Positions 1 to 59,527 of a DNA stretch of 59,527 nt are shown in pieces; the stretch's first letter is position 1, and the number at the start of each line of letters is the position of its first letter. This DNA is from Candidatus Uhrbacteria bacterium CG10_big_fil_rev_8_21_14_0_10_48_16 (GTDB lineage Bacteria > Patescibacteriota > Patescibacteriia > UBA9934 > GWF2-40-263), in the NCBI GenBank assembly GCA_002793515.1, contig PFEU01000018.1:96203-155729 (forward strand). The letters run 5' to 3'. The position numbers and the translations under genes were made by a program. Below the pieces are notes generated by a model. The model was not told where the DNA came from. It saw nothing but the letters and a program-made list of their open reading frames with translations, and did no database searches.

Positions 1-2
1 GC

Positions 3-197
3 ACAGAGATCAGCGCATACCCCGTCAGCTTCAGACAGGACTCGCCCGCAGGAGACAACAAGTTCCTGCTCGATGCCCACGACCAGGAAACGGCACACAG
101 GGAGGTCAACGACATCCTCGCGCCTCTGGGTCTCCAGATCGGACCTGAAACCGGAAGAGACAATACGTACATCCGCTACACCCTCATCCCCCTCTGA
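3..197 (+). CDS. C-terminal end of an unidentified GC-rich gene (cut by window start)
   Basis: An open frame enters from the left edge and ends at TGA 195-197, giving about 64 residues ending in YIRYTLIPL. Codon use is GC-rich (GAC, CTC, AAC, GTC), unlike the neighbouring dnaJ. A perfect 7-bp hairpin with a T-tract begins at the stop codon, which supports this frame as a real gene end. I do not recognise the protein family. It belongs by style to the isolated GC-rich genes found through the window. Confidence 0.6.
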   Translation, partial: TEISAYPVSFRQDSPAGDNKFLLDAHDQETAHREVNDILAPLGLQIGPETGRDNTYIRYTLIPL

Positions 198-220
198 CAG
201 CGCAACACCGCGCTGTTTTT
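197..220 (+). terminator. intrinsic terminator of the partial GC-rich gene
   Basis: ACAGCGC, a six-base loop, GCGCTGT, then TTTTT. The stem starts on the last base of the stop codon. It also lies just past the end of dnaJ on the other strand. Confidence 0.75.
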
Positions 221-1276
221 CTATTGTTTCAAATCAAGTTCTTCAAGAAGTTTCTTTTGTGCGCGCGAAAGTTTTTGTGGGGTCATGACCCTTACCACGA
301 CAATTTGATCTCCGCGACCCCGATTTGTTGGGACGCCTTTTCCACGCAGACGGAACTGTGCACCTGACTGCGTTCCAGCTGGAATCTTCAAGTCCACTGA
401 CCCATCAACCGTTTTCACATCGATTGTGTCACCAAGCGCCGCTTGTGTGAATCCAATCTCTGCCTCACTGATGAGCATTGTTCCTTGGCGATCAAAGTGT
501 TTGTCTTGTGGGACATGGAGTCGAACAAACAAATCCCCTGTCTGCCCTCCTTTTATCGCTTCTCCCTGTCCGCGAACGCGCAACATCGCTCCGTGCTCGA
601 CCCCTGATGGAATCGTTACGGTAAACTTCTGTTTTTTGCGATCAACTCCCTGACCGTGACATGTTGCACACGGCTTCTTTGGCATCTCCCCAACACCCTG
701 ACATGTTGCACACGTTTGTTTTGTTTGGATGTTTCCAAGGATCGTTCGTTGAATCCCAATGGTCACTCCGTCTCCGTTACAGTCCTTACAAGTGTCCATG
801 GCTTCCCCTGGTTCTCCTCCCGTTCCAGAACAACGGTCACACGTGTCTGACTTCGTCAGCTCAATCTCTTTCTGGACTCCAAAAATAGATTCTTTAAACG
901 TGATGTCCATGTCGACTTGGATATCTGACCCACGACGTTCCCGCTGACGAGAACGTCCCCCGCCAAACATATCTCCAAAAATATCTCCAAAATCCTGAAA
1001 GCCTGCTCCACCTTGGAAACCAGAAAAATCAAAGCCTCCGAAGCCTTGTCCGCCACCTGATCCATCAAACGCCCCAGAACCGAATTGGTCATACTGAGAA
1101 CGTTTCTTCTCGTCCCCTAATACCTGGTACGCCTCGTTGGCCTCCTTAAACTTCTCTTCATTTCCCCCCTGTTTATCCGGGTGATGTTTGTGAGCAAGTT
1201 TACGAAACGCTTTCTTGATCTCCTCTTGAGAAGCGTTTTTATCCACGTCTAATATTTTGTAATAATCCTTTGCCAT
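221..1276 (-). CDS. dnaJ: chaperone protein DnaJ (Hsp40)
   Basis: This co-chaperone delivers unfolded clients to DnaK and stimulates its ATPase. The 351 residues show the full type I layout. A J-domain (about 1-65) carries HPD at 32-34. A Gly/Phe-rich linker runs from about 66 to 108. The zinc region has four CxxCxGxG repeats with cysteine pairs at 146/149, 163/166, 189/192 and 203/206, followed by the C-terminal client-binding domain. Length is slightly below the usual 370-380. It is the last gene of the leftward heat-shock cluster, 2 nt after the DHH protein gene. No SD is visible before the ATG. Confidence 0.97.
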
Positions 1277-1278
1277 AG

Positions 1279-2199
1279 CTACAGAATGATTTCTCTAAGT
1301 AAGGGAACAATTTCTTTGCGCATCATGATACCACTTGTCTGTGCTCGATTCCCGATCCACTCGACCTTGAGGGCCTGCGAAAGCCACGCTTTCATCTGTG
1401 TGTCGTAACACAGAAGAATGTTCCGACCGTGATCAATATCAACGATCGAGAGAAATCCGTGATCGATAGCATCTTCCTTATGAATCTCCTCAAGAATATC
1501 TTCAATCTGATACCCGAACTCCGTAAGAAATTCCTCGGCTCGCAAAATCTCGAGTTGTGCGATACCAATCTTTTGTAAGGGGAAATCAAACCACGTTGCA
1601 TCCTGCATGATTTCATCTGACACAAACTCATGCACAAAACTCGACTTGCTTTCAAAAAGCGTTTGGACAAAATCCTGCGGAATCTCGACACGCCCCTGTA
1701 ACCACTCGTACGCTTTTCGGTCACGGTCGGTCGTCACGTTGTTTTGAAAATTAATCGTATTTGAAACGATGGCACCAGCGAGCAAGTACGCAGACGTCTT
1801 ACTTGGAATGAGGCCTTCTTCGATAAAATGTTCTGTGACGAGTGTCGAGGCAGACCCCACGAGTTCTACTTGAAGATCTGCGTTTGGAAAATCATCTGGA
1901 TTATAATCTTTTCGATGATCAATAATGGTCGTCACCTTTTCAGGATCGATGAGAGGGGAAATCCCACGAAGATCACTCGCATCGGTCAACACAATTTCGT
2001 CGACCTGATCGATCACCTCCTCTGCATCCATCGGCCACTCAAGACCAAACGTCTGAATGCACGACTCCGCCTCCCGATGAAGCGTTCCGAATATTCCCGC
2101 AATCGCCTCTTCCCCTTGGCCAATCAAAAGCTCCGCCTCTGCAACTGAGCAGGCAACCCCATCGAGATCAGGATCTTGATACGTCGTAACGAGAATCAT
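1279..2199 (-). CDS. DHH-family phosphoesterase / family II pyrophosphatase-like protein with altered metal ligands
   Basis: The 306-residue protein resembles the DHH domain of manganese-dependent (family II) inorganic pyrophosphatases. Visible motifs are DPDLDG (9-14), TDASD (72-76), DHR (94-96) and a SNT motif (146-148). In classical family II enzymes the first motif is HxxPDxD, the third is DHH, and the SDT aspartate binds metal. Here the first His is Tyr7, the second His of DHH is Arg96 and the SDT Asp is Asn147. Either the chemistry is changed or the protein is a non-catalytic or regulatory relative. It sits between the YbaK-like gene and dnaJ. The start is the ATG at 2199; no SD is seen. 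Confidence 0.65.
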
Positions 2200-2204
2200 A
2201 CGTT

Positions 2205-2678
2205 TTACTCTGTAGGCTTAGCGATCTCCACGACGATCGGTTTTTCGATTGATATATACACCTGGTACGGCATACTCACCGAATCCGTGAGCGATCCGGC
2301 GTTGAAATGGATGGTTTCGTTATCAGCGAGGTGTGGGTCAACAAACGTCTTGAGGCCAAATAGATGTCCAAATGGTGGCACACTCCCGGGCACACATCCA
2401 GTTACTTCCTCTGGGTTGGTTGCAAAACTAACCGGTTCGCCACAGGCATTCTTCGCCTGTGAGCTCCACAACTTAAAATCCGCTGGCATCACGAACAGAT
2501 AGTTCGCACCGGTCTTATTCCCCTTCGCCACAATCGCCTTCGCCCCCGCATGCATACTCACCCCCCGCACCCGAGCCGAATCCACACTCGTAAGCGTAGG
2601 CTCATGATGCTGAGTTGTGTACGCACATCCATGCACGTCGAGAGTTTCAATAATTTTTTTGTAAACGGGTGTGGACAT
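2205..2678 (-). CDS. YbaK/ProX-type aminoacyl-tRNA deacylase-like protein
   Basis: YbaK-family proteins hydrolyse mischarged tRNAs such as Cys- or Ala-tRNAPro. The 157-residue protein has the family's conserved lysine region (GAKAIVAK, K47 likely catalytic), a PADFKLW segment, and the signature GxVPPFG loop at about residue 97-103. I chose the ATG at 2678; upstream codons in the same frame give a 26-residue extension running into a large hairpin and look non-coding. It lies in the heat-shock cluster between dnaK and the DHH gene. The exact tRNA specificity cannot be read from sequence. Confidence 0.75.
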   Translation of the reverse strand: MSTPVYKKIIETLDVHGCAYTTQHHEPTLTSVDSARVRGVSMHAGAKAIVAKGNKTGANYLFVMPADFKLWSSQAKNACGEPVSFATNPEEVTGCVPGSVPPFGHLFGLKTFVDPHLADNETIHFNAGSLTDSVSMPYQVYISIEKPIVVEIAKPTE

Positions 2679-2694
2679 AAGTTTATAACGAAAT

Positions 2695-2781
2695 AGCCGG
2701 AGGCACGAGGGACAATTTTGTGAACCCCGCCCTTGTCGGGCAGTGCAGATGAACAAAATTCTGCCCCTCGTGACAGCCGGC
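2695..2781. repeat. 87-bp imperfect palindrome between dnaK and the YbaK-like gene
   Basis: The arms pair in blocks: GCCGG/CCGGC, CACGAGGG/CCCTCGTG, ACAAAATT/AATTTTGT and an inner GCCC/GGGC, separated by small bulges. The transcript would form one very long hairpin just after the dnaK stop codon. There is no U-tract, so it is not a standard terminator. A REP-like or MITE-like insertion, or an mRNA-stabilising element that protects the dnaK message, are both possible. Confidence 0.7.
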
Positions 2782-2788
2782 GTTTATT

Positions 2789-4699
2789 CTATTCCCCTTT
2801 TTTCTCATCTTCTTCTTTCTTCTCCTCGAACTCAGCATCAATCGGCTCATCTTCTTTCTTCTCTTCTCCTTCAGCAGATGCCTCTGCATTAGCCTTGTCT
2901 TGAGCTTCGTACATCTTCGCGCCTACCGCTTGTGCGGAGGTTGATAGCTCGTCTGCGGCTTTCTTGATGGCTTCGTGATCGTCTGTATCTTTGACGGCTT
3001 TGAGCGCTTCAATCTTTTCTTCTACGCTCTTGCGTTCTTCATCCGTAATCTTGTCACCGGCGTCTTTTAACATTTTTTCTGATGTGTAGATCATGGTGTC
3101 AGCAAGGTTCTGATGCTCAGCTTTCTCCTTTGCCTTTGCATCTTCCTCTGCATGCTCTTCGGCTTCACGCTTCATGCGCTCTACCTCTTCATCAGAAAGT
3201 CCGGTTGAACCTTGAATGGTAATCGTCTGAGTCGTTCCACTTCCCTTATCCGTTCCGGTGACGTGCAAGATGCCGTTTGCATCAATATCAAACTTCACCT
3301 CAATTTGTGGGACACCCCGTGGGGCCATAGGAATTCCGGACAAGATGAATCGTCCAAGCGTCTTGTTTCCACCCGCAATCTCACGCTCTCCTTGAAGCAC
3401 ATGAATCTCAACGGTGTTCTGATTATCCGCCGCGGTGGAGAAGATCTGAGACTTGCTGGCTGGAATCGTCGTGTTGCGTTCAATGAGTTTGGTCATGACG
3501 CCCCCGAGAGTCTCAATCCCAACAGACAGTGGCGTTACGTCTAGAAGCAAAACATCTTTGACTTCTCCCTGCAACACACCTGCTTGCACGGAGGCTCCCA
3601 TCGCAACCACTTCGTCTGGGTTTACGGTCACGTTTGGTTTCTTGCCGAAGAATTCTTCAACGACTTTCTGGACAAGTGGCATGCGGGTCATTCCACCCAC
3701 CATAACAATCTCTTCAATCTGACCCTTTTCAAGACCCGCATCTTTCAATGCAGCCTTTACAGGCTCGAGCGTTTTTTGGACGAGATCATGCACCAGCTCC
3801 TCGAGCTTGCTTCGAGTCAGGGTCAACACCAAATGCTTTGGTCCGTTTGCATCTGACGTGATAAATGGTTGATTGACTTCTGTTTGTGTCGCGGTTGAAA
3901 GCTCAATCTTGGCACGCTCTGCTGCATCCTTCACACGCTGGAGCGCAAGGGAATCATTTCCAAGATCAATCCCTTCCTGGGCTTTAAACTCCTTCAAAAT
4001 CCAATCGATAATCACGCGATCAAAGTCGTCTCCTCCTAGGTGTGTATCTCCATTCGTGGACTTCACTTCAACCGTATCTTCACTCACGTCGAGCACAGAC
4101 ACATCGAATGTTCCTCCACCCAAATCGTACACCATGATTTGCTGACCGATTTTCTTATCAAACCCGTACGCAAGGGCTGCCGCCGTTGGCTCGTTAATGA
4201 TACGTCGCACCTTAAAACCGGCGATCTCTCCAGCCGTCTTTGTGGCATTTCGCTGGGCGTCATCAAAGTACGCAGGAACGGTAATGATGGCCTCATCGAT
4301 TTTTTCTCCGAGTTTCTCTTCAGCGTCCGCCTTCAGCTTCTGCAAAATCATCGCAGAAATTTCTTCTGGCGTGTATTCCTTGTCCCCCATCTTAATCGCC
4401 ACCCCATCTCCTTTTTGAACGATCTCGTAAGGCATGACTTCTTGGTCACGCTTCACTTCCTTATCTGCCCAACGTCGTCCAATCAATCGCTTAATCGAAA
4501 AAAGGGTGTTCATGGGATTGGTAACCGCCTGACGCTTTGCAGGAAGTCCGACAAGCCGTTCACCAGCTTTGTTCATGGCAACCATAGAAGGAGTCGTGCG
4601 AGCCCCTTCCTTATTTTCAAGAACCTTTGGTTGACCTCCTTCAATAATAGACATGCAGGAGTTTGTGGTACCAAGGTCAATTCCGAGAATTTTAGACAT
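2789..4699 (-). CDS. dnaK: chaperone protein DnaK (Hsp70)
   Basis: This ATP-dependent chaperone works with DnaJ and GrpE. The 636 residues start with the nucleotide-binding signature [10 protein letters not shown]. They also contain the phosphate motif [10 protein letters not shown], the GGMTRMP adenosine motif, the [14 protein letters not shown] linker and start of the substrate domain, and a helical lid ending in a Glu/Lys-rich tail. Length is normal. It follows grpE by 14 nt and belongs to the CIRCE-controlled transcript. No SD precedes the ATG. An 87-bp hairpin follows the stop. Confidence 0.98.
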
Positions 4700-4713
4700 A
4701 TGTAAACGTAATG

Positions 4714-5214
4714 TTAGTTTTTGTTGTTAATGATGACTTTTGCGGGACGGACGATTTTCTCGCCCAGTTTCCACCCGCGCTGAGCAACTTCGAGAATCTC
4801 TTGATCCTCTTTGTCTTCTTCTGTGCGCTCTCCTCCGGCGTCGTGTAGATGCACATCAAAGGTCTCGCCGATCGCTCCATAGGACACAAGACCCAAGTCC
4901 TGCATCACGCCTTCGAGTTGATTGCGTACATGCATGAGTCCCATGAGCCAGGTTTCGACGTCCTTTGCTAGACCTTCTGGCTGGAACTTCGCAGCTTGAT
5001 CAAAATTGTCGAGAACGACGATCAACTGGTGAGCGACATCCTCCTTCGCACGCAGACGGAGTTCTGAGCGTTCGCGCGCAAGATCTTTTTGAAGATTGTC
5101 GTAATCGGCAAGGGCACGTTTCCACCCCCCGAGATACTCCGCACATTTCTCACATGAGGCTGTCTCTGTTTCATCTCGTGTCTCTTCTTCTTGTGGTGTT
5201 TCTTCTTCGGTCAT
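4714..5214 (-). CDS. grpE: nucleotide exchange factor GrpE
   Basis: GrpE releases ADP from DnaK. The 166-residue protein has an acidic N-terminus (about 1-20), then a long helix ([13 protein letters not shown]), and the C-terminal beta-domain ending in RPAKVIINN, typical of GrpE. Two cysteines (CEKC) lie before the helix, which is unusual and could bind metal or respond to redox. It is the second gene of the hrcA-grpE-dnaK order. No SD is visible. Confidence 0.95.
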
Positions 5215-5233
5215 AGGGATAAATAAGGATCAG

Positions 5234-5935
5234 TTATTCAAAGTATTCGTCGAGCACTTCTTTCGCTCTCTCAATCAGGGCAAGGTTGCGTGAGTAGTCC
5301 ATCCGCAATGGACCGACGATGCCCAGCAAGCCCTGTGTTTCCTGATCGATGCGATAGCGCACCAGGATCGTTGCCATCTCTTCTCCAAACGGATTCCCTG
5401 ACCCGATAAAGACTTGAGGTCCTTCAGGAAGCGTGCGGTAAAGTTTGTGCATCACCTCATCGAACTGATCCACGAGCGCGGAGAGTGTTTGCATCATCTC
5501 TGCGTCATGAAAGTCTGGTTTGTGAAAGAGGTTTGAGACACCCGTGTAATAACTCCACTTTGGATCGATTGCCACAATGGCGGTTTCTCCGGAAATTTCG
5601 ACGAGGCGTTTTGCAATGGTCTTCAAGGTTGTTTCTGTGTCTCCTGTTCCGCGTGTGGCACTTTTGATCGGAGACCCTTGCAAGACGAATCGTTTATCTC
5701 GTAAATATTGTAAGTAATAGACGTAGGCTTTTTCTGTCGGGACTCGACCAGCCGACGTATGCGGGGCGCGTAGGTATCCGTCCCGTTCGAGGAGGGCCAG
5801 CTCGTTTCGGATCGTCGCATCAGAGACTCCTAGTTGATAGTGCTCATTCAAATACTTCGACCCAACCGGAGCGGCTGTTCGAATATAATCCTCCACCACA
5901 AGTTTCAAGACGAGTTCCGTTCGTGTTTCGAGCAT
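5234..5935 (-). CDS. hrcA: heat-inducible transcription repressor HrcA (short form)
   Basis: HrcA binds CIRCE operators and represses chaperone operons until heat stress. The N-terminal winged helix is clear (TELVLKLVVEDYIRTAAPVG, then GVSDATIRNELALLERDGYL and SAGRVPTEKAY). The C-terminal part keeps the GPxRMDYSRNLALIE motif. At 233 residues it is far below the usual ~340, so the central region is reduced. I chose ATG 5935; a TTG three codons upstream is possible. A perfect CIRCE and a strong promoter lie directly upstream, so the gene is autoregulated and nearly leaderless. Confidence 0.93.
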   Translation of the reverse strand: MLETRTELVLKLVVEDYIRTAAPVGSKYLNEHYQLGVSDATIRNELALLERDGYLRAPHTSAGRVPTEKAYVYYLQYLRDKRFVLQGSPIKSATRGTGDTETTLKTIAKRLVEISGETAIVAIDPKWSYYTGVSNLFHKPDFHDAEMMQTLSALVDQFDEVMHKLYRTLPEGPQVFIGSGNPFGEEMATILVRYRIDQETQGLLGIVGPLRMDYSRNLALIERAKEVLDEYFE

Positions 5936-5945
5936 ATGAAACAAA

Positions 5946-5972
5946 TTAGCACTCCCTATTATAGAGTGCTAA
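5946..5972 (-). promoter_or_regulatory. CIRCE operator (HrcA binding site)
   Basis: TTAGCACTC, nine bases, GAGTGCTAA: a perfect match to the CIRCE consensus. The -10 box lies inside the nine-base spacer, so bound HrcA would block RNA polymerase. Confidence 0.97.
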
Positions 5973-5985
5973 TTCTGAATGTCAA
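5958..5985 (-). promoter_or_regulatory. sigma-70 promoter of the hrcA-grpE-dnaK transcript
   Basis: Reading leftwards: TTGACA (5985-5980), 16 bp, TATAAT (5963-5958). Both boxes match the consensus exactly. The expected start near 5951 leaves about 15 nt before the hrcA ATG. The -35 box begins four bases past the PP2C gene's stop codon. Confidence 0.9.
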
Positions 5986-5988
5986 CTG

Positions 5989-7998
5989 CTATTCCCCGTT
6001 TAAGAGATTTTTGAGCTCTTGTTTCTTTTGTTGAAGTAATTGCTCAAGCGAAAGCGTCGTTCTTGATCCGTACACCAGGAGAGCTAATTCTTTGCGTCTG
6101 GCTTCTTTTTGAGAGGAAAGGCCCCTGAACCTCCCCTCCTCTTCGAGCGTTTTGAACTCTTGTAACCGACGCTCCATTTTCGCAATTTCCTTCTCTAGAT
6201 TCCCCGCAGATATTTTTTCTTGCGCGAGATCAAGTGCACGCTGACGACTCTCAAGACGCTCGATGAGGACAGCCTCATCTTTTAATGCTTGTTGTCGTTC
6301 TTTGGCTTGATGATAGGTCTGAATCGCATGATCCATCCCGTTCTTTGACCGCTCTGCACGATAGACAAGCCCGAAGAATGCCTCATTCGCCGACTCGGCC
6401 TTCATGCGAGATCGTTTTACCACTCCCTCCTTCTCTTTCATCAGGACGACTGTTCCATCTGTGTCAAACGCCACAATCTTGAATCCTTTTTCCATCGCTC
6501 CCATTTCATTCGGGGCTGGTATGGTATCTCCCACGCGCACGAGAAGCCCATGCTGAACATTCTCGAGGGCATAACGACTGATCTCTTTCTGAATGCCTCC
6601 CGCTCCACGGACAACATACGTCTTAGATTCTGCATCATACGCAGTCACCGTCCAGGGCTGACGATCGAGACTGGGAGGATCAAAATCATCCCGCCACATA
6701 TCTACCCGTGCTCCCGCCTCAAAGCGCGGAGGGACTTGCTGATCAAACAGATCGAGTTGTGTTTTCTCAAGATGATAGGCGTACAAACTCTCTTGCTCAA
6801 CCGCTTGCTCTTTTTCAAGCATCAACGAAATCCTTTCGCGCTTAGGCATCATGGCATCCATGCCTTGAAGCTCTTTGTCTGCTCGTTGCACACGCTCACG
6901 AGCAATCGCTAATACCTCCTTTAATTTCCGTACGGTCGCTTGAAGGGTTTCTTCTGTCTGCTGTCTCCTCACCTCAGAACGCAAATATTCTCGACGTTGT
7001 CCTGTCTCTTCGACTGTGTGAACCAATGCAGAAATATCATCTCCCTTTGCGCGAGGATGCCGACCATCAAGAGACATCTCCATGGAGGTTTTCTGCAAAC
7101 CCTCTTCCGCTTGTGCATCATCTAGATTCCCATTCACAGAGGCTTCAATCTGATTCTCGACTAACTGGTCGCTCACCCCATCGCTCACGATCACAAATCG
7201 ATCACCAGGCTGTAGATCTAAAAAGAATACCCCAAGACCCTCGGTTGGATCTCCAAGACCGATCGATTTCGTAATAATGGCCCTTCCACGCGCATACGCT
7301 CGAAGATCTGCTGGAAGACTACTTGGATCTTCTACTTGATCAATTTGACGAGCTTGTTCTTGCGTAATCTCTCCCCGCTCAACCCGCAATTGCAACCGAC
7401 TATCATCTTGAGTGACTTGCTGAAGTTCTCCCCCTTTTCGTTGAACGTAGATGCGACTGTCTCCCACATTCGCAAAAAATAATCGCTTCAGATGTCCTCC
7501 GTTTCCGTCAGGCAAATCAATCAATTTCGCCATCGAGAGCGTGGTCGCAGAACCCTTGAACTCAGGCTGAACGGCCATCGCTTGAATGCGTGTATGCGCC
7601 TGTTCTATCGCGGTGGTGATTTGTGCCCCAATATAGCTTGTGATGCGCTCAACAGGGTCTTCCCCTTCACGTAACGCTTCCTGAAGATTGTTCTCGATCT
7701 GTTTATCCAAACTCTCTCCTAAGAGCTCGTACATCGTTCTGGCCGTTTCGCGAGCCGCGAGCCATCCTTTCGCACTTGAGACTCCATCGGCCACAAGAAA
7801 AATTCCTTTTTCACGATTCTTCAACTTCACGTCTTCACACGTTTCTTTCCTTTCCGCGCGTCCTTCCACTTTGAGTCCGATCTCAGGCATTTTTCCTTCA
7901 TGAATTTCTGCCCATTCTTTTTCAAACAACGCTAAATATTCTTCCTTACTTGGAAGTTGCTCCCCTCGTTGCTCTTGTTTTACAACACCCCCACGCAT
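5989..7998 (-). CDS. PP2C-family Ser/Thr phosphatase with long coiled-coil C-terminal region
   Basis: The first ~340 residues form a PP2C (PPM) metal-dependent phosphatase. Motifs are LVADGVSS (metal-binding DG), GSATTLSMA, FANVGDSRIYV, VIVSDGVSD and the terminal DDIS aspartates. Residues ~350-430 and ~590-669 are rich in Lys/Glu/Gln and predicted coiled coil. Between them is a region with several Val/Tyr-rich beta segments (around WTVTAYDAES and KIVAFDTDG), possibly SH3-like modules. Total length is 669, more than twice a minimal PP2C. Its partner kinase is unknown; a kinase-like gene lies at 23.8 kb. A TACTAT-like -10 element lies before the ATG at 7998. Confidence 0.85.
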   Translation of the reverse strand: MRGGVVKQEQRGEQLPSKEEYLALFEKEWAEIHEGKMPEIGLKVEGRAERKETCEDVKLKNREKGIFLVADGVSSAKGWLAARETARTMYELLGESLDKQIENNLQEALREGEDPVERITSYIGAQITTAIEQAHTRIQAMAVQPEFKGSATTLSMAKLIDLPDGNGGHLKRLFFANVGDSRIYVQRKGGELQQVTQDDSRLQLRVERGEITQEQARQIDQVEDPSSLPADLRAYARGRAIITKSIGLGDPTEGLGVFFLDLQPGDRFVIVSDGVSDQLVENQIEASVNGNLDDAQAEEGLQKTSMEMSLDGRHPRAKGDDISALVHTVEETGQRREYLRSEVRRQQTEETLQATVRKLKEVLAIARERVQRADKELQGMDAMMPKRERISLMLEKEQAVEQESLYAYHLEKTQLDLFDQQVPPRFEAGARVDMWRDDFDPPSLDRQPWTVTAYDAESKTYVVRGAGGIQKEISRYALENVQHGLLVRVGDTIPAPNEMGAMEKGFKIVAFDTDGTVVLMKEKEGVVKRSRMKAESANEAFFGLVYRAERSKNGMDHAIQTYHQAKERQQALKDEAVLIERLESRQRALDLAQEKISAGNLEKEIAKMERRLQEFKTLEEEGRFRGLSSQKEARRKELALLVYGSRTTLSLEQLLQQKKQELKNLLNGE

Positions 7999-8031
7999 AA
8001 TGGATATAGTATAACAGAAAACACCGCCAAG

Positions 8032-8412
8032 TCAGTGCGAGGCAGTGTGTGCGTGTGGAATGGAACGCCAGGAAGCGCCCAACCAGAGATGTACCCCTTC
8101 CTCAAGTTGAGGGAGGTGCGGGTCTGCGTTAACGAAGATTCGCCAGGCTCCGAGAAAGAGTCGGCAAGCTCCATCGGCTGTACGTGCGGTGTAGACATGC
8201 GTGACGATCGTCTCGTTCTTCTGAATCCGGACGACGAGCATCTTCTCCAAGACGTCCGCGGGAATCATCCCGGTCGTCAGCAGATCAAGAATGTCGTAGC
8301 CTCGCTCTTCTCCGAACGAGAGAAACGCATTGATTCGCTCGAGGATTCGAGTGGTGAACGCGGGGCTCTCCATGAGCCCATGTACGCCTTGCGCGCGTTG
8401 GATCAGGGACAT
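8032..8412 (-). CDS. 126-residue protein of unknown function (GC-rich, strong SD)
   Basis: I do not recognise the family. The product starts MSLIQRAQG, has a helical first half and a C-terminal stretch (GACRLFLGAWRIFVNADPHLPQLEEG) with mixed beta character, and ends with a His-rich tail. It has no signal peptide or membrane segment. GGAGG lies four bases before the ATG, unlike flanking housekeeping genes, and the base composition is GC-richer. It is monocistronic between the Kef terminator and the PP2C promoter region. Confidence 0.75.
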   Translation of the reverse strand: MSLIQRAQGVHGLMESPAFTTRILERINAFLSFGEERGYDILDLLTTGMIPADVLEKMLVVRIQKNETIVTHVYTARTADGACRLFLGAWRIFVNADPHLPQLEEGVHLWLGASWRSIPHAHTASH

Positions 8413-8444
8413 GGAACCTCCGTGGTCAAGAATGCAACCTAATC

Positions 8445-8471
8445 AAAAAACCCCTTGTTGTCAAGGGGTTT
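8445..8471 (-). terminator. intrinsic terminator after the Kef-type antiporter gene
   Basis: AAACCCCTTG/CAAGGGGTTT, a 10-bp stem with a four-base loop. On the minus strand it is followed by a T-run (TTTTTT). It lies 12 nt past the antiporter stop codon. Confidence 0.85.
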
Positions 8472-8482
8472 AGGGAGATGCA

Positions 8483-10138
8483 TCACAGATTCTTGACCAT
8501 GGCTTGCCATGACCTCTTTGCGGTTTTTGTTTTTGAAAGGATTTCTGAAAATTTCTTTCCGCTCAAAACAGGAGGGATAATGACATAGGTGGCTCCGAGT
8601 TCGTAACAGTATTGCGCCTCTTCCTGAGAATGAACCGAGACAACGATCACGCCTGCATAGCTCCGACTTTTCAAGAAGGTAAGAAGCGAGGTGCTAATCA
8701 CGAAATCAGGAATGGTGGAGATGATGAGACGTGCTTTATCTGCTTTTATTTCTTCGAGGAAATTCTCATCTCCCACATCTCCATAGATACTCGGCTCACC
8801 CAACTCTGCTAACTCCCGAAGCGTCACAGGGTCAAAATCAACAACTTCGTAAGACTGTTTCATCATCTTAATCGCCGGAAGCAACTCTTCTCCCGTGCGA
8901 TGAAATCCAAAGAGAAGTATTTTTACAGGCTTGTGTTCGATTTTAAATTCCGACGGAAGAGCCGTATGCGGTTCAAGCCATCGAAAGAGTCCTTGAATCT
9001 TTTGGAAGATGCGTTCGTTGTGTTCGATTAAGTACGAACTGGCCGTAATGGTGATGATCCCCACGGCCGTTGCAACAGCCAAGACACTCTCATTCAAATG
9101 CCCGATAGAAATCCCAACAATGATGACGATAAACGAGAACTCTGAAATTTGCGCCACCGTTGTTCCACACAAAAATCCTGTACGTGGGTGATATCCTAAT
9201 GACCGCATGATAAACATCACGAGCAACGGATTCCCAATGAGAATAAATAAACTGAACAAGATCGACGGAATGATGGTGGTGCTAAAACTCTCTAACCCAA
9301 GTCGTGTTCCTAACACGATAAAGAAGATCACGAGGAAAAAATCTCGTAGTGGACGGATGCGTGCGTTGATTTCTCGATAGTACACCGATGAAGACAGTGT
9401 AATTCCTGCGATCAATGCTCCTAGTTCAACTCCGAAGCCCACATACACGAGAATTCCCGCGACTAGAAAACACCACGCAATCGCAAATATGAACAACAGT
9501 TCTTGGGACTTTGCCACGTACTTCAGCGTTGGGGGAAGAAGTTTTGTTGAGACAATCCAAAAGATTGGAATAAGGACGACCGCTTTGAGAAGGATCGTCA
9601 CTAAGACGGTTTGAAGGCTCGCTCCTGTTCCCACCGAACTCAACCCCAACAAAATCAACATGGCGATGAAATCTTGTACGAGAAGGAATCCGATACTAAT
9701 ACGTCCATACAACGTATCGAGATCCTCTTTGTCCATCAACAGTTTGATGATGATGATCGTACTTGAAAAGGCAAAAGCCACACCGAGGTATCCACTTGTC
9801 AGTGGATCAAACCCTAATAAGATTCCAACAAGAAATCCCGCAACAGACGTAAACAATACTTGCCCCACACCCGTTGCCAACGCAATTCCTCCAACGTCTT
9901 TGATATTACGCCAGTTCAATCCCAACCCAACCGTAAATAACAAAAAAGCCACACCAATTTGTGACATGACATCAAAAATCTCAGGAGAATCCGTGAGAGC
10001 CAAAAGACTCGGACCGGCAACAACCCCCGTAATGATATAGGCAACGATGAGTGGTTGCCGAAACCGGTACGCAATCATCGAAAGCGCAGCGGCAATAATC
10101 AGGACCACCCCGATCTCAAAAAAAAGTTCCTCCAACAT
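8483..10138 (-). CDS. Kef-type monovalent cation:proton antiporter (CPA2) with TrkA-N domain
   Basis: This membrane antiporter exchanges K+ or Na+ for H+. Residues ~1-390 contain about a dozen hydrophobic segments with CPA2 hallmarks (PLIVAYIITGVVAGP, GLGLNWRNI, AFSSTIIIIKLL, SIGFLLVQDFIAM). The cytosolic C-terminus (about 408-551) is a TrkA-N/RCK Rossmann domain. It begins KILLFGFHRTGEEL and includes VVDFDP and YGDVGDENFLEE. The first Gly of the usual GxGxxG is changed to GFHRTG, so nucleotide binding may differ. It is monocistronic and followed by a strong terminator. Confidence 0.92.
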   Translation of the reverse strand: MLEELFFEIGVVLIIAAALSMIAYRFRQPLIVAYIITGVVAGPSLLALTDSPEIFDVMSQIGVAFLLFTVGLGLNWRNIKDVGGIALATGVGQVLFTSVAGFLVGILLGFDPLTSGYLGVAFAFSSTIIIIKLLMDKEDLDTLYGRISIGFLLVQDFIAMLILLGLSSVGTGASLQTVLVTILLKAVVLIPIFWIVSTKLLPPTLKYVAKSQELLFIFAIAWCFLVAGILVYVGFGVELGALIAGITLSSSVYYREINARIRPLRDFFLVIFFIVLGTRLGLESFSTTIIPSILFSLFILIGNPLLVMFIMRSLGYHPRTGFLCGTTVAQISEFSFIVIIVGISIGHLNESVLAVATAVGIITITASSYLIEHNERIFQKIQGLFRWLEPHTALPSEFKIEHKPVKILLFGFHRTGEELLPAIKMMKQSYEVVDFDPVTLRELAELGEPSIYGDVGDENFLEEIKADKARLIISTIPDFVISTSLLTFLKSRSYAGVIVVSVHSQEEAQYCYELGATYVIIPPVLSGKKFSEILSKTKTAKRSWQAMVKNL

Positions 10139-10237
10139 ACGTAAAGTATATCACACATAGATTTGACTCGAATATTCTTGTATGTCACTCTATCAACAGG
10201 TATGAAATCATCACGCATTCAATCAGCTCAATCCTAT

Positions 10238-10317
10238 TATCGTCCGGCGATGTCCGTCGAACGATAGGTTTTGTTTTCAAAGAGAACCTACCCTCCGGCG
10301 GAAATCGCCGGATTTTT
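10238..10317 (+). promoter_or_regulatory. candidate attenuator leader ahead of the GNAT-like gene
   Basis: Three hairpins follow each other: TATCGT/ACGATA (10238-10266), AGGTT/AACCT (10266-10289) and a terminator TCCGGCG/CGCCGGA plus TTTTT (10294-10317). The segment 10243-10250 (TCCGGCGA) is perfectly complementary to the terminator's right arm (10305-10312), so two exclusive folds exist. The terminator stops 14 nt before the SD of the next gene, with no plus-strand gene upstream to end. That arrangement suits attenuation or a riboswitch. I see no known riboswitch consensus. Confidence 0.5.
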
Positions 10318-10343
10318 GTTTCCACACAAACAAGGAGGTTCTC

Positions 10344-11054
10344 GTGCACATCCTTCACTCAAGCCAGATCCCACTCGCCATTCCCACGTGGGCGGAACAA
10401 CTCGCAGAACTCACGCGCATCGTCTGGACAGACGCTCGCGGTGCGTTCATCTTCCCCTACAAAGATCTCCAAGATCCGACGCACTGGAAAACGGTCGTCG
10501 CACACCAGTGGGCAACGGGTCTGATGCATTCCTGGGTCGCGGTCGTCAACGGACGCATCGTGTCCCATTCGGCACTCGTAAACAAAGGAACGCACTGGGA
10601 GCTCGGTCGACTCATGGCGCACAATGCTCCACACACAACAACGCACACGCTGTGCGAAGCGCGTCTCGCCTTCTGTCGTGCGCACAACATCCACGCGCGC
10701 ATGGAATGCACACAAGCGCATACCCGCGCACAGTGGCATGCCTCGTCTGTAGGAATGCGATTCGCCGGAATCGGATTTCTCGACGTGATCGACGGAGTGA
10801 ACTGGGACATCATCTTCTTCGACACGCTCACGGATCGTCCTGCGTTCGAACCCACAGCGGGGATTCTGGGGGATCCACTCGGGAAGGAACTCATCTGTAC
10901 GGATGCAGATCAAGCGCGCCTGAGCGAGATCTCCCGCATCCTGTCGACCGACCGTGGGGGAGCTCTGCCTCCGACCCGCTTCCACGTCCTCCCCGAACTC
11001 CTCGAGCCGGTGCAACGCATCATCGAGCTCAACACCACCCCCGCCCGCACCTAA
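10344..11054 (+). CDS. GNAT-like acetyltransferase (GC-rich, strong SD)
   Basis: The 236-residue protein starts at GTG 10344, five bases after AAGGAGG. Residues ~65-145 look like a GNAT core: a strand SWVAVVNGRIVSHSALV, then ELGRLMAHNAP and a helix TLCEARLAFCRAHNI, and ARMECTQAHTRAQWHASSVGMRFAGI resembling the GNAT late strands. A clear Q/RxxGxG/A loop is not evident, so the assignment is tentative. The C-terminal ~70 residues are unassigned. The gene is GC-rich, monocistronic, has a candidate attenuator upstream, and its terminator overlaps the stop codon. Confidence 0.7.
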   Translation: MHILHSSQIPLAIPTWAEQLAELTRIVWTDARGAFIFPYKDLQDPTHWKTVVAHQWATGLMHSWVAVVNGRIVSHSALVNKGTHWELGRLMAHNAPHTTTHTLCEARLAFCRAHNIHARMECTQAHTRAQWHASSVGMRFAGIGFLDVIDGVNWDIIFFDTLTDRPAFEPTAGILGDPLGKELICTDADQARLSEISRILSTDRGGALPPTRFHVLPELLEPVQRIIELNTTPART

Positions 11055-11070
11055 ACCGGGCGGGTTTTTT
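11040..11070 (+). terminator. intrinsic terminator overlapping the GNAT-like gene stop
   Basis: CCCGCCCG/CGGGCGGG with a nine-base loop containing the TAA stop, then TTTTTT. Confidence 0.9.
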
Positions 11071-11104
11071 ATTTGAGAGCAGGTTTTTAGAGACCCCTGC
11101 AAAG

Positions 11105-11142
11105 AAAAAACGACCCGAGTGGATCGTGCGTGGCGGGTCGTC
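11105..11142 (-). terminator. intrinsic terminator of the 40-residue gene
   Basis: On the minus strand: ACGACCCG, a long loop containing ACGCAC, CGGGTCGT, then TTTTTT. The stem begins at the TGA of the small gene. ACGCAC also recurs in the hairpin loops at 23340 and 32830. Confidence 0.8.
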
Positions 11143-11263
11143 AGTCGTAGCAACCCCATTGACAGGGACGACCCGTAGCGGGACACGTCGTATCCCTGAA
11201 CGTGGGAGGGGTGGTTCCAGAGCGACGGAACAGCTTGCGAACAAGACAGCGCAGTGCGTGCAT
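11141..11263 (-). CDS. 40-residue cysteine-containing protein of unknown function
   Basis: A short frame starts at ATG 11263 with AGGAG seven bases upstream and ends at TGA directly before a strong terminator. The product starts MHALRCLVRKLFRR (basic amphipathic) and ends with three cysteines in CPATGRPCQWGCYD, suggesting metal binding or disulfides. The SD, start, stop and terminator, with the same style as the other GC-rich genes, make it likely real despite its size. I do not recognise it. Confidence 0.6.
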   Translation of the reverse strand: MHALRCLVRKLFRRSGTTPPTFRDTTCPATGRPCQWGCYD

Positions 11264-11327
11264 GACGGACTCCTGAGCAGAATTGCTCTCATAAAAATGC
11301 CTTTATCCATCTTTCCTGTCAAATCTT

Positions 11328-11355
11328 GATTCTCCGAAGTCAGTATGCTATCCTC
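11328..11355 (+). promoter_or_regulatory. candidate promoter of the tRNA-Glu locus
   Basis: TTGATT, 16 bp, TATCCT, ending 25 bp before the first copy of the tRNA-Glu 5' end. It is the only promoter-like pair I see between the 40-residue gene and the tRNA. Confidence 0.45.
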
Positions 11356-11375
11356 TGCTCGTTCACAAACACCCA

Positions 11376-11447
11376 ACACGGCCTCATCGTCTAACGGTTA
11401 TCCGGCAGACCGGCCGAGCAAAGTTGCCGGTTGCCGGGGGACACCAG
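11376..11447 (+). pseudogene. degenerate duplicate of the tRNA-Glu 5' half
   Basis: Bases 11376-11401 are an exact 26-bp copy of 11574-11599, covering the acceptor 5' strand and D-arm of the intact tRNA-Glu. The following bases (to a CACCA at 11443-11447) keep only traces of a tRNA. The 3' strand pairs at about five of seven acceptor positions and there is no proper T-loop. At 67 nt from acceptor to CCA it is a decayed tRNA rather than a functional one. Confidence 0.65.
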
Positions 11448-11459
11448 TTGTTCAATCGT

Positions 11460-11600
11460 CCTTACAGACTTATTTATAAGGAAAGATACGAAACAAAAAC
11501 TCAAGCACTTCACCGTGAACGTCAGATCAAGAACTCGGGAGCCATTCGCAAGGGCATCAAACGTCAACTGACAAACACGGCCTCATCGTCTAACGGTTAG
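11460..11600 (+). pseudogene. C-terminal remnant of a GIY-YIG endonuclease running into tRNA-Glu
   Basis: The frame reads YRLIYKERYETKTQALHRER, then QIKNSGAIRKGIKRQL, before passing into the tRNA 5' end and stopping at TAG 11598-11600. This matches the C-terminal half of small GIY-YIG (UvrC N-like) nucleases, with the E of YKE and the REREIK-like helix. The N-terminal GIY-YIG half is missing and is replaced by the degenerate tRNA copy. It is therefore a truncated relic sandwiched between two tRNA-Glu 5' copies. Confidence 0.6.
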
Positions 11601-11653
11601 GACATCAGGTTCTCATCCTGGAAATCGGGGTTCGATTCCCCGTGGGGTCACCA
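11579..11653 (+). tRNA. tRNA-Glu (CTC anticodon)
   Basis: A complete 75-nt tRNA with encoded CCA. The acceptor is GGCCTCA/TGGGGTC with G-T pairs and the D-arm contains TAACGGTTA. The anticodon stem is TCAGG/CCTGG around TTCTCAT, giving anticodon CTC (Glu). The T-arm is CGGGG-TTCGATT-CCCCG. Its last 19 bases (11635-11653) recur three more times downstream as the ends of the non-coding units, making it the anchor of the island. Confidence 0.95.
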
Positions 11654-11849
11654 CAAAAAACGCTCAGCGAAAGCTGGGTGTTTTTTGTGGTGATCTTACG
11701 ATGGATAAGAGACCCGAGGGTTCGATGCTGGAGGGAGAGAGCGGAGAGAAATGAAAAGGTACATTGTTTATCCCTTTTCATTTCTCTCCCGAACGAGCGA
11801 CAGCAATATTTGATTTGCACCAAATCAAATATTCCCCGTGGGGTCACCA
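11654..11849 (+). mobile_element. tRNA-end-bounded non-coding unit 1 (196 bp)
   Basis: The unit starts after the tRNA CCA and ends in a 19-bp copy of the tRNA 3' end (11831-11849). It contains three hairpins. The first (11650-11691) has A/T-rich arms and could act as the tRNA terminator. The second is a perfect 17-bp stem (11743-11759 with 11773-11789). The third is a perfect 13-bp stem (11805-11833). A T-loop-like GGGTTCGATG lies at 11719-11728. No convincing gene is present. The layout suggests a minimal non-autonomous element or a structured RNA. Confidence 0.7.
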
Positions 11850-12050
11850 ATAAAAACGCTCACCTGCAAGGTGGGCGTTTTTATTGGTACCTGACGATGG
11901 ATGAGCACCCCGAGGGTTCGATGCGTGAGAGAGTGAGGTGATAAATGAAAGTCGATTTTTATTTAACGACTTGTATTTATCACCGAGCGAACGAACGCAA
12001 TATGTGAGACAGAATGTTTGTCGTCTCACATATTCCCCGTGGGGTCACCA
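11850..12050 (+). mobile_element. tRNA-end-bounded non-coding unit 2 (201 bp, divergent sequence, same architecture)
   Basis: It has the same order of parts as unit 1: an A/T-armed hairpin (11846-11888), GACGATGGAT and a GAGGGTTCGATG core, then a long hairpin GGTGATAAAT.../...ATTTATCACC (11937-11984). A third hairpin AATATGTGAGAC/GTCTCACATATT and a 19-bp tRNA end (12032-12050) follow. Hairpin sequences differ from unit 1 but pairing is kept, which indicates compensatory change or exchange of hairpins. Confidence 0.7.
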
Positions 12051-12270
12051 CAAAAAACGCTCAGCGAAAGCTGGGTGTTTTTTGTGGTGATCTTACGATG
12101 GATAAGAGACCCGAGGGTTCGATGATGGAGGGAGAGAGCGGAATGAAAATACTCGAATAAACATGAAACCGTCTTCAGTCGTTTCGATGTTTAGAGAGTG
12201 TTTTCATTCCCGAACGAGCGACAGCAATATTTGATTTGCACCAAATCAAATATTCCCCGTGGGGTCACCA
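12051..12270 (+). mobile_element. tRNA-end-bounded non-coding unit 3 (220 bp, near-identical frame to unit 1)
   Basis: Outside the central hairpin it matches unit 1 except for one base (GATGCTGG becomes GATGATGG). The central hairpin is replaced by an unrelated, longer imperfect one (12140-12210) whose ends GGAATGAAAA/TTTTCATTCC pair. It ends in the 19-bp tRNA copy at 12252-12270. Another A/T-armed hairpin (12271-12301) follows, as after every tRNA-end copy. Confidence 0.7.
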
Positions 12271-12302
12271 AAAGGGACTGCTCATCACGAGCGGTCTCTT
12301 TT
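12271..12302 (+). terminator. terminator-like hairpin after the fourth tRNA end
   Basis: AAAGGGACTGCTC/GAGCGGTCTCTTT with two wobble pairs, followed by T residues. It occupies the position directly after CCA, as in the other units. Confidence 0.6.
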
Positions 12303-12356
12303 AATTGTAGTATTGTAAAAAGCACATAACCCGACCTGACCCTAATGGTGTTTTCG

Positions 12357-12506
12357 TGCTCGAGCAACAGTTACAAATGTGGAGATTTTTCTACCCACGA
12401 CCAGGCGCAGGCGGTTTATGAGTGCTGTGTGGATCAGGTGGGCTACGACGTACACTAACTCGACGGATCAGATAATGATGGACAGGCGTGCGAGAGTTTG
12501 CCGTAA
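12357..12506 (+). pseudogene. excalibur-domain (calcium-binding) C-terminal remnant with internal stop
   Basis: The frame reads CSSNSYKCGDFSTHDQAQAV, then YECC..., stop, LDGSDNDGQACESLP, stop. This is the typical excalibur motif (DxDxDGxACE) found at the end of secreted nucleases and surface proteins. An in-frame TAA splits it and no N-terminal part is visible, so it is a decayed fragment. It ends five bases before the convergent peptidase-like gene. Confidence 0.6.
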
Positions 12507-12510
12507 ACAC

Positions 12511-14007
12511 TCACCTATAGTGTATCGTCTCTCCGTCGATCATACTTGTCGTCCAATCAACTTCCCAAGGCATGTCCATCCCTACGACAAATAAATTATT
12601 CAAATGCTTTCGTTGAGCAAGAATTTCATCGTCAGAGAGTTGCGTAGCCCTATCTCTTATTAAAGAGATCACTGAGGAGATGCCCGCGTTTCCGTAATGA
12701 GTGAGTACATGGAATGGCTCCTGGCCTTCCACTGCAATCCAAAGCATCTGAAATGGATGATCATCGCTGGCACCGATATGGCGGTATTTGAATCGTAATT
12801 CAGCATTCTGCTGCATTGCAGCTTCTACCACCGCGAACATATCCCGAGGTATATCGTAAATGACGATGTTCGGCTGTCGAACCTCGGGAGAAAGCTTGGG
12901 GGTATTTGTTACGATGTCAAAGCCGAGATGTTTGACGATTTGAGTGCATGTACGAAATGGACCGTTGAGAAGAGATACTGCATTCTCCCGAGAGTTCGCG
13001 GTTATATATTTAACCTTATCCCCTTTGGGGAAAGCCGCCAATGCAACATCGGGGCTCTGCCCGAGGGCATGCACCAGAGCGGGAGTAATAAAACGTTGAC
13101 CAGCTTCTGTATAAAAAACGGCTTCTGTTACGTCAGCGTAGAAAATAAAATCATCATTGGAATACAGTGGAACACTTGTATCCCGAAAATCAAGATTGAG
13201 ATTTGTAATTCGCAAGCTTTCGAAGGCATTTAAAAACAATTGCTCACCATTTGGTGTATCACCGATCATTTCAGATGCAATTACATGAGGTGTAGGGGTC
13301 TTAGACCAAAGGTAAGTCAAGTAATTAGCAACTTCGTTTTTGGTTGAAGGTTCATTGTAATGAAGGCCACACGCCTCCGCAATTTCTTTACGACTTTTTG
13401 TGAGCAACCACGGACGTTTTTTAACACCTTGAAGTAAAAGGCGTAAACGTTCGTCTGGATTATTTTGAGGATCGGAAAGAAATTCCTCGAATTTAGTTGC
13501 TGATAATAAGAAGTCTCTATGCTGACCGAATCTTCTCATCCCCGTTTCTAAAGAAATACCACTCATTTTGCCTACAAGAAAGTCTCTATACTTCTTCGAT
13601 AAATCATGCGCAAAAGAAAATTCCGTAAACCGATCCCAGTAGCCATGATCTCGATTTAGATGTTCCTTTGCCCACTGCAATGCGGCGCTCTTGCCACGTA
13701 AGGATTTCAGCCGCTCAATCTCCATGTACGTAGCGAAACCTTCTTGGACAAAAATCTGGCTTTTATACAAAAGCTCTCGGATACGTGACCTATCCTCTTC
13801 ACTGAAATGCGTCATGTGATCAAGTAACGTTTCTATAGTTCTGACTGCCTGACCAAATTCTGATTCGCCCATAACATAATGGGACGCCTCATGTGCAAGG
13901 GTGATTTGTGCGATTTGTGGGTCGAGAAATAGTTTGCGCCAGTCCAGGGCAATATACCGCTGCACTGGGGTATAGCGACCTTTGGTGAGTAAATTCCAGA
14001 CGTGCAT
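12511..14007 (-). CDS. zinc-peptidase-like protein (HEASH motif), 498 residues
   Basis: Residues 39-43 (HEASH) in LAHEASHYVMGES form an HExxH zinc site, and the helix containing QEGFATYME (Glu89) is a plausible third ligand, as in gluzincins. The remaining ~390 residues are unassigned; the C-terminal third is mixed alpha/beta (NIVIYDIPRDM, HPFQMLWIAVEGQEP). There is no signal peptide, so it is probably cytosolic. A plausible N-terminal extension ending EMLDNTGNFIIADEPG exists in another frame just upstream (to 14099), near an A-rich run. The true start may therefore be lost to a frameshift. It lies in the AT-richer tRNA island. Confidence 0.65.
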   Translation of the reverse strand: MHVWNLLTKGRYTPVQRYIALDWRKLFLDPQIAQITLAHEASHYVMGESEFGQAVRTIETLLDHMTHFSEEDRSRIRELLYKSQIFVQEGFATYMEIERLKSLRGKSAALQWAKEHLNRDHGYWDRFTEFSFAHDLSKKYRDFLVGKMSGISLETGMRRFGQHRDFLLSATKFEEFLSDPQNNPDERLRLLLQGVKKRPWLLTKSRKEIAEACGLHYNEPSTKNEVANYLTYLWSKTPTPHVIASEMIGDTPNGEQLFLNAFESLRITNLNLDFRDTSVPLYSNDDFIFYADVTEAVFYTEAGQRFITPALVHALGQSPDVALAAFPKGDKVKYITANSRENAVSLLNGPFRTCTQIVKHLGFDIVTNTPKLSPEVRQPNIVIYDIPRDMFAVVEAAMQQNAELRFKYRHIGASDDHPFQMLWIAVEGQEPFHVLTHYGNAGISSVISLIRDRATQLSDDEILAQRKHLNNLFVVGMDMPWEVDWTTSMIDGETIHYR

Positions 14008-14099
14008 AATCTTTTTCTTATTCCAGGTTCATCTGCAATGATGAAATTGCCAGTATTATCCAGCATCTCGACAAGAAGATCCATTAAAACACTGGGCAA

Positions 14100-14409
14100 A
14101 ATGCTTTGCTGTTGTTATCTTACTTTGTCGCTTCCTGACGGATCGACGCCTTACGGCTGGGACAGTCGTGCACGCACTCGGAGGTTACATTACATTAAGA
14201 CCCTTAGCTGAGTTATTTATTACGGAAAAGATGTGGTAACAGAATACAACTGTATTTTGTTACATATTTTTTATCTTAGTACATCTCATAAGATACTCAG
14301 AACACAAAGAATGAAACATGAGATGGTTCATATATAATCAAACTGATATACTCACATTGTAATGTTCGTGGAATTAAGTTGGTTTTAGGATAAGTAATTA
14401 CTAAAAAAT
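14100..14409. other. intergenic region with an inverted repeat
   Basis: No gene found. A perfect or near-perfect inverted repeat GTAACAGAATACA/TGTATTTTGTTAC lies at 14236-14263, followed by ATTTTTT. It could be a terminator or an operator. The rest is AT-rich with no clear promoter pair that I can defend. Confidence 0.5.
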
Positions 14410-14619
14410 ATGAAGTTATATAGTTTATCCAAAGGTCAAGTGTATTTTCTTTATGTCTTAGCTTTACCTGCCATTATTATTTTACATTATTTCTTCACAA
14501 AATGGATGAAGATGGGAATGGAAGACAGTTTGATGACATCTTTTCTGATTGGTTTTGGTGTTGTTATTTTTTATCACATTGGGTGGCATAGTCATTATAA
14601 AGCTGATAAAAAAGAATGA
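14410..14619 (+). CDS. 69-residue protein with two membrane segments, unknown function
   Basis: The product has two hydrophobic helices: residues ~11-28 (VYFLYVLALPAIIILHYFF) and ~43-60 (MTSFLIGFGVVIFYHIGWH), with a short charged loop and a Lys-rich tail. I do not recognise a family. It sits alone in the island, upstream of the structured RNA. Start ATG 14410 has only weak SD-like bases. Small two-helix proteins in defence islands can be effectors, but nothing here proves that. Confidence 0.5.
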   Translation: MKLYSLSKGQVYFLYVLALPAIIILHYFFTKWMKMGMEDSLMTSFLIGFGVVIFYHIGWHSHYKADKKE

Positions 14620-14702
14620 CTCTTTTTATAACATCCGCAAAAATAAGACATCATCATTTTTTATAATATATGACACTGGGGGATTTAAATATAGAAACTT
14701 TT

Positions 14703-14731
14703 TTGACAATCCCCTATTTTTCAGCTAATAT
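14703..14731 (+). promoter_or_regulatory. strong sigma-70 promoter for a structured RNA
   Basis: TTGACA, 17 bp, TAATAT. The expected start is near 14738. Confidence 0.8.
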
Positions 14732-14737
14732 ACCAAT

Positions 14738-14912
14738 GTAACAAGTGAAGAGGTGAGTTCGTGGCCATATCATGAACCCCGCATCGTTCCCGTAAGGGTA
14801 GGCAATCAGGGAAATCTGCTGAGAGCCAGATACAATGTGTGGACTAACTGCAAAGCGGTTGGGAGATTTCATTCAGCAAGTCGAGCTGGATCAAACCTCC
14901 TGATCGCTTTTT
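14738..14912 (+). ncRNA. candidate structured RNA / leader of about 175 nt
   Basis: From the promoter start to a T-tract the sequence folds into several helices. GTTCGTG/CATGAAC is at 14757-14777. An outer stem pairs 14802-14810 with 14899-14907 (one mismatch) and is followed directly by TTTTT. Inside it lie TGCTGA/TCAGCA (14817-14822 with 14873-14878) and AACTGC/GCGGTT (14846-14860). GAGGT (14750-14754) could instead pair with ACCTC (14895-14899) and open the terminator. It lies 28 nt before the 100-residue gene, so it may be a leader that regulates it or an independent RNA. I could not match it to TPP, cobalamin, SAM, M-box, 6S, SRP, RNase P or tmRNA signatures. Confidence 0.5.
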
Positions 14913-14940
14913 ACGTTTAAATCCTATAACGTAAATTATT

Positions 14941-15243
14941 ATGAACAAAGAACAATTTAAAACAGTGATTGTAAAAAATCCTCATCTACGGTATGAGTTT
15001 CGGATTAAGGAGAACGGAGATTTTGTCATGGAGGTCTATGACTATATGCCTAGGGTCCTCGGTGTATACGGAAGTTCTGATCATGAACATGCGATCACAA
15101 TCCATGCAAAAGATAAGGATGCACTCCTTATCGCATTGATTCATGATCGGTTCTCAGATGTTAAACCGCTGGAGAGCGAAGGCCCCTTCGAGAATTGGCT
15201 TGATGAAAAGAATGTTAAACGTGAAACATTTTGCCGATTTTAA
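14941..15243 (+). CDS. 100-residue protein of unknown function
   Basis: The product starts MNKEQFKTVIVKNPHLRYEF and appears to be a small alpha/beta domain (strands FRIKENGDFVMEVYDY and HAITIHAKDKDALLIALIH). There is no signal peptide or membrane helix. It follows the structured RNA by 28 nt and precedes the broken HD-domain gene by 26 nt, so the two may have formed an operon. No family recognised. Confidence 0.55.
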   Translation: MNKEQFKTVIVKNPHLRYEFRIKENGDFVMEVYDYMPRVLGVYGSSDHEHAITIHAKDKDALLIALIHDRFSDVKPLESEGPFENWLDEKNVKRETFCRF

Positions 15244-15269
15244 ACTCATTACCATCAATCTATCCAAAT

Positions 15270-15823
15270 ATGAAAAAACTTATGACACCAGCCAAAACAG
15301 CTGAGAAAACAAATCAAGAGAGTGAGCTATTCAAACTTGCAAAGAAACTCGTCACAGAGCGCATCCCAGGCTTCAGAAAAGGAACATCAGATGTTCCTGC
15401 CTACACCCATTCCATTAGCGTAGCTGATTCCTTACAGAAGATTGGATGCAGATAGGACGTACATACCGCAGTACTCTTACATGACATTGTAGAAGACGGA
15501 GACACAACCCTGGAGGAACTCAAAGAACTTGGCTTCTCTGATCGAACCGTCGCTCTTGTCAATCTATGCTCTCACGATGAATCTGTGAAAGTAAGTGAAG
15601 CAGCTGGGTGAAGATGATCGCAAGGCTTTCAGAAGCAAACGATCAAGATGTATGGATAATCAAGCTCGCAGACATCCTCGACAACCTTCACTCATGTCAC
15701 ACCATGCCCCTCGACCGCCAAAAGTTTATGAAAGAAACAAAGGCCCCTCTCATGTTGAAGCTCACGGAAGGACAACTGTCGGATCATCCTATCTGGAAGG
15801 AATTGAAGAATGAGGTTGAATAG
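15270..15823 (+). pseudogene. broken HD-domain (RelA/SpoT-like) phosphohydrolase
   Basis: Read from ATG 15270, the frame gives PAYTHSISVADSLQKIGCR, an in-frame TAG (15453-15455), then DVHTAVLLHDIVEDGDTTLEE. That is a clear HD motif (LLHDIVED) of ppGpp hydrolase-type enzymes. A second break after SVKVSEAAG moves the frame to one reading KMIARLSEANDQDVWIIKLA, then DILDNL and an end at TAG 15823. That second frame carries the late KLADxLDN motif. Two independent lesions make it a pseudogene. Confidence 0.75.
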
Positions 15824-15827
15824 CGTA

Positions 15828-15933
15828 ACCCTTCCCGACACTTCACGTCCCAACCATAATTAACTCCTGAAATCGCACCTACTCTCTCAACTCCCCTACC
15901 CAAGGGTTCCAACCAAGTCCCCGTGGAAGGCAC
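15828..15933 (+). repeat. island boundary repeat P (about 106 bp)
   Basis: This is related over its whole length to 19549-19655. Both start ACCCTTCCCGA, contain TGAAAT in the middle, and end in GGTTCCAAC(C/G)AAGTCCCC. By eye roughly 60% of bases agree, more at the ends. It closes the module holding the peptidase, structured RNA and HD pseudogene. The end (AAGTCCCCGTGG) resembles the tRNA-Glu 3' end. Confidence 0.6.
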
Positions 15934-16020
15934 TTAGGACGAGTACGGTATCGGAATATCCGCTATCCGGCTCTCTGACCCCCCTTCCATTTTTTTTGTG
16001 ATAGAGTCGATCAAAAAAGT

Positions 16021-18267
16021 CTATTGAACTTGAATTCGCGCACGACTCTCAATTGAGACATATTCTCTGTGCTCAGCTTTAATCAAACTATGCAAGTCAA
16101 TGCGTTGACTTGGATCACTAGTAACATCCTCTACAGTTAGTATAAGTGCGTAGTCTTGAACATGTATTTCGTCGTCTAAGCTACCTCTGGTCGTTAGTGT
16201 TAACCAGACTTCCCATTCTCCTCCAGAATAAGCAGTAAACGTTTTTTCAAAATGTTTTACAGGGTTCCACTTACTTCTGTAATTTTCAGTTCCAGATGAT
16301 AATTGTGCAGAACTCTTATTACCTTTTCCATTTATAAAATAGAGGTTGCAAGCCACATCAACTAATGAATAGTCAACATCACCACTTACACTGATGGGAG
16401 GTGTATATACCAAGGTTCCTCTTACTCGAATTTTCTTATCCTTTCCAACTAAAGACTCCGGTACAACGACACGAATCTTATGTTTAGTTTTCTTGATTTC
16501 TTTATCTTTGATTTCAACAGACTGGCCAATAGATCCAGTATGAATGAAAGTGGCTTCAGATTTAGCGCAACTAATAGATCGACTAAAGTCAGGAATACCG
16601 AACCCAACCATCCTTGAAACATCCTCTTTTTTAATACCAGAGTCATCCGGCAATTCATAAACGGCAGAATGTATTACTAAGGCTTTAGTCAGATCTGTTA
16701 AGAAACGTTTATCACGATTCGTAGCTTCAAGATAGTCATAAAGACGCGCAGCAATTTGACTAACCAAAGGAGCTGAAAAGCTGGTACCTACACTTTCACT
16801 AATTTTCCCATTTTGAATGTCGCATCCGTTTACACCAATACCTGCACAGCCAAAATACGTATCCAAATTACCACCATAATGCGTTACATCAGGTTTATAT
16901 ATTTCTGCTGACCCAACACGACTAAAAGGTGAGGGTTCATTAAATAATGCAATTGATCTTGTAGACGCAGCATCTGTAACAGATCCTACAGTGATGGCAC
17001 TTAATGAATCTGCAGGTGAAGTAATTCTGGATATTTCGTTTAACATGCAGGCAGGAAAAGGAAGCATCTTAGCAGTATCGTGATTCCCTGCAGAAACAAT
17101 GAACAAGACCTTGTGTTTATGAGCTAAGGCGTCCAATTCTCTAGTAAAAAAACTTTTTTTGCCCGCAAGTACATCCGCTGGATTTTCCGAATTAAGAGAT
17201 AGATTAAAAACGCGCACATGAGCGTTATCCGGATTTTCTAAAAAATCCTTCATGGCACTAATGATATCTTTTGGATCTCCAGATCCATTTTTCATTACAG
17301 GAAGATCAACTACTTTTGCATAAGCAATCAACGTATTATCTGTTCGTATTTGATGCTCAATGTTATTGCCATAGATTGTGCGACTAGCCACAAAAGTTCC
17401 ATGACTTAAATTTCCTGTCGTGGCTGATGACCCTAGAAGAAACGGTGAAATAAGGTCGTTCCCGGCAATACCGCTGTCTACGACACCAACAACTGCATTT
17501 CCAGTTAAATCTCTCAGCTCGATATCGTTAAAGTCACAGTCAAACGCAATAGACTGTGGGAAGACAAAATCGACGGCGCGTTCAATTTTATCAATAGGAA
17601 TTCGTGGGTCAGGATCTGAAATGGCATCAACAAAACTTCTGCTAAATTTTCCGTATACTACTTTTGCTCCTGATTCAGCAACAAAAAAATTCGAAGAACT
17701 TACTCCATCTTGTCGCTCTATCATTGCATGAACTACCTTACACTCATTAATAGAAAGTGTGTCTGCAAAATACAGGAATGCTTTCATCTCTGTTTCTTCT
17801 CCAAGATCAAGAACTAATTTATCTTCGCGTGAAATAGGATCAATGCTAGTTACCGCTGACAGATACGCTGCATCATGTTTATTGTCAGAAAGGGTTAAAC
17901 CGCTGACAGAATCACGAAAAGACTGAAGATTTTCTTCGGTTGCGGAAGCAAAAAATTTACGCTCGCCTCTTTGAGAATACACATCGATATTACTTGCCTC
18001 AAGAAGCTTTCTTGGTTGAACAGATTTAGATAAAGCTTCTTCGTGAAATTCCACCTCGAAAAACAAGCTGTTATCAGGTCCCGCAATTGATGGTTCATCA
18101 GTTGAGATAATACTAAAAATCCGATCCAGTTCTTGAACGCGTTGCAACTTATGATGTTCGAAATCAGACTTTTCACCTATATACTTTGGGGGCTTACCAC
18201 CCCCAGTCTTTGAGTCAGTTCTGATATTTTCTTGTGGTATTTGGAATAGTGGTCGCTCAACTTGCAT
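16021..18267 (-). CDS. ietS: subtilisin-like serine protease, IetS-type anti-phage component
   Basis: The S8 catalytic triad is readable: Asp264 in GVVDSGIAG, His289 in LSHGTFVASRT and Ser496 in SVGTSFSAP, with Asn395 (SAGNHD) as the oxyanion residue. The first ~230 residues are a family-specific N-terminal region without a signal peptide, so the protease probably acts in the cytosol. Residues ~580-748 form a beta-rich C-terminal region. It overlaps the AAA ATPase gene by 11 bp. An AAA ATPase joined to an S8 peptidase is the published IetAS defence architecture. Composition is AT-richer than the core genes. A lone intracellular subtilase is the alternative. Confidence 0.8.
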   Translation of the reverse strand: MQVERPLFQIPQENIRTDSKTGGGKPPKYIGEKSDFEHHKLQRVQELDRIFSIISTDEPSIAGPDNSLFFEVEFHEEALSKSVQPRKLLEASNIDVYSQRGERKFFASATEENLQSFRDSVSGLTLSDNKHDAAYLSAVTSIDPISREDKLVLDLGEETEMKAFLYFADTLSINECKVVHAMIERQDGVSSSNFFVAESGAKVVYGKFSRSFVDAISDPDPRIPIDKIERAVDFVFPQSIAFDCDFNDIELRDLTGNAVVGVVDSGIAGNDLISPFLLGSSATTGNLSHGTFVASRTIYGNNIEHQIRTDNTLIAYAKVVDLPVMKNGSGDPKDIISAMKDFLENPDNAHVRVFNLSLNSENPADVLAGKKSFFTRELDALAHKHKVLFIVSAGNHDTAKMLPFPACMLNEISRITSPADSLSAITVGSVTDAASTRSIALFNEPSPFSRVGSAEIYKPDVTHYGGNLDTYFGCAGIGVNGCDIQNGKISESVGTSFSAPLVSQIAARLYDYLEATNRDKRFLTDLTKALVIHSAVYELPDDSGIKKEDVSRMVGFGIPDFSRSISCAKSEATFIHTGSIGQSVEIKDKEIKKTKHKIRVVVPESLVGKDKKIRVRGTLVYTPPISVSGDVDYSLVDVACNLYFINGKGNKSSAQLSSGTENYRSKWNPVKHFEKTFTAYSGGEWEVWLTLTTRGSLDDEIHVQDYALILTVEDVTSDPSQRIDLHSLIKAEHREYVSIESRARIQVQ

Positions 18268-19378
18268 ACTTTTTAACTAGATTATGGAGTGAGGAATGAG
18301 CTATACCCGTAAGCTGCTCCAGATAAGCAAAGGTGTATTTTTTACTGTCTTCTTCTTGCAACGATAGAATAGCCTCTCTGAGTGCTTGTTTTTCCTTCAG
18401 TCTTCCGTACTCAATTTTTCGGTGTCTGTATGTTTTTAACATTTCTTCTATCACGAATGACTGTAAAGAATTAACAGACTCCTCTAGCACACTTCTTCGT
18501 AATGCAGATTCTACTACTTGACGAAGGTCCGCCCCCGATAACCCAACGGCAATTTTTGAAACAAGCAACGAGTCAATATTTTGAGAATCGTTTATATATA
18601 AACTCAGGATTGATTTCAATTGTTCTTGCGTTGGGAGACTAAAAGAGCATCGATAGTTAAAACGTCTCCAAACAGCTTTATCCAAAAGATGTTCGTGATT
18701 TGTAGCAGCAAAGAGAATACTTGAGTTTAAAAATTCATCAATATTTTGTAGCAGTACAGTTACTACACGTTTAAGTTCTCCGAGTTCGTGGGCGTCATCA
18801 CGCTGTTTCGCCACCGCATCAAACTCATCAAGAAAGAGAATGCAATTTCTCTTGTTTGCCTCATCAAAGATTGCTCGAATATTTTTACCCGTCTCTCCTA
18901 AATACGAAGAAATAAGTGAGTCAATGTGTATATGCATTACAGGTAAGTCTAGTGCACCAGCAAGTGCATAAACGAAAAGAGTTTTTCCAGTTCCTGGAGG
19001 GCCATATAACAACACTTTCAGGTCATTAACAATTCCTTTTTTTAAAAGCAGGTCAGATTTCCTGTACGATTCAGTAATTTGTTTGAAAATATCATCTTGT
19101 TGATCGCTCAAAACGATATTATCCAAGTTTAGTTTAGAACGCCTCCACTCAAACATGGAATTGCTCTGCAATGTTGCCAATGAGTTACTGGTATGTGCTG
19201 AACTGGTTTGCATGCCATTAGAAAACAACGAGGATTTGAGTTGTCGCAACTTTTTTGCCACGTTTATATGTCCTCGCTTTTCAGAATTTTTTATCAGCTC
19301 TTTAATTTTCTTCTCAGCTTCATGCTGATTGTCTGACAGCAGAGCTTCGATAATTTGAAGGTAAATGTCTGTTGCCAT
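18257..19378 (-). CDS. ietA: AAA ATPase, IetA-type anti-phage component
   Basis: The 373-residue protein has Walker A GPPGTGKT near 124-131, Walker B ILFLDEFD near 179-186, sensor-1 AATN near 223, and an arginine-finger region VWRRFN near 235-240. This is a classical AAA (FtsH/spastin-like) core preceded by a short helical N-terminal domain. The C-terminus ends with a helix-rich lid. It is the upstream gene of a translationally coupled pair with the subtilase, which suggests that the ATPase senses infection or remodels substrates for proteolysis. No SD is visible before ATG 19378. Confidence 0.8.
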   Translation of the reverse strand: MATDIYLQIIEALLSDNQHEAEKKIKELIKNSEKRGHINVAKKLRQLKSSLFSNGMQTSSAHTSNSLATLQSNSMFEWRRSKLNLDNIVLSDQQDDIFKQITESYRKSDLLLKKGIVNDLKVLLYGPPGTGKTLFVYALAGALDLPVMHIHIDSLISSYLGETGKNIRAIFDEANKRNCILFLDEFDAVAKQRDDAHELGELKRVVTVLLQNIDEFLNSSILFAATNHEHLLDKAVWRRFNYRCSFSLPTQEQLKSILSLYINDSQNIDSLLVSKIAVGLSGADLRQVVESALRRSVLEESVNSLQSFVIEEMLKTYRHRKIEYGRLKEKQALREAILSLQEEDSKKYTFAYLEQLTGIAHSSLHNLVKKYAS

Positions 19379-19548
19379 ATGTTACTATTGTACGCTATCC
19401 AAATTCAATTAGAAAGCATCGATTTGGATGGACTGTGGATGGGTGAAAGTGCTTTAAAAAATCAATACGATTTTTCGCGACAGTTAACAAGTTCATAGGG
19501 TCAAGTCGTGAATCGTAGCGTTTTGGTGATAATCAAATTAATAGTGCG
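19379..19548. other. intergenic region upstream of ietA
   Basis: No gene seen. It must hold the ietA promoter (a TACAAT-like element lies about 20 bp before the ATG on the minus strand), but no convincing -35 is spaced from it. Confidence 0.4.
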
Positions 19549-19655
19549 ACCCTTCCCGATTTGTCAGACCCCTTTTAAACATAACTGTTGAAATGCCAGC
19601 CAGCCCTTCATCTCCTCCACTAATTGGTTCCAACGAAGTCCCCTAAGGGTCACCA
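19549..19655 (+). repeat. island boundary repeat Q with tRNA-like 3' end
   Basis: Partner of repeat P at 15828-15933. It ends AGTCCCCTAAGGGTCACCA (19637-19655), which mimics the tRNA-Glu 3' terminus ATTCCCCGTGGGGTCACCA. It is followed at once by an A/T-armed terminator hairpin, just as the real tRNA is. This is the likely distal border of the tRNA-Glu island. Confidence 0.65.
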
Positions 19656-19686
19656 AAAAACCACTCGCTTGCGCGGGTGGTTTTTT
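19655..19686. terminator. bidirectional terminator at the island's distal border
   Basis: AAAAAACCACTCGC, TTGC, GCGGGTGGTTTTTT. It probably ends the M23 peptidase transcript on the minus strand and matches the hairpin-after-CCA pattern of the array. Confidence 0.85.
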
Positions 19687-19693
19687 GTATGCT

Positions 19694-20899
19694 CTATTTC
19701 ACGAATGCATCCAATCTTTCCTTTTCTGCTTCGAATGCGTCTCGATATTCGTCCGCTACTGGATCGCCTTTTGGAAATTCCACCTTAAGCGGGTCAGTGA
19801 GTTCCCCATTCACTTCTACTTCGTAATGTAAATGTGGGCCGGTTGAGAATCCTGTTGAGCCAACGTACCCAATCACCTCCCCCTGCGTTACCTGATCACC
19901 AGAACGAACCTCGTAATCGATAAGATGGGCGTAATGTGTTTCATACACACCGTTATGACGGACTTCAATATAGTTCCCATATCCCCCATTCCACCCTGCA
20001 TAGGTTACCGTCCCGTCTGCCACCGCCATGACTGGCGTCCAAGATGGCGCCGCGTAATCAATCGCACGGTGAGGAGTCGTTTTGTTCAAGACTGGATGGA
20101 AGCGTCCATACGAGAATCCTGAGGTGATCCTCGAGTAACTCAGTGGAGCTTTGAGGAACGGTCGCACAAGCGAATCACCATTGGGATCATAGTACCCCTC
20201 TTCCCCTACTTCGTTTGTAAACTTATAGGCAAAACTCTCAACCCCAACGTTCTTGAAACTTCCATACAACACATCCCCTACTCCGACGTACTCCCCATCG
20301 CGATACAGTTCCTCGTACACGATCCTGTATGAATCTCCTTCCTGTACCTGTGTAGCGAAATCAACCTCCCAGGCAAAGATATCTACATACTCAAGAAGCA
20401 ACACCTCTGAGAGCCCCTGACGGACACCAGAAGCAAATAACGAGTCATCGATGACAACATCTGCTTGAGCCAACACAACATCATACTGGATCTCCTCGCT
20501 CGTGGTTTCAAACCCCTTGTGAAGATCAATGCGTATCATCGTTTCCACGTCAGATTCATACCGAAGTTCTACTGGCACATTATTTTCACTCACCAGAGTA
20601 AACGTCTTTCCCACGCGAATACTTGTAAAGTCAAAGACGTTTGTGGATGCCTCAACGATGGCGAGTGCATCTGCGTACGAAATATCTAACGCTTCCATGG
20701 CAGACGTAAATGTATCGCCGTCTGCAACTTCATACGTTTCAATTGTTTGCGCAGGTATCGCAATCTCCTCCTCCACCTCTGCAGAGTCATCTACGGAAGC
20801 ATTTGTCGATTGGACGAGTAACGGTATGCCTGGCCAGAAAAACCAAGTACCCACACCAACCAAGAACAAGAATACAATAAGCTTCTTCATGTTTTTCAC
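19694..20899 (-). CDS. M23-family murein endopeptidase, membrane-anchored
   Basis: A hydrophobic N-terminal segment (about 4-22, KKLIVFLFLVGVGTWFF) exports or anchors the protein. Residues ~55-115 resemble the LysM-like/OapA regions of MepM-type enzymes (YEVADGDTFTSAMEAL, RVGKTFTL). The C-terminal M23 domain has zinc motifs HRAIDYAAP and HLHYEVEVNG, plus the GYGNYIEVRHNGVYETHYAHL strand typical of lytic D,D-endopeptidases that open crosslinks during growth. Monocistronic; the start ATG at 20899 lies four residues before a second possible ATG. Confidence 0.9.
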   Translation of the reverse strand: MKNMKKLIVFLFLVGVGTWFFWPGIPLLVQSTNASVDDSAEVEEEIAIPAQTIETYEVADGDTFTSAMEALDISYADALAIVEASTNVFDFTSIRVGKTFTLVSENNVPVELRYESDVETMIRIDLHKGFETTSEEIQYDVVLAQADVVIDDSLFASGVRQGLSEVLLLEYVDIFAWEVDFATQVQEGDSYRIVYEELYRDGEYVGVGDVLYGSFKNVGVESFAYKFTNEVGEEGYYDPNGDSLVRPFLKAPLSYSRITSGFSYGRFHPVLNKTTPHRAIDYAAPSWTPVMAVADGTVTYAGWNGGYGNYIEVRHNGVYETHYAHLIDYEVRSGDQVTQGEVIGYVGSTGFSTGPHLHYEVEVNGELTDPLKVEFPKGDPVADEYRDAFEAEKERLDAFVK

Positions 20900-20960
20900 G
20901 TAATCAATTAGCTCAAAGATTCTATCATATCTTGCAAGTCTCTTGTTTACTCTCTATCTC

Positions 20961-23105
20961 TTACAAAAATAATCTTGCTAAACGTAATTCGTCGTAAGAA
21001 TATTTCTCATTAAACTGCTTGAACACAGACGTCAGTGTTGCGTGCCTATTTCGCTCAAATCCTTTTTTCATCTCGTGAAATTCTGACTCGGCGGGTTTGA
21101 GATGGGCGATGTCTAACCCATCCTCTGCATACACCAGTTTTTCGATGTGTTGAATGATTGTTCCAGGACTGAGTCCTCGTTGAACCGCCATCTCTTCAAT
21201 GGAGAGCTTCTGAATGAGAAGTTCTTTTGTTTCTTGTAATGTTGTGCTCACGCCACTTGAAGAACGCGTAAGCGGACTCTTTGCCCCTCTTGGCTTATCG
21301 TTTTCTTGCAGATCAAACTCACGGACGCTATCCATCACACACGCAAGAAATGGCTCTCCAAAGGCTTCAAGCTTCTTGTCCCCCACTCCAAAAAGCGTGG
21401 ACATCTTTTCCAAGGTTGATGGGAGATAAAATGCCATCTCATGCAAGGTGCGATCTCCAAAAATAATAAACGGTGGCACGTTCTGCGCATCGGCAATCTC
21501 CTTACGAAGCGCACGCAATTTTTCGAACACTCGCACATCGTACGCAAGGTCTGACTTCGACGAACGAGCACTCTGCTTCACCTCCTTCACCACGTCCACC
21601 GCCGGCAAGGTAATGACGGACTTATCCATAAGTGCGAGGCGTCCCTTCTGTGTCACGTTGAGCGTTGGATATTCCCCTTCATTTTGGGCGATATAGCCAA
21701 GCGTTTTCAAAGACTCAATATACGTGCGAAGTGCCCCAATCGGAATATCCGAGGCAATCCCGTGTACAGAAAGGTGATTATGTCCGAGCTCTACGATCCG
21801 TTTCTTTTTTGATCCTCGAAGAACATCGCACACATGTGCGGATCCAAACCGCTCGCCGGTTTTTAAGATCGCAGACAGAATCTTTTGGGCGATCTCTGTT
21901 GCATCCTCTTCTTCCACATCCGGTTTCACACAATTGTCACAGGCGTTACAAAACGTGGGAACATCTTTTTCGCCAAAATACATCAGCAAGAAAAAGCGTC
22001 GACACACAATGTTCTGACAATACTCCACCATGTCATCGAGTTTCCGTATGGCTAACTTTTGTTCATGATCATCCTCAATCTGATTAATAAAAAACTCCTG
22101 TTTACGTCGATCGGCATAGGAGTAGTACAGCACACACTCACTGGGAAGCCCATCGCGCCCTGCACGACCTGTTTCTTGATAATATCCTTCGATCGTCTTT
22201 GGAAGATCCATGTGAACCACCAAACGCACATCGGGCTTGTCGATCCCCATGCCAAACGCGATCGTCGCCACAATAATAGGCACCTCATCGCGAATAAATT
22301 GCTCTTGCACACGCTCTCGCTCCTTTTGCGGAAGTCCCGCGTGATAGGACGCTGAACGAAATCCAGCTTTTGTCAGTTTCTCTGCGACATCTTCTGTGTT
22401 TTTTCGAGAGAAGCAATACACAATCACAGACTCCCCTTTGTGCTCTTCCATCAGTTCCACGAGACGTGCAAACGTATTGAGTTTCGGACGAACATGATAG
22501 TGGAGATTCTCTCTATTAAACCCAGACGTAAAGACTCCCTCTTTTCGAATATTCAGTTGACTCAAGATGTCGTCACGGACATACGGGGTCGCCGTAGCGG
22601 TGAGGGCGATAACGGGGGTCTGTGGAATCTTCATTCGCAAGGAAGCCAAGTTCCGATACTCAGGTCGGAAATCATGTCCCCATTCTGAAATACAATGTGC
22701 CTCATCGATGGCAAGAAGACTGACGTTCAAATCCACGAGGAAATCATAAAACCCAAACGACCCAATACGCTCAGGAGCCACATATAAAATTTTGATCTCT
22801 CGTGCTCTTGCACGCGACATCACGTCGAGCTGTTCCCGCGGTGAAAGCGAGCTGTTTAAAAACGCAGCTGAAATTCCATTAGCACACAACGCATCTACCT
22901 GATCTTTCATGAGCGCAATCAGCGGTGATACCACAAGCGTGATTCCTGGGAGCGCCAGTGCGGGGAGTTGGAAACACAACGACTTTCCACCGCCTGTCGG
23001 CATCAATACCAAGGTATCTTTTCCCGCAAGGACGGTATCGATAATTTCTTTTTGAAGAGGACGAAACGTATCGTACCCAAAATGTGTTTTGAGAAGCTTT
23101 AACAT
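20961..23105 (-). CDS. recQ: ATP-dependent DNA helicase RecQ
   Basis: This 3'-5' DNA helicase has motif I MPTGGGKS, DEAH box AIDEAHCISEWGHDFRP, motif VI QETGRAGRDG, the RecQ zinc cluster (CRRFFLLMYFGE... CNACDNC), and RQC and HRDC domains (RVFEKLRALRKEIADAQ). A C-terminal HTH_40-like segment follows (IEEMAVQRGLSPGTIIQHIE). I chose ATG 23105 (714 aa). The longer frame starts at TTG 23174 and adds a weak 23-residue extension. GGAGG lies 11 bases upstream inside a perfect 14-bp palindrome that could hide it. Confidence 0.95.
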   Translation of the reverse strand: MLKLLKTHFGYDTFRPLQKEIIDTVLAGKDTLVLMPTGGGKSLCFQLPALALPGITLVVSPLIALMKDQVDALCANGISAAFLNSSLSPREQLDVMSRARAREIKILYVAPERIGSFGFYDFLVDLNVSLLAIDEAHCISEWGHDFRPEYRNLASLRMKIPQTPVIALTATATPYVRDDILSQLNIRKEGVFTSGFNRENLHYHVRPKLNTFARLVELMEEHKGESVIVYCFSRKNTEDVAEKLTKAGFRSASYHAGLPQKERERVQEQFIRDEVPIIVATIAFGMGIDKPDVRLVVHMDLPKTIEGYYQETGRAGRDGLPSECVLYYSYADRRKQEFFINQIEDDHEQKLAIRKLDDMVEYCQNIVCRRFFLLMYFGEKDVPTFCNACDNCVKPDVEEEDATEIAQKILSAILKTGERFGSAHVCDVLRGSKKKRIVELGHNHLSVHGIASDIPIGALRTYIESLKTLGYIAQNEGEYPTLNVTQKGRLALMDKSVITLPAVDVVKEVKQSARSSKSDLAYDVRVFEKLRALRKEIADAQNVPPFIIFGDRTLHEMAFYLPSTLEKMSTLFGVGDKKLEAFGEPFLACVMDSVREFDLQENDKPRGAKSPLTRSSSGVSTTLQETKELLIQKLSIEEMAVQRGLSPGTIIQHIEKLVYAEDGLDIAHLKPAESEFHEMKKGFERNRHATLTSVFKQFNEKYSYDELRLARLFL

Positions 23106-23116
23106 AGAGAGAAAAA

Positions 23117-23130
23117 CCTCCGTACGGAGG
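23117..23130 (-). promoter_or_regulatory. 14-bp palindrome containing the recQ SD
   Basis: CCTCCGTACGGAGG is perfectly palindromic. In RNA it would form CCTCC/GGAGG around GTAC, hiding the only SD of recQ. As DNA it could be an operator. Confidence 0.5.
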
Positions 23131-23175
23131 CCCAGATGCTCTTCAAGAGTAGACACAAACGCGCCCTTCGTCAAA

Positions 23176-23302
23176 GTTGACAGATGGTGTTTTTTTGAAA
23201 ACCAGCGTAGGGTATCGCGGTGGGAGATTCCTGAGTGATTTCACTCAGACCATGTCCCCATACATAAATGCGCATCTGTGACTTTTTCGCTACCGGTCAC
23301 AT
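23176..23302 (-). pseudogene. possible tnpB/IS200-IS605 3' remnant upstream of recQ
   Basis: A frame of about 41 codons reads MRIYVWGHGLSEITQESPTA, then IPYAGFQ, with a perfect hairpin CTGAGTG/CACTCAG followed by GGAATCTCCC at 23226-23251. That hairpin plus GGAATC(T/C)CCC pattern resembles right ends of IS200/IS605-family elements and the 3' ends of their tnpB genes. No zinc-finger or RuvC residues remain, so the call is weak. Confidence 0.3.
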
Positions 23303-23331
23303 AAAAGATGCGTGTTTTTTATTTGAGAAAA

Positions 23332-23358
23332 AGAAAAACCGACCGTGCGTGTGGTCGA
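23332..23358 (-). terminator. intrinsic terminator of the 112-residue membrane protein gene
   Basis: On the minus strand CGACC, loop ACACGCAC, GGTCG, then GTTTTTC. The loop carries the recurring ACGCAC. Confidence 0.75.
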
Positions 23359-23366
23359 TTGACGAA

Positions 23367-23705
23367 CTAAGGCTGTTGGAAGTCCCTGAAGTAGAGTCTG
23401 TCTGTGACTCCTCCGTTGTACACGCTCACGTGAACGTCACTCCCCTCCTTCAGGGAGTTGTAGATGCCGAAGGGCACGAGCGCCCAGACCTCTTCGCCGT
23501 CGATCTTCAGACACACGGACCAGATCGGCCATTGTGCCACATTCGTCGCGCACTGATCGAGTGCATGATCTTCCAGGCTTCCCGCGTAGAAGTTCCTGGC
23601 CGTGACTGTCGCGATCACGCGCCGTTCCGGACCCTTGTGTTCCAGCCACTGATAGACGAAGCAGAGGGCAAGAGCGCCTCCGAGAAGAACGAGCATTGCT
23701 GTCAT
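23367..23705 (-). CDS. 112-residue membrane-anchored protein of unknown function (GC-rich, strong SD)
   Basis: The start is ATG 23705 because AGGAGG lies seven bases upstream. A single hydrophobic segment (residues ~3-20, AMLVLLGGALALCFVYQWL) is followed by a soluble beta-rich domain (RRVIATVTARNFYAG, DVHVSVYNGGVTDRLYF), probably outside the membrane. Two cysteines occur in the soluble domain (LDQC, SVCLKI). No family recognised. It is monocistronic and one of the isolated GC-rich genes, next to the kinase-like gene of the same type. Confidence 0.7.
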   Translation of the reverse strand: MTAMLVLLGGALALCFVYQWLEHKGPERRVIATVTARNFYAGSLEDHALDQCATNVAQWPIWSVCLKIDGEEVWALVPFGIYNSLKEGSDVHVSVYNGGVTDRLYFRDFQQP

Positions 23706-23765
23706 CACGCACCTCCTGATGGATCTACGTAAAATGAAGATAACGAGATTCTCCAACCCTGTCAA

Positions 23766-23793
23766 TGAAAAACCGACCATTTCGTGTGGTCGG
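23766..23793 (-). terminator. intrinsic terminator of the kinase-like gene
   Basis: CCGACC, loop, GGTCGG, then TTTTT on the minus strand. The stem is nearly the same as in the terminator at 23332-23358. Confidence 0.8.
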
Positions 23794-23805
23794 TCGCGAG
23801 GAGCT

Positions 23806-24783
23806 CTAGGGGGTGAGCTCGAGAAAGATCGTCAGATTGTCGTACTCCGCAGAAGGTGAAACGGATTCGAGCGGGGCATCGAGTGGGTGGTCAAGCTCTT
23901 GTGGAGAAAGAACTTGAAAGAGTGCTTCCAGAGCGTCCGCAAAGTGATTCCCGTTCACGTAGCGTTCGTGTGGAGCGTGCTGAATGGCACGTGCAAGCAC
24001 ATCGATAACCAATGGTTGATCCAGTCGTGTCTTCACCACCTCCCAATGGGGATACTCTGCACGGGCGCAAAGTCCCATCGACTGTTCCTTGTTCTGGTGC
24101 CAGTAGGTCTCCCCCACACCAAAACGTTCGCTCAGCCACGAGAGGAGTGTGAGACCGATGCAGAAGATATCGGACGAAGGTTGAACCTGCCGTCGATACA
24201 CGTGCTCAGGAGAACAACACTCGGGGGTACAGCTGATGGCTCGATGGTGTTTGTCGCCAGGATGAGGCCCCACGATCTGTCCCACCTTCACCGTCATTTC
24301 GTAGTCGATGAGGACAGGAAGTCCGTTGTGGAAACAGACGTTTCCGGGAGTGATGTCTCCATGGACAAATCCCGCCTCGTGCATGACCCCAACGGCCCGC
24401 GACAACTGGATCGCACACTGAAGGAATGCACGCAGACTCTTGCGAGCAGGATGATCTGGATGTTTGAGGGCAAACACCTGAAGACCCTGGCAAAGATAGC
24501 CCTCGTCACCGAAACTATCGTAGACTCGATCCCCTACGACGAGCAGACCCGGATGGGCGTGACGCTTGAGATAGAACCAACTCCGACGGCTACGCGCCAA
24601 CCACCCCGCGAGATCCGGGTCTGATGTCGGATCCTTGATCACGCTCTGTGAGTGTTTGACCGTCTTGACGTACTGTCCGTCAGGAAGAATCCAAATGCGA
24701 CTCCTTGGCCTGTCGTGCAGAAGCCTGGCTTCTACACGACCGTGTTTTGTAAGAACGAAGAACTCCTCTTCCGCCTCGAACAT
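23806..24783 (-). CDS. protein kinase-like protein (HGD catalytic loop), GC-rich
   Basis: The 325 residues follow the kinase C-lobe pattern. FVHGDITPGNVCF (His141-Gly-Asp143...Asn148) is the catalytic loop with HGD instead of HRD, as in kinase-like and aminoglycoside-type families. LIDYEM (Asp160) replaces DFG, and CTPECCSPEH resembles the activation-loop APE segment. SSDIFCIGLTLLSWLS is the F-helix (DxxxxG). The N-lobe has candidate Lys40/Lys43 but no clear glycine loop. AGGAGG lies three bases before the ATG. It could pair functionally with the PP2C phosphatase at 6-8 kb, but nothing proves this. Confidence 0.75.
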   Translation of the reverse strand: MFEAEEEFFVLTKHGRVEARLLHDRPRSRIWILPDGQYVKTVKHSQSVIKDPTSDPDLAGWLARSRRSWFYLKRHAHPGLLVVGDRVYDSFGDEGYLCQGLQVFALKHPDHPARKSLRAFLQCAIQLSRAVGVMHEAGFVHGDITPGNVCFHNGLPVLIDYEMTVKVGQIVGPHPGDKHHRAISCTPECCSPEHVYRRQVQPSSDIFCIGLTLLSWLSERFGVGETYWHQNKEQSMGLCARAEYPHWEVVKTRLDQPLVIDVLARAIQHAPHERYVNGNHFADALEALFQVLSPQELDHPLDAPLESVSPSAEYDNLTIFLELTP

Positions 24784-24856
24784 GTGCCTCCTAATCCAGC
24801 AGGTGAACGTCGACGAGGCGAAAGGATAGCATACTCAGCCAATATTTCAAGAGATC

Positions 24857-24890
24857 AAAAAACACGATCTCGAGAGAGACCGTGTTTTTG
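24857..24890. terminator. bidirectional terminator beside murF
   Basis: AAAAACACGATCTC/GAGAGACCGTGTTTTT with a short loop and one or two mismatches. It lies just past the MurF stop on the minus strand. Confidence 0.8.
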
Positions 24891-24891
24891 T

Positions 24892-26178
24892 TTAGTTTTG
24901 TGTCCAATAACTCGATTGTCTCACGAGAAGTTCCTTTGCGCGCAACGGCTCCGCCATCACATCTTTTACGATCTTTTCTGTGCGAGCTGACTGCGAACCT
25001 TTTACCAGAACAATGTCTCCCTTTTGTATCTCTCGATCCAACCATCGCCCTGCTTCTTCAGGGGTATCAAAATGATGCGTAGATGTTTCTGGGATTCCAG
25101 CCTCAATAGCCCCTCTTCGAATATCGAGACTTGGCTCTCCAATCGTCAAAAGCACATGTACACCCACTTCAGCGGACTTCAAACCAATCATGCGATGTTC
25201 CTCTTCGGTATACTGTCCTAATTCAGCCATGTGCCCCAGGACCGCGATCCTTCGTGCTTCCTCGACGGGGTGGAACTCCCCCAACACCTCAAGGGCCGCC
25301 ACCATCGAAGCAGGCGCCGCATTGTAACTTGAATCAATAATGAGTGATCCCTTAATCCCTGGAATCAAACTCATGCGACCTGGTTCAAATTGAGTTTCTG
25401 GAAGTTTTGAAAGAATTTCCTCACGTGTCAGTCCAAGATGTTTTGCAATCACAATCGCTGGGAGCAAGGAACTCACACTTGTCGTCCCCAACATATTTTC
25501 GAGCTCAAGGTCGATGACCTCTTCGTCGAGCGTGAGAACGCGTGCACGGACGGTTGAAACATGTTCTCCCGGTTCAAACGAAAAGTCTTCGCGTGTTTCG
25601 AGTTGATAATCCCTTGCCTTCACATCCGCCCCCGAAGAAAATCCATACGTGATCACATTGGCCTTCGTGTGTCCTGCGAGTCCAAGAACCCGAGGATCGT
25701 CGGCATTCAACACCGTTAACCCATCTGGGTTTGTCTGCTCGAGCAACACGGCTTTTTCTTCTGCGAGTTGTTCGATGGAGCGAAAGTACTCTGCATGCAC
25801 CGGAGAGATCCGTGTCAGCACAGAAATATTCGGCCGGGCGATCTCGCACAAATACTCCATGTCCCCTGGACGATCGATTCCGTACTCAAGGACAAAAACT
25901 TCAGGAAGTTCTTTTGGATCCCTCAGAAGAACCTTCATCCAACCGATGATCGATTTCCCTGGAGACTCGACCCCCAAGATACTCAACGGAACCCCAAACT
26001 CATTGTTGTAGTTCTTCATGGTTGTTCCGACACGAAACTTCGCCGAGAGAACCGAGGCGATCGCATTACGCACGCTTGTTTTCCCCACAGAACCCGTCAC
26101 GGCAATCACAAGAGGATTATGCTTCTGAAGCAATTTTTGAACCTTTTTTGTTAATTGTTTTTGAACAAATCGTTTCAT
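24892..26178 (-). CDS. murF: MurF-like UDP-MurNAc-tripeptide:D-Ala-D-Ala ligase
   Basis: This enzyme adds D-Ala-D-Ala to the peptidoglycan precursor. A Mur ligase core is clear: P-loop VIAVTGSVGKTSVRNAI near residues 24-40, NYNNEFGVPLSIL, LEYGIDRPGDMEYL, SVLTRISPVHAEYF, VLNADDP, and a C-terminal domain with IIDSSYNAAPASM and GHMAELGQ. The N-terminal substrate domain is very short compared with E. coli MurF (428 versus ~452 residues), so substrate detail is inferred. It is the last gene of a division operon, three bases after the penicillin-binding protein gene. Confidence 0.88.
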   Translation of the reverse strand: MKRFVQKQLTKKVQKLLQKHNPLVIAVTGSVGKTSVRNAIASVLSAKFRVGTTMKNYNNEFGVPLSILGVESPGKSIIGWMKVLLRDPKELPEVFVLEYGIDRPGDMEYLCEIARPNISVLTRISPVHAEYFRSIEQLAEEKAVLLEQTNPDGLTVLNADDPRVLGLAGHTKANVITYGFSSGADVKARDYQLETREDFSFEPGEHVSTVRARVLTLDEEVIDLELENMLGTTSVSSLLPAIVIAKHLGLTREEILSKLPETQFEPGRMSLIPGIKGSLIIDSSYNAAPASMVAALEVLGEFHPVEEARRIAVLGHMAELGQYTEEEHRMIGLKSAEVGVHVLLTIGEPSLDIRRGAIEAGIPETSTHHFDTPEEAGRWLDREIQKGDIVLVKGSQSARTEKIVKDVMAEPLRAKELLVRQSSYWTQN

Positions 26179-26181
26179 AGT

Positions 26182-27948
26182 CTATTCGATAGCCCGCACA
26201 GGCGGTATTTCAAAATACTGTAGCAGAAACTCGGCAATCTCCCCAAATAATGGAGCCGCGGTTGATTCCGCCCAGACCACATCTTTTGGATTATCTATGC
26301 GCACGACCATGGCAAATTTTGGATCCTCCACAGGACCAAACCCTGCAAACGATCCAATCGTATTATCTTGCTCATACCCAATAGACCCGCTCTTTGCCAC
26401 CTGTGCCGTTCCTGTCTTTCCTCCGATGTAATACCCAGGAACAGCCGCCTTCCCTCCATGACCATGCTCGATCACCGAGACGAGCATCGCAGAAATCGTG
26501 CGTGCAGTCTTTGGATCAATCACCTGTGCGATATCTCGCACAGAACGCTTCTCTATGGTTCCATCAGGATAATGGATTTCATCGACAATGAGCGGAGCCT
26601 TGAGCACGCCTCCGTTTGCAATCGCCGCATACGCCATCACAATTTGAAGAGGCGTCACGGTAATCCCCTGTCCAAACGAAGCGGTTGCAGAATAAATCTC
26701 TGCTCCAATGTCGAGGGAATCGACCGTTCCTGCATTTTCTGTTTCAAGTTCAATCCCCGTATACTTCCCGAATCCAAATGCTTTTACGTACTCCACAAAC
26801 ACATCCATGCCCATGGCACGCATAGAATAGATCATCCCGGTGTTAATGGAATCCTCCAGGACCTTTGTCATATCAACCGTTCCATAAACTTTCCCTTCCG
26901 CATTCCCAATCGGTTTATTCCACCCATCGACCATCACAGATCCCGTATCTGTAAATGTCGTTGTTGGAGAAACGGCCCCCACATCAATGGCAGCAGCCAT
27001 GGTGAGTGGCTTGAAAATTGAACCGGGCTCGTACGCCTCAAAAATAGCCGGGTTGTTGAAGACGTGAATGGAATCAACTTCGTTATACGCATTTGGATCG
27101 TAATCAGGTGCCCCACACATCGCAAGAATTTTTCCGGTGTCTGGAGCAACAATCACCACAGATCCGCCATCGGCCCCATGCTTCACCATTGCCTCTTGGA
27201 GACTCGTACACGCCTTATGTTGAATTGTACGGTCAAGCGTCAACACCACATCCACCCCGTCTTGCGCTGGTTCATACTCTCTTGTACCTACCGCAATCAG
27301 CCGTCCAGAAATATCACGCTCTGAAAGAAGATACCCCTGTGTTCCTGTCAGCTCTTCATCAAAGTAGCCCTCGATCCCATACTTACCAGAAGTACTCCCG
27401 TCTTCGTTGGTTCCCATGAAGCCCAGAATATGTCCGCTCATCTCAGGTTCTGGATAAAGCCGGGAGGCCTCTCGCACATAATGCACACCAGGAAGTTCAA
27501 GAGCTAAAATTTTCTCAAGGGTTTTCTCATCCACTTCGCGAGCAATAGGCTCATAGGGATCTTCCGGTTGATCGAGACGTTCTTCAAGCGCATCGATTTG
27601 CTCCTCACTATATCCGAATAGTTCTCCCAATGCCTCTGCGGTATCGTCGGCTTCCTCAATCTGCCGAGGGTCTGTATACACAAACGCCAACTGTTGGTTC
27701 ACGGCAATAGGAACCAACGTCTCGTCTTTAAAATCATGAAGATAAATCTCTCCCCGCTCCGGAATCAATTCTTGAAATAATTCATGCTGACCACTGGCAA
27801 GCGCTTCGTAAAACGCATGTTGGAAAACCTGAATGTACACAAGCTTCAGGAGAATCACTCCGGCAAACAACAAAATAGCGTAACGAAAAATTTCAAGACG
27901 TGCGTCGTTGTCACCTTTCTTTGATGTGCGCCAGCGTTGCTTTGCCAT
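26182..27948 (-). CDS. class B penicillin-binding protein (FtsI/PBP2-like transpeptidase)
   Basis: This transpeptidase crosslinks peptidoglycan at the division site or side wall. One membrane helix (about 22-40) is followed by the PBP dimer domain (RGEIYLHDF). The transpeptidase motifs are SxxK at 310-313 (PGSIFKPLT), SxN at 367-369 (DSINTG) and KTG at 511-513 (GGKTGTAQ). The 588-residue length is normal for FtsI/SpoVD. It lies three bases after the gene for a secreted calcium-repeat protein and three before murF. Orthology to FtsI versus PBP2 is not decided by sequence alone, but the murF linkage favours FtsI. Confidence 0.93.
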   Translation of the reverse strand: MAKQRWRTSKKGDNDARLEIFRYAILLFAGVILLKLVYIQVFQHAFYEALASGQHELFQELIPERGEIYLHDFKDETLVPIAVNQQLAFVYTDPRQIEEADDTAEALGELFGYSEEQIDALEERLDQPEDPYEPIAREVDEKTLEKILALELPGVHYVREASRLYPEPEMSGHILGFMGTNEDGSTSGKYGIEGYFDEELTGTQGYLLSERDISGRLIAVGTREYEPAQDGVDVVLTLDRTIQHKACTSLQEAMVKHGADGGSVVIVAPDTGKILAMCGAPDYDPNAYNEVDSIHVFNNPAIFEAYEPGSIFKPLTMAAAIDVGAVSPTTTFTDTGSVMVDGWNKPIGNAEGKVYGTVDMTKVLEDSINTGMIYSMRAMGMDVFVEYVKAFGFGKYTGIELETENAGTVDSLDIGAEIYSATASFGQGITVTPLQIVMAYAAIANGGVLKAPLIVDEIHYPDGTIEKRSVRDIAQVIDPKTARTISAMLVSVIEHGHGGKAAVPGYYIGGKTGTAQVAKSGSIGYEQDNTIGSFAGFGPVEDPKFAMVVRIDNPKDVVWAESTAAPLFGEIAEFLLQYFEIPPVRAIE

Positions 27949-27951
27949 AGT

Positions 27952-29145
27952 CTAAAGACCGAATCCAAATAACGAACCCGTTCCACGAGGATTTCTGCCA
28001 GACCGCACCTCATCCCCATCGTTCATCCCATCACCATCGGTATCAGCCACCGTGCTACTGGTTCCGTAGAACGCTTCTAAAATAGAATCGAGGCCATCGC
28101 CATCGGGATCATTATTCGATTCCGTTTCCGTGACAGGAAGTCGTGTAGACTGTTCGTCAACCAGAGTCAGGACCTTTGTGTTTGACCCAAATTCTGCGCT
28201 TGGAAGAACACCAAGAACGGCTCGAAAGATTTCTTGAAAATGAATACGCTCATCGGGGATCTCGATCTCAACGTCTTCCTGAAACGACTGAAATTCGATT
28301 CGGACATCAACAGGAAGTAGGTCCGTTCCTTCCAAATCCTCAAATCCCCCAGCTGCCTGAACGCGATACAAACGATGATCCGGAATGCCAATCCAGAAAC
28401 GAAGCGTTAACTGTGAAAGTTGTTTGGCTTGGGATCCAGCAAGAATCCGCTCGTCATCACTAGGATGACGTCCTTCTTTTGCTCGAACAAGATCTAACAA
28501 AAAGGCTTGAATCGCGTCCTCATCAAACCGTCCGTCGATAATCCGGGTGTTCACTCCCCCAATGAGTTCTGTGAGTCCGTTGTACTCAACATGGAAAAGA
28601 TCCGCGTACGAAAGAAGATATTGTAGACGCTCAAAACCCTCTGGTGTCCACGCCTGAGGTGAGAGAATCGATTCCATCGGAGGATGTAATCCAGGAATAA
28701 TCGAACCCCACGCAGGAAGTTCTCCTTCCTCAAACTCCACCCATGTTGGTTCCTCAAAATCAACCCCTGGAACGTCTGGTCCAGGAGCGGTGTACGTCAA
28801 ATAAGACTTGCCAGAAATAGAACGCAACTCCCCAGAAAGATCCTGATAGGTATCTCCATGAGAAAGATGAACGACTCGGAACTTTGTTGCGTGATTCACC
28901 TGTCTCTCCGGAGTGAGCTCTAGAGGACCACTCGCATAAAGCGTAGTACTCACACGATTTCCATCAACGTGTTGCGTCCAACTGAATCCTGACTCTTGCT
29001 CGACGCTCGTGAGTTGCATCATGGTCATCATCATGGAACGTATCTCTCGCTCGGGACGAAACTGCATAAACACCACGTAGGACGCGAAGACAAAAGCCAA
29101 AACAATCACGACACCCGCAATCAAAAACGCGAGAGATTTTTTCAT
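27952..29145 (-). CDS. membrane-anchored protein with C-terminal thrombospondin type 3-like calcium repeats
   Basis: A membrane helix at residues ~5-27 (LAFLIAGVVIVLAFVFASYVVFM) is followed by a large unassigned extracytoplasmic region. The C-terminus has two Asp-rich repeats, DPDGDGLDSILEAFYGTS and DTDGDGMNDGDEVRSGRNP, as in thrombospondin type 3 or dockerin-like calcium sites, and ends in a Gly/Phe tail. It is the first gene of the operon with the penicillin-binding protein and murF, suggesting an envelope role. The central domain is not recognised. Confidence 0.8.
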   Translation of the reverse strand: MKKSLAFLIAGVVIVLAFVFASYVVFMQFRPEREIRSMMMTMMQLTSVEQESGFSWTQHVDGNRVSTTLYASGPLELTPERQVNHATKFRVVHLSHGDTYQDLSGELRSISGKSYLTYTAPGPDVPGVDFEEPTWVEFEEGELPAWGSIIPGLHPPMESILSPQAWTPEGFERLQYLLSYADLFHVEYNGLTELIGGVNTRIIDGRFDEDAIQAFLLDLVRAKEGRHPSDDERILAGSQAKQLSQLTLRFWIGIPDHRLYRVQAAGGFEDLEGTDLLPVDVRIEFQSFQEDVEIEIPDERIHFQEIFRAVLGVLPSAEFGSNTKVLTLVDEQSTRLPVTETESNNDPDGDGLDSILEAFYGTSSTVADTDGDGMNDGDEVRSGRNPRGTGSLFGFGL

Positions 29146-29149
29146 ACAA

Positions 29150-29176
29150 AAAGAGACAGAATTACCTGTCTCTATT
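29150..29176 (-). terminator. intrinsic terminator downstream of the 147-residue gene
   Basis: AGAGACAG/CTGTCTCT with a six-base loop, flanked by A and T runs. It separates the 147-residue gene from the division operon. Confidence 0.75.
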
Positions 29177-29208
29177 TTAACGAAATTTGAGCAATCTTAC
29201 TATCCCGT

Positions 29209-29652
29209 CTACATCTCGGTCACATCGTCATCTGACACATGGACTCCAACATATCCCACACTCTCTCCTGTGTTTTCATTTTCGATGAGTCGAACAATCC
29301 CTCCTCCTGGCGCCTGGTAGTCCGAGAACATAAGTCGATCTTCGTCATCAACAGGACATTCCCCTTCGATCTCAATAATGTTCCCTGCATCCTCATAACT
29401 AAACTCGTGTTCTTTTCCCTGAAGCAAAATCATTTCGTCTTCTGGCTCAACTTCCTCATCGAGCTCTCGAAAAAGAATAAGTTCTTCTTCCTGTGGGGCG
29501 ACCGCGAGCATACGACCTTCGTCGTCATAGAGCCAACGAATGGTATGACCTCCATCGAGCTCAATCTGCGCATGCCCCACGTAGGTAAATGGTTCGTTAA
29601 AAATACTAATGGACGATCCGAGCTCGAGTTTCAAAATGTCTTTGACGTGCAT
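29209..29652 (-). CDS. 147-residue acidic protein, possibly DUF4178-like
   Basis: The product starts MHVKDILKLELGSSISIFNE and reads as an all-beta domain (TYVGHAQIELDGGHTIRWLY, then ILFRELDEE, EFSYEDAGNIIEIEGE). It is strongly acidic and lacks a signal peptide. The pattern of a GHAxIELDG strand followed by WLYDDE and EFSYEDAG recalls DUF4178, but I am not certain. AGGAGG lies eight bases before the ATG, unusual for the moderate-GC genes. Monocistronic. Confidence 0.55.
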   Translation of the reverse strand: MHVKDILKLELGSSISIFNEPFTYVGHAQIELDGGHTIRWLYDDEGRMLAVAPQEEELILFRELDEEVEPEDEMILLQGKEHEFSYEDAGNIIEIEGECPVDDEDRLMFSDYQAPGGGIVRLIENENTGESVGYVGVHVSDDDVTEM

Positions 29653-29806
29653 ATAAAATCCTCCTAGGAATAACGCAAAGGATTAAAACACGAGATTCTC
29701 ATTCTGTAAACAAGCTTTCCCCAATAAAGTCGGTGGCCCAGCCACCGACTTATAAGGGTTTTCTTGTGTTTCACTCTCCTGAAGCCCTATCTTTCGGACG
29801 AGTCTA
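29653..29806. other. divergent intergenic region with perfect 11-bp inverted repeat
   Basis: AAGTCGGTGGC/GCCACCGACTT around CCA lies at 29727-29751, between two divergent genes. Neither side has a T-tract, so it is not a standard terminator. An operator shared by both promoters is possible. Confidence 0.6.
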
Positions 29807-29835
29807 TTGACAAAACCCCTGTTTTATGGTATCTT
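29807..29835 (+). promoter_or_regulatory. sigma-70 promoter of the very GC-rich 220-residue gene
   Basis: TTGACA, 17 bp, TATCTT. It leaves a leader of about 155 nt before the ATG at 29996. Confidence 0.8.
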
Positions 29836-29841
29836 TCTACG

Positions 29842-29995
29842 TCTGCAAGAATCAGCGCTTGGATCTTGTTCGCGATTCCTTGAGTCATTCAAGGCCTATT
29901 CACGACCAATATCCACCCGCTGCTTCGGCAGTACCCCCGACTGCGCAAGCAGTCCCCGCGAACGCAAGTTCGCTTATTCAGAGAAGGAGGCAGTG
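29842..29995 (+). promoter_or_regulatory. leader with four tandem perfect hairpins (three tetraloops)
   Basis: Hairpins: CCTTGA/TCAAGG (29878-29894), CTGC-TTCG-GCAG (29920-29931), GACTGC-GCAA-GCAGTC (29939-29954) and GCGAAC-GCAA-GTTCGC (29958-29973). An AAGGAGG SD follows 13-15 bases before the ATG region. UUCG and GCAA are exceptionally stable loops. The series lies between a strong promoter and a strong SD, suggesting an mRNA stability or regulatory element. Confidence 0.7.
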
Positions 29996-30658
29996 ATGCC
30001 CACCGAAGAGAGCTCGTTCCCCTACGTGCGGTTCCTGCTCAAGTTCCGCATGAACCCTCGCAACACGGCCAAGCTCGAAGCCGCAGGCATCCGCCTGATC
30101 AAGCGCACCGCCGAGCGGCAGACCGAGATCGAGAGCGGACACATGGCCCAGAAGGGTGAGGCGCACTACAAGCGCCACACCCGCACCGACTCCACCGGAG
30201 CCACCAAGGGTGACTCGGGCCGGCCCATCTTCGGGTGGGATGCCAAGGGCACCCCCTACGATGCGATCTCCCTCGAGCTGACGGCGATCGACCTGGTCAA
30301 GGCCGGAGGCATCCTCACCGACGCCCACATGGTCCAGAAGCCCGAGGACCGCATGTCGACCCTGGTCCTCGTCTTCGAGCCCAAGGGCGAGCCCTACGTC
30401 TTCTCCCCGGAGGGACGCACGCTCATCGACGGCTTCGTGGACGCCAGCTACGGCCACGTGCACGGCTTCGTCAACCCCGACGACACCGCGACCATCAACG
30501 CAGCACACCTGTTCACCCAGCCGCTGACCGAGGCCAAGGACCCGCGCTACCTGCGCTTCCTCCCCGACCTCGAGACCGGCAAGGTGAGCTTCCGCTGCTG
30601 GAAGCGCCACATCGCCGCCGCTCCCGTCGAGGCGCCCGTCGCGGACGCCAACGGGTAG
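29996..30658 (+). CDS. 220-residue protein of unknown function, very GC-rich (likely foreign)
   Basis: The start is ATG 29996, preceded by AAGGAGG. The sequence MPTEESSFPYVRFLLKFRMN continues as a soluble protein with HTRTDSTGATKGDSGRPIFG, a strand TLVLVFEPKGEPYVFSP, and a Pro/Ala-rich tail. I see no signal peptide, membrane helix or known motif. Codon use is dominated by GAG, AAG, CTG, GCC and GTC, the most GC-biased gene in the window. It has its own promoter, structured leader and terminator. Horizontal acquisition is the simplest reading. Confidence 0.75.
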   Translation: MPTEESSFPYVRFLLKFRMNPRNTAKLEAAGIRLIKRTAERQTEIESGHMAQKGEAHYKRHTRTDSTGATKGDSGRPIFGWDAKGTPYDAISLELTAIDLVKAGGILTDAHMVQKPEDRMSTLVLVFEPKGEPYVFSPEGRTLIDGFVDASYGHVHGFVNPDDTATINAAHLFTQPLTEAKDPRYLRFLPDLETGKVSFRCWKRHIAAAPVEAPVADANG

Positions 30659-30760
30659 CCCGTCTACCCACCACACCAACCCGACCGAGAAGTCATCGTC
30701 CAGTGGACGCATGAGCTAGGTCGAACCGGTGTGATGACACGCGCCCCGCGTGGAGAAGAG

Positions 30761-30798
30761 CCCCTGCTCGACTTCATTCGGGGCTCTTCTTTTTGCCA
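30761..30798 (+). terminator. intrinsic terminator of the 220-residue gene
   Basis: AGAAGAGCCCC/GGGGCTCTTCT, an 11-bp perfect stem, followed by TTTTT. Confidence 0.9.
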
Positions 30799-30825
30799 AA
30801 ATACAGCCCGAGGGCTGTATTTTTG
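30799..30825 (-). terminator. intrinsic terminator of truD
   Basis: AAAATACAGCCC/GGGCTGTATTTTT with a three-base loop. The A-run gives the U-tract on the minus strand, right after the TruD stop codon. Confidence 0.85.
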
Positions 30826-30826
30826 A

Positions 30827-32251
30827 TTACTCCCCAGACTCTGCATCCGTATCTTCATTCTTTCGGCTCATGATCCGATCAAGATCCTCTTTGAAGATCT
30901 CTCTTACTTCACTCAATGATCCCGTTCCAAGAACCTCTTTTGTATCGATAAACTTCGGATCTAACCATTCTGGCACGGGATACCCCGTCACGGTATCAAA
31001 TAAGTACATCAACATCGTCGTGGCGTATGCCCCCTTCGACAAACTAAAAGTAATCGCCAGCCCCTCTGGAATGACCTTGTACGCATGAACTTCTGGATGC
31101 ACCACTGGAATAAATGTTGGATTACGTCCCACACGAATAAACGGATACTTCTTCAAGGCTCCCATAGGGTTTCGCAATCCTTCTCGATCGAGAAAAGTTT
31201 TGTACACCTCAAGAGCCTTCTGATCTGGATTCAAGAGTTGTGGCATGGGTGATGGAAGTGTTTCTCCGTTCTTCTCTGCCTCTGACAAACGCTCGTTCGA
31301 GGCATAGCTTGCGTACGCACGCACCCACATTCCCGCTTGCTGTTGCACTTTTTCAAGCGCGGTCAAAAAGTGCCCACCGCTTTGCTGAAGACTCTCAAGC
31401 ATATCGAGCTCGTGACGGAATGAGTAGGGAAGATCCGCTAATATCTCCTGCATCTTTTTCCAGTCTCCCCAGACAGCTGTTGCTTGTGCTCGACGCTCAG
31501 CAAAGAACGGAAGCTCAAATGGGCTTTTCATGGTGATGTACGCTTTCACTCCAGCCTCTGCCCCTTGTAAGAGCATTGCGCGACCGAACTCATGGGCAAG
31601 AAAGCGTGGAGTTCCAAATCGCTGGACACCAAAATAGTTCATGATGCCCTTTGCTTTGATGTATTCAATCCGTTGTTCGATCTGTGCAGGATCAAGTGGA
31701 TGTTCTGTGCGAATCATCAAGGTAAATCGATTCCCTTTTAACCCTCCCACCTGAACAACCCCCTTTCCCTCATAGACCTGACGAATGATGGTTCCGGGAA
31801 TTTGGAGCATTAAGATCTCATTCAAGATGCCTCCACGCAAACTCACACGTTGAGCGGTAAGCGCAACCGCATCTTTGATTCCTGCATATCCAACGTCCTT
31901 CTCAGGATGTCCGGTCAATTCCGTAATTCTATTTTGTGCATCGATCGTTGAAACCCCCACCTTTGTTAAATCAAAATAAACCGTTCCTTCTCCCCCCTCC
32001 ATTTCGCGTGAAGCTTCCTGACCATCGACGGTAATAACTGTCCCATCAGGACGTTCTTCCTCAACAATAAAATCCTCTGGACGATACTTGAAGTACCCCT
32101 TAGGCAAATCCTTCGGGACACTCTTGATGCCAATTTGTTCAAACAGAGCGTAGGGATCTTTCTCAGAGGAGGTAAACTTCTCTGGAGTTGCCTCACGAGC
32201 TGATTGCACAACAGGCTGTTCGCGCTCCCAAAAATTTTGATCTTGTGCCAT
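30827..32251 (-). CDS. truD: TruD-like tRNA pseudouridine synthase
   Basis: TruD converts U13 of tRNAs to pseudouridine. The catalytic motif GYAGIKDAVALTAQRVS contains the expected GxKDxxAxTxQ (catalytic Asp in KDA). NYFGVQRFG (the family's NxFGxQRFG) and a late FSLSKGAYATTMLMYL segment also match. At 474 residues it is longer than E. coli TruD (~350), with an extra N-terminal ~50 residues and an insert near 230-330. It lies two bases after the methyltransferase gene, so the pair may be one transcript. Confidence 0.9.
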   Translation of the reverse strand: MAQDQNFWEREQPVVQSAREATPEKFTSSEKDPYALFEQIGIKSVPKDLPKGYFKYRPEDFIVEEERPDGTVITVDGQEASREMEGGEGTVYFDLTKVGVSTIDAQNRITELTGHPEKDVGYAGIKDAVALTAQRVSLRGGILNEILMLQIPGTIIRQVYEGKGVVQVGGLKGNRFTLMIRTEHPLDPAQIEQRIEYIKAKGIMNYFGVQRFGTPRFLAHEFGRAMLLQGAEAGVKAYITMKSPFELPFFAERRAQATAVWGDWKKMQEILADLPYSFRHELDMLESLQQSGGHFLTALEKVQQQAGMWVRAYASYASNERLSEAEKNGETLPSPMPQLLNPDQKALEVYKTFLDREGLRNPMGALKKYPFIRVGRNPTFIPVVHPEVHAYKVIPEGLAITFSLSKGAYATTMLMYLFDTVTGYPVPEWLDPKFIDTKEVLGTGSLSEVREIFKEDLDRIMSRKNEDTDAESGE

Positions 32252-32253
32252 AC

Positions 32254-32766
32254 CTAGCGTTGATAAAGAAATAATTTCGGGGCGCCTTCGAGCTCATCAA
32301 TCTGCACAGCTTCCCAGCCGGGAATAGGCCACACATACGACACCACGCGACTTCCCGGTTTTAATTCGCGCTCAAGCTTTGGTCGAATCTTTTCATACGT
32401 CTCCGGCATGAGAAAAAGGTAAAGCGCATCATAATCCGAAAGATTGTGTTTGAACGCATTCTGAAGTTTCATCTGCACTCCTGAACCGGCTAAACGATTC
32501 TGCAACCACCCGACTCCACACTGAAGAACGGAAAGCTCAACTCCCACAACATGCGCATCCGGTTGTTCCTTTTTGAGATGTCGACACACACGTGCATTGC
32601 CACACCCCAGCTCAACAAAGGACTCTCCCGATTGAAGATCCAAAAGCTTCGAGACACGTTTTACGTCGCGCTTCCATGTCGGCACCCAAGGCGCCCCCTG
32701 CATCCCCGCATACGCCGCGGAACTGAGTAAAATAAGCGATAGAACAAGCAAAATCTGCCAATACAT
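32254..32766 (-). CDS. membrane-anchored class I SAM-dependent methyltransferase (paralogue 1)
   Basis: A single N-terminal hydrophobic helix (about 3-20) is followed by a short PWVPTW linker and a Rossmann methyltransferase core. Motif I is ESFVELGCGNARV, an acidic residue ends strand 2 (VVGVELS), and DALYLFLMPETYEKI matches the strand-4 region. The layout matches the 178-residue gene at 44405-44941 (helix, PWV linker, FVELGxGxxxV). The substrate is unknown; an anchored enzyme could act on lipids or membrane proteins. Upstream partner of truD. Confidence 0.8.
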   Translation of the reverse strand: MYWQILLVLSLILLSSAAYAGMQGAPWVPTWKRDVKRVSKLLDLQSGESFVELGCGNARVCRHLKKEQPDAHVVGVELSVLQCGVGWLQNRLAGSGVQMKLQNAFKHNLSDYDALYLFLMPETYEKIRPKLERELKPGSRVVSYVWPIPGWEAVQIDELEGAPKLFLYQR

Positions 32767-32828
32767 ATAGAAAAGTGTATCACATTTATCTGTTTCCGAT
32801 ATTCACATCCATGATTTTTTCTATCCAA

Positions 32829-32853
32829 ATGAAAAAAGAGGGGTGCGTACCCT
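32829..32853 (-). terminator. intrinsic terminator of the GNAT gene
   Basis: AGAGGG, loop with ACGCAC, CCCTCT then TTTTTTC on the minus strand. It shares the ACGCAC motif with other GC-rich genes' terminators. Confidence 0.8.
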
Positions 32854-32863
32854 CTTCGTGAAA

Positions 32864-33370
32864 CTACTTCTCAATGATGCGAAGCCAGCAGGACGTGTTG
32901 CGCTTCTTGCACGTCGGCTGGTCAGCTGGAGCGACGACTTCGCACGGACCACAGCTCAAACGCCATGAAACAGGCGTCGTCCAGTCCTCGACGATCGTGA
33001 GCCCCACCCGCTCGCCCACGTGGACGGAGATCGGGTTCGTGGTCACCCCGAAGGCGATCACGTTCTGGATACCAGGCAGACCCGGTACGGCATCATAGAT
33101 CTGATGGCTGAGGCCCTGACCGCGAAAGTCCTTGTCCACCCAGACCGATCCGATCTCGACGAACCCTGGCTCCACCGGCCAGACTGCGATGAAGCCGACC
33201 GGATCATTTCCGTTCATGAGCACGACGGCGAGGTGACGCTGGTAGAGATCCTTGAGCGCCTCGGGCGTGTTGCGCGTGGAGTCGATCTTGGGCTCGGCAC
33301 TAAGCGTGCGCGCGAGCATCTCCCAGATCGTCTCAGGTAAAGACATCGGATGCGTGTACGTGACGGACAT
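32864..33370 (-). CDS. GNAT-family N-acetyltransferase (GC-rich, strong SD)
   Basis: The start at ATG 33370 is set by AGGAG upstream; the frame extends further but only into non-coding sequence. The 168 residues show a GNAT fold: LAVVLMNGNDPVGFIAVWPV, EIGSVWVDKDFRGQGLSHQI with the acetyl-CoA loop RGQGLS (Q/RxxGxG/A), and VTTNPISVHVGERVGLTIVE. The C-terminal ~40 residues carry four cysteines (CGPC, TCKKRNTSCW), unusual for GNATs. Substrate unknown. Monocistronic with its own terminator. Confidence 0.85.
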   Translation of the reverse strand: MSVTYTHPMSLPETIWEMLARTLSAEPKIDSTRNTPEALKDLYQRHLAVVLMNGNDPVGFIAVWPVEPGFVEIGSVWVDKDFRGQGLSHQIYDAVPGLPGIQNVIAFGVTTNPISVHVGERVGLTIVEDWTTPVSWRLSCGPCEVVAPADQPTCKKRNTSCWLRIIEK

Positions 33371-33549
33371 GATGGCTCCTGTTGGTTGAGGAAAACAAAA
33401 CAGCCGCCCGAACGGACGACTGCGCTTTTGAGCAATACAAAGCAACGATCGTCCTACAGGCGACCGCGTCGACGAATAGAAATACGTTGTATGACGTTAT
33501 TCATATCTACATTCACGATAATCACTTCTCCCATATTCGTCAATAACGA

Positions 33550-33578
33550 TTGCTCATTTATTCAAAAAATCGTACAAT
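33550..33578 (+). promoter_or_regulatory. promoter of mgtE
   Basis: TTGCTC, 17 bp, TACAAT. The expected start near 33585 leaves about 12 nt before the ATG at 33597, so no room for an M-box riboswitch. Confidence 0.65.
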
Positions 33579-33596
33579 TTAGGCAATTGAAAAATT

Positions 33597-34859
33597 ATGA
33601 CCCAGAAAAAACGTTCTTCTTGTGGGCAAACCTCACGAGAAATTAGTTTCCATCCAAAAACGCGTCTCGAACGCTTTTTAGTATTGTCTCATGAAGACCG
33701 AGCAGAGGTTCTGTTGTGTCTTTCAAAAAGGATCGCGCGCGACCTCATTGACCAGCTTGATCCATCAGACCTGACGGACGTCCTCGAGCATCTCGACCCT
33801 GATCAATCGGCAGACATCATTCAACTCCTTCCCCATAAGAAACAAAAGAAGGTTCTTGCCACGCTCGCGCGAACGATTCGAGATCAGGTTACCTTTCTCG
33901 CGGAGTTTGATTCCCAAACCGCCGCGGGATTGATGAATCTCGATTACATCCAGGTTGATGAGTGCGATCTCTTAAAAGACGTAACCGTTCAATTCAAGGC
34001 ACACGAGAAACGAACAGGACGTCTTCCTACCATGCTCGTTCTTCGAAGTGGAAAGCTGGTCGGACAACTTCCTGGGCACGCTCTGGGATTGGGTTCTCCA
34101 ACGGATACGGTCGCCTCTTCCCTTCGATCTATTGGCTCGATCCATCACAATGCTTCACGACAAGAAATTGTCGACATGTTTAAGCGAGGAAATAGAAGTA
34201 AGCTTGTCGTGCTAAACCCAGAAGGAACTATTCTCGGTGTCGTCTACGCGGATTCTCTTCTGCGGTTTTTAGAAGACAAAACGACTCAGTCCCTCTATAC
34301 ATTTGCTGGTATCAACAAAGAAGAATCTGTGCTTGATCCCGCAAGAACGAAAATTCGCTTGCGTTACAAATGGCTCATCCTGAACCTTGGTACCGCATTC
34401 CTTGCTGCGTTCATTGTGAGTTTGTTTCAAGACACGATTTCAAAATACGTTCTCCTTGCGGTCTACATGCCAATCGTCGCAGGAATGGGAGGAAACGCGG
34501 GAACCCAAACACTCGCCGTCCTTGTCCGAGGGATTACCCTTGGACAAATTGACCTTAAAACAGCCCTTCCAACCATTAAACGAGAGATGTTTGCCGGACT
34601 CGTAAACGGATTTATTGTGGGAGCGCTCGTGGCTCTCATTGTGATAATCTTTGATGGAGATCTTCTTATTGCGCTCATTTTAGGACTCGCCATGATCACA
34701 AACTTGGTTGTTTCCGCGACATTTGGTACGATCGTGCCACTCATCATGAAGCGTCTTGGAAAAGATCCCGCGACAAGCGCTACCATCTTTATTACCACGG
34801 CAACAGACGTCCTCGGCTTCCTCTTCTTCTTAGGACTTGCCACCCTCTTACTTCCCTAA
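33597..34859 (+). CDS. mgtE: magnesium transporter MgtE
   Basis: The 420 residues have the MgtE order. An N-domain with LDPSDLTDVLEHLDPDQSADI comes first, then a CBS pair (about 120-235, including LGVVYADSLLRFLE), a plug helix, and five membrane segments from about 265. The pore signature MPIVAGMGGNAGTQTLAVLVRGI is intact. It imports Mg2+ with cytosolic Mg2+ gating. The start at ATG 33597 follows a promoter by about 20 nt and lacks an SD. The downstream amidotransferase gene starts nine bases after the stop. Confidence 0.95.
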   Translation: MTQKKRSSCGQTSREISFHPKTRLERFLVLSHEDRAEVLLCLSKRIARDLIDQLDPSDLTDVLEHLDPDQSADIIQLLPHKKQKKVLATLARTIRDQVTFLAEFDSQTAAGLMNLDYIQVDECDLLKDVTVQFKAHEKRTGRLPTMLVLRSGKLVGQLPGHALGLGSPTDTVASSLRSIGSIHHNASRQEIVDMFKRGNRSKLVVLNPEGTILGVVYADSLLRFLEDKTTQSLYTFAGINKEESVLDPARTKIRLRYKWLILNLGTAFLAAFIVSLFQDTISKYVLLAVYMPIVAGMGGNAGTQTLAVLVRGITLGQIDLKTALPTIKREMFAGLVNGFIVGALVALIVIIFDGDLLIALILGLAMITNLVVSATFGTIVPLIMKRLGKDPATSATIFITTATDVLGFLFFLGLATLLLP

Positions 34860-34868
34860 CGACCTTAC

Positions 34869-35609
34869 ATGAAACCCTTTCTTATCTTGCAACTGCGACC
34901 AAATACCGTTGCTTCAGACGGTGAGTTCTCGGCCTTTTTGAAGTATGGGGAGTTATCACCCGATGAGGTTGTGCGCATCCGCATGGACCAAGATCCTTTA
35001 CCTCTCATTGATCTTGCTGAGTTTTCTGGAGTGATTGTTGGAGGCGGACCATGGAACGTAAGCGATGAGCCGGACAGTAAAACTCCGCAACAAAAATCCG
35101 CAGAGTATTGGTTAAGCGGATTTCTTCAACGCATTATTGAAACAGACACGCCGTTTCTAGGCGTCTGCTATGGATTAGGCGCACTGGCAAAAATCCTTGG
35201 ATCAACTATTTCAAAAGAACAGTTTACAGAGAATGCAAGTGCGACCAATATCGAACTTCTCCCAGAGGCTCACAGAGATGATCTTCTGAAAGGACTTCCT
35301 GAAACATTCCGTGCAATCGTGGGTCACAAAGAAGCATGTCAGCAACTCCCTCACGGGGCCGTTCACCTCGCCCAATCATCCGCCTGCCCTGTCCAAATGT
35401 TTCGTCTCAAGAAAAATATCTACGCTACCCAATTCCACCCAGAACTCGACACAGAAGGCGTGCAGGTTCGCATTGATGTCTATAAACATGCAGGATACTT
35501 TCCCCCAGAGGAAGCCGAGTCTCTCAAAAAACAGCTCAGAAAAGAAAAGATCACGTTCCCCATGGAAATTCTGAAACGATTCGTCAAAAAATACCACACA
35601 GAAAAATAA
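34869..35609 (+). CDS. class I glutamine amidotransferase (GMP synthase-like GATase)
   Basis: The 246-residue protein has the triad of class I amidotransferases. The nucleophile Cys lies in FLGVCYGLGALAKILG, and His and Glu lie in ATQFHPELDTEG. The first part starts KPFLILQLRPN and holds the GGGPWNVSD oxyanion region. It has no synthetase domain, so it either supplies ammonia to a partner or is a gamma-glutamyl hydrolase-type enzyme. Probable operon with mgtE (nine-base gap). Confidence 0.85.
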   Translation: MKPFLILQLRPNTVASDGEFSAFLKYGELSPDEVVRIRMDQDPLPLIDLAEFSGVIVGGGPWNVSDEPDSKTPQQKSAEYWLSGFLQRIIETDTPFLGVCYGLGALAKILGSTISKEQFTENASATNIELLPEAHRDDLLKGLPETFRAIVGHKEACQQLPHGAVHLAQSSACPVQMFRLKKNIYATQFHPELDTEGVQVRIDVYKHAGYFPPEEAESLKKQLRKEKITFPMEILKRFVKKYHTEK

Positions 35610-35630
35610 GACCCTCGGGCCTTATTTTTT
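35605..35630 (+). terminator. intrinsic terminator after the amidotransferase gene
   Basis: AATAAG-CCC/GGG-CTTATT with a small bulge, then TTTTTT. It overlaps the stop codon and borders the convergent NUDIX-CobO gene. Confidence 0.8.
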
Positions 35631-36645
35631 AATAGTCGAGTCCTTCTCGCGCTTTCACTCCCGAGTAGAAATAGTGTTTACGCAACCGCATCTCGGTCAT
35701 GAGGTGTGCGCGATCCATAAACTCCTGTGGAGCATTCCGTCCTGTCATGATCAGTTCTGTGCGTTCTGATTTTTGATCAAGAACTCGCAAAACATCTTCA
35801 ACAGCAATGATTCCGAGATCTGCACTCGAGTTCACTTCATCCATGACGACCACATCGTACGTGGCTGTAAACATCCGAGCGACCTCTCGAAGTCCTCGAG
35901 CGCCCTCCTGCTTGTCGAACTCCGTAATCGAAAAATCAAACCGATTCGTGATCGGATCAATGCGATCTCGACCCGTTGCCACATATTCCACTCCCTCAAG
36001 CCCATCCAAAACGAGGCGTTCAAAATAATGGGTATCACCGCCTTTATCAAAGTACACAATCCCCACACGCTTCCCAGCACCGATCGCACGAATCGCCTCC
36101 CCAAGCGACGCGGTCGTCTTTCCTTTTCCGTTCCCGGTGAAGAGCTGGATGAGACCATAGCCTTCACGACCCTTAATTGCTTCGTCTGAAGCGACGACGA
36201 TGCCTTCATATGTGCGAAAGGCATTAATCGTTTCACCTCCTGGAAGAGGCTCTGTGTCTGGCGGGTTGAATCTCGGATCGATCCATTTGAACTCATTATG
36301 TTCCTCCGAAAGTCTGATCTCAGGACTTCCAATCAGACGAACGACATAGAAGATCCCAACAATAGGCTGGTTGAGTGTATCACCCCCAACGCCCCATAAG
36401 CCGACGTGAATCGGGTTTTCAATCTGGACGTCTTCTGGAACAAGCCCGAGCTCTTCATGAAGCTCTCGCAATAATCCTTCATGAGGAGTTTCCCCGACAT
36501 CCATGCGCCCTCCAGGAAAATCCCATTTCCCCTCAACGTCCTTATGATCGAGCTTCCCCGTGTCTCGGACAAGTAGGATTTTCCCCTGCGCGTTCACAAG
36601 CACCGCCTTATTTGCCACGAATTTCTTTTCCATATGTAAGATCAT
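35629..36645 (-). CDS. NUDIX hydrolase fused to CobO/BtuR-type cob(I)alamin adenosyltransferase
   Basis: Residues ~7-135 are a NUDIX domain with box GGRMDVGETPHEGLLRELHE continuing ELG (45-67). Residues ~160-338 are a CobA/CobO ATP:corrinoid adenosyltransferase. Its motifs are P-loop FTGNGKGKTT (169-178), VVVMDEVN, and the typical end TGRNAPQEFMDRAHLMTEMR. The adenosyltransferase makes adenosylcobalamin, the cofactor of the class II ribonucleotide reductase encoded 4 kb upstream on the same strand. The fusion is unusual. ATG 36633 is an alternative start. Confidence 0.88.
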   Translation of the reverse strand: MILHMEKKFVANKAVLVNAQGKILLVRDTGKLDHKDVEGKWDFPGGRMDVGETPHEGLLRELHEELGLVPEDVQIENPIHVGLWGVGGDTLNQPIVGIFYVVRLIGSPEIRLSEEHNEFKWIDPRFNPPDTEPLPGGETINAFRTYEGIVVASDEAIKGREGYGLIQLFTGNGKGKTTASLGEAIRAIGAGKRVGIVYFDKGGDTHYFERLVLDGLEGVEYVATGRDRIDPITNRFDFSITEFDKQEGARGLREVARMFTATYDVVVMDEVNSSADLGIIAVEDVLRVLDQKSERTELIMTGRNAPQEFMDRAHLMTEMRLRKHYFYSGVKAREGLDY

Positions 36646-36663
36646 AACATTTATCGTAACAAA

Positions 36664-36692
36664 GAAAAAACCCAGATTTTTCCAGGTTTTGC
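36664..36692 (-). terminator. weak terminator after the surface protein gene
   Basis: A short imperfect hairpin AACC/GGTT-like pairing followed by TTTTTTC on the minus strand. The stem is weak. Confidence 0.4.
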
Positions 36693-36704
36693 TTCTATCT
36701 TGAA

Positions 36705-39700
36705 CTAAACGACCAATTCTATCCTTCTCTTCATTTCAACTTCTGGCAACTCTTCTGTGTCAGACATCTGGTCTCCAGTTTCAAATCGGGTAAAGATTGT
36801 GGGTGGAAGGTCGATGACATAGTCTGCCCAGTCAGAGCCATAAAGAGATATCGCCGTTTCTTCAGACGGAATCCATCGTAGGAGAATACGTGATATGTCT
36901 CCTTCAAATGTTTCTACCGTATAGACCTTGGGGTCTGACTGAATCTTCACAAGCACCACCCCAGACTTTGGAAGCATTGGCTCACCAAGTGCAAACACAG
37001 AGAGGGTTGCGTCTGAAACAGTCTTGATTTCATCGAATGAGTCAAACCAGGTAAAAAAGATTTGCGCATTCATGAATGGGCGACGTGTGAGGTCTGAATC
37101 GAGGTAATAGACCGTGTCATATGACTGGCCAACAATCACATCACCGATAACCAGACCCTGAGTAACGGTTTCTTCTTCACCAGTAAACGGTGAACGATTT
37201 GTCTCTGGAAGAAGAATGAGTCCGTTTTCTCCTGTTGTGGGTTGCGTAATAACAACTTCCTCTGGATTCGTAGATGTATCTGTGCTAGTTGAACCCCCTT
37301 CAGATGTACTAGCTGCTTGAATGGTGAATACTTGATTAGAAGAGTCTGAAACCACATAAGAGTTTTCAGAACGTGTAACTTTAACCAACGCATTTGTTGA
37401 TTCAACTACTGGGACAATCCAAGTGTATTCAGAAACAGATCCATTGTAATAATCCTTAATAAGAGTGTAGCTCCTTCCTCCATCAATGGAAAAATAAAGT
37501 TGTGTACGTGCATCGTTAGTTCCCAAAGTCCAGGTCCAATCGATGGTCGTCGAAGAACCTGCTGTAATAATTTCCCCGCCGTTTGGAGAGAGAATTGCAA
37601 CTGTTCCTGAGGCAGGCGCCCCACCTCCTGCAAGAATATCGAATGTAAAAATGAGATCCCCTCCAACAAGTGAAGGAGTGGGACTAATCACCTGACTATT
37701 CACATCATCTGAAGCCGTGATCTCGAAAGTAATCGTATCTCCAGCAGAATATCCATCCGATGTCGAAAGAGTAAGAACAGTATTTCCCGCAGACCATGTC
37801 ACAACAAGATCTGCAGGTATCTCTGAAAGTGTATAAGCAAGTGTTCCAGTGCTAATAGGCTCTGAATACGTCACAATAATACGAACATCTGAATCCTGAC
37901 CTAACGCTCCGTCTGATGGAGAGATTGAGATAATCGCTGGTGAAGAACCATCAACCATAACCCTAGACCCAGAAGTCGTTGAGTTTCCTGCACTATCATC
38001 AATTGAGCCAACAATCGTAACTGTTGGAGTTGCATTTGTGTCCACGGTTCCGGACTCAACGAGAGTGATCGTAACCTCTGCTGAATCTGAAACAACAACT
38101 GAATCTATGGCATATCCATCTGAAATACTGAAATCAGCTGATGAAACCGTTCCCGCATCCAAGGCTTCTGTAAAATTCACAACAAGTGTATCAATCTGAC
38201 CATCTGCATCATCATCATCTGTTCCAGAGATTGACATAGATGGGCCGTAGCCGTCATTTTTTGAAAGAGATCCTTCTGAACCCTCTCCAGCAGTATCTGG
38301 TCCAGTCCCTCCAGCAGCAACAACCCCAGCAGTTAACCCAGCAAGATACGAAGAACTGTCCACACCATAGTTTACGCGAATTCGCCCTCCTCCTCCACCA
38401 CCACCATCAGCGGTTGAATTGTTAAATCCATTTCCACCTGATGCAGAAAAAGCACCCGTGGACCCAGCATAAACCCCTTCCGTTGTAAGATAAATTGAAC
38501 CTCCAGAACCTCCACCGGTAGCAATATTTCCACTAAATCCTTTTCCGGTTCCCCCATTCGCCATCAGTGACCCATTAATTGTCATCGTCCCTGTTGTACC
38601 GATACGTATAAGACCCCCTCCTGCTCCACCCGCAGCAAACGTACTTGCACCAGAAGATGCACCAAATGTATTTGGTGTTGTTGCTGATCCTGATGTTGTT
38701 CCACCATTTGAAGCAGTAACTCCAACCCCATTTCCACCTGCTCCACCGTATCCTCCCCCACCACCTCCAGGAGAAAGACCGTAACCTCCCGTACTAATCA
38801 AACAGACATTGGATCCATTATCTCCGTATCCATTTGTGTTCGTCCCACCAGGCGCTGTACATCCTTTTGCGTTTGCTGAAATAGATGATCCATTATCAAG
38901 GGTAAACGTTGTAAGATTTTCCCATTTTACATTCGATGTTATGACAGAATTACCTGTTACTGCCACATCTACAGAACCCGTAATCGTGAAAAAATCTTTT
39001 TCAGACATTGTGAATGTCAAACCGTTGAACGTGACGTCATCTCCAGGAGTAAACGTGAGACCCGTTACGGACGTATGTGTGCAAACAAACGTACCTGCCA
39101 ACGATATTATACCTGTTGTTGTAACTGAAGGAGTTGCATCAGTCCCTCCACAGTACTGATTCGTTGCAGAAGAATCACTTGTCCAGCTAGCAACACTATA
39201 ATCTCCGTTATAATCAAATCCATGGTAGACAGTAACAACATCTGAACTTGTTTCATGGATAAAAACTGTGCCCTTACTTCCATTCACAGCTGGTGTTTCT
39301 GCTGTACCGCCAGAAACACTAAAATCTTCATTACCTAATCCAGTAAACGAATTCGTTGTTACGACAACGGCAATACGTCCTCCCCCTCCTCCTCCAGCAT
39401 CAGCAGTACTATTATTTCCTCCATTTCCTCCAATGGCAGAAAAGGTTCCTGTGGAACCAGTAAATGTAGTGGCTGTTACGTAGATAGCTCCACCCGAACC
39501 ACCTCCAGTTGCAATGTTGTTGCTGAAGGTATTTCCATTTCCTCCATTCGCAAGCAAGGATCCGTTGTGTGAAAAAATACCCCCCACATCCAATCGAATT
39601 AGACCACCCCCACTTCCACCAGCTGTATAAGTACTTCGACCTGCAGATGAACCCAAAAGGACCGGGACTGTTGCTGAACCATGTGTATTACCTCCTGAAT

Positions 39701-40235
39701 TACTCGTCGTAGTTACTCCTTTTCCACCTCCACCAACCCCACCATATCCACCTCCACCCGAACCATTTGCATAACTATATGTCGCTGTACCGGTTACGCA
39801 AACATTCGAATCATTCGGGGTGAAACCAGCTGTATCGGAGTCGATATCAGGTGCAGTACATCCTCTTGAACTCACATCAATATAAGCACCAGACTGAATA
39901 GTAAAATCTCCTGTCGTCGAAATGTTCACACCGTCTGCATCTTCTGTCACATGTGTCATCGTCACCCCTGCTTCCAAAACAACTGACGCTGCCGTAATAG
40001 GCTCGTCTAAAACACAATATCCATCACCTCCAGTGTCTGAAAATGTAACGTCATCAGCATTCAGATCAGCTTCAGACACAGCCGTTGGAGAACCTGAAGT
40101 TCCTGTACAGTTAACTGAAACCGTCGCTGCGTAAAGTTGCGGAACAGCGGATAAAAAAAGCAACCCCAAACTAAGGGCTGCTACAGATATCCAAAAAGTA
40201 TTTTTCCCTATAAACAGAAAGTGAAATAATGTCAT
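36705..40235 (-). CDS. giant glycine-rich surface protein with duplicated block and Ig-like domains
   Basis: This 1176-residue secreted protein has a signal peptide (about 14-36, SLGLLFLSAVPQLYAA). Two homologous Gly-rich blocks (about 110-310 and 465-660) each contain GCTAP, a GGGGGYGG run, GGGLIRL, NGSLxANGG, NIATGGGSGG and GGGGGGRI. These are followed by Big_5/SwmB-like domains (ISGTDDDDADGQIDTLVVNF; SPAIISISPSDGALG) and a fibronectin-like domain (LSPNGGEIITAGSSTTIDWT). The C-terminal module with VYYLDSDLTRRPFMN, TWFDSF and KIQSDPKVYTVE is one I associate with CPR surface proteins. Likely cell surface or adhesin. Monocistronic. Confidence 0.85.
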   Translation of the reverse strand: MTLFHFLFIGKNTFWISVAALSLGLLFLSAVPQLYAATVSVNCTGTSGSPTAVSEADLNADDVTFSDTGGDGYCVLDEPITAASVVLEAGVTMTHVTEDADGVNISTTGDFTIQSGAYIDVSSRGCTAPDIDSDTAGFTPNDSNVCVTGTATYSYANGSGGGGYGGVGGGGKGVTTTSNSGGNTHGSATVPVLLGSSAGRSTYTAGGSGGGLIRLDVGGIFSHNGSLLANGGNGNTFSNNIATGGGSGGAIYVTATTFTGSTGTFSAIGGNGGNNSTADAGGGGGGRIAVVVTTNSFTGLGNEDFSVSGGTAETPAVNGSKGTVFIHETSSDVVTVYHGFDYNGDYSVASWTSDSSATNQYCGGTDATPSVTTTGIISLAGTFVCTHTSVTGLTFTPGDDVTFNGLTFTMSEKDFFTITGSVDVAVTGNSVITSNVKWENLTTFTLDNGSSISANAKGCTAPGGTNTNGYGDNGSNVCLISTGGYGLSPGGGGGGYGGAGGNGVGVTASNGGTTSGSATTPNTFGASSGASTFAAGGAGGGLIRIGTTGTMTINGSLMANGGTGKGFSGNIATGGGSGGSIYLTTEGVYAGSTGAFSASGGNGFNNSTADGGGGGGGRIRVNYGVDSSSYLAGLTAGVVAAGGTGPDTAGEGSEGSLSKNDGYGPSMSISGTDDDDADGQIDTLVVNFTEALDAGTVSSADFSISDGYAIDSVVVSDSAEVTITLVESGTVDTNATPTVTIVGSIDDSAGNSTTSGSRVMVDGSSPAIISISPSDGALGQDSDVRIIVTYSEPISTGTLAYTLSEIPADLVVTWSAGNTVLTLSTSDGYSAGDTITFEITASDDVNSQVISPTPSLVGGDLIFTFDILAGGGAPASGTVAILSPNGGEIITAGSSTTIDWTWTLGTNDARTQLYFSIDGGRSYTLIKDYYNGSVSEYTWIVPVVESTNALVKVTRSENSYVVSDSSNQVFTIQAASTSEGGSTSTDTSTNPEEVVITQPTTGENGLILLPETNRSPFTGEEETVTQGLVIGDVIVGQSYDTVYYLDSDLTRRPFMNAQIFFTWFDSFDEIKTVSDATLSVFALGEPMLPKSGVVLVKIQSDPKVYTVETFEGDISRILLRWIPSEETAISLYGSDWADYVIDLPPTIFTRFETGDQMSDTEELPEVEMKRRIELVV

Positions 40236-40295
40236 AGCTGTGGGGCATTATAGCAAAGTTCCATAAAAAAGTTAGGGGTGTGGATGCAATCAAAC

Positions 40296-40327
40296 AAAAA
40301 AACAGAGGGCCTGTCTCTCTGTTTTTT
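40296..40327 (-). terminator. intrinsic terminator of nrdJ
   Basis: AAAAAACAGAG/CTCTGTTTTTT with a ten-base loop, just past the nrdJ stop codon. Confidence 0.85.
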
Positions 40328-40340
40328 GTGACTTATCTTC

Positions 40341-43300
40341 TTAACTACATCCGCTCGTTGCCCCACAGTTCAGACACTTGTAACACGCGGCATTGCGAAC
40401 CATCATCGATCCGCAGGTTTCACATGCCGGAGCATCGGATTGATTATCAAATGTCTGTGTGTGCACGCTACGCAATTCAAGTTTTTGGATATCTTCTTCT
40501 TTTGCTTGAAACAAATTTGGTTGTTTTTCTGTCACGACTTCATGCACCAACTCTGCCACATCTTCAACCGCAACCTCCTCCGTATCCTCTTCGGTCTCGA
40601 TACTGGCATTCACTCCCACCGCAAGCTGACTTTCTCGTGGAAGAAACTTGATCGCGAGCCAACGAAAAATGTAATCGGTAATAGACTTGGCAATACGGAT
40701 TTGCGGATTGTTTGTGTAGCCTGATGGCTCAAAGCGCATATGTACAAACTTGTTGACCAAGACCTCCAGTGGCACCCCGTACTGAAGACCGATCGAGATG
40801 GACGTGGCAAAACTATCCATCAACCCTGAAATCACTGACCCCTCTTTTGACATGGTAATAAACAACTCCCCCGGTGTTCCATCATCATAAAGACCGACCG
40901 TGATATATCCTTCTGTATTTCCAACGGAGAATTTGTGCGTAATCGCTCGACGCTCATCTGACAACCGTCGACGACGAAGACGTGAATCTGCATGAACTTT
41001 CACGGTTGGAATACTTGCAGGAACGTCTGCTGGCTTCTCCTGATTCTGTTTCTTTGCATCACTCTCTTTGGACGTGGTGAGCGCTTGTTGACGCTTTGAC
41101 CCATCTCGATAAATCGCGATCGCTTTGAGTCCCAAACGCCATCCTTCCATATACACATCGGCAATCTCCTCCCGTGTTGCGTCATGAGGCATGTTCACCG
41201 TCTTTGAAATCGCTCCTGAAATAAACGGTTGAACCGCTGCCATCATTCGCAAGTGTCCCATGTAATGAATGGTTCGTGTTCCTTGAGCCGCTTTAAACGC
41301 ACAGTCAAACACAGAAACGTGCTCAGGTTTCAGATAAGGCGCTCCCTCAATCGTATCTTTTTCTTCAATGTATGCGAGCATCTCGTTGCGCTCCTGCTCA
41401 CTGTATCCGAGTCGTGTGAGTGCTTCTGGAACGGTGTTGTTCACGATCTTAATCATCCCTCCCCCGACAAGCCACTTATATTTCACGAGGGCAATATCTG
41501 GCTCGACCCCGGTGGTATCGCAATCCATCAAGAAGGAAATTGTTCCTGTTGGAGCGAGAACAGAAATCTGGGCATTTCGTAATCCATGAACACTTGCATG
41601 CTCGACGACATTATCCCAACACTTTCGTGATTCTGTTAACAGATCTGCAGGAACACCCTGTCCGTCAATCGTATAGGAAGCATCTCGATGCATACGCATC
41701 ACCTCCAACGCAGGTTCTTCATTTGCGCTGTATCCAGCAAATGCCCCGATCTTTTCTGCAATCTTTGAGGACTGATAATACGCATGACCACTTTGAAGAC
41801 TTGTGATCGCTGAGGCCAAATTCCGTCCTTCATCTGAATCGTATGCCAGTCCACGACTCATCAAAAGAGCCCCAAGGTTTGCATAACCAATTCCAAGTGG
41901 ACGGTAATCAAGACTGTTTTGTTCAATCGCAGGAGTTGGGTAAGCAGAATTTCCAATAATAATCTCCATGGCGGTAATAATGATCTCGTTTGCTTTCTTA
42001 AAGGCTTCTACATCAAAGACCATCTCGCCATTCACCTCTTTACGAAATCGCATGAGGTTCAAACTTGCCAAGTTACATGCGCTGTCATTCAAGAACATGT
42101 ACTCAGAACAAGGATTGGATGCGTAAATACGATCCGTATTCTTACAGGTATGCCACTTGTTAATGGTTGTGTCGTATTGCACTCCAGGATCTCCACACTG
42201 CCAAGCCGCATCAGCCATCATGTCCATGAGCTCACGTGCTTTCCATGTTTGAACGGGCTCACCGGTTGTCACAGCATGCGTCGTCCAGTCTCCCCCCTTT
42301 TCAACAGCCTCCATGAATGCATCCGTCACACGCACAGAATTGTTCGCATTCTGGAAGTAGATGGAAGCATAAGCAGCTCCATCAAGAGAGCTGTCGTACC
42401 CCGCATCAATAAGCGCCCAAGCTTTCTTTTCTTCTTTTACTTTGCAGGTGATGAAATCGTCGACATCTGGATGATCAATATCTAAAATGACCATCTTTGC
42501 CGCCCGACGGGTTTTCCCTCCGCTCTTAATCACTCCTGCAAACGCATCGAGCCCCTTCATGAATGACACGGGTCCTGAAGCCTTTCCATTACTTCCTCCA
42601 AGATATTCATGACGCGATCGAAGTCTTGAAAGGTTTGATCCAGCTCCTGACCCCCCTTTAAACAACATGCCTTCTGTGACACAAAGATTCAAAATAGAAC
42701 GCATGTCGTCCTGAACGGAGTTGATGAAGCACGCAGAACACTGCTGTGGTCGAGTCGTTCCGACGTTAAACCAAACAGGCGAATTAAATGCGGCCATCTG
42801 ATTCACGAGAATGTAGTGAAGCTCATCATCAAATGTCTGTGCGTCTTCTTGCGTTTCAAAATATCCATCCTTTCGTCCCCAATTTGAAATCGTTTTTGCC
42901 ACTCGCCCCACAAGTTGTTTCACGGAATGTTCACGATCCTCTTTTCCAATCGTTCCAAAAAAGTACTTCGAGACAACAATATTTGTGGCTGTCTGAGACC
43001 AAGACTTTGGAATCTCAACCCCTTTTTGTTCAAATACAATATTCCCCTTTGAATCTGTAATACTGGCATCACGTTTTTCCCATTCAATATGGTCATACGG
43101 ATGCTCTCCTGCTTTTGTAAAATAGCGCCCAACCCTAATCCCTCTTCCGTACACTTCTCCTGATGTTGCTTGTTGAACGGCCACACGGAAACCCGCATAG
43201 CGTTTTGCGACATGGATGAGATTGTTGTCGATGAACGTCAGAGAAGTGATCTCCCGCACATCAGAAAACGAAGGGATAGAATGTCCGTCAAACTGTTTTG

Positions 43301-43535
43301 TTAAACGTGTAATCACCTGCGTCGCAATGCGCTCCGCGAGTGCTCCGTCCTTCATCCCAGACGCTTCAAGCGCTTTACGGATAGAACTGAGGACTTTCAT
43401 TTGATCGAAAGCCTGTTCTTCTCCGCTTCGTTTTTTTAATAATTTGACAGAGGTCATAAAATTCCAGACAGCATCTGAAACAACTCCGGTAGAAGCAAGT
43501 CCAGACTGAACTTGCGTTGTGGCATGGTCCGACAT
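40341..43535 (-). CDS. nrdJ: adenosylcobalamin-dependent ribonucleotide reductase (class II)
   Basis: This enzyme reduces ribonucleotides to deoxyribonucleotides with coenzyme B12. An N-terminal ATP-cone (about 25-110, KKRSGEEQAFDQMKVLSSIR) is followed by the catalytic barrel with NPCSEYMFLNDSACNLASLN and APTGTISFLMDCDTTGVEPD. A TSCPD-like C-terminal region (EGYITVGLYDDGTPGELFIT) and a final zinc-ribbon CETCGSMM...CYKCLNCG follow. No class I partner gene is present. I chose ATG 43535 (1064 aa) over GTG 43565. NrdR-like boxes overlap the promoter. Adenosylcobalamin could come from the NUDIX-CobO protein nearby. Confidence 0.95.
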   Translation of the reverse strand: MSDHATTQVQSGLASTGVVSDAVWNFMTSVKLLKKRSGEEQAFDQMKVLSSIRKALEASGMKDGALAERIATQVITRLTKQFDGHSIPSFSDVREITSLTFIDNNLIHVAKRYAGFRVAVQQATSGEVYGRGIRVGRYFTKAGEHPYDHIEWEKRDASITDSKGNIVFEQKGVEIPKSWSQTATNIVVSKYFFGTIGKEDREHSVKQLVGRVAKTISNWGRKDGYFETQEDAQTFDDELHYILVNQMAAFNSPVWFNVGTTRPQQCSACFINSVQDDMRSILNLCVTEGMLFKGGSGAGSNLSRLRSRHEYLGGSNGKASGPVSFMKGLDAFAGVIKSGGKTRRAAKMVILDIDHPDVDDFITCKVKEEKKAWALIDAGYDSSLDGAAYASIYFQNANNSVRVTDAFMEAVEKGGDWTTHAVTTGEPVQTWKARELMDMMADAAWQCGDPGVQYDTTINKWHTCKNTDRIYASNPCSEYMFLNDSACNLASLNLMRFRKEVNGEMVFDVEAFKKANEIIITAMEIIIGNSAYPTPAIEQNSLDYRPLGIGYANLGALLMSRGLAYDSDEGRNLASAITSLQSGHAYYQSSKIAEKIGAFAGYSANEEPALEVMRMHRDASYTIDGQGVPADLLTESRKCWDNVVEHASVHGLRNAQISVLAPTGTISFLMDCDTTGVEPDIALVKYKWLVGGGMIKIVNNTVPEALTRLGYSEQERNEMLAYIEEKDTIEGAPYLKPEHVSVFDCAFKAAQGTRTIHYMGHLRMMAAVQPFISGAISKTVNMPHDATREEIADVYMEGWRLGLKAIAIYRDGSKRQQALTTSKESDAKKQNQEKPADVPASIPTVKVHADSRLRRRRLSDERRAITHKFSVGNTEGYITVGLYDDGTPGELFITMSKEGSVISGLMDSFATSISIGLQYGVPLEVLVNKFVHMRFEPSGYTNNPQIRIAKSITDYIFRWLAIKFLPRESQLAVGVNASIETEEDTEEVAVEDVAELVHEVVTEKQPNLFQAKEEDIQKLELRSVHTQTFDNQSDAPACETCGSMMVRNAACYKCLNCGATSGCS

Positions 43536-43694
43536 AGGGCGAGTATGTGGGTTAACCTCACACACACGGTGTGGGTTCTGAATGACGATGATTTATAAAA
43601 ACTTGGGAGGGGCAGATAAAAAGAAGATCCACGTAGGATCTCTTTACTCTTGGTAGAGTCTCTCGATCAATACAATTTGTCGACTTCCCCACCA

Positions 43695-43710
43695 CCACTA
43701 CATATAGTGG
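43695..43710 (-). promoter_or_regulatory. NrdR box 1
   Basis: CCACTACATATAGTGG, a near-perfect palindrome matching the NrdR consensus ACACTATATATAGTGT at most positions. It lies at about +3 to +18 of the nrdJ transcript. Confidence 0.75.
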
Positions 43711-43719
43711 TATGTCTCT

Positions 43720-43748
43720 ATTTTAGACCACGATATATAGGGTGTCAA
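43720..43748 (-). promoter_or_regulatory. nrdJ promoter
   Basis: Leftwards: TTGACA (43748-43743), 17 bp, TAAAAT (43725-43720). A NrdR-like box fills the spacer, so repression by occlusion is expected. The 5' leader would be about 180 nt. Confidence 0.85.
43728..43743 (-). promoter_or_regulatory. NrdR box 2
   Basis: CCACGATATATAGGGT, weaker than box 1 but sharing CGATATATAG. The two boxes are 33 bp apart, about three helical turns, as usual for NrdR pairs. Confidence 0.65.
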
Positions 43749-43795
43749 AGAATTGTTTATCCACACATTGTTCACGACGCTCCAGCGTTTCCCTT

Positions 43796-44359
43796 CTAAA
43801 ATCCCATACTGAGATTAATCGCTGGAACCGCTTCTTTTTGTGCAAAATCGACGGGAATGGCTTTCCGACCGCCGAGTCGATCTTCGTAGGCGAGAGCCCC
43901 GTACTTCAATCCGTATTCATAGACTGCCTTCGTGACTTTTACATCTTGCAAACAGTAATCTTTAATCTTCTGAATCTCTCCCTGTTTCCACCACTCCACG
44001 GCTTGCAATCCATGGCCAGACTTCCTATGTCCGACCGTAGCCGCCGCAACGTCGTCGAGTTTGAGACGAAACCCAAGGGACTTGTGAATTTGCTCAAGCA
44101 TATCAAGTTGCGCAAATGCATTAAGATCCCCCGGATAATAGTTGTTCAAAATGGGCGTATCAAAGAAACGAGAGTTATACCCAATAAGACGATCACTCTG
44201 TTCAAGACGTTTCCAAAGTTGAGGAAAGTCCTTTTCCTCATAACAGAGATACTCATCTGTTTCGTAATAATAGACCCCCACGACAGAAATCTTCATCTGC
44301 CGTAAATCTGAGCCAGCAGCGGTTTGTGTTTCGATATCGTACACGACTTCTTTGGACAT
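43796..44359 (-). CDS. RNase H-like 3'-5' exonuclease domain protein (YprB-like)
   Basis: The 187-residue protein carries the DEDD-type pattern: VVYDIET (Asp and Glu of motif I), RLIGYNSRFFDTPIL (motif II Asp) and DYCLQDVKVTKAVYEYG (motif III, YxxxD form). It probably degrades or trims single-stranded DNA or RNA ends; the substrate is unknown. I chose ATG 44359 because the upstream codons only add MLREKITCDILVHT from the intergenic gap. Last gene of the seven-gene operon. Confidence 0.8.
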   Translation of the reverse strand: MSKEVVYDIETQTAAGSDLRQMKISVVGVYYYETDEYLCYEEKDFPQLWKRLEQSDRLIGYNSRFFDTPILNNYYPGDLNAFAQLDMLEQIHKSLGFRLKLDDVAAATVGHRKSGHGLQAVEWWKQGEIQKIKDYCLQDVKVTKAVYEYGLKYGALAYEDRLGGRKAIPVDFAQKEAVPAINLSMGF

Positions 44360-44404
44360 AGTATGGACTAGTATATCACACGTTATTTTCTCCCTCAGCA
44401 ACCC

Positions 44405-44941
44405 CTAAATTTCATAGACATGTATTTTTGCGGAGTGCACTTGCTCCACGTGGATGAGTTTGAGAGTCGGAAAAGAGAAATCTCGAGAGACAACCCGCGT
44501 TCCGGGTGGAAAGGAAGCTTTTAATCGAGGTTCGAGTTTCCGATTCACGCCAGGAAATAAGTAGCAGGTGATCAGATCGGCTGAAGGAAGAGGATCAGTT
44601 AAAACGTTCGAAGGAGAAAAAGAAGCCTTGTGTGAAACGTTTTTGATCTTTGCTAGAAGTCTTGAATACCATACCAGGAGCCTTAAACGTTCTACCCCAA
44701 TCCCGATGCCTCCCATCTTCACAGCTTCAAACACAATCGCCCCATCTCCTGAACCAAGATCTACGACTGTTTGACCTGACTGAAATCCTCCAAGCTCCAA
44801 CATGCGTCGAGAATACCGTGTTGGCGTACGAACCCACGGAACCGTACATACCCCATTCACAAGAAAATACCCCACGACGAAGAGCAAGCTGAGTAAACAA
44901 AAGAGAACCACAAGAGCTAGCCATGTAGAAAATTGATCCAT
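44405..44941 (-). CDS. membrane-anchored class I SAM-dependent methyltransferase (paralogue 2)
   Basis: A long N-terminal hydrophobic helix (about 7-30) is followed by the same PWV linker as the 32254-32766 protein and a methyltransferase core with QTVVDLGSGDGAIVFEA, IGVERLRLLVWYSR and DLITCYLFPGVN. Both paralogues keep the C-terminal GxRVVSxxxxxP strand. The substrate is unknown. It starts two bases after the oxidoreductase stop, in the seven-gene operon. Confidence 0.8.
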   Translation of the reverse strand: MDQFSTWLALVVLFCLLSLLFVVGYFLVNGVCTVPWVRTPTRYSRRMLELGGFQSGQTVVDLGSGDGAIVFEAVKMGGIGIGVERLRLLVWYSRLLAKIKNVSHKASFSPSNVLTDPLPSADLITCYLFPGVNRKLEPRLKASFPPGTRVVSRDFSFPTLKLIHVEQVHSAKIHVYEI

Positions 44942-44943
44942 AA

Positions 44944-46359
44944 TTAGACAATCACCACATGTGATGCGGCAGCTTTTATCCCTTCAGAATAGGTTGGAAA
45001 TGCATGAATCATGTCTGCAAGTTTATCAATCGTTGCCCCGAGATACATCGCGAGTGCCGTCTCATGAATCATCTCACCTGCATGTGGACAAATCATATGT
45101 GCCCCAAGAAGTTTTCGTGTTTTTGGGTGAGCTACTAATTTGATCACTCCTGATCGGGAATGATCTGTGACCGCTCTTCCAAGGTTCCCAACATCATAAC
45201 GCCCCACAAGAGCCTTTGCATATTGTTTTTTGACTTCGACCTCGGTCATTCCAACACTCGCAACTTCTGGATCAAGAAATGTCACTCGCGGGACGACTCG
45301 TTCATCTTTGACGAGAGGTTTCTTTTTTGTTTTTGTCACACTGAGCACGGCATTATATCCAGCAATCCATCCTTCATTGTGAGCGGTATGAGTAAATTGC
45401 ATGCCACCATCCACATCCCCAGCTCCAAAAATATGCGAAACAGACGTTCGTTGCTCTCTATTTGTTTTAAGATTTCCTTGTGAGTCCAGAGCCACTCCTG
45501 CGGTATCGAGATGGAGATCTTGAACGTTTGACCTCTTGCCCGTAGCCATCACCACGCGCTCAACGGCAAACATCTGTTCTTGGTCACCCACAACGACTTT
45601 TAATCCAATCACCCCCACACGACCGTTCACAAGCTCCTTGATTTGAGCATCCACGACAACTTCCACTCCCACGGAAGTTAACGCCTCAAGGGCACGAACT
45701 GAGATCTCCTCATCTTCCCGTTCTAACACCATTGGAGAAGCCTGAAGTAACACGACACGCGTTCCAAATGAGGCATAAAAGGTCGCGATCTCACATCCAA
45801 CAGGACCCGCTCCAATAATAGCCAAAGACTTTGGTTGCTTCTTTGCCTGGAGAGCATCTTTCCAGCTCCAGTACGGAACCTCTTCGATCCCAGGGATCGG
45901 AGGGATGAAGTCAACGGTTCCTGTCGCAATAATGATCGTTTTTCCAATCAATATTTCTCCCTCAACATCTATCCTGTTTGCATCAAGAAATATGGCAGAC
46001 CCAACTCGATAGGCCACCTTTAATTTTTTCAACAATGCGAGATACCGATCCCCACTTGTTCCCCCTCCCGTAATCGTCTCCACCACTTCCTGTTGATACT
46101 TCATCAGGTTCTTCCATTCATACGCACGACCCGGAGCATCAATGCCATATTCACGTGCATGACCCAATCGACGATACACTGATGCGGATCGTAACAGGGC
46201 TTTTGATGGGATACACGCGCTGTTCGGACACTCCCCACCAAATCGACCACGCTCAATCACGCACACAGAAGCACCTTGCTGAACAGCTGATTCGATCGCA
46301 GAAAATCCAGCTGACCCAGATCCAATTACGATCACGTCAAATGTCGTCGATTTTGTCAT
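44944..46359 (-). CDS. FAD-dependent pyridine nucleotide-disulphide oxidoreductase
   Basis: This belongs to the dihydrolipoamide dehydrogenase / mercuric reductase family. It has the FAD motif VIVIGSGSAGFSA, redox-active disulphide GGECPNSACIPSKALL (CxxxxC), NAD(P) motif LAIIGAGPVGCEIATFYASF, GAGDVDGGMQFTH, and the C-terminal dimer domain. The usual HPHPTxxE-type His-Glu pair near the end appears as HAFPTYSEG. The true substrate is unclear. I start at ATG 46359 because the longer frame overlaps the upstream gene's stop. Part of the seven-gene operon. Confidence 0.88.
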   Translation of the reverse strand: MTKSTTFDVIVIGSGSAGFSAIESAVQQGASVCVIERGRFGGECPNSACIPSKALLRSASVYRRLGHAREYGIDAPGRAYEWKNLMKYQQEVVETITGGGTSGDRYLALLKKLKVAYRVGSAIFLDANRIDVEGEILIGKTIIIATGTVDFIPPIPGIEEVPYWSWKDALQAKKQPKSLAIIGAGPVGCEIATFYASFGTRVVLLQASPMVLEREDEEISVRALEALTSVGVEVVVDAQIKELVNGRVGVIGLKVVVGDQEQMFAVERVVMATGKRSNVQDLHLDTAGVALDSQGNLKTNREQRTSVSHIFGAGDVDGGMQFTHTAHNEGWIAGYNAVLSVTKTKKKPLVKDERVVPRVTFLDPEVASVGMTEVEVKKQYAKALVGRYDVGNLGRAVTDHSRSGVIKLVAHPKTRKLLGAHMICPHAGEMIHETALAMYLGATIDKLADMIHAFPTYSEGIKAAASHVVIV

Positions 46360-46364
46360 AGCAT

Positions 46365-47363
46365 TTATTTTTGAAACAAAGGTCGAGCTTCTTCCCAAAG
46401 GCGATCATCTCCCTGTTCTTTCAAGGCATACCACCATTCCGCCCCCCAAAGATACGCTTCAGATAGTCCTGCCTCTTGGGCGAACTGCACATTTTGATTA
46501 AACATTTCAACCGTAAAAGAATCATACCACTCAAGAAGAGGTTTTGATTCAATGGGGGCAGAAAACCACGGCTCTGCCTGAAGCTCAGAAACCACTACCT
46601 GACTTACCGCTCCCCGAATCAGCGTTGAACGAAAATAGTAATAATCAGGGGTCAACGGATAAACAAAGTGCCCGAAGAGATCATTCCAGGTTTGTCGATA
46701 CATGGAGATCCCCAAGATATCTGCGGATTTGGCGGAATCAAGCCAAGGCCCAAGCTCCCCACTTACGGTCACTTGAATAGGCCGATCATCAAGCGAATGT
46801 ACAAGATCGATACGCTCCTGAAACTGCGCTTGTGAAATTTGTGAACAAATCCCAAATGGGAAAAAAGGCTCGTTATCGACTTGCCAACGAATCACGGAGG
46901 CTGAAGACTTATATCGATCCACTGCTTCCTCGATAAACAACAGGACAGCTTGCTGTTGATAGATTTCGCTAAATTTTTCTGCCCAGTCTGGGACATAGCA
47001 CTCAGGCCAACGAGGAACCTTCGACCCAATCACCACCGTAAGATTCACTCCATGATCCTCAGAGAGCTGTAGTAATGCGTCAGGGATAGACCAATCAAAT
47101 TCTCCTTCTTCATGTTCAATTTCAGACCAATACAAAGGAATGCGCACATCCTTCACCTCAAGATCATCCACAATACGTTCATACGTCTTCACAGGATTTT
47201 GCCCCAATCTCTCGGCATATACCCATGAATAGGTCACACCAAAAACGGGCTTTGTGGTTGGACGATTATTCAACCACACAAACGCCGACACAAATAAAGC
47301 GAGCGAGATAACCGTTGCTGAACTAATAAACAGATAGAACCGTTTTGTGTGATGATGTTTCAT
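46365..47363 (-). CDS. membrane-anchored glycoside hydrolase (clan GH-A, GH5/GH39-like)
   Basis: An N-terminal signal anchor (about 9-29) precedes a TIM-barrel. VRIPLYWSEIEHEEGEFDWS matches the GH-A beta-2 region, IRWQVDNEPFFPFG contains the catalytic acid/base Glu (NEP), and VVVSELQAEPW the nucleophile Glu. The 332-residue length fits a single domain. Its sugar target is unknown; placement after a GT-B-like gene and a membrane protein in one operon suggests envelope glycan processing. Six bases upstream of the oxidoreductase start. Confidence 0.82.
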   Translation of the reverse strand: MKHHHTKRFYLFISSATVISLALFVSAFVWLNNRPTTKPVFGVTYSWVYAERLGQNPVKTYERIVDDLEVKDVRIPLYWSEIEHEEGEFDWSIPDALLQLSEDHGVNLTVVIGSKVPRWPECYVPDWAEKFSEIYQQQAVLLFIEEAVDRYKSSASVIRWQVDNEPFFPFGICSQISQAQFQERIDLVHSLDDRPIQVTVSGELGPWLDSAKSADILGISMYRQTWNDLFGHFVYPLTPDYYYFRSTLIRGAVSQVVVSELQAEPWFSAPIESKPLLEWYDSFTVEMFNQNVQFAQEAGLSEAYLWGAEWWYALKEQGDDRLWEEARPLFQK

Positions 47364-47369
47364 GCCCTC

Positions 47370-48953
47370 CTAAATCTCATCGCGCTTCTCACGCAAGAAT
47401 GCCAACCAACTTTCTACAATATCGATCGCGGCCTTAAATGGAGCTTCAATAATAAAATCGAAAAAGAAGAGGAAGATATTCACTTTTGGAGCTCGTAAAG
47501 CCACCCAGCGCCCCGCACGGATGATTGGGAGAAAAAGAATATCTGTAAACGATCCGAAGAATCCACGAGACATATCGATGACCACCAACTCTCGAAGGGT
47601 ATTTCGAATACGAAGACCAAAGTAGGCCACCAACGACAGGAAGAAAATAAAGAAGAATATGGAGAGAGTATTAAATTCGATGGCGGTCAAAAGAGAAGCG
47701 ATCACGACAATCGTTGCAAGCAAAATAAAGAGATAGAATCCATTAAAAATCCACCAAAGCGCTCCTCGTCCCCACGGTCTTTTCCGCTTAAAGATCAGAC
47801 TAAACTCATCTCCCACCCCCAAAATCGCATGAAGTTCCTCGAGGATACGGGCCGTATTTTTTGCTTTTGGAATACGCACACTCAACCCGATCAGAGTCAA
47901 CAAAAGGGGCGGGAACAAAATATTCACGGTCAACGGAAGGAAGTCACTCGTCCGCAAAATAAGAAGTTCATACGGAAGCTCTACGAGAAACGCCAATATC
48001 GACTTTGTCAGGAGAAGAAAGAAAGCGGTTCTCAAGACCACGCGTGTTAATGTTGTTCTAAACGTGCTGTAACGCTCATCTGCTGCTTTTGTGACCGCAG
48101 AATCGATACTTGTGATGTCTCCACTCATGAGCGCAGACGCAAATGCTTCTGGATTGTCGGTCGCGACATCAGAAAGCAAGTGGAATACGATCGCATGACG
48201 TCGCACAAAACGATACATCTCGTCTTGCGCTGGATGATGAATCTGTTGATCAACAGAATCGATCACCTTCACGATATTCATGGCGATCTCTTTCACCACC
48301 TGATCCCCAGGACGCGCCTTTCGCCATGCCGGGTAATACAAGGTGAGAATGCGATATCGAAGCGTTGCTTGGTTTGATTTCAGCACACTTCGATGAATCG
48401 CAATATACAACTGAAGATCTCGCTCCTCTACTGGAAGTGTTTTTGTTTGCCAATCAACGCGACGAAGAATTTCCTGATACGCAAAACTCGCAAGTGCTTC
48501 ATCGATGCATGGAGGACCCAAAGAATATTCAATCTCCACAGAAAGAACATCAAGCAACCAGTCATACGCTCGTTCCCCATTCTTACTATCTGGTTCCAGG
48601 GTCCCAAAGAGTAGGCGATACTTTTCTAAAATACCCCCAACCTTTTCGATCATGCGGGTTGGTACTTTCTCATTGGGTAAATATCTTGCCCAGATGAGTT
48701 CTTTCAACAATTTTCCCGCCATTTCCATCGAGGGAGCGTCAATCATTCTTCGCTTCAAAATCCGACGAATCGCGTTCCGACGCAGAAGATGCTCTTCATC
48801 ATACTCGAGCGTATTGCGAACCGTCTCATACACAGAAGCGGCCGCGGAAACGGTATCCGAGACTTTGATGACGTCTTCCTCTTTCTTTAATTGCTCATCC
48901 TCCCGACGCATTTGAACAATCGTGGAAAGAAGATGTTCTAGAGATTTATCCAT
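47370..48953 (-). CDS. 527-residue multi-spanning membrane protein of unknown function
   Basis: Residues 1-290 are soluble and helix-rich (DKSLEHLLSTIVQMRREDEQ, LRRNAIRRILKRRM). The second part has about four hydrophobic helices (AFFLLLTKSILAFLVELPY; VNILFPPLLLTLIGLSV; GFYLFILLATIVVIASLL; LSIFFFIFFLSLVAYFGL) and a C-terminal amphipathic stretch. I do not recognise the family. It is between the GT-B-like and glycoside hydrolase genes with gaps of two and six bases. Confidence 0.75.
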   Translation of the reverse strand: MDKSLEHLLSTIVQMRREDEQLKKEEDVIKVSDTVSAAASVYETVRNTLEYDEEHLLRRNAIRRILKRRMIDAPSMEMAGKLLKELIWARYLPNEKVPTRMIEKVGGILEKYRLLFGTLEPDSKNGERAYDWLLDVLSVEIEYSLGPPCIDEALASFAYQEILRRVDWQTKTLPVEERDLQLYIAIHRSVLKSNQATLRYRILTLYYPAWRKARPGDQVVKEIAMNIVKVIDSVDQQIHHPAQDEMYRFVRRHAIVFHLLSDVATDNPEAFASALMSGDITSIDSAVTKAADERYSTFRTTLTRVVLRTAFFLLLTKSILAFLVELPYELLILRTSDFLPLTVNILFPPLLLTLIGLSVRIPKAKNTARILEELHAILGVGDEFSLIFKRKRPWGRGALWWIFNGFYLFILLATIVVIASLLTAIEFNTLSIFFFIFFLSLVAYFGLRIRNTLRELVVIDMSRGFFGSFTDILFLPIIRAGRWVALRAPKVNIFLFFFDFIIEAPFKAAIDIVESWLAFLREKRDEI

Positions 48954-48955
48954 AC

Positions 48956-50305
48956 CTATACAATCAGTGGAAGTGGGTGAATTTCGCTTTCCTGTCCCAG
49001 CACAAGATCCTCAATACGATAGACGCCATGTGTTGGAGCTTCAATGTATCCACTCCATGCCATCCGCGCAACACCCCCCGAGGCAATCCAGTCAAATAAC
49101 CATTCGTCGGTATACCGTGGGTCATTTTGTGACACACCTCCTCCCATATACGTTAACCAAACCCGATTAAATTCTTCTTGTGAGCCAATCGGTGGAGCCA
49201 TAACCACGGCGATCCCCGCCCCACAATAAAAAGACATTTCACTTGGTTTCGTCCAGAGAATATCTGTTGTCTTAAGCGTATCGGTAAAATCTTGAAAGTA
49301 GTCTGCACGGGACGCGTGTTCAGGAACATTCACCCACGTTCCGAGTTCGTGCTTCAGCCCAACCTCCTTCACGGCTTTTTTATAAAAAGCCACGGCATCC
49401 TTTCGGTATCCTGCCATGAGATTCAAGCGAATTTCGTGACGCGCAATTTTTGATTTCAAACTTTTTAAAATCTGAACCCCCAAGGCTCGTTGAGCTCCCG
49501 CCCCACCGACGCTATACGTCAGCGTTAATGGATGTTTTGCCTTCACCATCTTACATCGACCTGGACCAAGTTCTTCCTGAAGCGTCCGAGCATAACGCTC
49601 ATGGAAAATGCCATTTGGGTCCAAATTACACAAACGTTCTGCTAATTGATCCTTCACGAATTTACTCTCAGCTCCGCCTACAAGCTCTTTTGGTAACGGA
49701 AAACCCGACAGATAGATATGATCTGCACGTACCCCATACAACTTCAAGCGTTCGACGACCCTTCCATTACTCGCTAAATATTTGATACGACTTGATTTTG
49801 GATCCAGAGGAGCCCATGCACGAGAAATATCCGCATCTGTTGTCACGCACCAAATATCCCCTGGATAATCATAATAGTCTGCAAAAAAAGCTGGGATAAA
49901 AAACGTTGTAACAAGTGGAAGCGGATTCTCTGAAAGTTTTTCAATAAGATGTCGTCCAAACCCCCTCTTGATCATGAAAAAAATCTGGCGTAACTGTGCG
50001 TTTGGTTTTGAAAGATCCCGACGAGGATAAAAAGACGGAATCTGTTGCCAACGATCCATGGCTTCAAATAAAAAGTCCCCCACCACAGGAATGGGTTTCA
50101 TCCGAGAAATCGTCTCATACAACTTTCTGCTTTCCTGCCAACGCTTACGATCGTCTGCAGGGATTCCTGCGTAATCATTCGCCGACCATACAACCCCTGC
50201 AGAGAGATCCTTCAGAGCATACGCCGCACGAGAATGACCATACCCCATGTTGACATCGACGACCCATGCGCGTGGGGTCTTCAGATTGTGTGAATGTTTA
50301 GCCAT
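48956..50305 (-). CDS. GT-B glycosyltransferase-like protein (MurG/GT28-like)
   Basis: The 449-residue protein starts with AWVVDVNMGYGHSRAAYAL, resembling the GHxxxA loop of MurG and diacylglycerol glucosyltransferases. It contains LTLTYSVGGAGAQRALGVQI, comparable to the MurG GGSxGA loop, and late segments TDILWTKPSEMSFYCGAGIA and MAPPIGSQEEFNRVWL that fit the nucleotide-sugar site. The fold call rests on these motifs. The substrate is unknown. Operon position is second, after the LOG-family gene. Confidence 0.7.
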   Translation of the reverse strand: MAKHSHNLKTPRAWVVDVNMGYGHSRAAYALKDLSAGVVWSANDYAGIPADDRKRWQESRKLYETISRMKPIPVVGDFLFEAMDRWQQIPSFYPRRDLSKPNAQLRQIFFMIKRGFGRHLIEKLSENPLPLVTTFFIPAFFADYYDYPGDIWCVTTDADISRAWAPLDPKSSRIKYLASNGRVVERLKLYGVRADHIYLSGFPLPKELVGGAESKFVKDQLAERLCNLDPNGIFHERYARTLQEELGPGRCKMVKAKHPLTLTYSVGGAGAQRALGVQILKSLKSKIARHEIRLNLMAGYRKDAVAFYKKAVKEVGLKHELGTWVNVPEHASRADYFQDFTDTLKTTDILWTKPSEMSFYCGAGIAVVMAPPIGSQEEFNRVWLTYMGGGVSQNDPRYTDEWLFDWIASGGVARMAWSGYIEAPTHGVYRIEDLVLGQESEIHPLPLIV

Positions 50306-50307
50306 AT

Positions 50308-51057
50308 CTAGAAGAACGAACGTTCTTTTGAACGCGATACGATCTTATAGGCCTCTTCTGCCGTATCAACAACCGTGATGAGCTTTAAGTCTTCGGGACT
50401 AATTGTCTGAAACGTATCTCGTTGCACGTTTGCTGACCATTCGAATAATCCATCCCAGAATGCATGCCCCACACACACGATCGGTGTGCATTGCATCTTC
50501 TTTGTCTGAATAAGGGTCACGATCTCGAAAAACTCATCCAATGTTCCAAATCCTCCTGGAAAAAAGACGTAGGCCTGCGCAGAGGCCGCCATCATGACTT
50601 TTCGTGTAAAAAAGTAATGGAAGGTCTGAGTTCGTGTGACGTACGGATTCACATTTTGCTCAAATGGAAGTTCGATATTCAATCCGATAGATTCTCCTCC
50701 TGCGTCGTGTGCTCCTTTGTTCCCAGCCTCCATAATCCCCCCTCCTCCACCAGTAATAATCGTAAAGCCCTTTTCTGAAAGCATGCCCGCAAGTTTTACC
50801 GCTTCTTGATACCAAGGACTTGTTGACTTCAATCGTGCTGACCCCCAAAACGTTACTTCTCGGCTTGATGTTGAGAGGAACTGAAATCCTGAAACAAACT
50901 CAGACATGATACGAAAAATTCGCCAGCTAATCTCGTATAATTGCACGGGCATATTTTGAGACTCGTCCACCGCTCGCGGAAGACGACAGATAGGCTGGTC
51001 CATTGCATCAACTTTTTTTTGCTTCTTTTTAAACAATTTTTTGGAAGGCATAGACAA
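50308..51057 (-). CDS. LOG-family protein (TIGR00730-like, cytokinin riboside phosphorylase fold)
   Basis: The 249 residues contain both LOG signatures: ITGGGGGIMEAGNKGAHDAG and FFPGGFGTLDEFFEI. Family members hydrolyse nucleoside 5'-monophosphates to base and ribose phosphate (often misnamed lysine decarboxylase). A Lys-rich start (KKLFKKKQKKVDAM) precedes the domain. First gene of the seven-gene leftward operon; the gap to the next gene is two bases. Confidence 0.9.
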   Translation of the reverse strand: MSMPSKKLFKKKQKKVDAMDQPICRLPRAVDESQNMPVQLYEISWRIFRIMSEFVSGFQFLSTSSREVTFWGSARLKSTSPWYQEAVKLAGMLSEKGFTIITGGGGGIMEAGNKGAHDAGGESIGLNIELPFEQNVNPYVTRTQTFHYFFTRKVMMAASAQAYVFFPGGFGTLDEFFEIVTLIQTKKMQCTPIVCVGHAFWDGLFEWSANVQRDTFQTISPEDLKLITVVDTAEEAYKIVSRSKERSFF

Positions 51058-51091
51058 ATGACATGATAAACATTTCTTCTATATTAGCACA

Positions 51092-51643
51092 TTACAGCCC
51101 AAACTGACGAAGTTCTTTTCGATGACGTTTAGATCCGGGATACATCGTTTCCAAGAACTCCCAAAACGACTTTGAGTGGTTGAAATGCACCGTGTGACAC
51201 AACTCATGCGCTACCACATAGCGAGATAACGATTCTGGAAGAAGCGAGAGTTTATAGTGAAATGTCAGATGAAACTGTTTCGAACAGCTCCCCCATTGAG
51301 CTTTATAATTCCGAACCGTCACTTTGTTGATAGAAAAAAATCGCTCCTGACAAAAATAAGCGATGTGAGTATCAACCACTTTTCTCGTTTGTTTCTCTAT
51401 CTGGATCCTTGAGATTCCTTGGTGGATAAGTGATTGTTTTGGCTTCCTCTGTTTCGCTCGTGCAATCTGCGTGGAAATCCACTCTTCATGTTGCTCGACA
51501 AATCGATGAATTGCCGTGCGTGAGAGCTTACTTTTTTGAGGAATAATCACTTCCCAACCCCCATCCGACTCGACCTTAATACTCATCCGTTTTGCACGAG
51601 AACTGTATCTGATCGGAATAGAAGTTAGGTCAACATGCGACAT
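51092..51643 (-). CDS. YgjP-like zinc metallopeptidase (DUF45/M48 type)
   Basis: The 183-residue protein ends with VVAHELCHTVHFNHSKSFWE, the HExxH zinc motif of YgjP/SprT-like proteins, preceded by VRNYKAQWGSCSKQFHLTFH, the family's WGSC segment. The N-terminal region (IPIRYSSRAKRMSIKVESDG) matches the usual beta start. ATG 51655 is an alternative start four codons upstream. No SD. It lies 34 nt before the operon that starts with the LOG gene. Confidence 0.88.
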   Translation of the reverse strand: MSHVDLTSIPIRYSSRAKRMSIKVESDGGWEVIIPQKSKLSRTAIHRFVEQHEEWISTQIARAKQRKPKQSLIHQGISRIQIEKQTRKVVDTHIAYFCQERFFSINKVTVRNYKAQWGSCSKQFHLTFHYKLSLLPESLSRYVVAHELCHTVHFNHSKSFWEFLETMYPGSKRHRKELRQFGL

Positions 51644-51679
51644 AGACCACCACATTCTATCAGTTCACTTAGGTAAGAT

Positions 51680-51706
51680 AAAAGCCCGATCATGAAGACC
51701 GGGCCC
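51680..51706 (-). terminator. intrinsic terminator of the 151-residue gene
   Basis: GCCCGG, loop, CCGGGC-like pairing, followed by TTTT on the minus strand. Confidence 0.75.
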
Positions 51707-51733
51707 CGTAGACGGGAAGTTGATGTACGCGAC

Positions 51734-52189
51734 TCAGGCGAAGGCCTGGACCGCCTCCGTGACACCGCGCTCCGTGACGCGCTCCAGGAACGTCCCGCGC
51801 AGGCTCGCACAGGTGGTGCGCTCACCCTCGAAGGGGCAGTCGATGGGACTCTCGTCCGAAGGGACAGCCTTGGCGACCGCCTCGGCGATCACAGCGAGGA
51901 GCTTGTTGAACTCGATCGTGGGGAGCTGTCCCAGACCATCCCAGTTGACGTCCAGCCTGGTGAGGTCGATGGTGTCGCCGACAAGGAAGGCGTAGATGCT
52001 GAGGAGGAGGGTCCGGTTGAGCTTGTAGCCTCGACCGATGGCATCGCCCGTCTTCCTCGCGAGGAGCAGGACGGTGTCGAGGTCGTCGAAGTCGGCGGAG
52101 GTCATGTCTTCGAGCTTGCGAACCCGCTCGAGCATCTTCGTGAGTTCACCGAAGATCTGCTGGCGGGGAGTGAAGTTCTTCTTACGCAC
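51734..52189 (-). CDS. 151-residue helical protein of unknown function (GC-rich)
   Basis: The start is GTG 52189, with AGGAGA eight bases upstream. The product (RKKNFTPRQQIFGELTKMLE...) is helix-rich throughout, with LSIYAFLVGDTIDLTRL and a late CPFEGERTTCASL. No signal peptide, membrane helix or known motif. GC-rich composition and a private terminator put it with the isolated GC-rich genes. Confidence 0.7.
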   Translation of the reverse strand: MRKKNFTPRQQIFGELTKMLERVRKLEDMTSADFDDLDTVLLLARKTGDAIGRGYKLNRTLLLSIYAFLVGDTIDLTRLDVNWDGLGQLPTIEFNKLLAVIAEAVAKAVPSDESPIDCPFEGERTTCASLRGTFLERVTERGVTEAVQAFA

Positions 52190-52264
52190 TTGGTTCTTCT
52201 CCTGATTTCGACATCGCGAACATGCGCTGTCGAGTCGGAAGAATAGACGAAATCAACGATTTCG

Positions 52265-52789
52265 TCAAGGCATGACCGCATTAAGCTCTGGTTCAGAATC
52301 AGGGGTGGCAATAAAATTCATAAGGATCACAGACTCCTCAAAATCCAATGCTTGCGTATCTACCGCGAGAGAAAACTCTCCGTCTCCATTGTCATGATAG
52401 AGCAGGGCGTAGTAGACCTGATCTTCCTCGAGAGGCTTGTTCACAGGCACAACAAAGTGCTCTCCCCCTGCCTCAAGTAAAACTGAGTTTCCAATCACGG
52501 ACCCTGGGACTCCCTCATTATCATCAAACACAACCACATAACCAGGCTCAGAGAGGACAGCAAATCCTACTCGAACCATACTCTGATCGCTTAGTTGATT
52601 CTCCACGTAAATGGCGTTCCCCCCTTTTTCGAGCATCTGATCGAATGTTGCCGAACGGGGAGAATCCATAGCGATCTCATCGGTTTGTGTTTCTGTAGGA
52701 GCTGACGGCCCTGTCAGAAGTATTGCGACGATGATGGCTCCAACGGCCAAAAAGACAAAAATCCAAAGTTTTGGGAGAGTCTGTTGCAT
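52265..52789 (-). CDS. membrane-anchored DUF7282-like protein
   Basis: ATG 52789 gives an N-terminal anchor (about 6-25, LWIFVFLAVGAIIVAILLTG) and a Thr/Glu linker. A beta-sandwich follows with GYVVVFDDNEGVPGSVIGNS, AGGEHFVVPVNKPLEEDQVY and LYHDNGDGEFSLAVDTQALD. This is the pattern of DUF7282 domains found in archaeal and CPR surface proteins. Function unknown. A longer frame to 52831 exists but lacks support. Confidence 0.75.
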   Translation of the reverse strand: MQQTLPKLWIFVFLAVGAIIVAILLTGPSAPTETQTDEIAMDSPRSATFDQMLEKGGNAIYVENQLSDQSMVRVGFAVLSEPGYVVVFDDNEGVPGSVIGNSVLLEAGGEHFVVPVNKPLEEDQVYYALLYHDNGDGEFSLAVDTQALDFEESVILMNFIATPDSEPELNAVMP

Positions 52790-52815
52790 ATACCCATAGT
52801 TTAACACAGTGTGCC

Positions 52816-52844
52816 TGGACAATTTTTCCACATTCGGCTACACT
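52816..52844 (+). promoter_or_regulatory. promoter of rpmB
   Basis: TGGACA, 17 bp, TACACT. The start codon follows about 25 nt after the -10, without SD. Confidence 0.6.
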
Positions 52845-52869
52845 CCCCTCGTTATTAAAGCAATCTGAT

Positions 52870-53115
52870 ATGTCTCACTCCTGTCTCGTTACGGGCAAAA
52901 AGACGACCGTTGGGAACAATGTTTCTCACTCAAACGTGAAAACCAAGCGTAAACTGTATCCAAACATGCAGAAAAAGCGTCTTGTGAACCCAGCGACCGG
53001 ACGTACCGTCACCGTCATGATTACCACCCGAGGACTTCGAACCCTCAAGAAGTGGGACCGTGAAGGAAAAACATACGACCTCGTCGCCTTGAAAAAAGCC
53101 GAAAAACTCATCTAG
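52870..53115 (+). CDS. rpmB: 50S ribosomal protein L28
   Basis: An 81-residue bL28: MSHSCLVTGKKTTVGNNVSH with the family's NVSHSNxKTKR and RLVNPATGRTVTVMITTRGL segments, ending in a Lys-rich tail. The start is ATG 52870; upstream in-frame codons are promoter sequence. The N-terminal cysteine pair seen in zinc-binding L28 forms is reduced to one Cys. Confidence 0.95.
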   Translation: MSHSCLVTGKKTTVGNNVSHSNVKTKRKLYPNMQKKRLVNPATGRTVTVMITTRGLRTLKKWDREGKTYDLVALKKAEKLI

Positions 53116-53142
53116 GAAAAAACAGCCGTTACAGGCTGTTTT
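53116..53142. terminator. bidirectional terminator between rpmB and hflX
   Basis: AAAACAGCC/GGCTGTTTT around GTTACA. It serves the convergent genes. Confidence 0.85.
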
Positions 53143-54232
53143 CTATTTTTTCAACAAGTTCTTTTAATCCCTCTTTTTCTACGGCTGATATCCAAAGGAC
53201 AGGATCATTTTCATAAATTTTTGTGATCATTTTCTTGAGTGAGTCTGAAGTCTTGTCTTCTTTGTTAAAGACAAGAATCCGTGGCGTCTCTCCCCCGCCC
53301 AGGCGCTTCAAGATCTCATCAACAACCTGAATGTTCCGTTCCCAATTCTGATCACTTCCATCGACAACATGGACAAGCAGATCTGCATCCATCGCCTCAG
53401 ACAACGTTGATGAAAAGGCGTTCAAGAGTTCCGGAGGGAGGTCCTTGATAAATCCGATCGTGTCGGAAATAAGCGCAGTCGATCTCCTCCCAGGCAAAAA
53501 GAGTTCTCCCACACGCGTATCAAGCGTGGCAAAGAGTTCGTTCGCTGCATACTCTTTCCGCCCTGTGAGAGCGTTCAGGAGCGTTGTTTTCCCGGCATTC
53601 GTATATCCAACGATCGAAACCGTCTTAAGCCCCTTACGCGCTCTTCCACTCCGAGCCAAATCCCGCCCTTTTTGATACGACGAAAGCTTATCTTTAATCT
53701 TCCGTTCCTTTTCCTTCAAGTGACGCTTCATGCGTTCACTGTTGGTTTCTCCAATTCCCACAGATCCAATTCCTCCCCCCTGCCGAGAAAGCTCCATTCC
53801 CATTCCGAAAATTCGTGGTCCCATATGCCGGACACTCGCAAGCTCAATTTCAAGTTTTGCCTCAGTAGTGCGTGCGTGCTTTGCGAAGATTTTTAAAATA
53901 AGATCAATCCGATCCCACACCTGAAGACCATACGGTCTGAGTAGTTCAGATAATTCGTAAATCTGACGAGGCTTGAGTTGCGCATTCACAATCAAAATAT
54001 TGGCTCCGAACTCTTTTGCCTCTTCTCCCACCATCGTCACTTTCCCGGTTCCAATATAGGTCTTTGGATGGGGGTGAAAACGCTTCTGCCAGGTCTTTAC
54101 AATAACAATCCCTCCGTACGTGTGTACGAGTTCCTCAAGTTCTGTCATTCGATCCATCGCCTCGTATTTGTTCATCCGAGGGTCGATCAGGTCGATCAGG
54201 ATCGCCTTCTGTATTTTCTTCTTTTCAGACAT
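53129..54232 (-). CDS. hflX: ribosome-associated GTPase HflX
   Basis: The 367 residues show the HflX N-domain (GGIVIVKTWQKRFHPHPKTY, IGTGKV), the glycine-rich linker RQGGGIGSVGIGETNSERMK, and a TRAFAC GTPase domain. The GTPase motifs are G1 GYTNAGKTTLLNAL, G2/G3 DTRVGELFLPG and DTIGFIKDLPPELLNAFSST, and G4 NKED. It splits stalled or stressed ribosomes. The gene end overlaps the shared terminator with rpmB. Confidence 0.95.
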   Translation of the reverse strand: MSEKKKIQKAILIDLIDPRMNKYEAMDRMTELEELVHTYGGIVIVKTWQKRFHPHPKTYIGTGKVTMVGEEAKEFGANILIVNAQLKPRQIYELSELLRPYGLQVWDRIDLILKIFAKHARTTEAKLEIELASVRHMGPRIFGMGMELSRQGGGIGSVGIGETNSERMKRHLKEKERKIKDKLSSYQKGRDLARSGRARKGLKTVSIVGYTNAGKTTLLNALTGRKEYAANELFATLDTRVGELFLPGRRSTALISDTIGFIKDLPPELLNAFSSTLSEAMDADLLVHVVDGSDQNWERNIQVVDEILKRLGGGETPRILVFNKEDKTSDSLKKMITKIYENDPVLWISAVEKEGLKELVEKIENSL

Positions 54233-54256
54233 ACGACTATCCTAGCACATCAAATA

Positions 54257-54286
54257 AAAAAACCGCCCTCTCGAGCGGTTTTTTAA
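54257..54286 (-). terminator. intrinsic terminator of the HU gene
   Basis: AAAAAACCGC/GCGGTTTTTT with an inner CCTC/GAG pairing. It lies between the HU stop codon and the hflX start. Confidence 0.85.
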
Positions 54287-54295
54287 CAGTTTCTT

Positions 54296-54577
54296 TTAAA
54301 GGACAGCGTCCTTTGCAGCCTTAGCTACTCGAAACTTTACAACGGTCTTCGCTGGAATCTGAATAGATTCACCGGTCAATGGATTACGTCCCATTCGAGC
54401 GGCACGAGCCTTTTTAACGAGCTTACCAAGTCCTGGAAGTGGGAACTCTCCGCCGCCTCGAACCTCTTTCAAGGCCAATGCAACAAAGGCATCCCATTTT
54501 TCGCCTGCTTCCTTCTTTGAGATACCAAACATCTCTCCAAAGGCGGTCATGAACTGACTCTTAGTCATTTTTGCCAT
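54296..54577 (-). CDS. hup: HU-family DNA-binding protein
   Basis: A 93-residue nucleoid protein. MAKMTKSQFMTAFGEMFGIS is the helical dimer part, GEFPLPGLGKLVKKARAARM the strand region, and GRNPLTGESIQIPAKTVVKF the DNA-contacting arm with the conserved GRNPxTGExIxIPA. It is monocistronic with a private terminator, consistent with high expression. Confidence 0.96.
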   Translation of the reverse strand: MAKMTKSQFMTAFGEMFGISKKEAGEKWDAFVALALKEVRGGGEFPLPGLGKLVKKARAARMGRNPLTGESIQIPAKTVVKFRVAKAAKDAVL

Positions 54578-54640
54578 AGTTGTGGAAAACTTAAGTTTTA
54601 CGCGGATTATGTTAACACGGGGTCAATTATTTGAAAATAG

Positions 54641-55210
54641 CTAGTCTTTGAGCATGTTTATAACTCTCTCTCGGACTTCTGGGAGAATCGTACAACTTTC
54701 TTCCCCATCCACTGACCCAGAAAAATGTTTCTTCCCTTGCAGAACGATCTTTTGTGCTCCCATTTCTTCGCTTAAAACGTCGGCATACTTCACGTCGACA
54801 TACGGATCATCATCAGAATGGATCGCGACAAGCTGAGGGAGGTGTGTGCGAATTTCCGCAAAATCAATCGGTGTCTCAAAGAAGTTATGAATCTCTTCGA
54901 ACCCAAGATCCGTGGTAAAACCGGCAACAAATACCGCTCCTCCAATCTGTTCTGTTTCTCCAAGTGTTTCAAGGTAACGCATGATCGTCACGCACCCAAT
55001 GGAATGACCAACAAGAATCGTTTCTTGATCCGGTTTTCCCACGATCTCCGCCAAGAAAGGAACCCATAAGGATTGCTTTGGAAGTCCCGTCTCGGGCATC
55101 GCCGGAATGACTACGTTAACACCCTCCTTCTCCAATTCTTTTTTCAGCCATGGATACCAACAGTATTCTGGATTCCCATCCCAACAATGCACAACGATAA
55201 CTCTTTTCAT
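54641..55210 (-). CDS. alpha/beta hydrolase (RBBP9/YdeN family)
   Basis: The 189-residue protein begins RVIVVHCWDGNPEYCWYPWL. It has the nucleophile elbow TILVGHSIGCVTIMRYL (Ser of GHSIG), a late Asp in HSDDDPYVD and a His in GKKHFSG, completing a Ser-Asp-His triad. The family includes serine hydrolases of unknown substrate. Last gene of the leftward operon starting at 57373. Confidence 0.88.
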   Translation of the reverse strand: MKRVIVVHCWDGNPEYCWYPWLKKELEKEGVNVVIPAMPETGLPKQSLWVPFLAEIVGKPDQETILVGHSIGCVTIMRYLETLGETEQIGGAVFVAGFTTDLGFEEIHNFFETPIDFAEIRTHLPQLVAIHSDDDPYVDVKYADVLSEEMGAQKIVLQGKKHFSGSVDGEESCTILPEVRERVINMLKD

Positions 55211-55219
55211 AAATACAGA

Positions 55220-55591
55220 TTACGATCGTGCATCTGCCCAAGCTCGAGCTTGCTCAAGATCTTGAGCAATAATCTCCGCCATCTCCTCCTCCCCAGGAAA
55301 CGGAATGATATCCCGAAGCTTATCGTGAAGCACACAGTTAATTCGTTTCTCGGTAAGATCCTGATTCACCCCCAACAGATGCACTTCCATTTTAAGGTTA
55401 TACCCCGTGCGTCCATCACTAATACAGATAAGAGCGTTATGCCATACCCCATCGACTTCCGCCTCTCCGACATAGACCCCAAGCGCAGGAATCAACACCC
55501 CTTGCTCAATCGCAATATTGGCCGTTGGACACCCAAGGCGTGTTGCCATTCCCTCCCCTCGTTCGACGCGTCCGCTTAAAGTAAGTTTCAT
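55220..55591 (-). CDS. stand-alone riboflavin kinase domain
   Basis: The product matches the C-terminal domain of RibF. GRVERGEGMATRLGCPTANI is the ATP/flavin loop with conserved PTAN, and LIPALGVYVGEAEVDG plus LKMEVHLLGVNQDL give the catalytic Glu region. It phosphorylates riboflavin to FMN. The FAD synthetase half of RibF is absent, so the cell may make FMN but needs another source of FAD. ATG 55591 is chosen (123 aa). Ten bases separate it from the hydrolase gene. Confidence 0.82.
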   Translation of the reverse strand: MKLTLSGRVERGEGMATRLGCPTANIAIEQGVLIPALGVYVGEAEVDGVWHNALICISDGRTGYNLKMEVHLLGVNQDLTEKRINCVLHDKLRDIIPFPGEEEMAEIIAQDLEQARAWADARS

Positions 55592-55605
55592 ATCCCTCAA
55601 TAGAA

Positions 55606-56145
55606 CTACTTTCTAAGCTGTTTCACAAGCTCCAAAGCTCTTTTCACAATAGGAACCATGTCAGGATAACTTGAGGCCTTCTCTACCTTGCCTAATGGCA
55701 CCCATCTTGCTTCATACACATGCTCCTCTGGATCTGGGTGTAATTCACTTCCGACAGGAGACTGAAAGAGGTAATAATGAATGTCTTTATGGATCAACTG
55801 ACCTTTTTTATGAAATTTATCGCGAAACCAAATATCAATTTTTCCGAGATAGTCTAGGAGACGAATTTGTTGGAGTCCTAGTTCTTCTAGCGTTTCTCTC
55901 GCAGCAGCCTCCTCAATGTCCTCTCCCGCTTCTACATGACCTTTTGGAAAGGTCCACTTTCCATAGGAGTCTTTCATCATGGCAAAGAGAATACTATTTC
56001 CTGAGGTGCGGAACACAATACCACCCGCAGAAATTTCTCGTTGCACGGGCTCTTTTTTTGTTTGACGCGTAGATGGCCCCTTTCCTGACGAAGGAGCTTT
56101 TCTTTTATTCACCCGTTTCGCTGACGGCGGCTTCTTGATAGTCAT
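55606..56145 (-). CDS. NUDIX hydrolase with basic N-terminal tail
   Basis: NUDIX box: GHVEAGEDIEEAAARETLEE followed by LGL, with GGIVFRTSGNSILFAMM before it. The first ~35 residues are Lys/Arg/Pro-rich (KKPPSAKRVNKRKAPSSGKG) and may bind nucleic acid. It resembles MutT/Ap4A-type hydrolases; the substrate is not fixed by sequence. It overlaps the end of the peptidase gene by 41 bp, so the two are translationally linked. Confidence 0.88.
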   Translation of the reverse strand: MTIKKPPSAKRVNKRKAPSSGKGPSTRQTKKEPVQREISAGGIVFRTSGNSILFAMMKDSYGKWTFPKGHVEAGEDIEEAAARETLEELGLQQIRLLDYLGKIDIWFRDKFHKKGQLIHKDIHYYLFQSPVGSELHPDPEEHVYEARWVPLGKVEKASSYPDMVPIVKRALELVKQLRK

Positions 56146-57373
56146 AGGTTCCTAATAGCACTTGAACAGCAATGTCGTGTTGAGGATCTAGATCAGCCTG
56201 ATACTCCTCGATGGTATATTCAACCTCAATATCTGGAACAATTCCCTCTTCATTAATCGAGCGCCCGTCCGGGGTATACCAGGCTGCGGTCGTAATCTTC
56301 ACCGCAGATCCGTCCGCCAACTCTCGATAATCCTGTACCGATCCCTTTCCGAAGGTTTGCGTTCCCACAATGGTCGCATACCCATAATCTTGGAGCGCTC
56401 CCGAAACAATTTCTGAAGCAGAAGCACTTCCTCCATTCACCAACACAACAGTTGCTATCCCTTGTAAGCGAGGGGCCGTTACTCCCTTAAACGTCTGTAC
56501 CTCATCTTGAGTCCGTTCAATAAGAATCGGATCATATCCGACCCAAGCCGATCCGATGTCGATGGCGGTTGTCAGGAGTCCTCCCGGGTTACTTCGTAAA
56601 TCAAGAATGATTCCGGTGACATCTGCAGACAGAGCTTCCTGAATGGCTTCAGAGAACAAATCCATGGTGTCGTGATTAAATGTCGAAAGGGAGATTGTCA
56701 TGATGTTTTGATCATCAATACTCCACTTCACGCTATCAACAATGATCTTATCTCGCACAATAGAGATCTCCATAAGTCCATCTGTTCCTTCGCGACTGAT
56801 CGTCAACGTCACAGCTGTTCCCTTTTCCCCACGAATCAGCATCACCGCTGCCTCCACGCTCATTCCTGTCGTCTCTGTTTCATCAATCAAGACAATCCAG
56901 TCACCTGGCAAAAGCCCCGCTTGTTCAGCTGGCATACCAGAAAGTGGGGCAACGATCTGAAGTCGATCGTCTTTAATCCCAATCTCAGCCCCAATTCCTT
57001 CAAATGACCCTTCTAAGCTCGCAGAAAAGGCTTCAGCCTCTTCAGGGTCAAGGTAGACGGAATAAGGGTCATCTACCCCTGCAAGCACGCCTTTAAGCGC
57101 CCCATAGAACAGATCGACATCTGAAACAGGTTGACGATAGTACTCCTCTTTGACAAAGTTCCAGATATCCCAGAACTGCCTGAAATCGACATCCTCAGAA
57201 AGATATGAAGGAATTTCACCTTGTCCTAAAACCTGTCCTTCTCCCGCAGGAACAACCGAGCGTATTCCTCGCGACTCTCCAATAAAAAAGCCGAGACTAA
57301 ACGTCACGATGCCAATAAGGAGTACGGAAAGGATCAGAATTGAGTTCGGAAACGAGCGTGTTTGTATCGCCAT
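56105..57373 (-). CDS. S41-family C-terminal processing peptidase (CtpA-like)
   Basis: An N-terminal signal anchor (about 9-31) is followed by a helical region, a PDZ domain (SLEGSFEGIGAEIGIKDDRL, LSGMPAEQAGLLPGDWIV), and the S41 core. The catalytic Ser lies in VVLVNGGSASASEIVSGALQ and the Lys in GTQTFGKGSVQDY. It degrades or trims envelope proteins. First gene of a four-gene leftward operon and divergent from the PEGA protein gene. Confidence 0.93.
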   Translation of the reverse strand: MAIQTRSFPNSILILSVLLIGIVTFSLGFFIGESRGIRSVVPAGEGQVLGQGEIPSYLSEDVDFRQFWDIWNFVKEEYYRQPVSDVDLFYGALKGVLAGVDDPYSVYLDPEEAEAFSASLEGSFEGIGAEIGIKDDRLQIVAPLSGMPAEQAGLLPGDWIVLIDETETTGMSVEAAVMLIRGEKGTAVTLTISREGTDGLMEISIVRDKIIVDSVKWSIDDQNIMTISLSTFNHDTMDLFSEAIQEALSADVTGIILDLRSNPGGLLTTAIDIGSAWVGYDPILIERTQDEVQTFKGVTAPRLQGIATVVLVNGGSASASEIVSGALQDYGYATIVGTQTFGKGSVQDYRELADGSAVKITTAAWYTPDGRSINEEGIVPDIEVEYTIEEYQADLDPQHDIAVQVLLGTYDYQEAAVSETGE

Positions 57374-57405
57374 AGATGTCTACAGGATATACAATGGGAA
57401 GTGAT

Positions 57406-58743
57406 ATGTCCAAGTCCATACGATTCATCGTTTTTCTTCTCTTTGTTTTTGCCTTTTTAATCTCAGCTCCGCTGGTGGTGTTGTATACGGCTGGGTATCG
57501 TTTCGATCTCGCCCATGGTCGTATTGTCCACACGGCTGTTTTAAACATCACCAGCACTCCACGTAATGCGACCGTCCTCGTGAACCAAGAACCTTACTCA
57601 GACCGAACCCCGGCGGTCATCGACACGATTCTTCCTGGTGAACACATCGTTCAACTTGAAAAAACTGGATATCTCCCATGGGAGACATTGTTGACTTTTG
57701 GAAGTCGTGAAGCACTCGTTGTTGGTCCGATTACATTGTTTCTCGACGCCCAACCTGAACTTCAAGAGACACTCACCACCACGCTCATCTCCCCACATCC
57801 TTCCTCCAATCGTTTCGCGTATGTCTCACAAGAAAGTTCCTGGCTTGAAGTATGGCTCGTTGATGCCTCTTCTCAGGAAAAGAATCTCCTCATGCGACTT
57901 CCCTACGATGCACGCAGTCAGTACGATCTTTCGTGGTCAAAGCAAGGAACCTATCTTCTGTTAGAGGAACAGTCCGGTACGCAAAGCGACATCTATGTTT
58001 CTCGAGTCCATGACGGTACGGCTCTTGAGCTCGGAGAAGAATCGAAACATATTGAACGCTACTGGTGGGATTTGAGTCTTGACGAAACACTCTATGTCCG
58101 TTCGAAAAATGCTCTGACACAACTCAACCTGTTAAACGGAGATGCGGAAACACTCACATTCGATGCGGACCTGATCACGAGTTACGATGGTCAAGAAGTC
58201 ATCTTGTCTCAAAGCAATAACCGCGCGGTGATTTCCTATCAAGAAGAAGGAACGGCTTCCATCATCACCTATCTTCCGCTCGGTGAGTACACATTTGTCG
58301 AAGCACCTATTGGTCTCGTTGCCCTTCATGACGTCCGTCGAAATCGTTTTATTCTCATTGATTTAGCACGCCGTGATCAACCGATTCTCCTCAACGAAGA
58401 AGCACTCATCTGGAAATGGAGCCCTGACGCAAATGTTCTTCTGTATTCAAGTGGCTATGATTTGAAACGCTATGTCCGTTCTACCCACGAAACCCAAACG
58501 CTCACACGACTCTCTCACCCCATCGATCATCTGGACTGGTATCCATTTGGAACGACTATTTTATATCAAACCAATGGGAACCTTGAAGCTCTTAACTTAG
58601 AGAATGCCACGACCCTATCCCAAACACATCTGGCGAGCGGATTCTCTGGCACATTCTGGATCGATCCAGAAGGAAAAAATCTCCATCACCTTGAATCAAC
58701 ACAGGATGGCTGGCAGTGGTGGACAAGAGCCCTCCAAAATTAA
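57406..58743 (+). CDS. PEGA-domain membrane-anchored protein with beta-propeller-like region
   Basis: A signal anchor (about 6-26) is followed by a PEGA domain (LNITSTPRNATVLVNQEPYS, LPGEHIVQLEKTGYLPWETL). About 300 residues of WD/TolB-like strands follow (WSKQGTYLLLEEQS, WKWSPDANVLLYSSG, LDWYPFGTTILYQTNG). It probably sits outside the membrane. I chose ATG 57406, with GGGAAG a few bases upstream, over 57376 and 57394, which would overlap the divergent promoter region. Confidence 0.85.
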   Translation: MSKSIRFIVFLLFVFAFLISAPLVVLYTAGYRFDLAHGRIVHTAVLNITSTPRNATVLVNQEPYSDRTPAVIDTILPGEHIVQLEKTGYLPWETLLTFGSREALVVGPITLFLDAQPELQETLTTTLISPHPSSNRFAYVSQESSWLEVWLVDASSQEKNLLMRLPYDARSQYDLSWSKQGTYLLLEEQSGTQSDIYVSRVHDGTALELGEESKHIERYWWDLSLDETLYVRSKNALTQLNLLNGDAETLTFDADLITSYDGQEVILSQSNNRAVISYQEEGTASIITYLPLGEYTFVEAPIGLVALHDVRRNRFILIDLARRDQPILLNEEALIWKWSPDANVLLYSSGYDLKRYVRSTHETQTLTRLSHPIDHLDWYPFGTTILYQTNGNLEALNLENATTLSQTHLASGFSGTFWIDPEGKNLHHLESTQDGWQWWTRALQN

Positions 58744-58765
58744 ATAGAGCCCTGTGGCTCTATTT
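58742..58765. terminator. bidirectional terminator between the PEGA and nucleotidyltransferase genes
   Basis: AAATAGAGCC, CTGT, GGCTCTATTT, a perfect 10-bp stem beginning at the stop codon. Confidence 0.75.
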
Positions 58766-58776
58766 ATATTCACAAT

Positions 58777-59526
58777 TTACAGTTCCACGAGACTATTATC
58801 TCCAATGATCAATCGGTGACCCGTCTTAGGATGAGAACGTTTGTAATCAACTAACTTCGCATTCACCCCGATCAAACTATTCACGATTCGTCGCGTGGTA
58901 TCGATGGAAGCTCCCTCAAAGATGATCGAGTGCTCAACTTCTGTTTTATTGATGATCACTCCGTCCCCAATGGCCGTATAAGGCCCAATATAACTTGACG
59001 TGATGTTACAATCCTTTCCAATCACCACCGGTCCACGAATCATGCAGTCCTTTGTGATCACGGTTCCTTCTCCAATAGAGACAGGCCCTTGAATCTGCGC
59101 ATCTTCATGAGGTTCGCACTCGACACAGAATTCTTCACGAGGGGTATCATCCATAATCAAGGCATTCCCTTCAATAAGCGCATCTGGGGTTCCCGTATCT
59201 TTCCACCACCCCGTGATTTCCTCATGACCAACCGTTCCATTGTTGATGTACCACGTGATGATGTCTGTAATTTCGTATTCTCCTCGTTTTGAAGGCTCAA
59301 TCGTCTTGTAGGCATCGAAAAACTGTTCGTCAAAAAGATAAATTCCTGTCACAGCAAACGGAGATGGGGCGTTTTCAGGTTTTTCGATGGTCGATTTGAG
59401 CTTCCCGTCTGGATGAAATTCTGCCACCCCAAAACGCTGTGGATCTTTCACGTGAGAAAGCGCAATCATACAATCAAGCCCCTCGTTCTGAAATCGATCA
59501 ACAAACTGATTAATCGAACCGAGAAT
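58777..59526 (-). CDS. sugar-1-phosphate nucleotidyltransferase (RmlA/GlmU-like), 5' end cut by window edge
   Basis: About 250 C-terminal residues are present. The nucleotidyltransferase part (RFGVAEFHPDGKLKSTIEKP, TGIYLFDEQFFDAYK, RGEYEITDIITWYINNG, WWKDTGTPDALIEGN) is followed by left-handed beta-helix repeats (IGEGTVITKDCMIRGPVVIG, IGPYTAIGDGVIIN). That combination is typical of long glucose-1-phosphate thymidylyltransferases that feed dTDP-sugars into surface glycans. The frame stays open to the window end. Confidence 0.88.
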   Translation of the reverse strand: MLGSINQFVDRFQNEGLDCMIALSHVKDPQRFGVAEFHPDGKLKSTIEKPENAPSPFAVTGIYLFDEQFFDAYKTIEPSKRGEYEITDIITWYINNGTVGHEEITGWWKDTGTPDALIEGNALIMDDTPREEFCVECEPHEDAQIQGPVSIGEGTVITKDCMIRGPVVIGKDCNITSSYIGPYTAIGDGVIINKTEVEHSIIFEGASIDTTRRIVNSLIGVNAKLVDYKRSHPKTGHRLIIGDNSLVEL

Positions 59527-59527
59527 A

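Follow-up and report, generated by a model that had tools for sequence, protein, structure and literature searches.

A family of gene-free hairpin elements with strong signs of mobility at the tRNA genes of Candidatus Uhrbacteria

The analysed window, a 59,527-nucleotide stretch of contig PFEU01000018.1 from Candidatus Uhrbacteria bacterium CG10_big_fil_rev_8_21_14_0_10_48_16, holds a single tRNA gene, an intact tRNA-Glu(CTC), followed by three units in tandem and, further downstream, by gene cassettes (Table 1). The last 17 bases of this tRNA (11637-11653) double as the 5' end of unit 1. As described in the initial annotation, the 19-base tRNA-Glu 3' end ATTCCCCGTGGGGTCACCA is repeated exactly, at 11635 (in the tRNA itself), 11831, 12032 and 12252, with measured spacings of 196, 201 and 220 bp, and all units share the same succession of a terminator-like hairpin, GGGTTCGATG, a long hairpin, an A/T-rich hairpin and the tRNA end. 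They are also free of genes, as had been claimed: the 99-aa and 81-aa ORFs present merely traverse tRNA and repeat sequence, and neither is a credible gene. A genome-wide search placed the 15-mer CCCGTGGGGTCACCA at four positions of the 0.99-Mb genome, all of them in the tRNA-Glu array, and its reversed control gave no match across the same genome.

The natural borders of the units were refined to those listed in Table 1. The stem of the first hairpin of each unit extends into CACCA, and the tRNA 3' end reappears in inverted orientation behind this hairpin, a feature absent from the initial annotation. The order within each unit is consequently tRNA 3' end, terminator-like hairpin, inverted tRNA 3' end, GGGTTCGAT and a core, the final AT of which directly abuts the next TCCCCGTGGGGTCACCA. 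In unit 1, the inverted copy shares 19 of 28 positions with the reverse complement of the tRNA-Glu 3' end, with an alignment score above those of all 300 shuffles. The three units have folding energies of -87 to -90 kcal/mol (z from -7.9 to -9.8; 0/200 shuffles as good). In unit 3, hairpin B is exchanged for a 71-nt type which is also present in a tRNA-Gly unit. An assembly artefact is unlikely, since the same anatomy recurs at further loci and in many genomes that were assembled independently. The tRNA-Glu gene begins with ~25 bases (CACGGCCTCATCGTCTAACGGTTA; 11577-11602) that are duplicated 200 bp further upstream (11377-11402), where they continue into TCCGGCAGACCGG; read on the other strand, the duplicate may be what is left of an antisense element located in the D-loop.

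Table 1. Features of the tRNA-Glu(CTC) array and of the adjoining cassettes (window coordinates)
Feature	Position	Strand	Remarks
tRNA-Glu(CTC), intact	11579..11653	+	Rfam tRNA match, 58 bits
Unit 1, 196 bp	11637..11832	+	tRNA 3' end, terminator-like hairpin, inverted tRNA 3'-end copy, GGTTCGAT, core with 47-nt hairpin B
Terminator-like hairpin, unit 1	11649..11692	+	stem into CACCA/TGGTG; unit 3 equivalent at 12046-12089
Inverted (fold-back) tRNA-Glu 3'-end copy	11688..11717 (unit 1), 11885-11913 (unit 2), 12085-12114 (unit 3)	+	
Landing sequence GGTTCGAT	11719..11726 (unit 1), 11915-11922 (unit 2), 12116-12123 (unit 3)	+	
Unit 1 core	11727..11832	+	stem A with tandem G.A, hairpin B, AAT, hairpin C, AT; covariance model R1, 61.8 bits
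Unit 2, 201 bp	11833..12033	+	diverged, 72% to unit 1 across first 117 nt
Unit 2 core	11923..12033	+	covariance model R1, 52.7 bits; model match stops at 12017, hairpin C to 12033 from folding
Unit 3, 220 bp	12034..12253	+	60-nt left flank identical to that of unit 1
Unit 3 core	12124..12253	+	covariance model R1, 54.5 bits; 97% core identity to tRNA-Gly copy
tRNA-Glu 3' end and left end of large serine recombinase (LSR) element	12254..12313	+	61/63 identical to unit-free G012 tRNA-Glu junction; recombinase gene not found here
Cassette A, attachment-site-like end	15827..15925	+	CCTTCCCGA...GGTTCCAAC..AGTCCCC
Cassette B cargo	16021..19378	-	subtilase (16021-18267) and AAA ATPase (18257-19378), IetS/IetA anti-phage pair
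Cassette B, attachment-site-like end	19546..19655	+	eroded tRNA-Glu 3' end, terminator after

The core is defined by its structure and not by its sequence. Ranging from 80 to 140 bp, it consists of a stem with G.A motifs, a hypervariable hairpin B and an AT-ended hairpin C. Stem A reads GCGT/ACGC, or compensated variants of it, and continues with GAGnGAGnGAG opposite CCGARCGARYGA, which align as three tandem G.A pairs with a G-C pair after each, the basal stem having 4-5 pairs before the three G.A tandems. Hairpin B accepts any sequence and any length (the B segment spans 24-72 nt in the seed) and leads through AAT to the variable hairpin C and the terminal AT. In the 22-sequence seed, 88% of the named pairs form, a figure which leans towards structure since the sequences were trimmed and aligned with the structure in view, yet none of 500 shuffles was as good and a slide of the alignment by a single column brings pairing down to 29-40%, a large drop. 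Changes on both sides were observed at 15 of the 22 pairs. As for cargo between the two core halves, left motifs that lacked a right half were background-like matches or lay at contig ends, except for one truncated copy in a relative (G004).

BLAST comparisons of the units with their own genome (G000) and its relatives placed the core at further loci, and covariance model R1, built from the 22-copy seed, retrieved 54 copies in 22 of the 43 genomes of the host family (Candidatus Uhrbacteria). In G000, the same anatomy occurs behind tRNA-Gly (two units), tRNA-Leu, tRNA-Cys and the tmRNA; in the relatives, it is found at tRNA-Glu, Gly, Leu, Cys, His, Arg, Lys and Thr and at the tmRNA. In the wider order, only two of 30 genomes outside the family matched the model, both weakly. 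Over the named GTDB genomes, the hosts of an exact 21-nt pattern were Candidatus Uhrbacteria, plus scattered matches elsewhere which the model rejected or scored weakly. Among Rfam 15 families, only tRNA passed its gathering threshold, the best other match lying far below its own. A viral origin was also considered and set aside: the core pattern had one IMG/VR match, unconfirmed by the model, the cassette attachment site had none in IMG/VR, and phage records showed only ordinary tRNA genes among the matches listed. The literature searched, with subscription journals and preprints outside its coverage, held no description of the element. The copies form a family of tiny, structure-defined and probably mobile elements, apparently undescribed and found so far almost only in Uhrbacteria.

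Insertion sites were inspected for 53 copies (an arrow marks the boundary). The left tetramer is CGAT in 39 of them, most of the others being AT-ended, and the right end is TAT or GAT in 38. Twenty-eight copies are of the T-loop type, located after (G)GTTCGAT in the eight tRNA species and the tmRNA listed above, where the core sits exactly after the TTCGAT of the T-loop (GGTTCGAT↓CC). Ten others are in antisense orientation at a tRNA-Gln or tRNA-Asp 5' end (TAGACGAT↓ or CCACCGAT↓), and the remainder are mostly free-standing, several of these abutting a start codon (AT↓G) in the sense direction, including those of rpsL in G014 and of a comM-like gene in G006. The core thus stands directly 3' of AT, mostly CGAT, and therefore occurs in T-loops, at antisense tRNA-Gln/Asp 5' ends and at start codons. 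That tRNAs are targets is sufficiently accounted for by GGTTCGATCC, the tRNA T-arm consensus, by itself. T-loop units, which stack head to tail, also contain a terminator, a tRNA 3' end and, in most cases, this 3' end in inverted form; because each unit brings its own tRNA 3' end, the adjoining tRNA stays complete. Upstream of tRNA-Arg(tct), loci L065 (G034) and L067 (G004) carry partial 5' copies of tRNA-Arg followed by a stretch that, read antisense, looks like the 3' end of a core (CCGAACGAGGCGATATGATCTGAGAATCAGAT↓CC in L067), so that this tRNA is flanked by two inverted copies.

Several comparisons between genomes bear on movement. In G012 and G005, tRNA-Glu(CTC) is joined directly to the sequence found after unit 3 in the window, a sequence which in both relatives forms the left end of a recombinase element, and the 617-bp block is missing; at the identity given in Table 1 for the empty junction of G012, the block is therefore a clean insertion after TTCGAT. 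The start codon of the comM-like gene carries a copy in G006 and is empty in its orthologue in G024, from another species of the same genus. Behind tRNA-Gly, two units are present in G000 vs. one in G004; at tRNA-Gln, copies are arranged head to tail, and G012 has two tRNA-Gln genes with the same copy. Near-identical cores also occur in unrelated surroundings. Unit 3 and the first tRNA-Gly unit are 97% identical in the core and 56% (background level) in the flank, the tRNA-Cys and tmRNA units 89% and 48%, respectively, while units 1 and 3 of the window are 100% identical over the 60-nt left flank and 62% in the core. Judged from these identities, cores and flanks have had separate histories, and part of the core swapping could be gene conversion between copies.

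Taken together, the hairpin family bears strong signs of mobility. The initial annotation had proposed minimal mobile elements moved by an integrase encoded elsewhere; its mobile part is supported by the dispersal of the element, its precise position after TTCGAT, the many tRNAs occupied, the empty sites, the variation in unit number between species and the exchange of cores independently of flanks, while the integrase part is not. Variation in unit number and a tie to tRNA ends, on which that proposal had been made to depend, are both present.

In most T-loop units, the 3' end of the unit's own tRNA, taken as its reverse complement, is the best match to the stretch separating the terminator from GGTTCGAT; the exceptions, among them the units at tRNA-Arg, tRNA-Thr and tRNA-Cys, fail against shuffles or match another tRNA better. 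At the loci with such a fold-back flank, the layout is tRNA end forward, tRNA end reversed, T-arm forward, core and tRNA end forward. During insertion or repair, a hairpin may have primed the copying of the tRNA 3' end into this flank, and the terminator palindrome would be the natural turning point. Palindromes are slippage hotspots, and the array could in principle have been built passively: the tRNA 3' end would have been duplicated with fold-backs when replication slipped or switched templates at the palindrome of the tRNA terminator, and homologous recombination would have spread the units, with no transposition at all. The tRNA 3' end, present in inverted as well as direct copies, would fit such a process, as would the nearly identical proximal and distal terminators of several units (tRNA-Cys, tRNA-His). 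However, passive duplication leaves unexplained the conserved core and its exact position after CGAT at unrelated loci, the copies at start codons, for which a sister species shows an empty site, and the near-identical cores in unrelated flanks, and we consider it highly improbable.

Another reading takes the units for functional structured RNAs under selection, that is tRNA-linked small RNAs or processing/termination modules, with the start-codon hairpins acting as 5'-UTR regulators. It draws on the strong conserved secondary structure with its compensatory changes and on the non-tRNA copies that lie sense to, and abut, a start codon, such as those before rpsL and the comM-like gene. The co-transcription with the tRNA that the initial annotation had offered as an alternative is nevertheless not supported, in view of the terminator-like hairpin that opens every T-loop unit of the window, of copies lying antisense at tRNA 5' ends and of those at start codons; a simple scan of 11300-12500 returned no promoter-like site, and copies are missing from closely related genomes. 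Concerning the flank, its pairing with the local tRNA-end copy is inconsistent: the inverted flank of the G022 tRNA-Glu unit fits the changed local copy, as a selected RNA would, whereas that of the G031 tRNA-His unit fits the tRNA and not the diverged copy. Pairing that is not consistently kept argues against a conserved RNA role, which we regard as quite improbable.

The tRNA-Glu gene is also a hotspot for LSR elements. A conserved sequence of ~95 nt followed by the tRNA-Glu 3' end closes gene cassettes in G004, G005, G019 and G041, and twice in the window, and the same M23 peptidase gene lies downstream of the last cassette end in both G000 and G004. Only in G005, G012 and G008 is an LSR gene convergent to tRNA-Glu, its 3' end lying inside the tRNA; these three LSRs are 67-77% identical to one another. 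The hairpin units might therefore be miniature derivatives of LSR elements, moved in trans by the tRNA-Glu LSR with the hairpins as passengers: a conserved LSR reaches into the same tRNA in three relatives, LSR cassettes close with their ~95-nt site and the same tRNA end, the left end of an LSR element persists in the window after unit 3, and both kinds of element insert in the T-arm. Against this, the cassette end (..CCCATTGGTTCCAACGAAG↓TCCCC) is unlike hairpin C (..AT↓TCCCC), and the hairpin element occupies many tRNAs, the tmRNA and start codons, which exceeds the target of one LSR. Furthermore, the tRNA-Glu LSR was not found in G000, where two PF07508 matches are only ~25% identical, and no recombinase gene lies within the hairpin units. 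While the LSR cassettes account for the surroundings, they do not account for the hairpin units, whose ends are different and which occupy many other tRNAs; an LSR origin of the units is unlikely.

In cassette A (window 15250-15825), an apparently broken HD-type hydrolase gene, with an interrupted frame, was noticed by eye before the attachment site. In G041, which belongs to a different family of this order, tRNA-Glu is occupied by another kind of structured unit without genes (L229, 2276-2475, and from 3626 onwards); its terminator is followed by an inverted tRNA-end copy, and it reappears as the left portion of a later cassette. At L259 (G000:C6:159000-164412), a 528-aa LSR ORF (3737-5323) overlaps tRNA-Ser(cga), suggesting a second LSR-occupied tRNA in G000.

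On balance, we favour, with moderate confidence, the reading that the units carry a small non-autonomous element, the core of which would be moved in trans as a folded single strand and inserted 3' of CGAT. A trans-acting enzyme would recognise the folded single-stranded core by its shape, and insertion would proceed in the manner of IS200/IS605 or REP elements. The terminal AT of the core would itself offer a landing site to a further copy. Oriented insertion 3' of a short motif with end hairpins, as in IS200/IS605, is the mode that fits best; insertion of this kind, immediately 3' of a fixed short target, is seen in the prevalence of CGAT↓ and at the empty sites. Enzymes of the IS200/IS605 type are known to recognise folded single strands (PMC6006769, PMC8266576). 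The tRNA-Gln copies depart from a simple cut-and-insert scheme, which does not explain them, as the basal stem itself belongs to the tRNA end.

None of the candidates examined, namely RAYT/IS200, tyrosine recombinase and LSR, could be tied to the element as its mobilising enzyme, and no transposase gene lies inside or beside any copy. RAYT/IS200 (PF01797) is present in 30 of the 43 genomes, uncorrelated with the element: both occur together in 17 genomes (~15 expected), and five carrier genomes are devoid of PF01797. A covariance-model search of 30 RAYT/Y1 loci with ~1.5 kb of flanks gave no credible copy, the lone match being 1.6 kb from the gene, and no IS200-type guide tetranucleotide was identified. 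Concerning tyrosine recombinases, which had been named as enzymes to look for, the only PF00589 protein detected in G000 is Xer-sized and was rejected as the mover; so was the tRNA-Glu LSR, whose attachment ends are unlike the hairpin-unit ends. As a separate observation, L166 (G000:C16, ~1230-2010) holds a 226-aa RAYT-like gene (NHYH, YIHLNP) with AAGTCSGACTTACGACAAT-like palindromes on both sides. Its product resembles RAYT subclass 2.1 as defined in PMC6006769, a study that found no REP for this subclass.

A bolder proposal, which we offer tentatively and hold to be possible but doubtful, is that of a class of elements reading the universal T-loop (GGTTCGAT↓CC) as a landing site common to many tRNAs. 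Such elements would be recognised through a tandem-G.A 'zipper' hairpin and not through sequence, would be harmless to essential genes thanks to the fold-back rebuilding of the tRNA 3' end, and would also enter AT↓G start codons, setting a hairpin before genes.

While tRNA genes are classic docking sites of mobile DNA, the elements known to us that dock there bring an integrase of their own and are mostly specific for a single tRNA. In this case, many tRNA species and the tmRNA of one bacterial family are occupied by a hairpin of ~100 bp without any gene, which leaves host tRNAs whole and stacks in arrays. If it is moved by shape in trans, this would show that the reduced genomes of CPR bacteria are reshaped by elements without genes, and mobility can be put to the test at the precise empty sites. 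The hairpin units also explain the otherwise puzzling repeated tRNA ends of Uhrbacteria-type genomes, which annotators should not take for tRNA fragments or small RNAs.

Among known systems, REPs and REPINs are small non-coding imperfect palindromes, multi-copy and mostly extragenic, believed to be moved in trans by RAYT (TnpA_REP) as folded single strands (PMC3116915, PMC8266576, PMC6006769). The hairpin element resembles them as small, non-coding, multi-copy palindrome-type DNA. However, a REP has a GTAG or GTGG tetranucleotide 0-2 nt 5' of its hairpin (PMC6006769), whereas the foot of the hairpin element is CGAT↓GCGT, CGAT↓GCTG or CGAT↓CCGG, with no GTAG/GTGG/CGTC tag; REPs measure 21-65 nt with a fully paired basal stem of 7-20 nt, as against a core of 80-140 nt with G.A tandems and two hairpins. 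Moreover, the element is tied to tRNA T-loops, no copy flanks the cognate tnpA_REP loci searched, and the host RAYT has a different repeat (AAGTCSGACTTACGAC-like) on both sides. The core was accordingly rejected as a REP on the tag, the stem and size, and the tnpA_REP flank as defined in PMC6006769.

With IS200/IS605 elements and their miniature derivatives, the hairpin element shares insertion 3' of a short fixed motif in one orientation, subterminal hairpins and stand-alone sites without long target duplication; it differs from them in having neither a transposase gene nor a detectable guide tetranucleotide. We know of no tRNA 3'-end copies in the flanks of the IS200/IS605 family.

Integron attC sites are likewise folded, with a hypervariable terminal hairpin above a conserved basal stem and with some positions unpaired or mismatched, and form head-to-tail arrays at a fixed site. 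The hypervariable tip and the arrays are shared, but the boundaries of the hairpin element are AT↓, without R/L boxes (RYYYAAC / GTTRRRY), GTT crossover or intI, and its cores, unlike integron cassettes, are gene-free and also land alone at start codons. As for tRNA-integrating elements (LSR and tyrosine-integrase islands, satellites, tycheposons), they too insert in the 3' part of the gene, restore the tRNA by a copy and occupy it in tandem, whereas the hairpin units of 196-220 bp are gene-free and show no recognisable attP, a single core family being used at many tRNAs, the tmRNA and start codons. Finally, the hairpin intervening sequences of bacterial 23S rRNA are short hairpins within loops of structured RNAs, a placement which the hairpin element shares; in contrast to them, it keeps separate intact tRNAs, has conserved G.A stem motifs and appears to move between RNA types.
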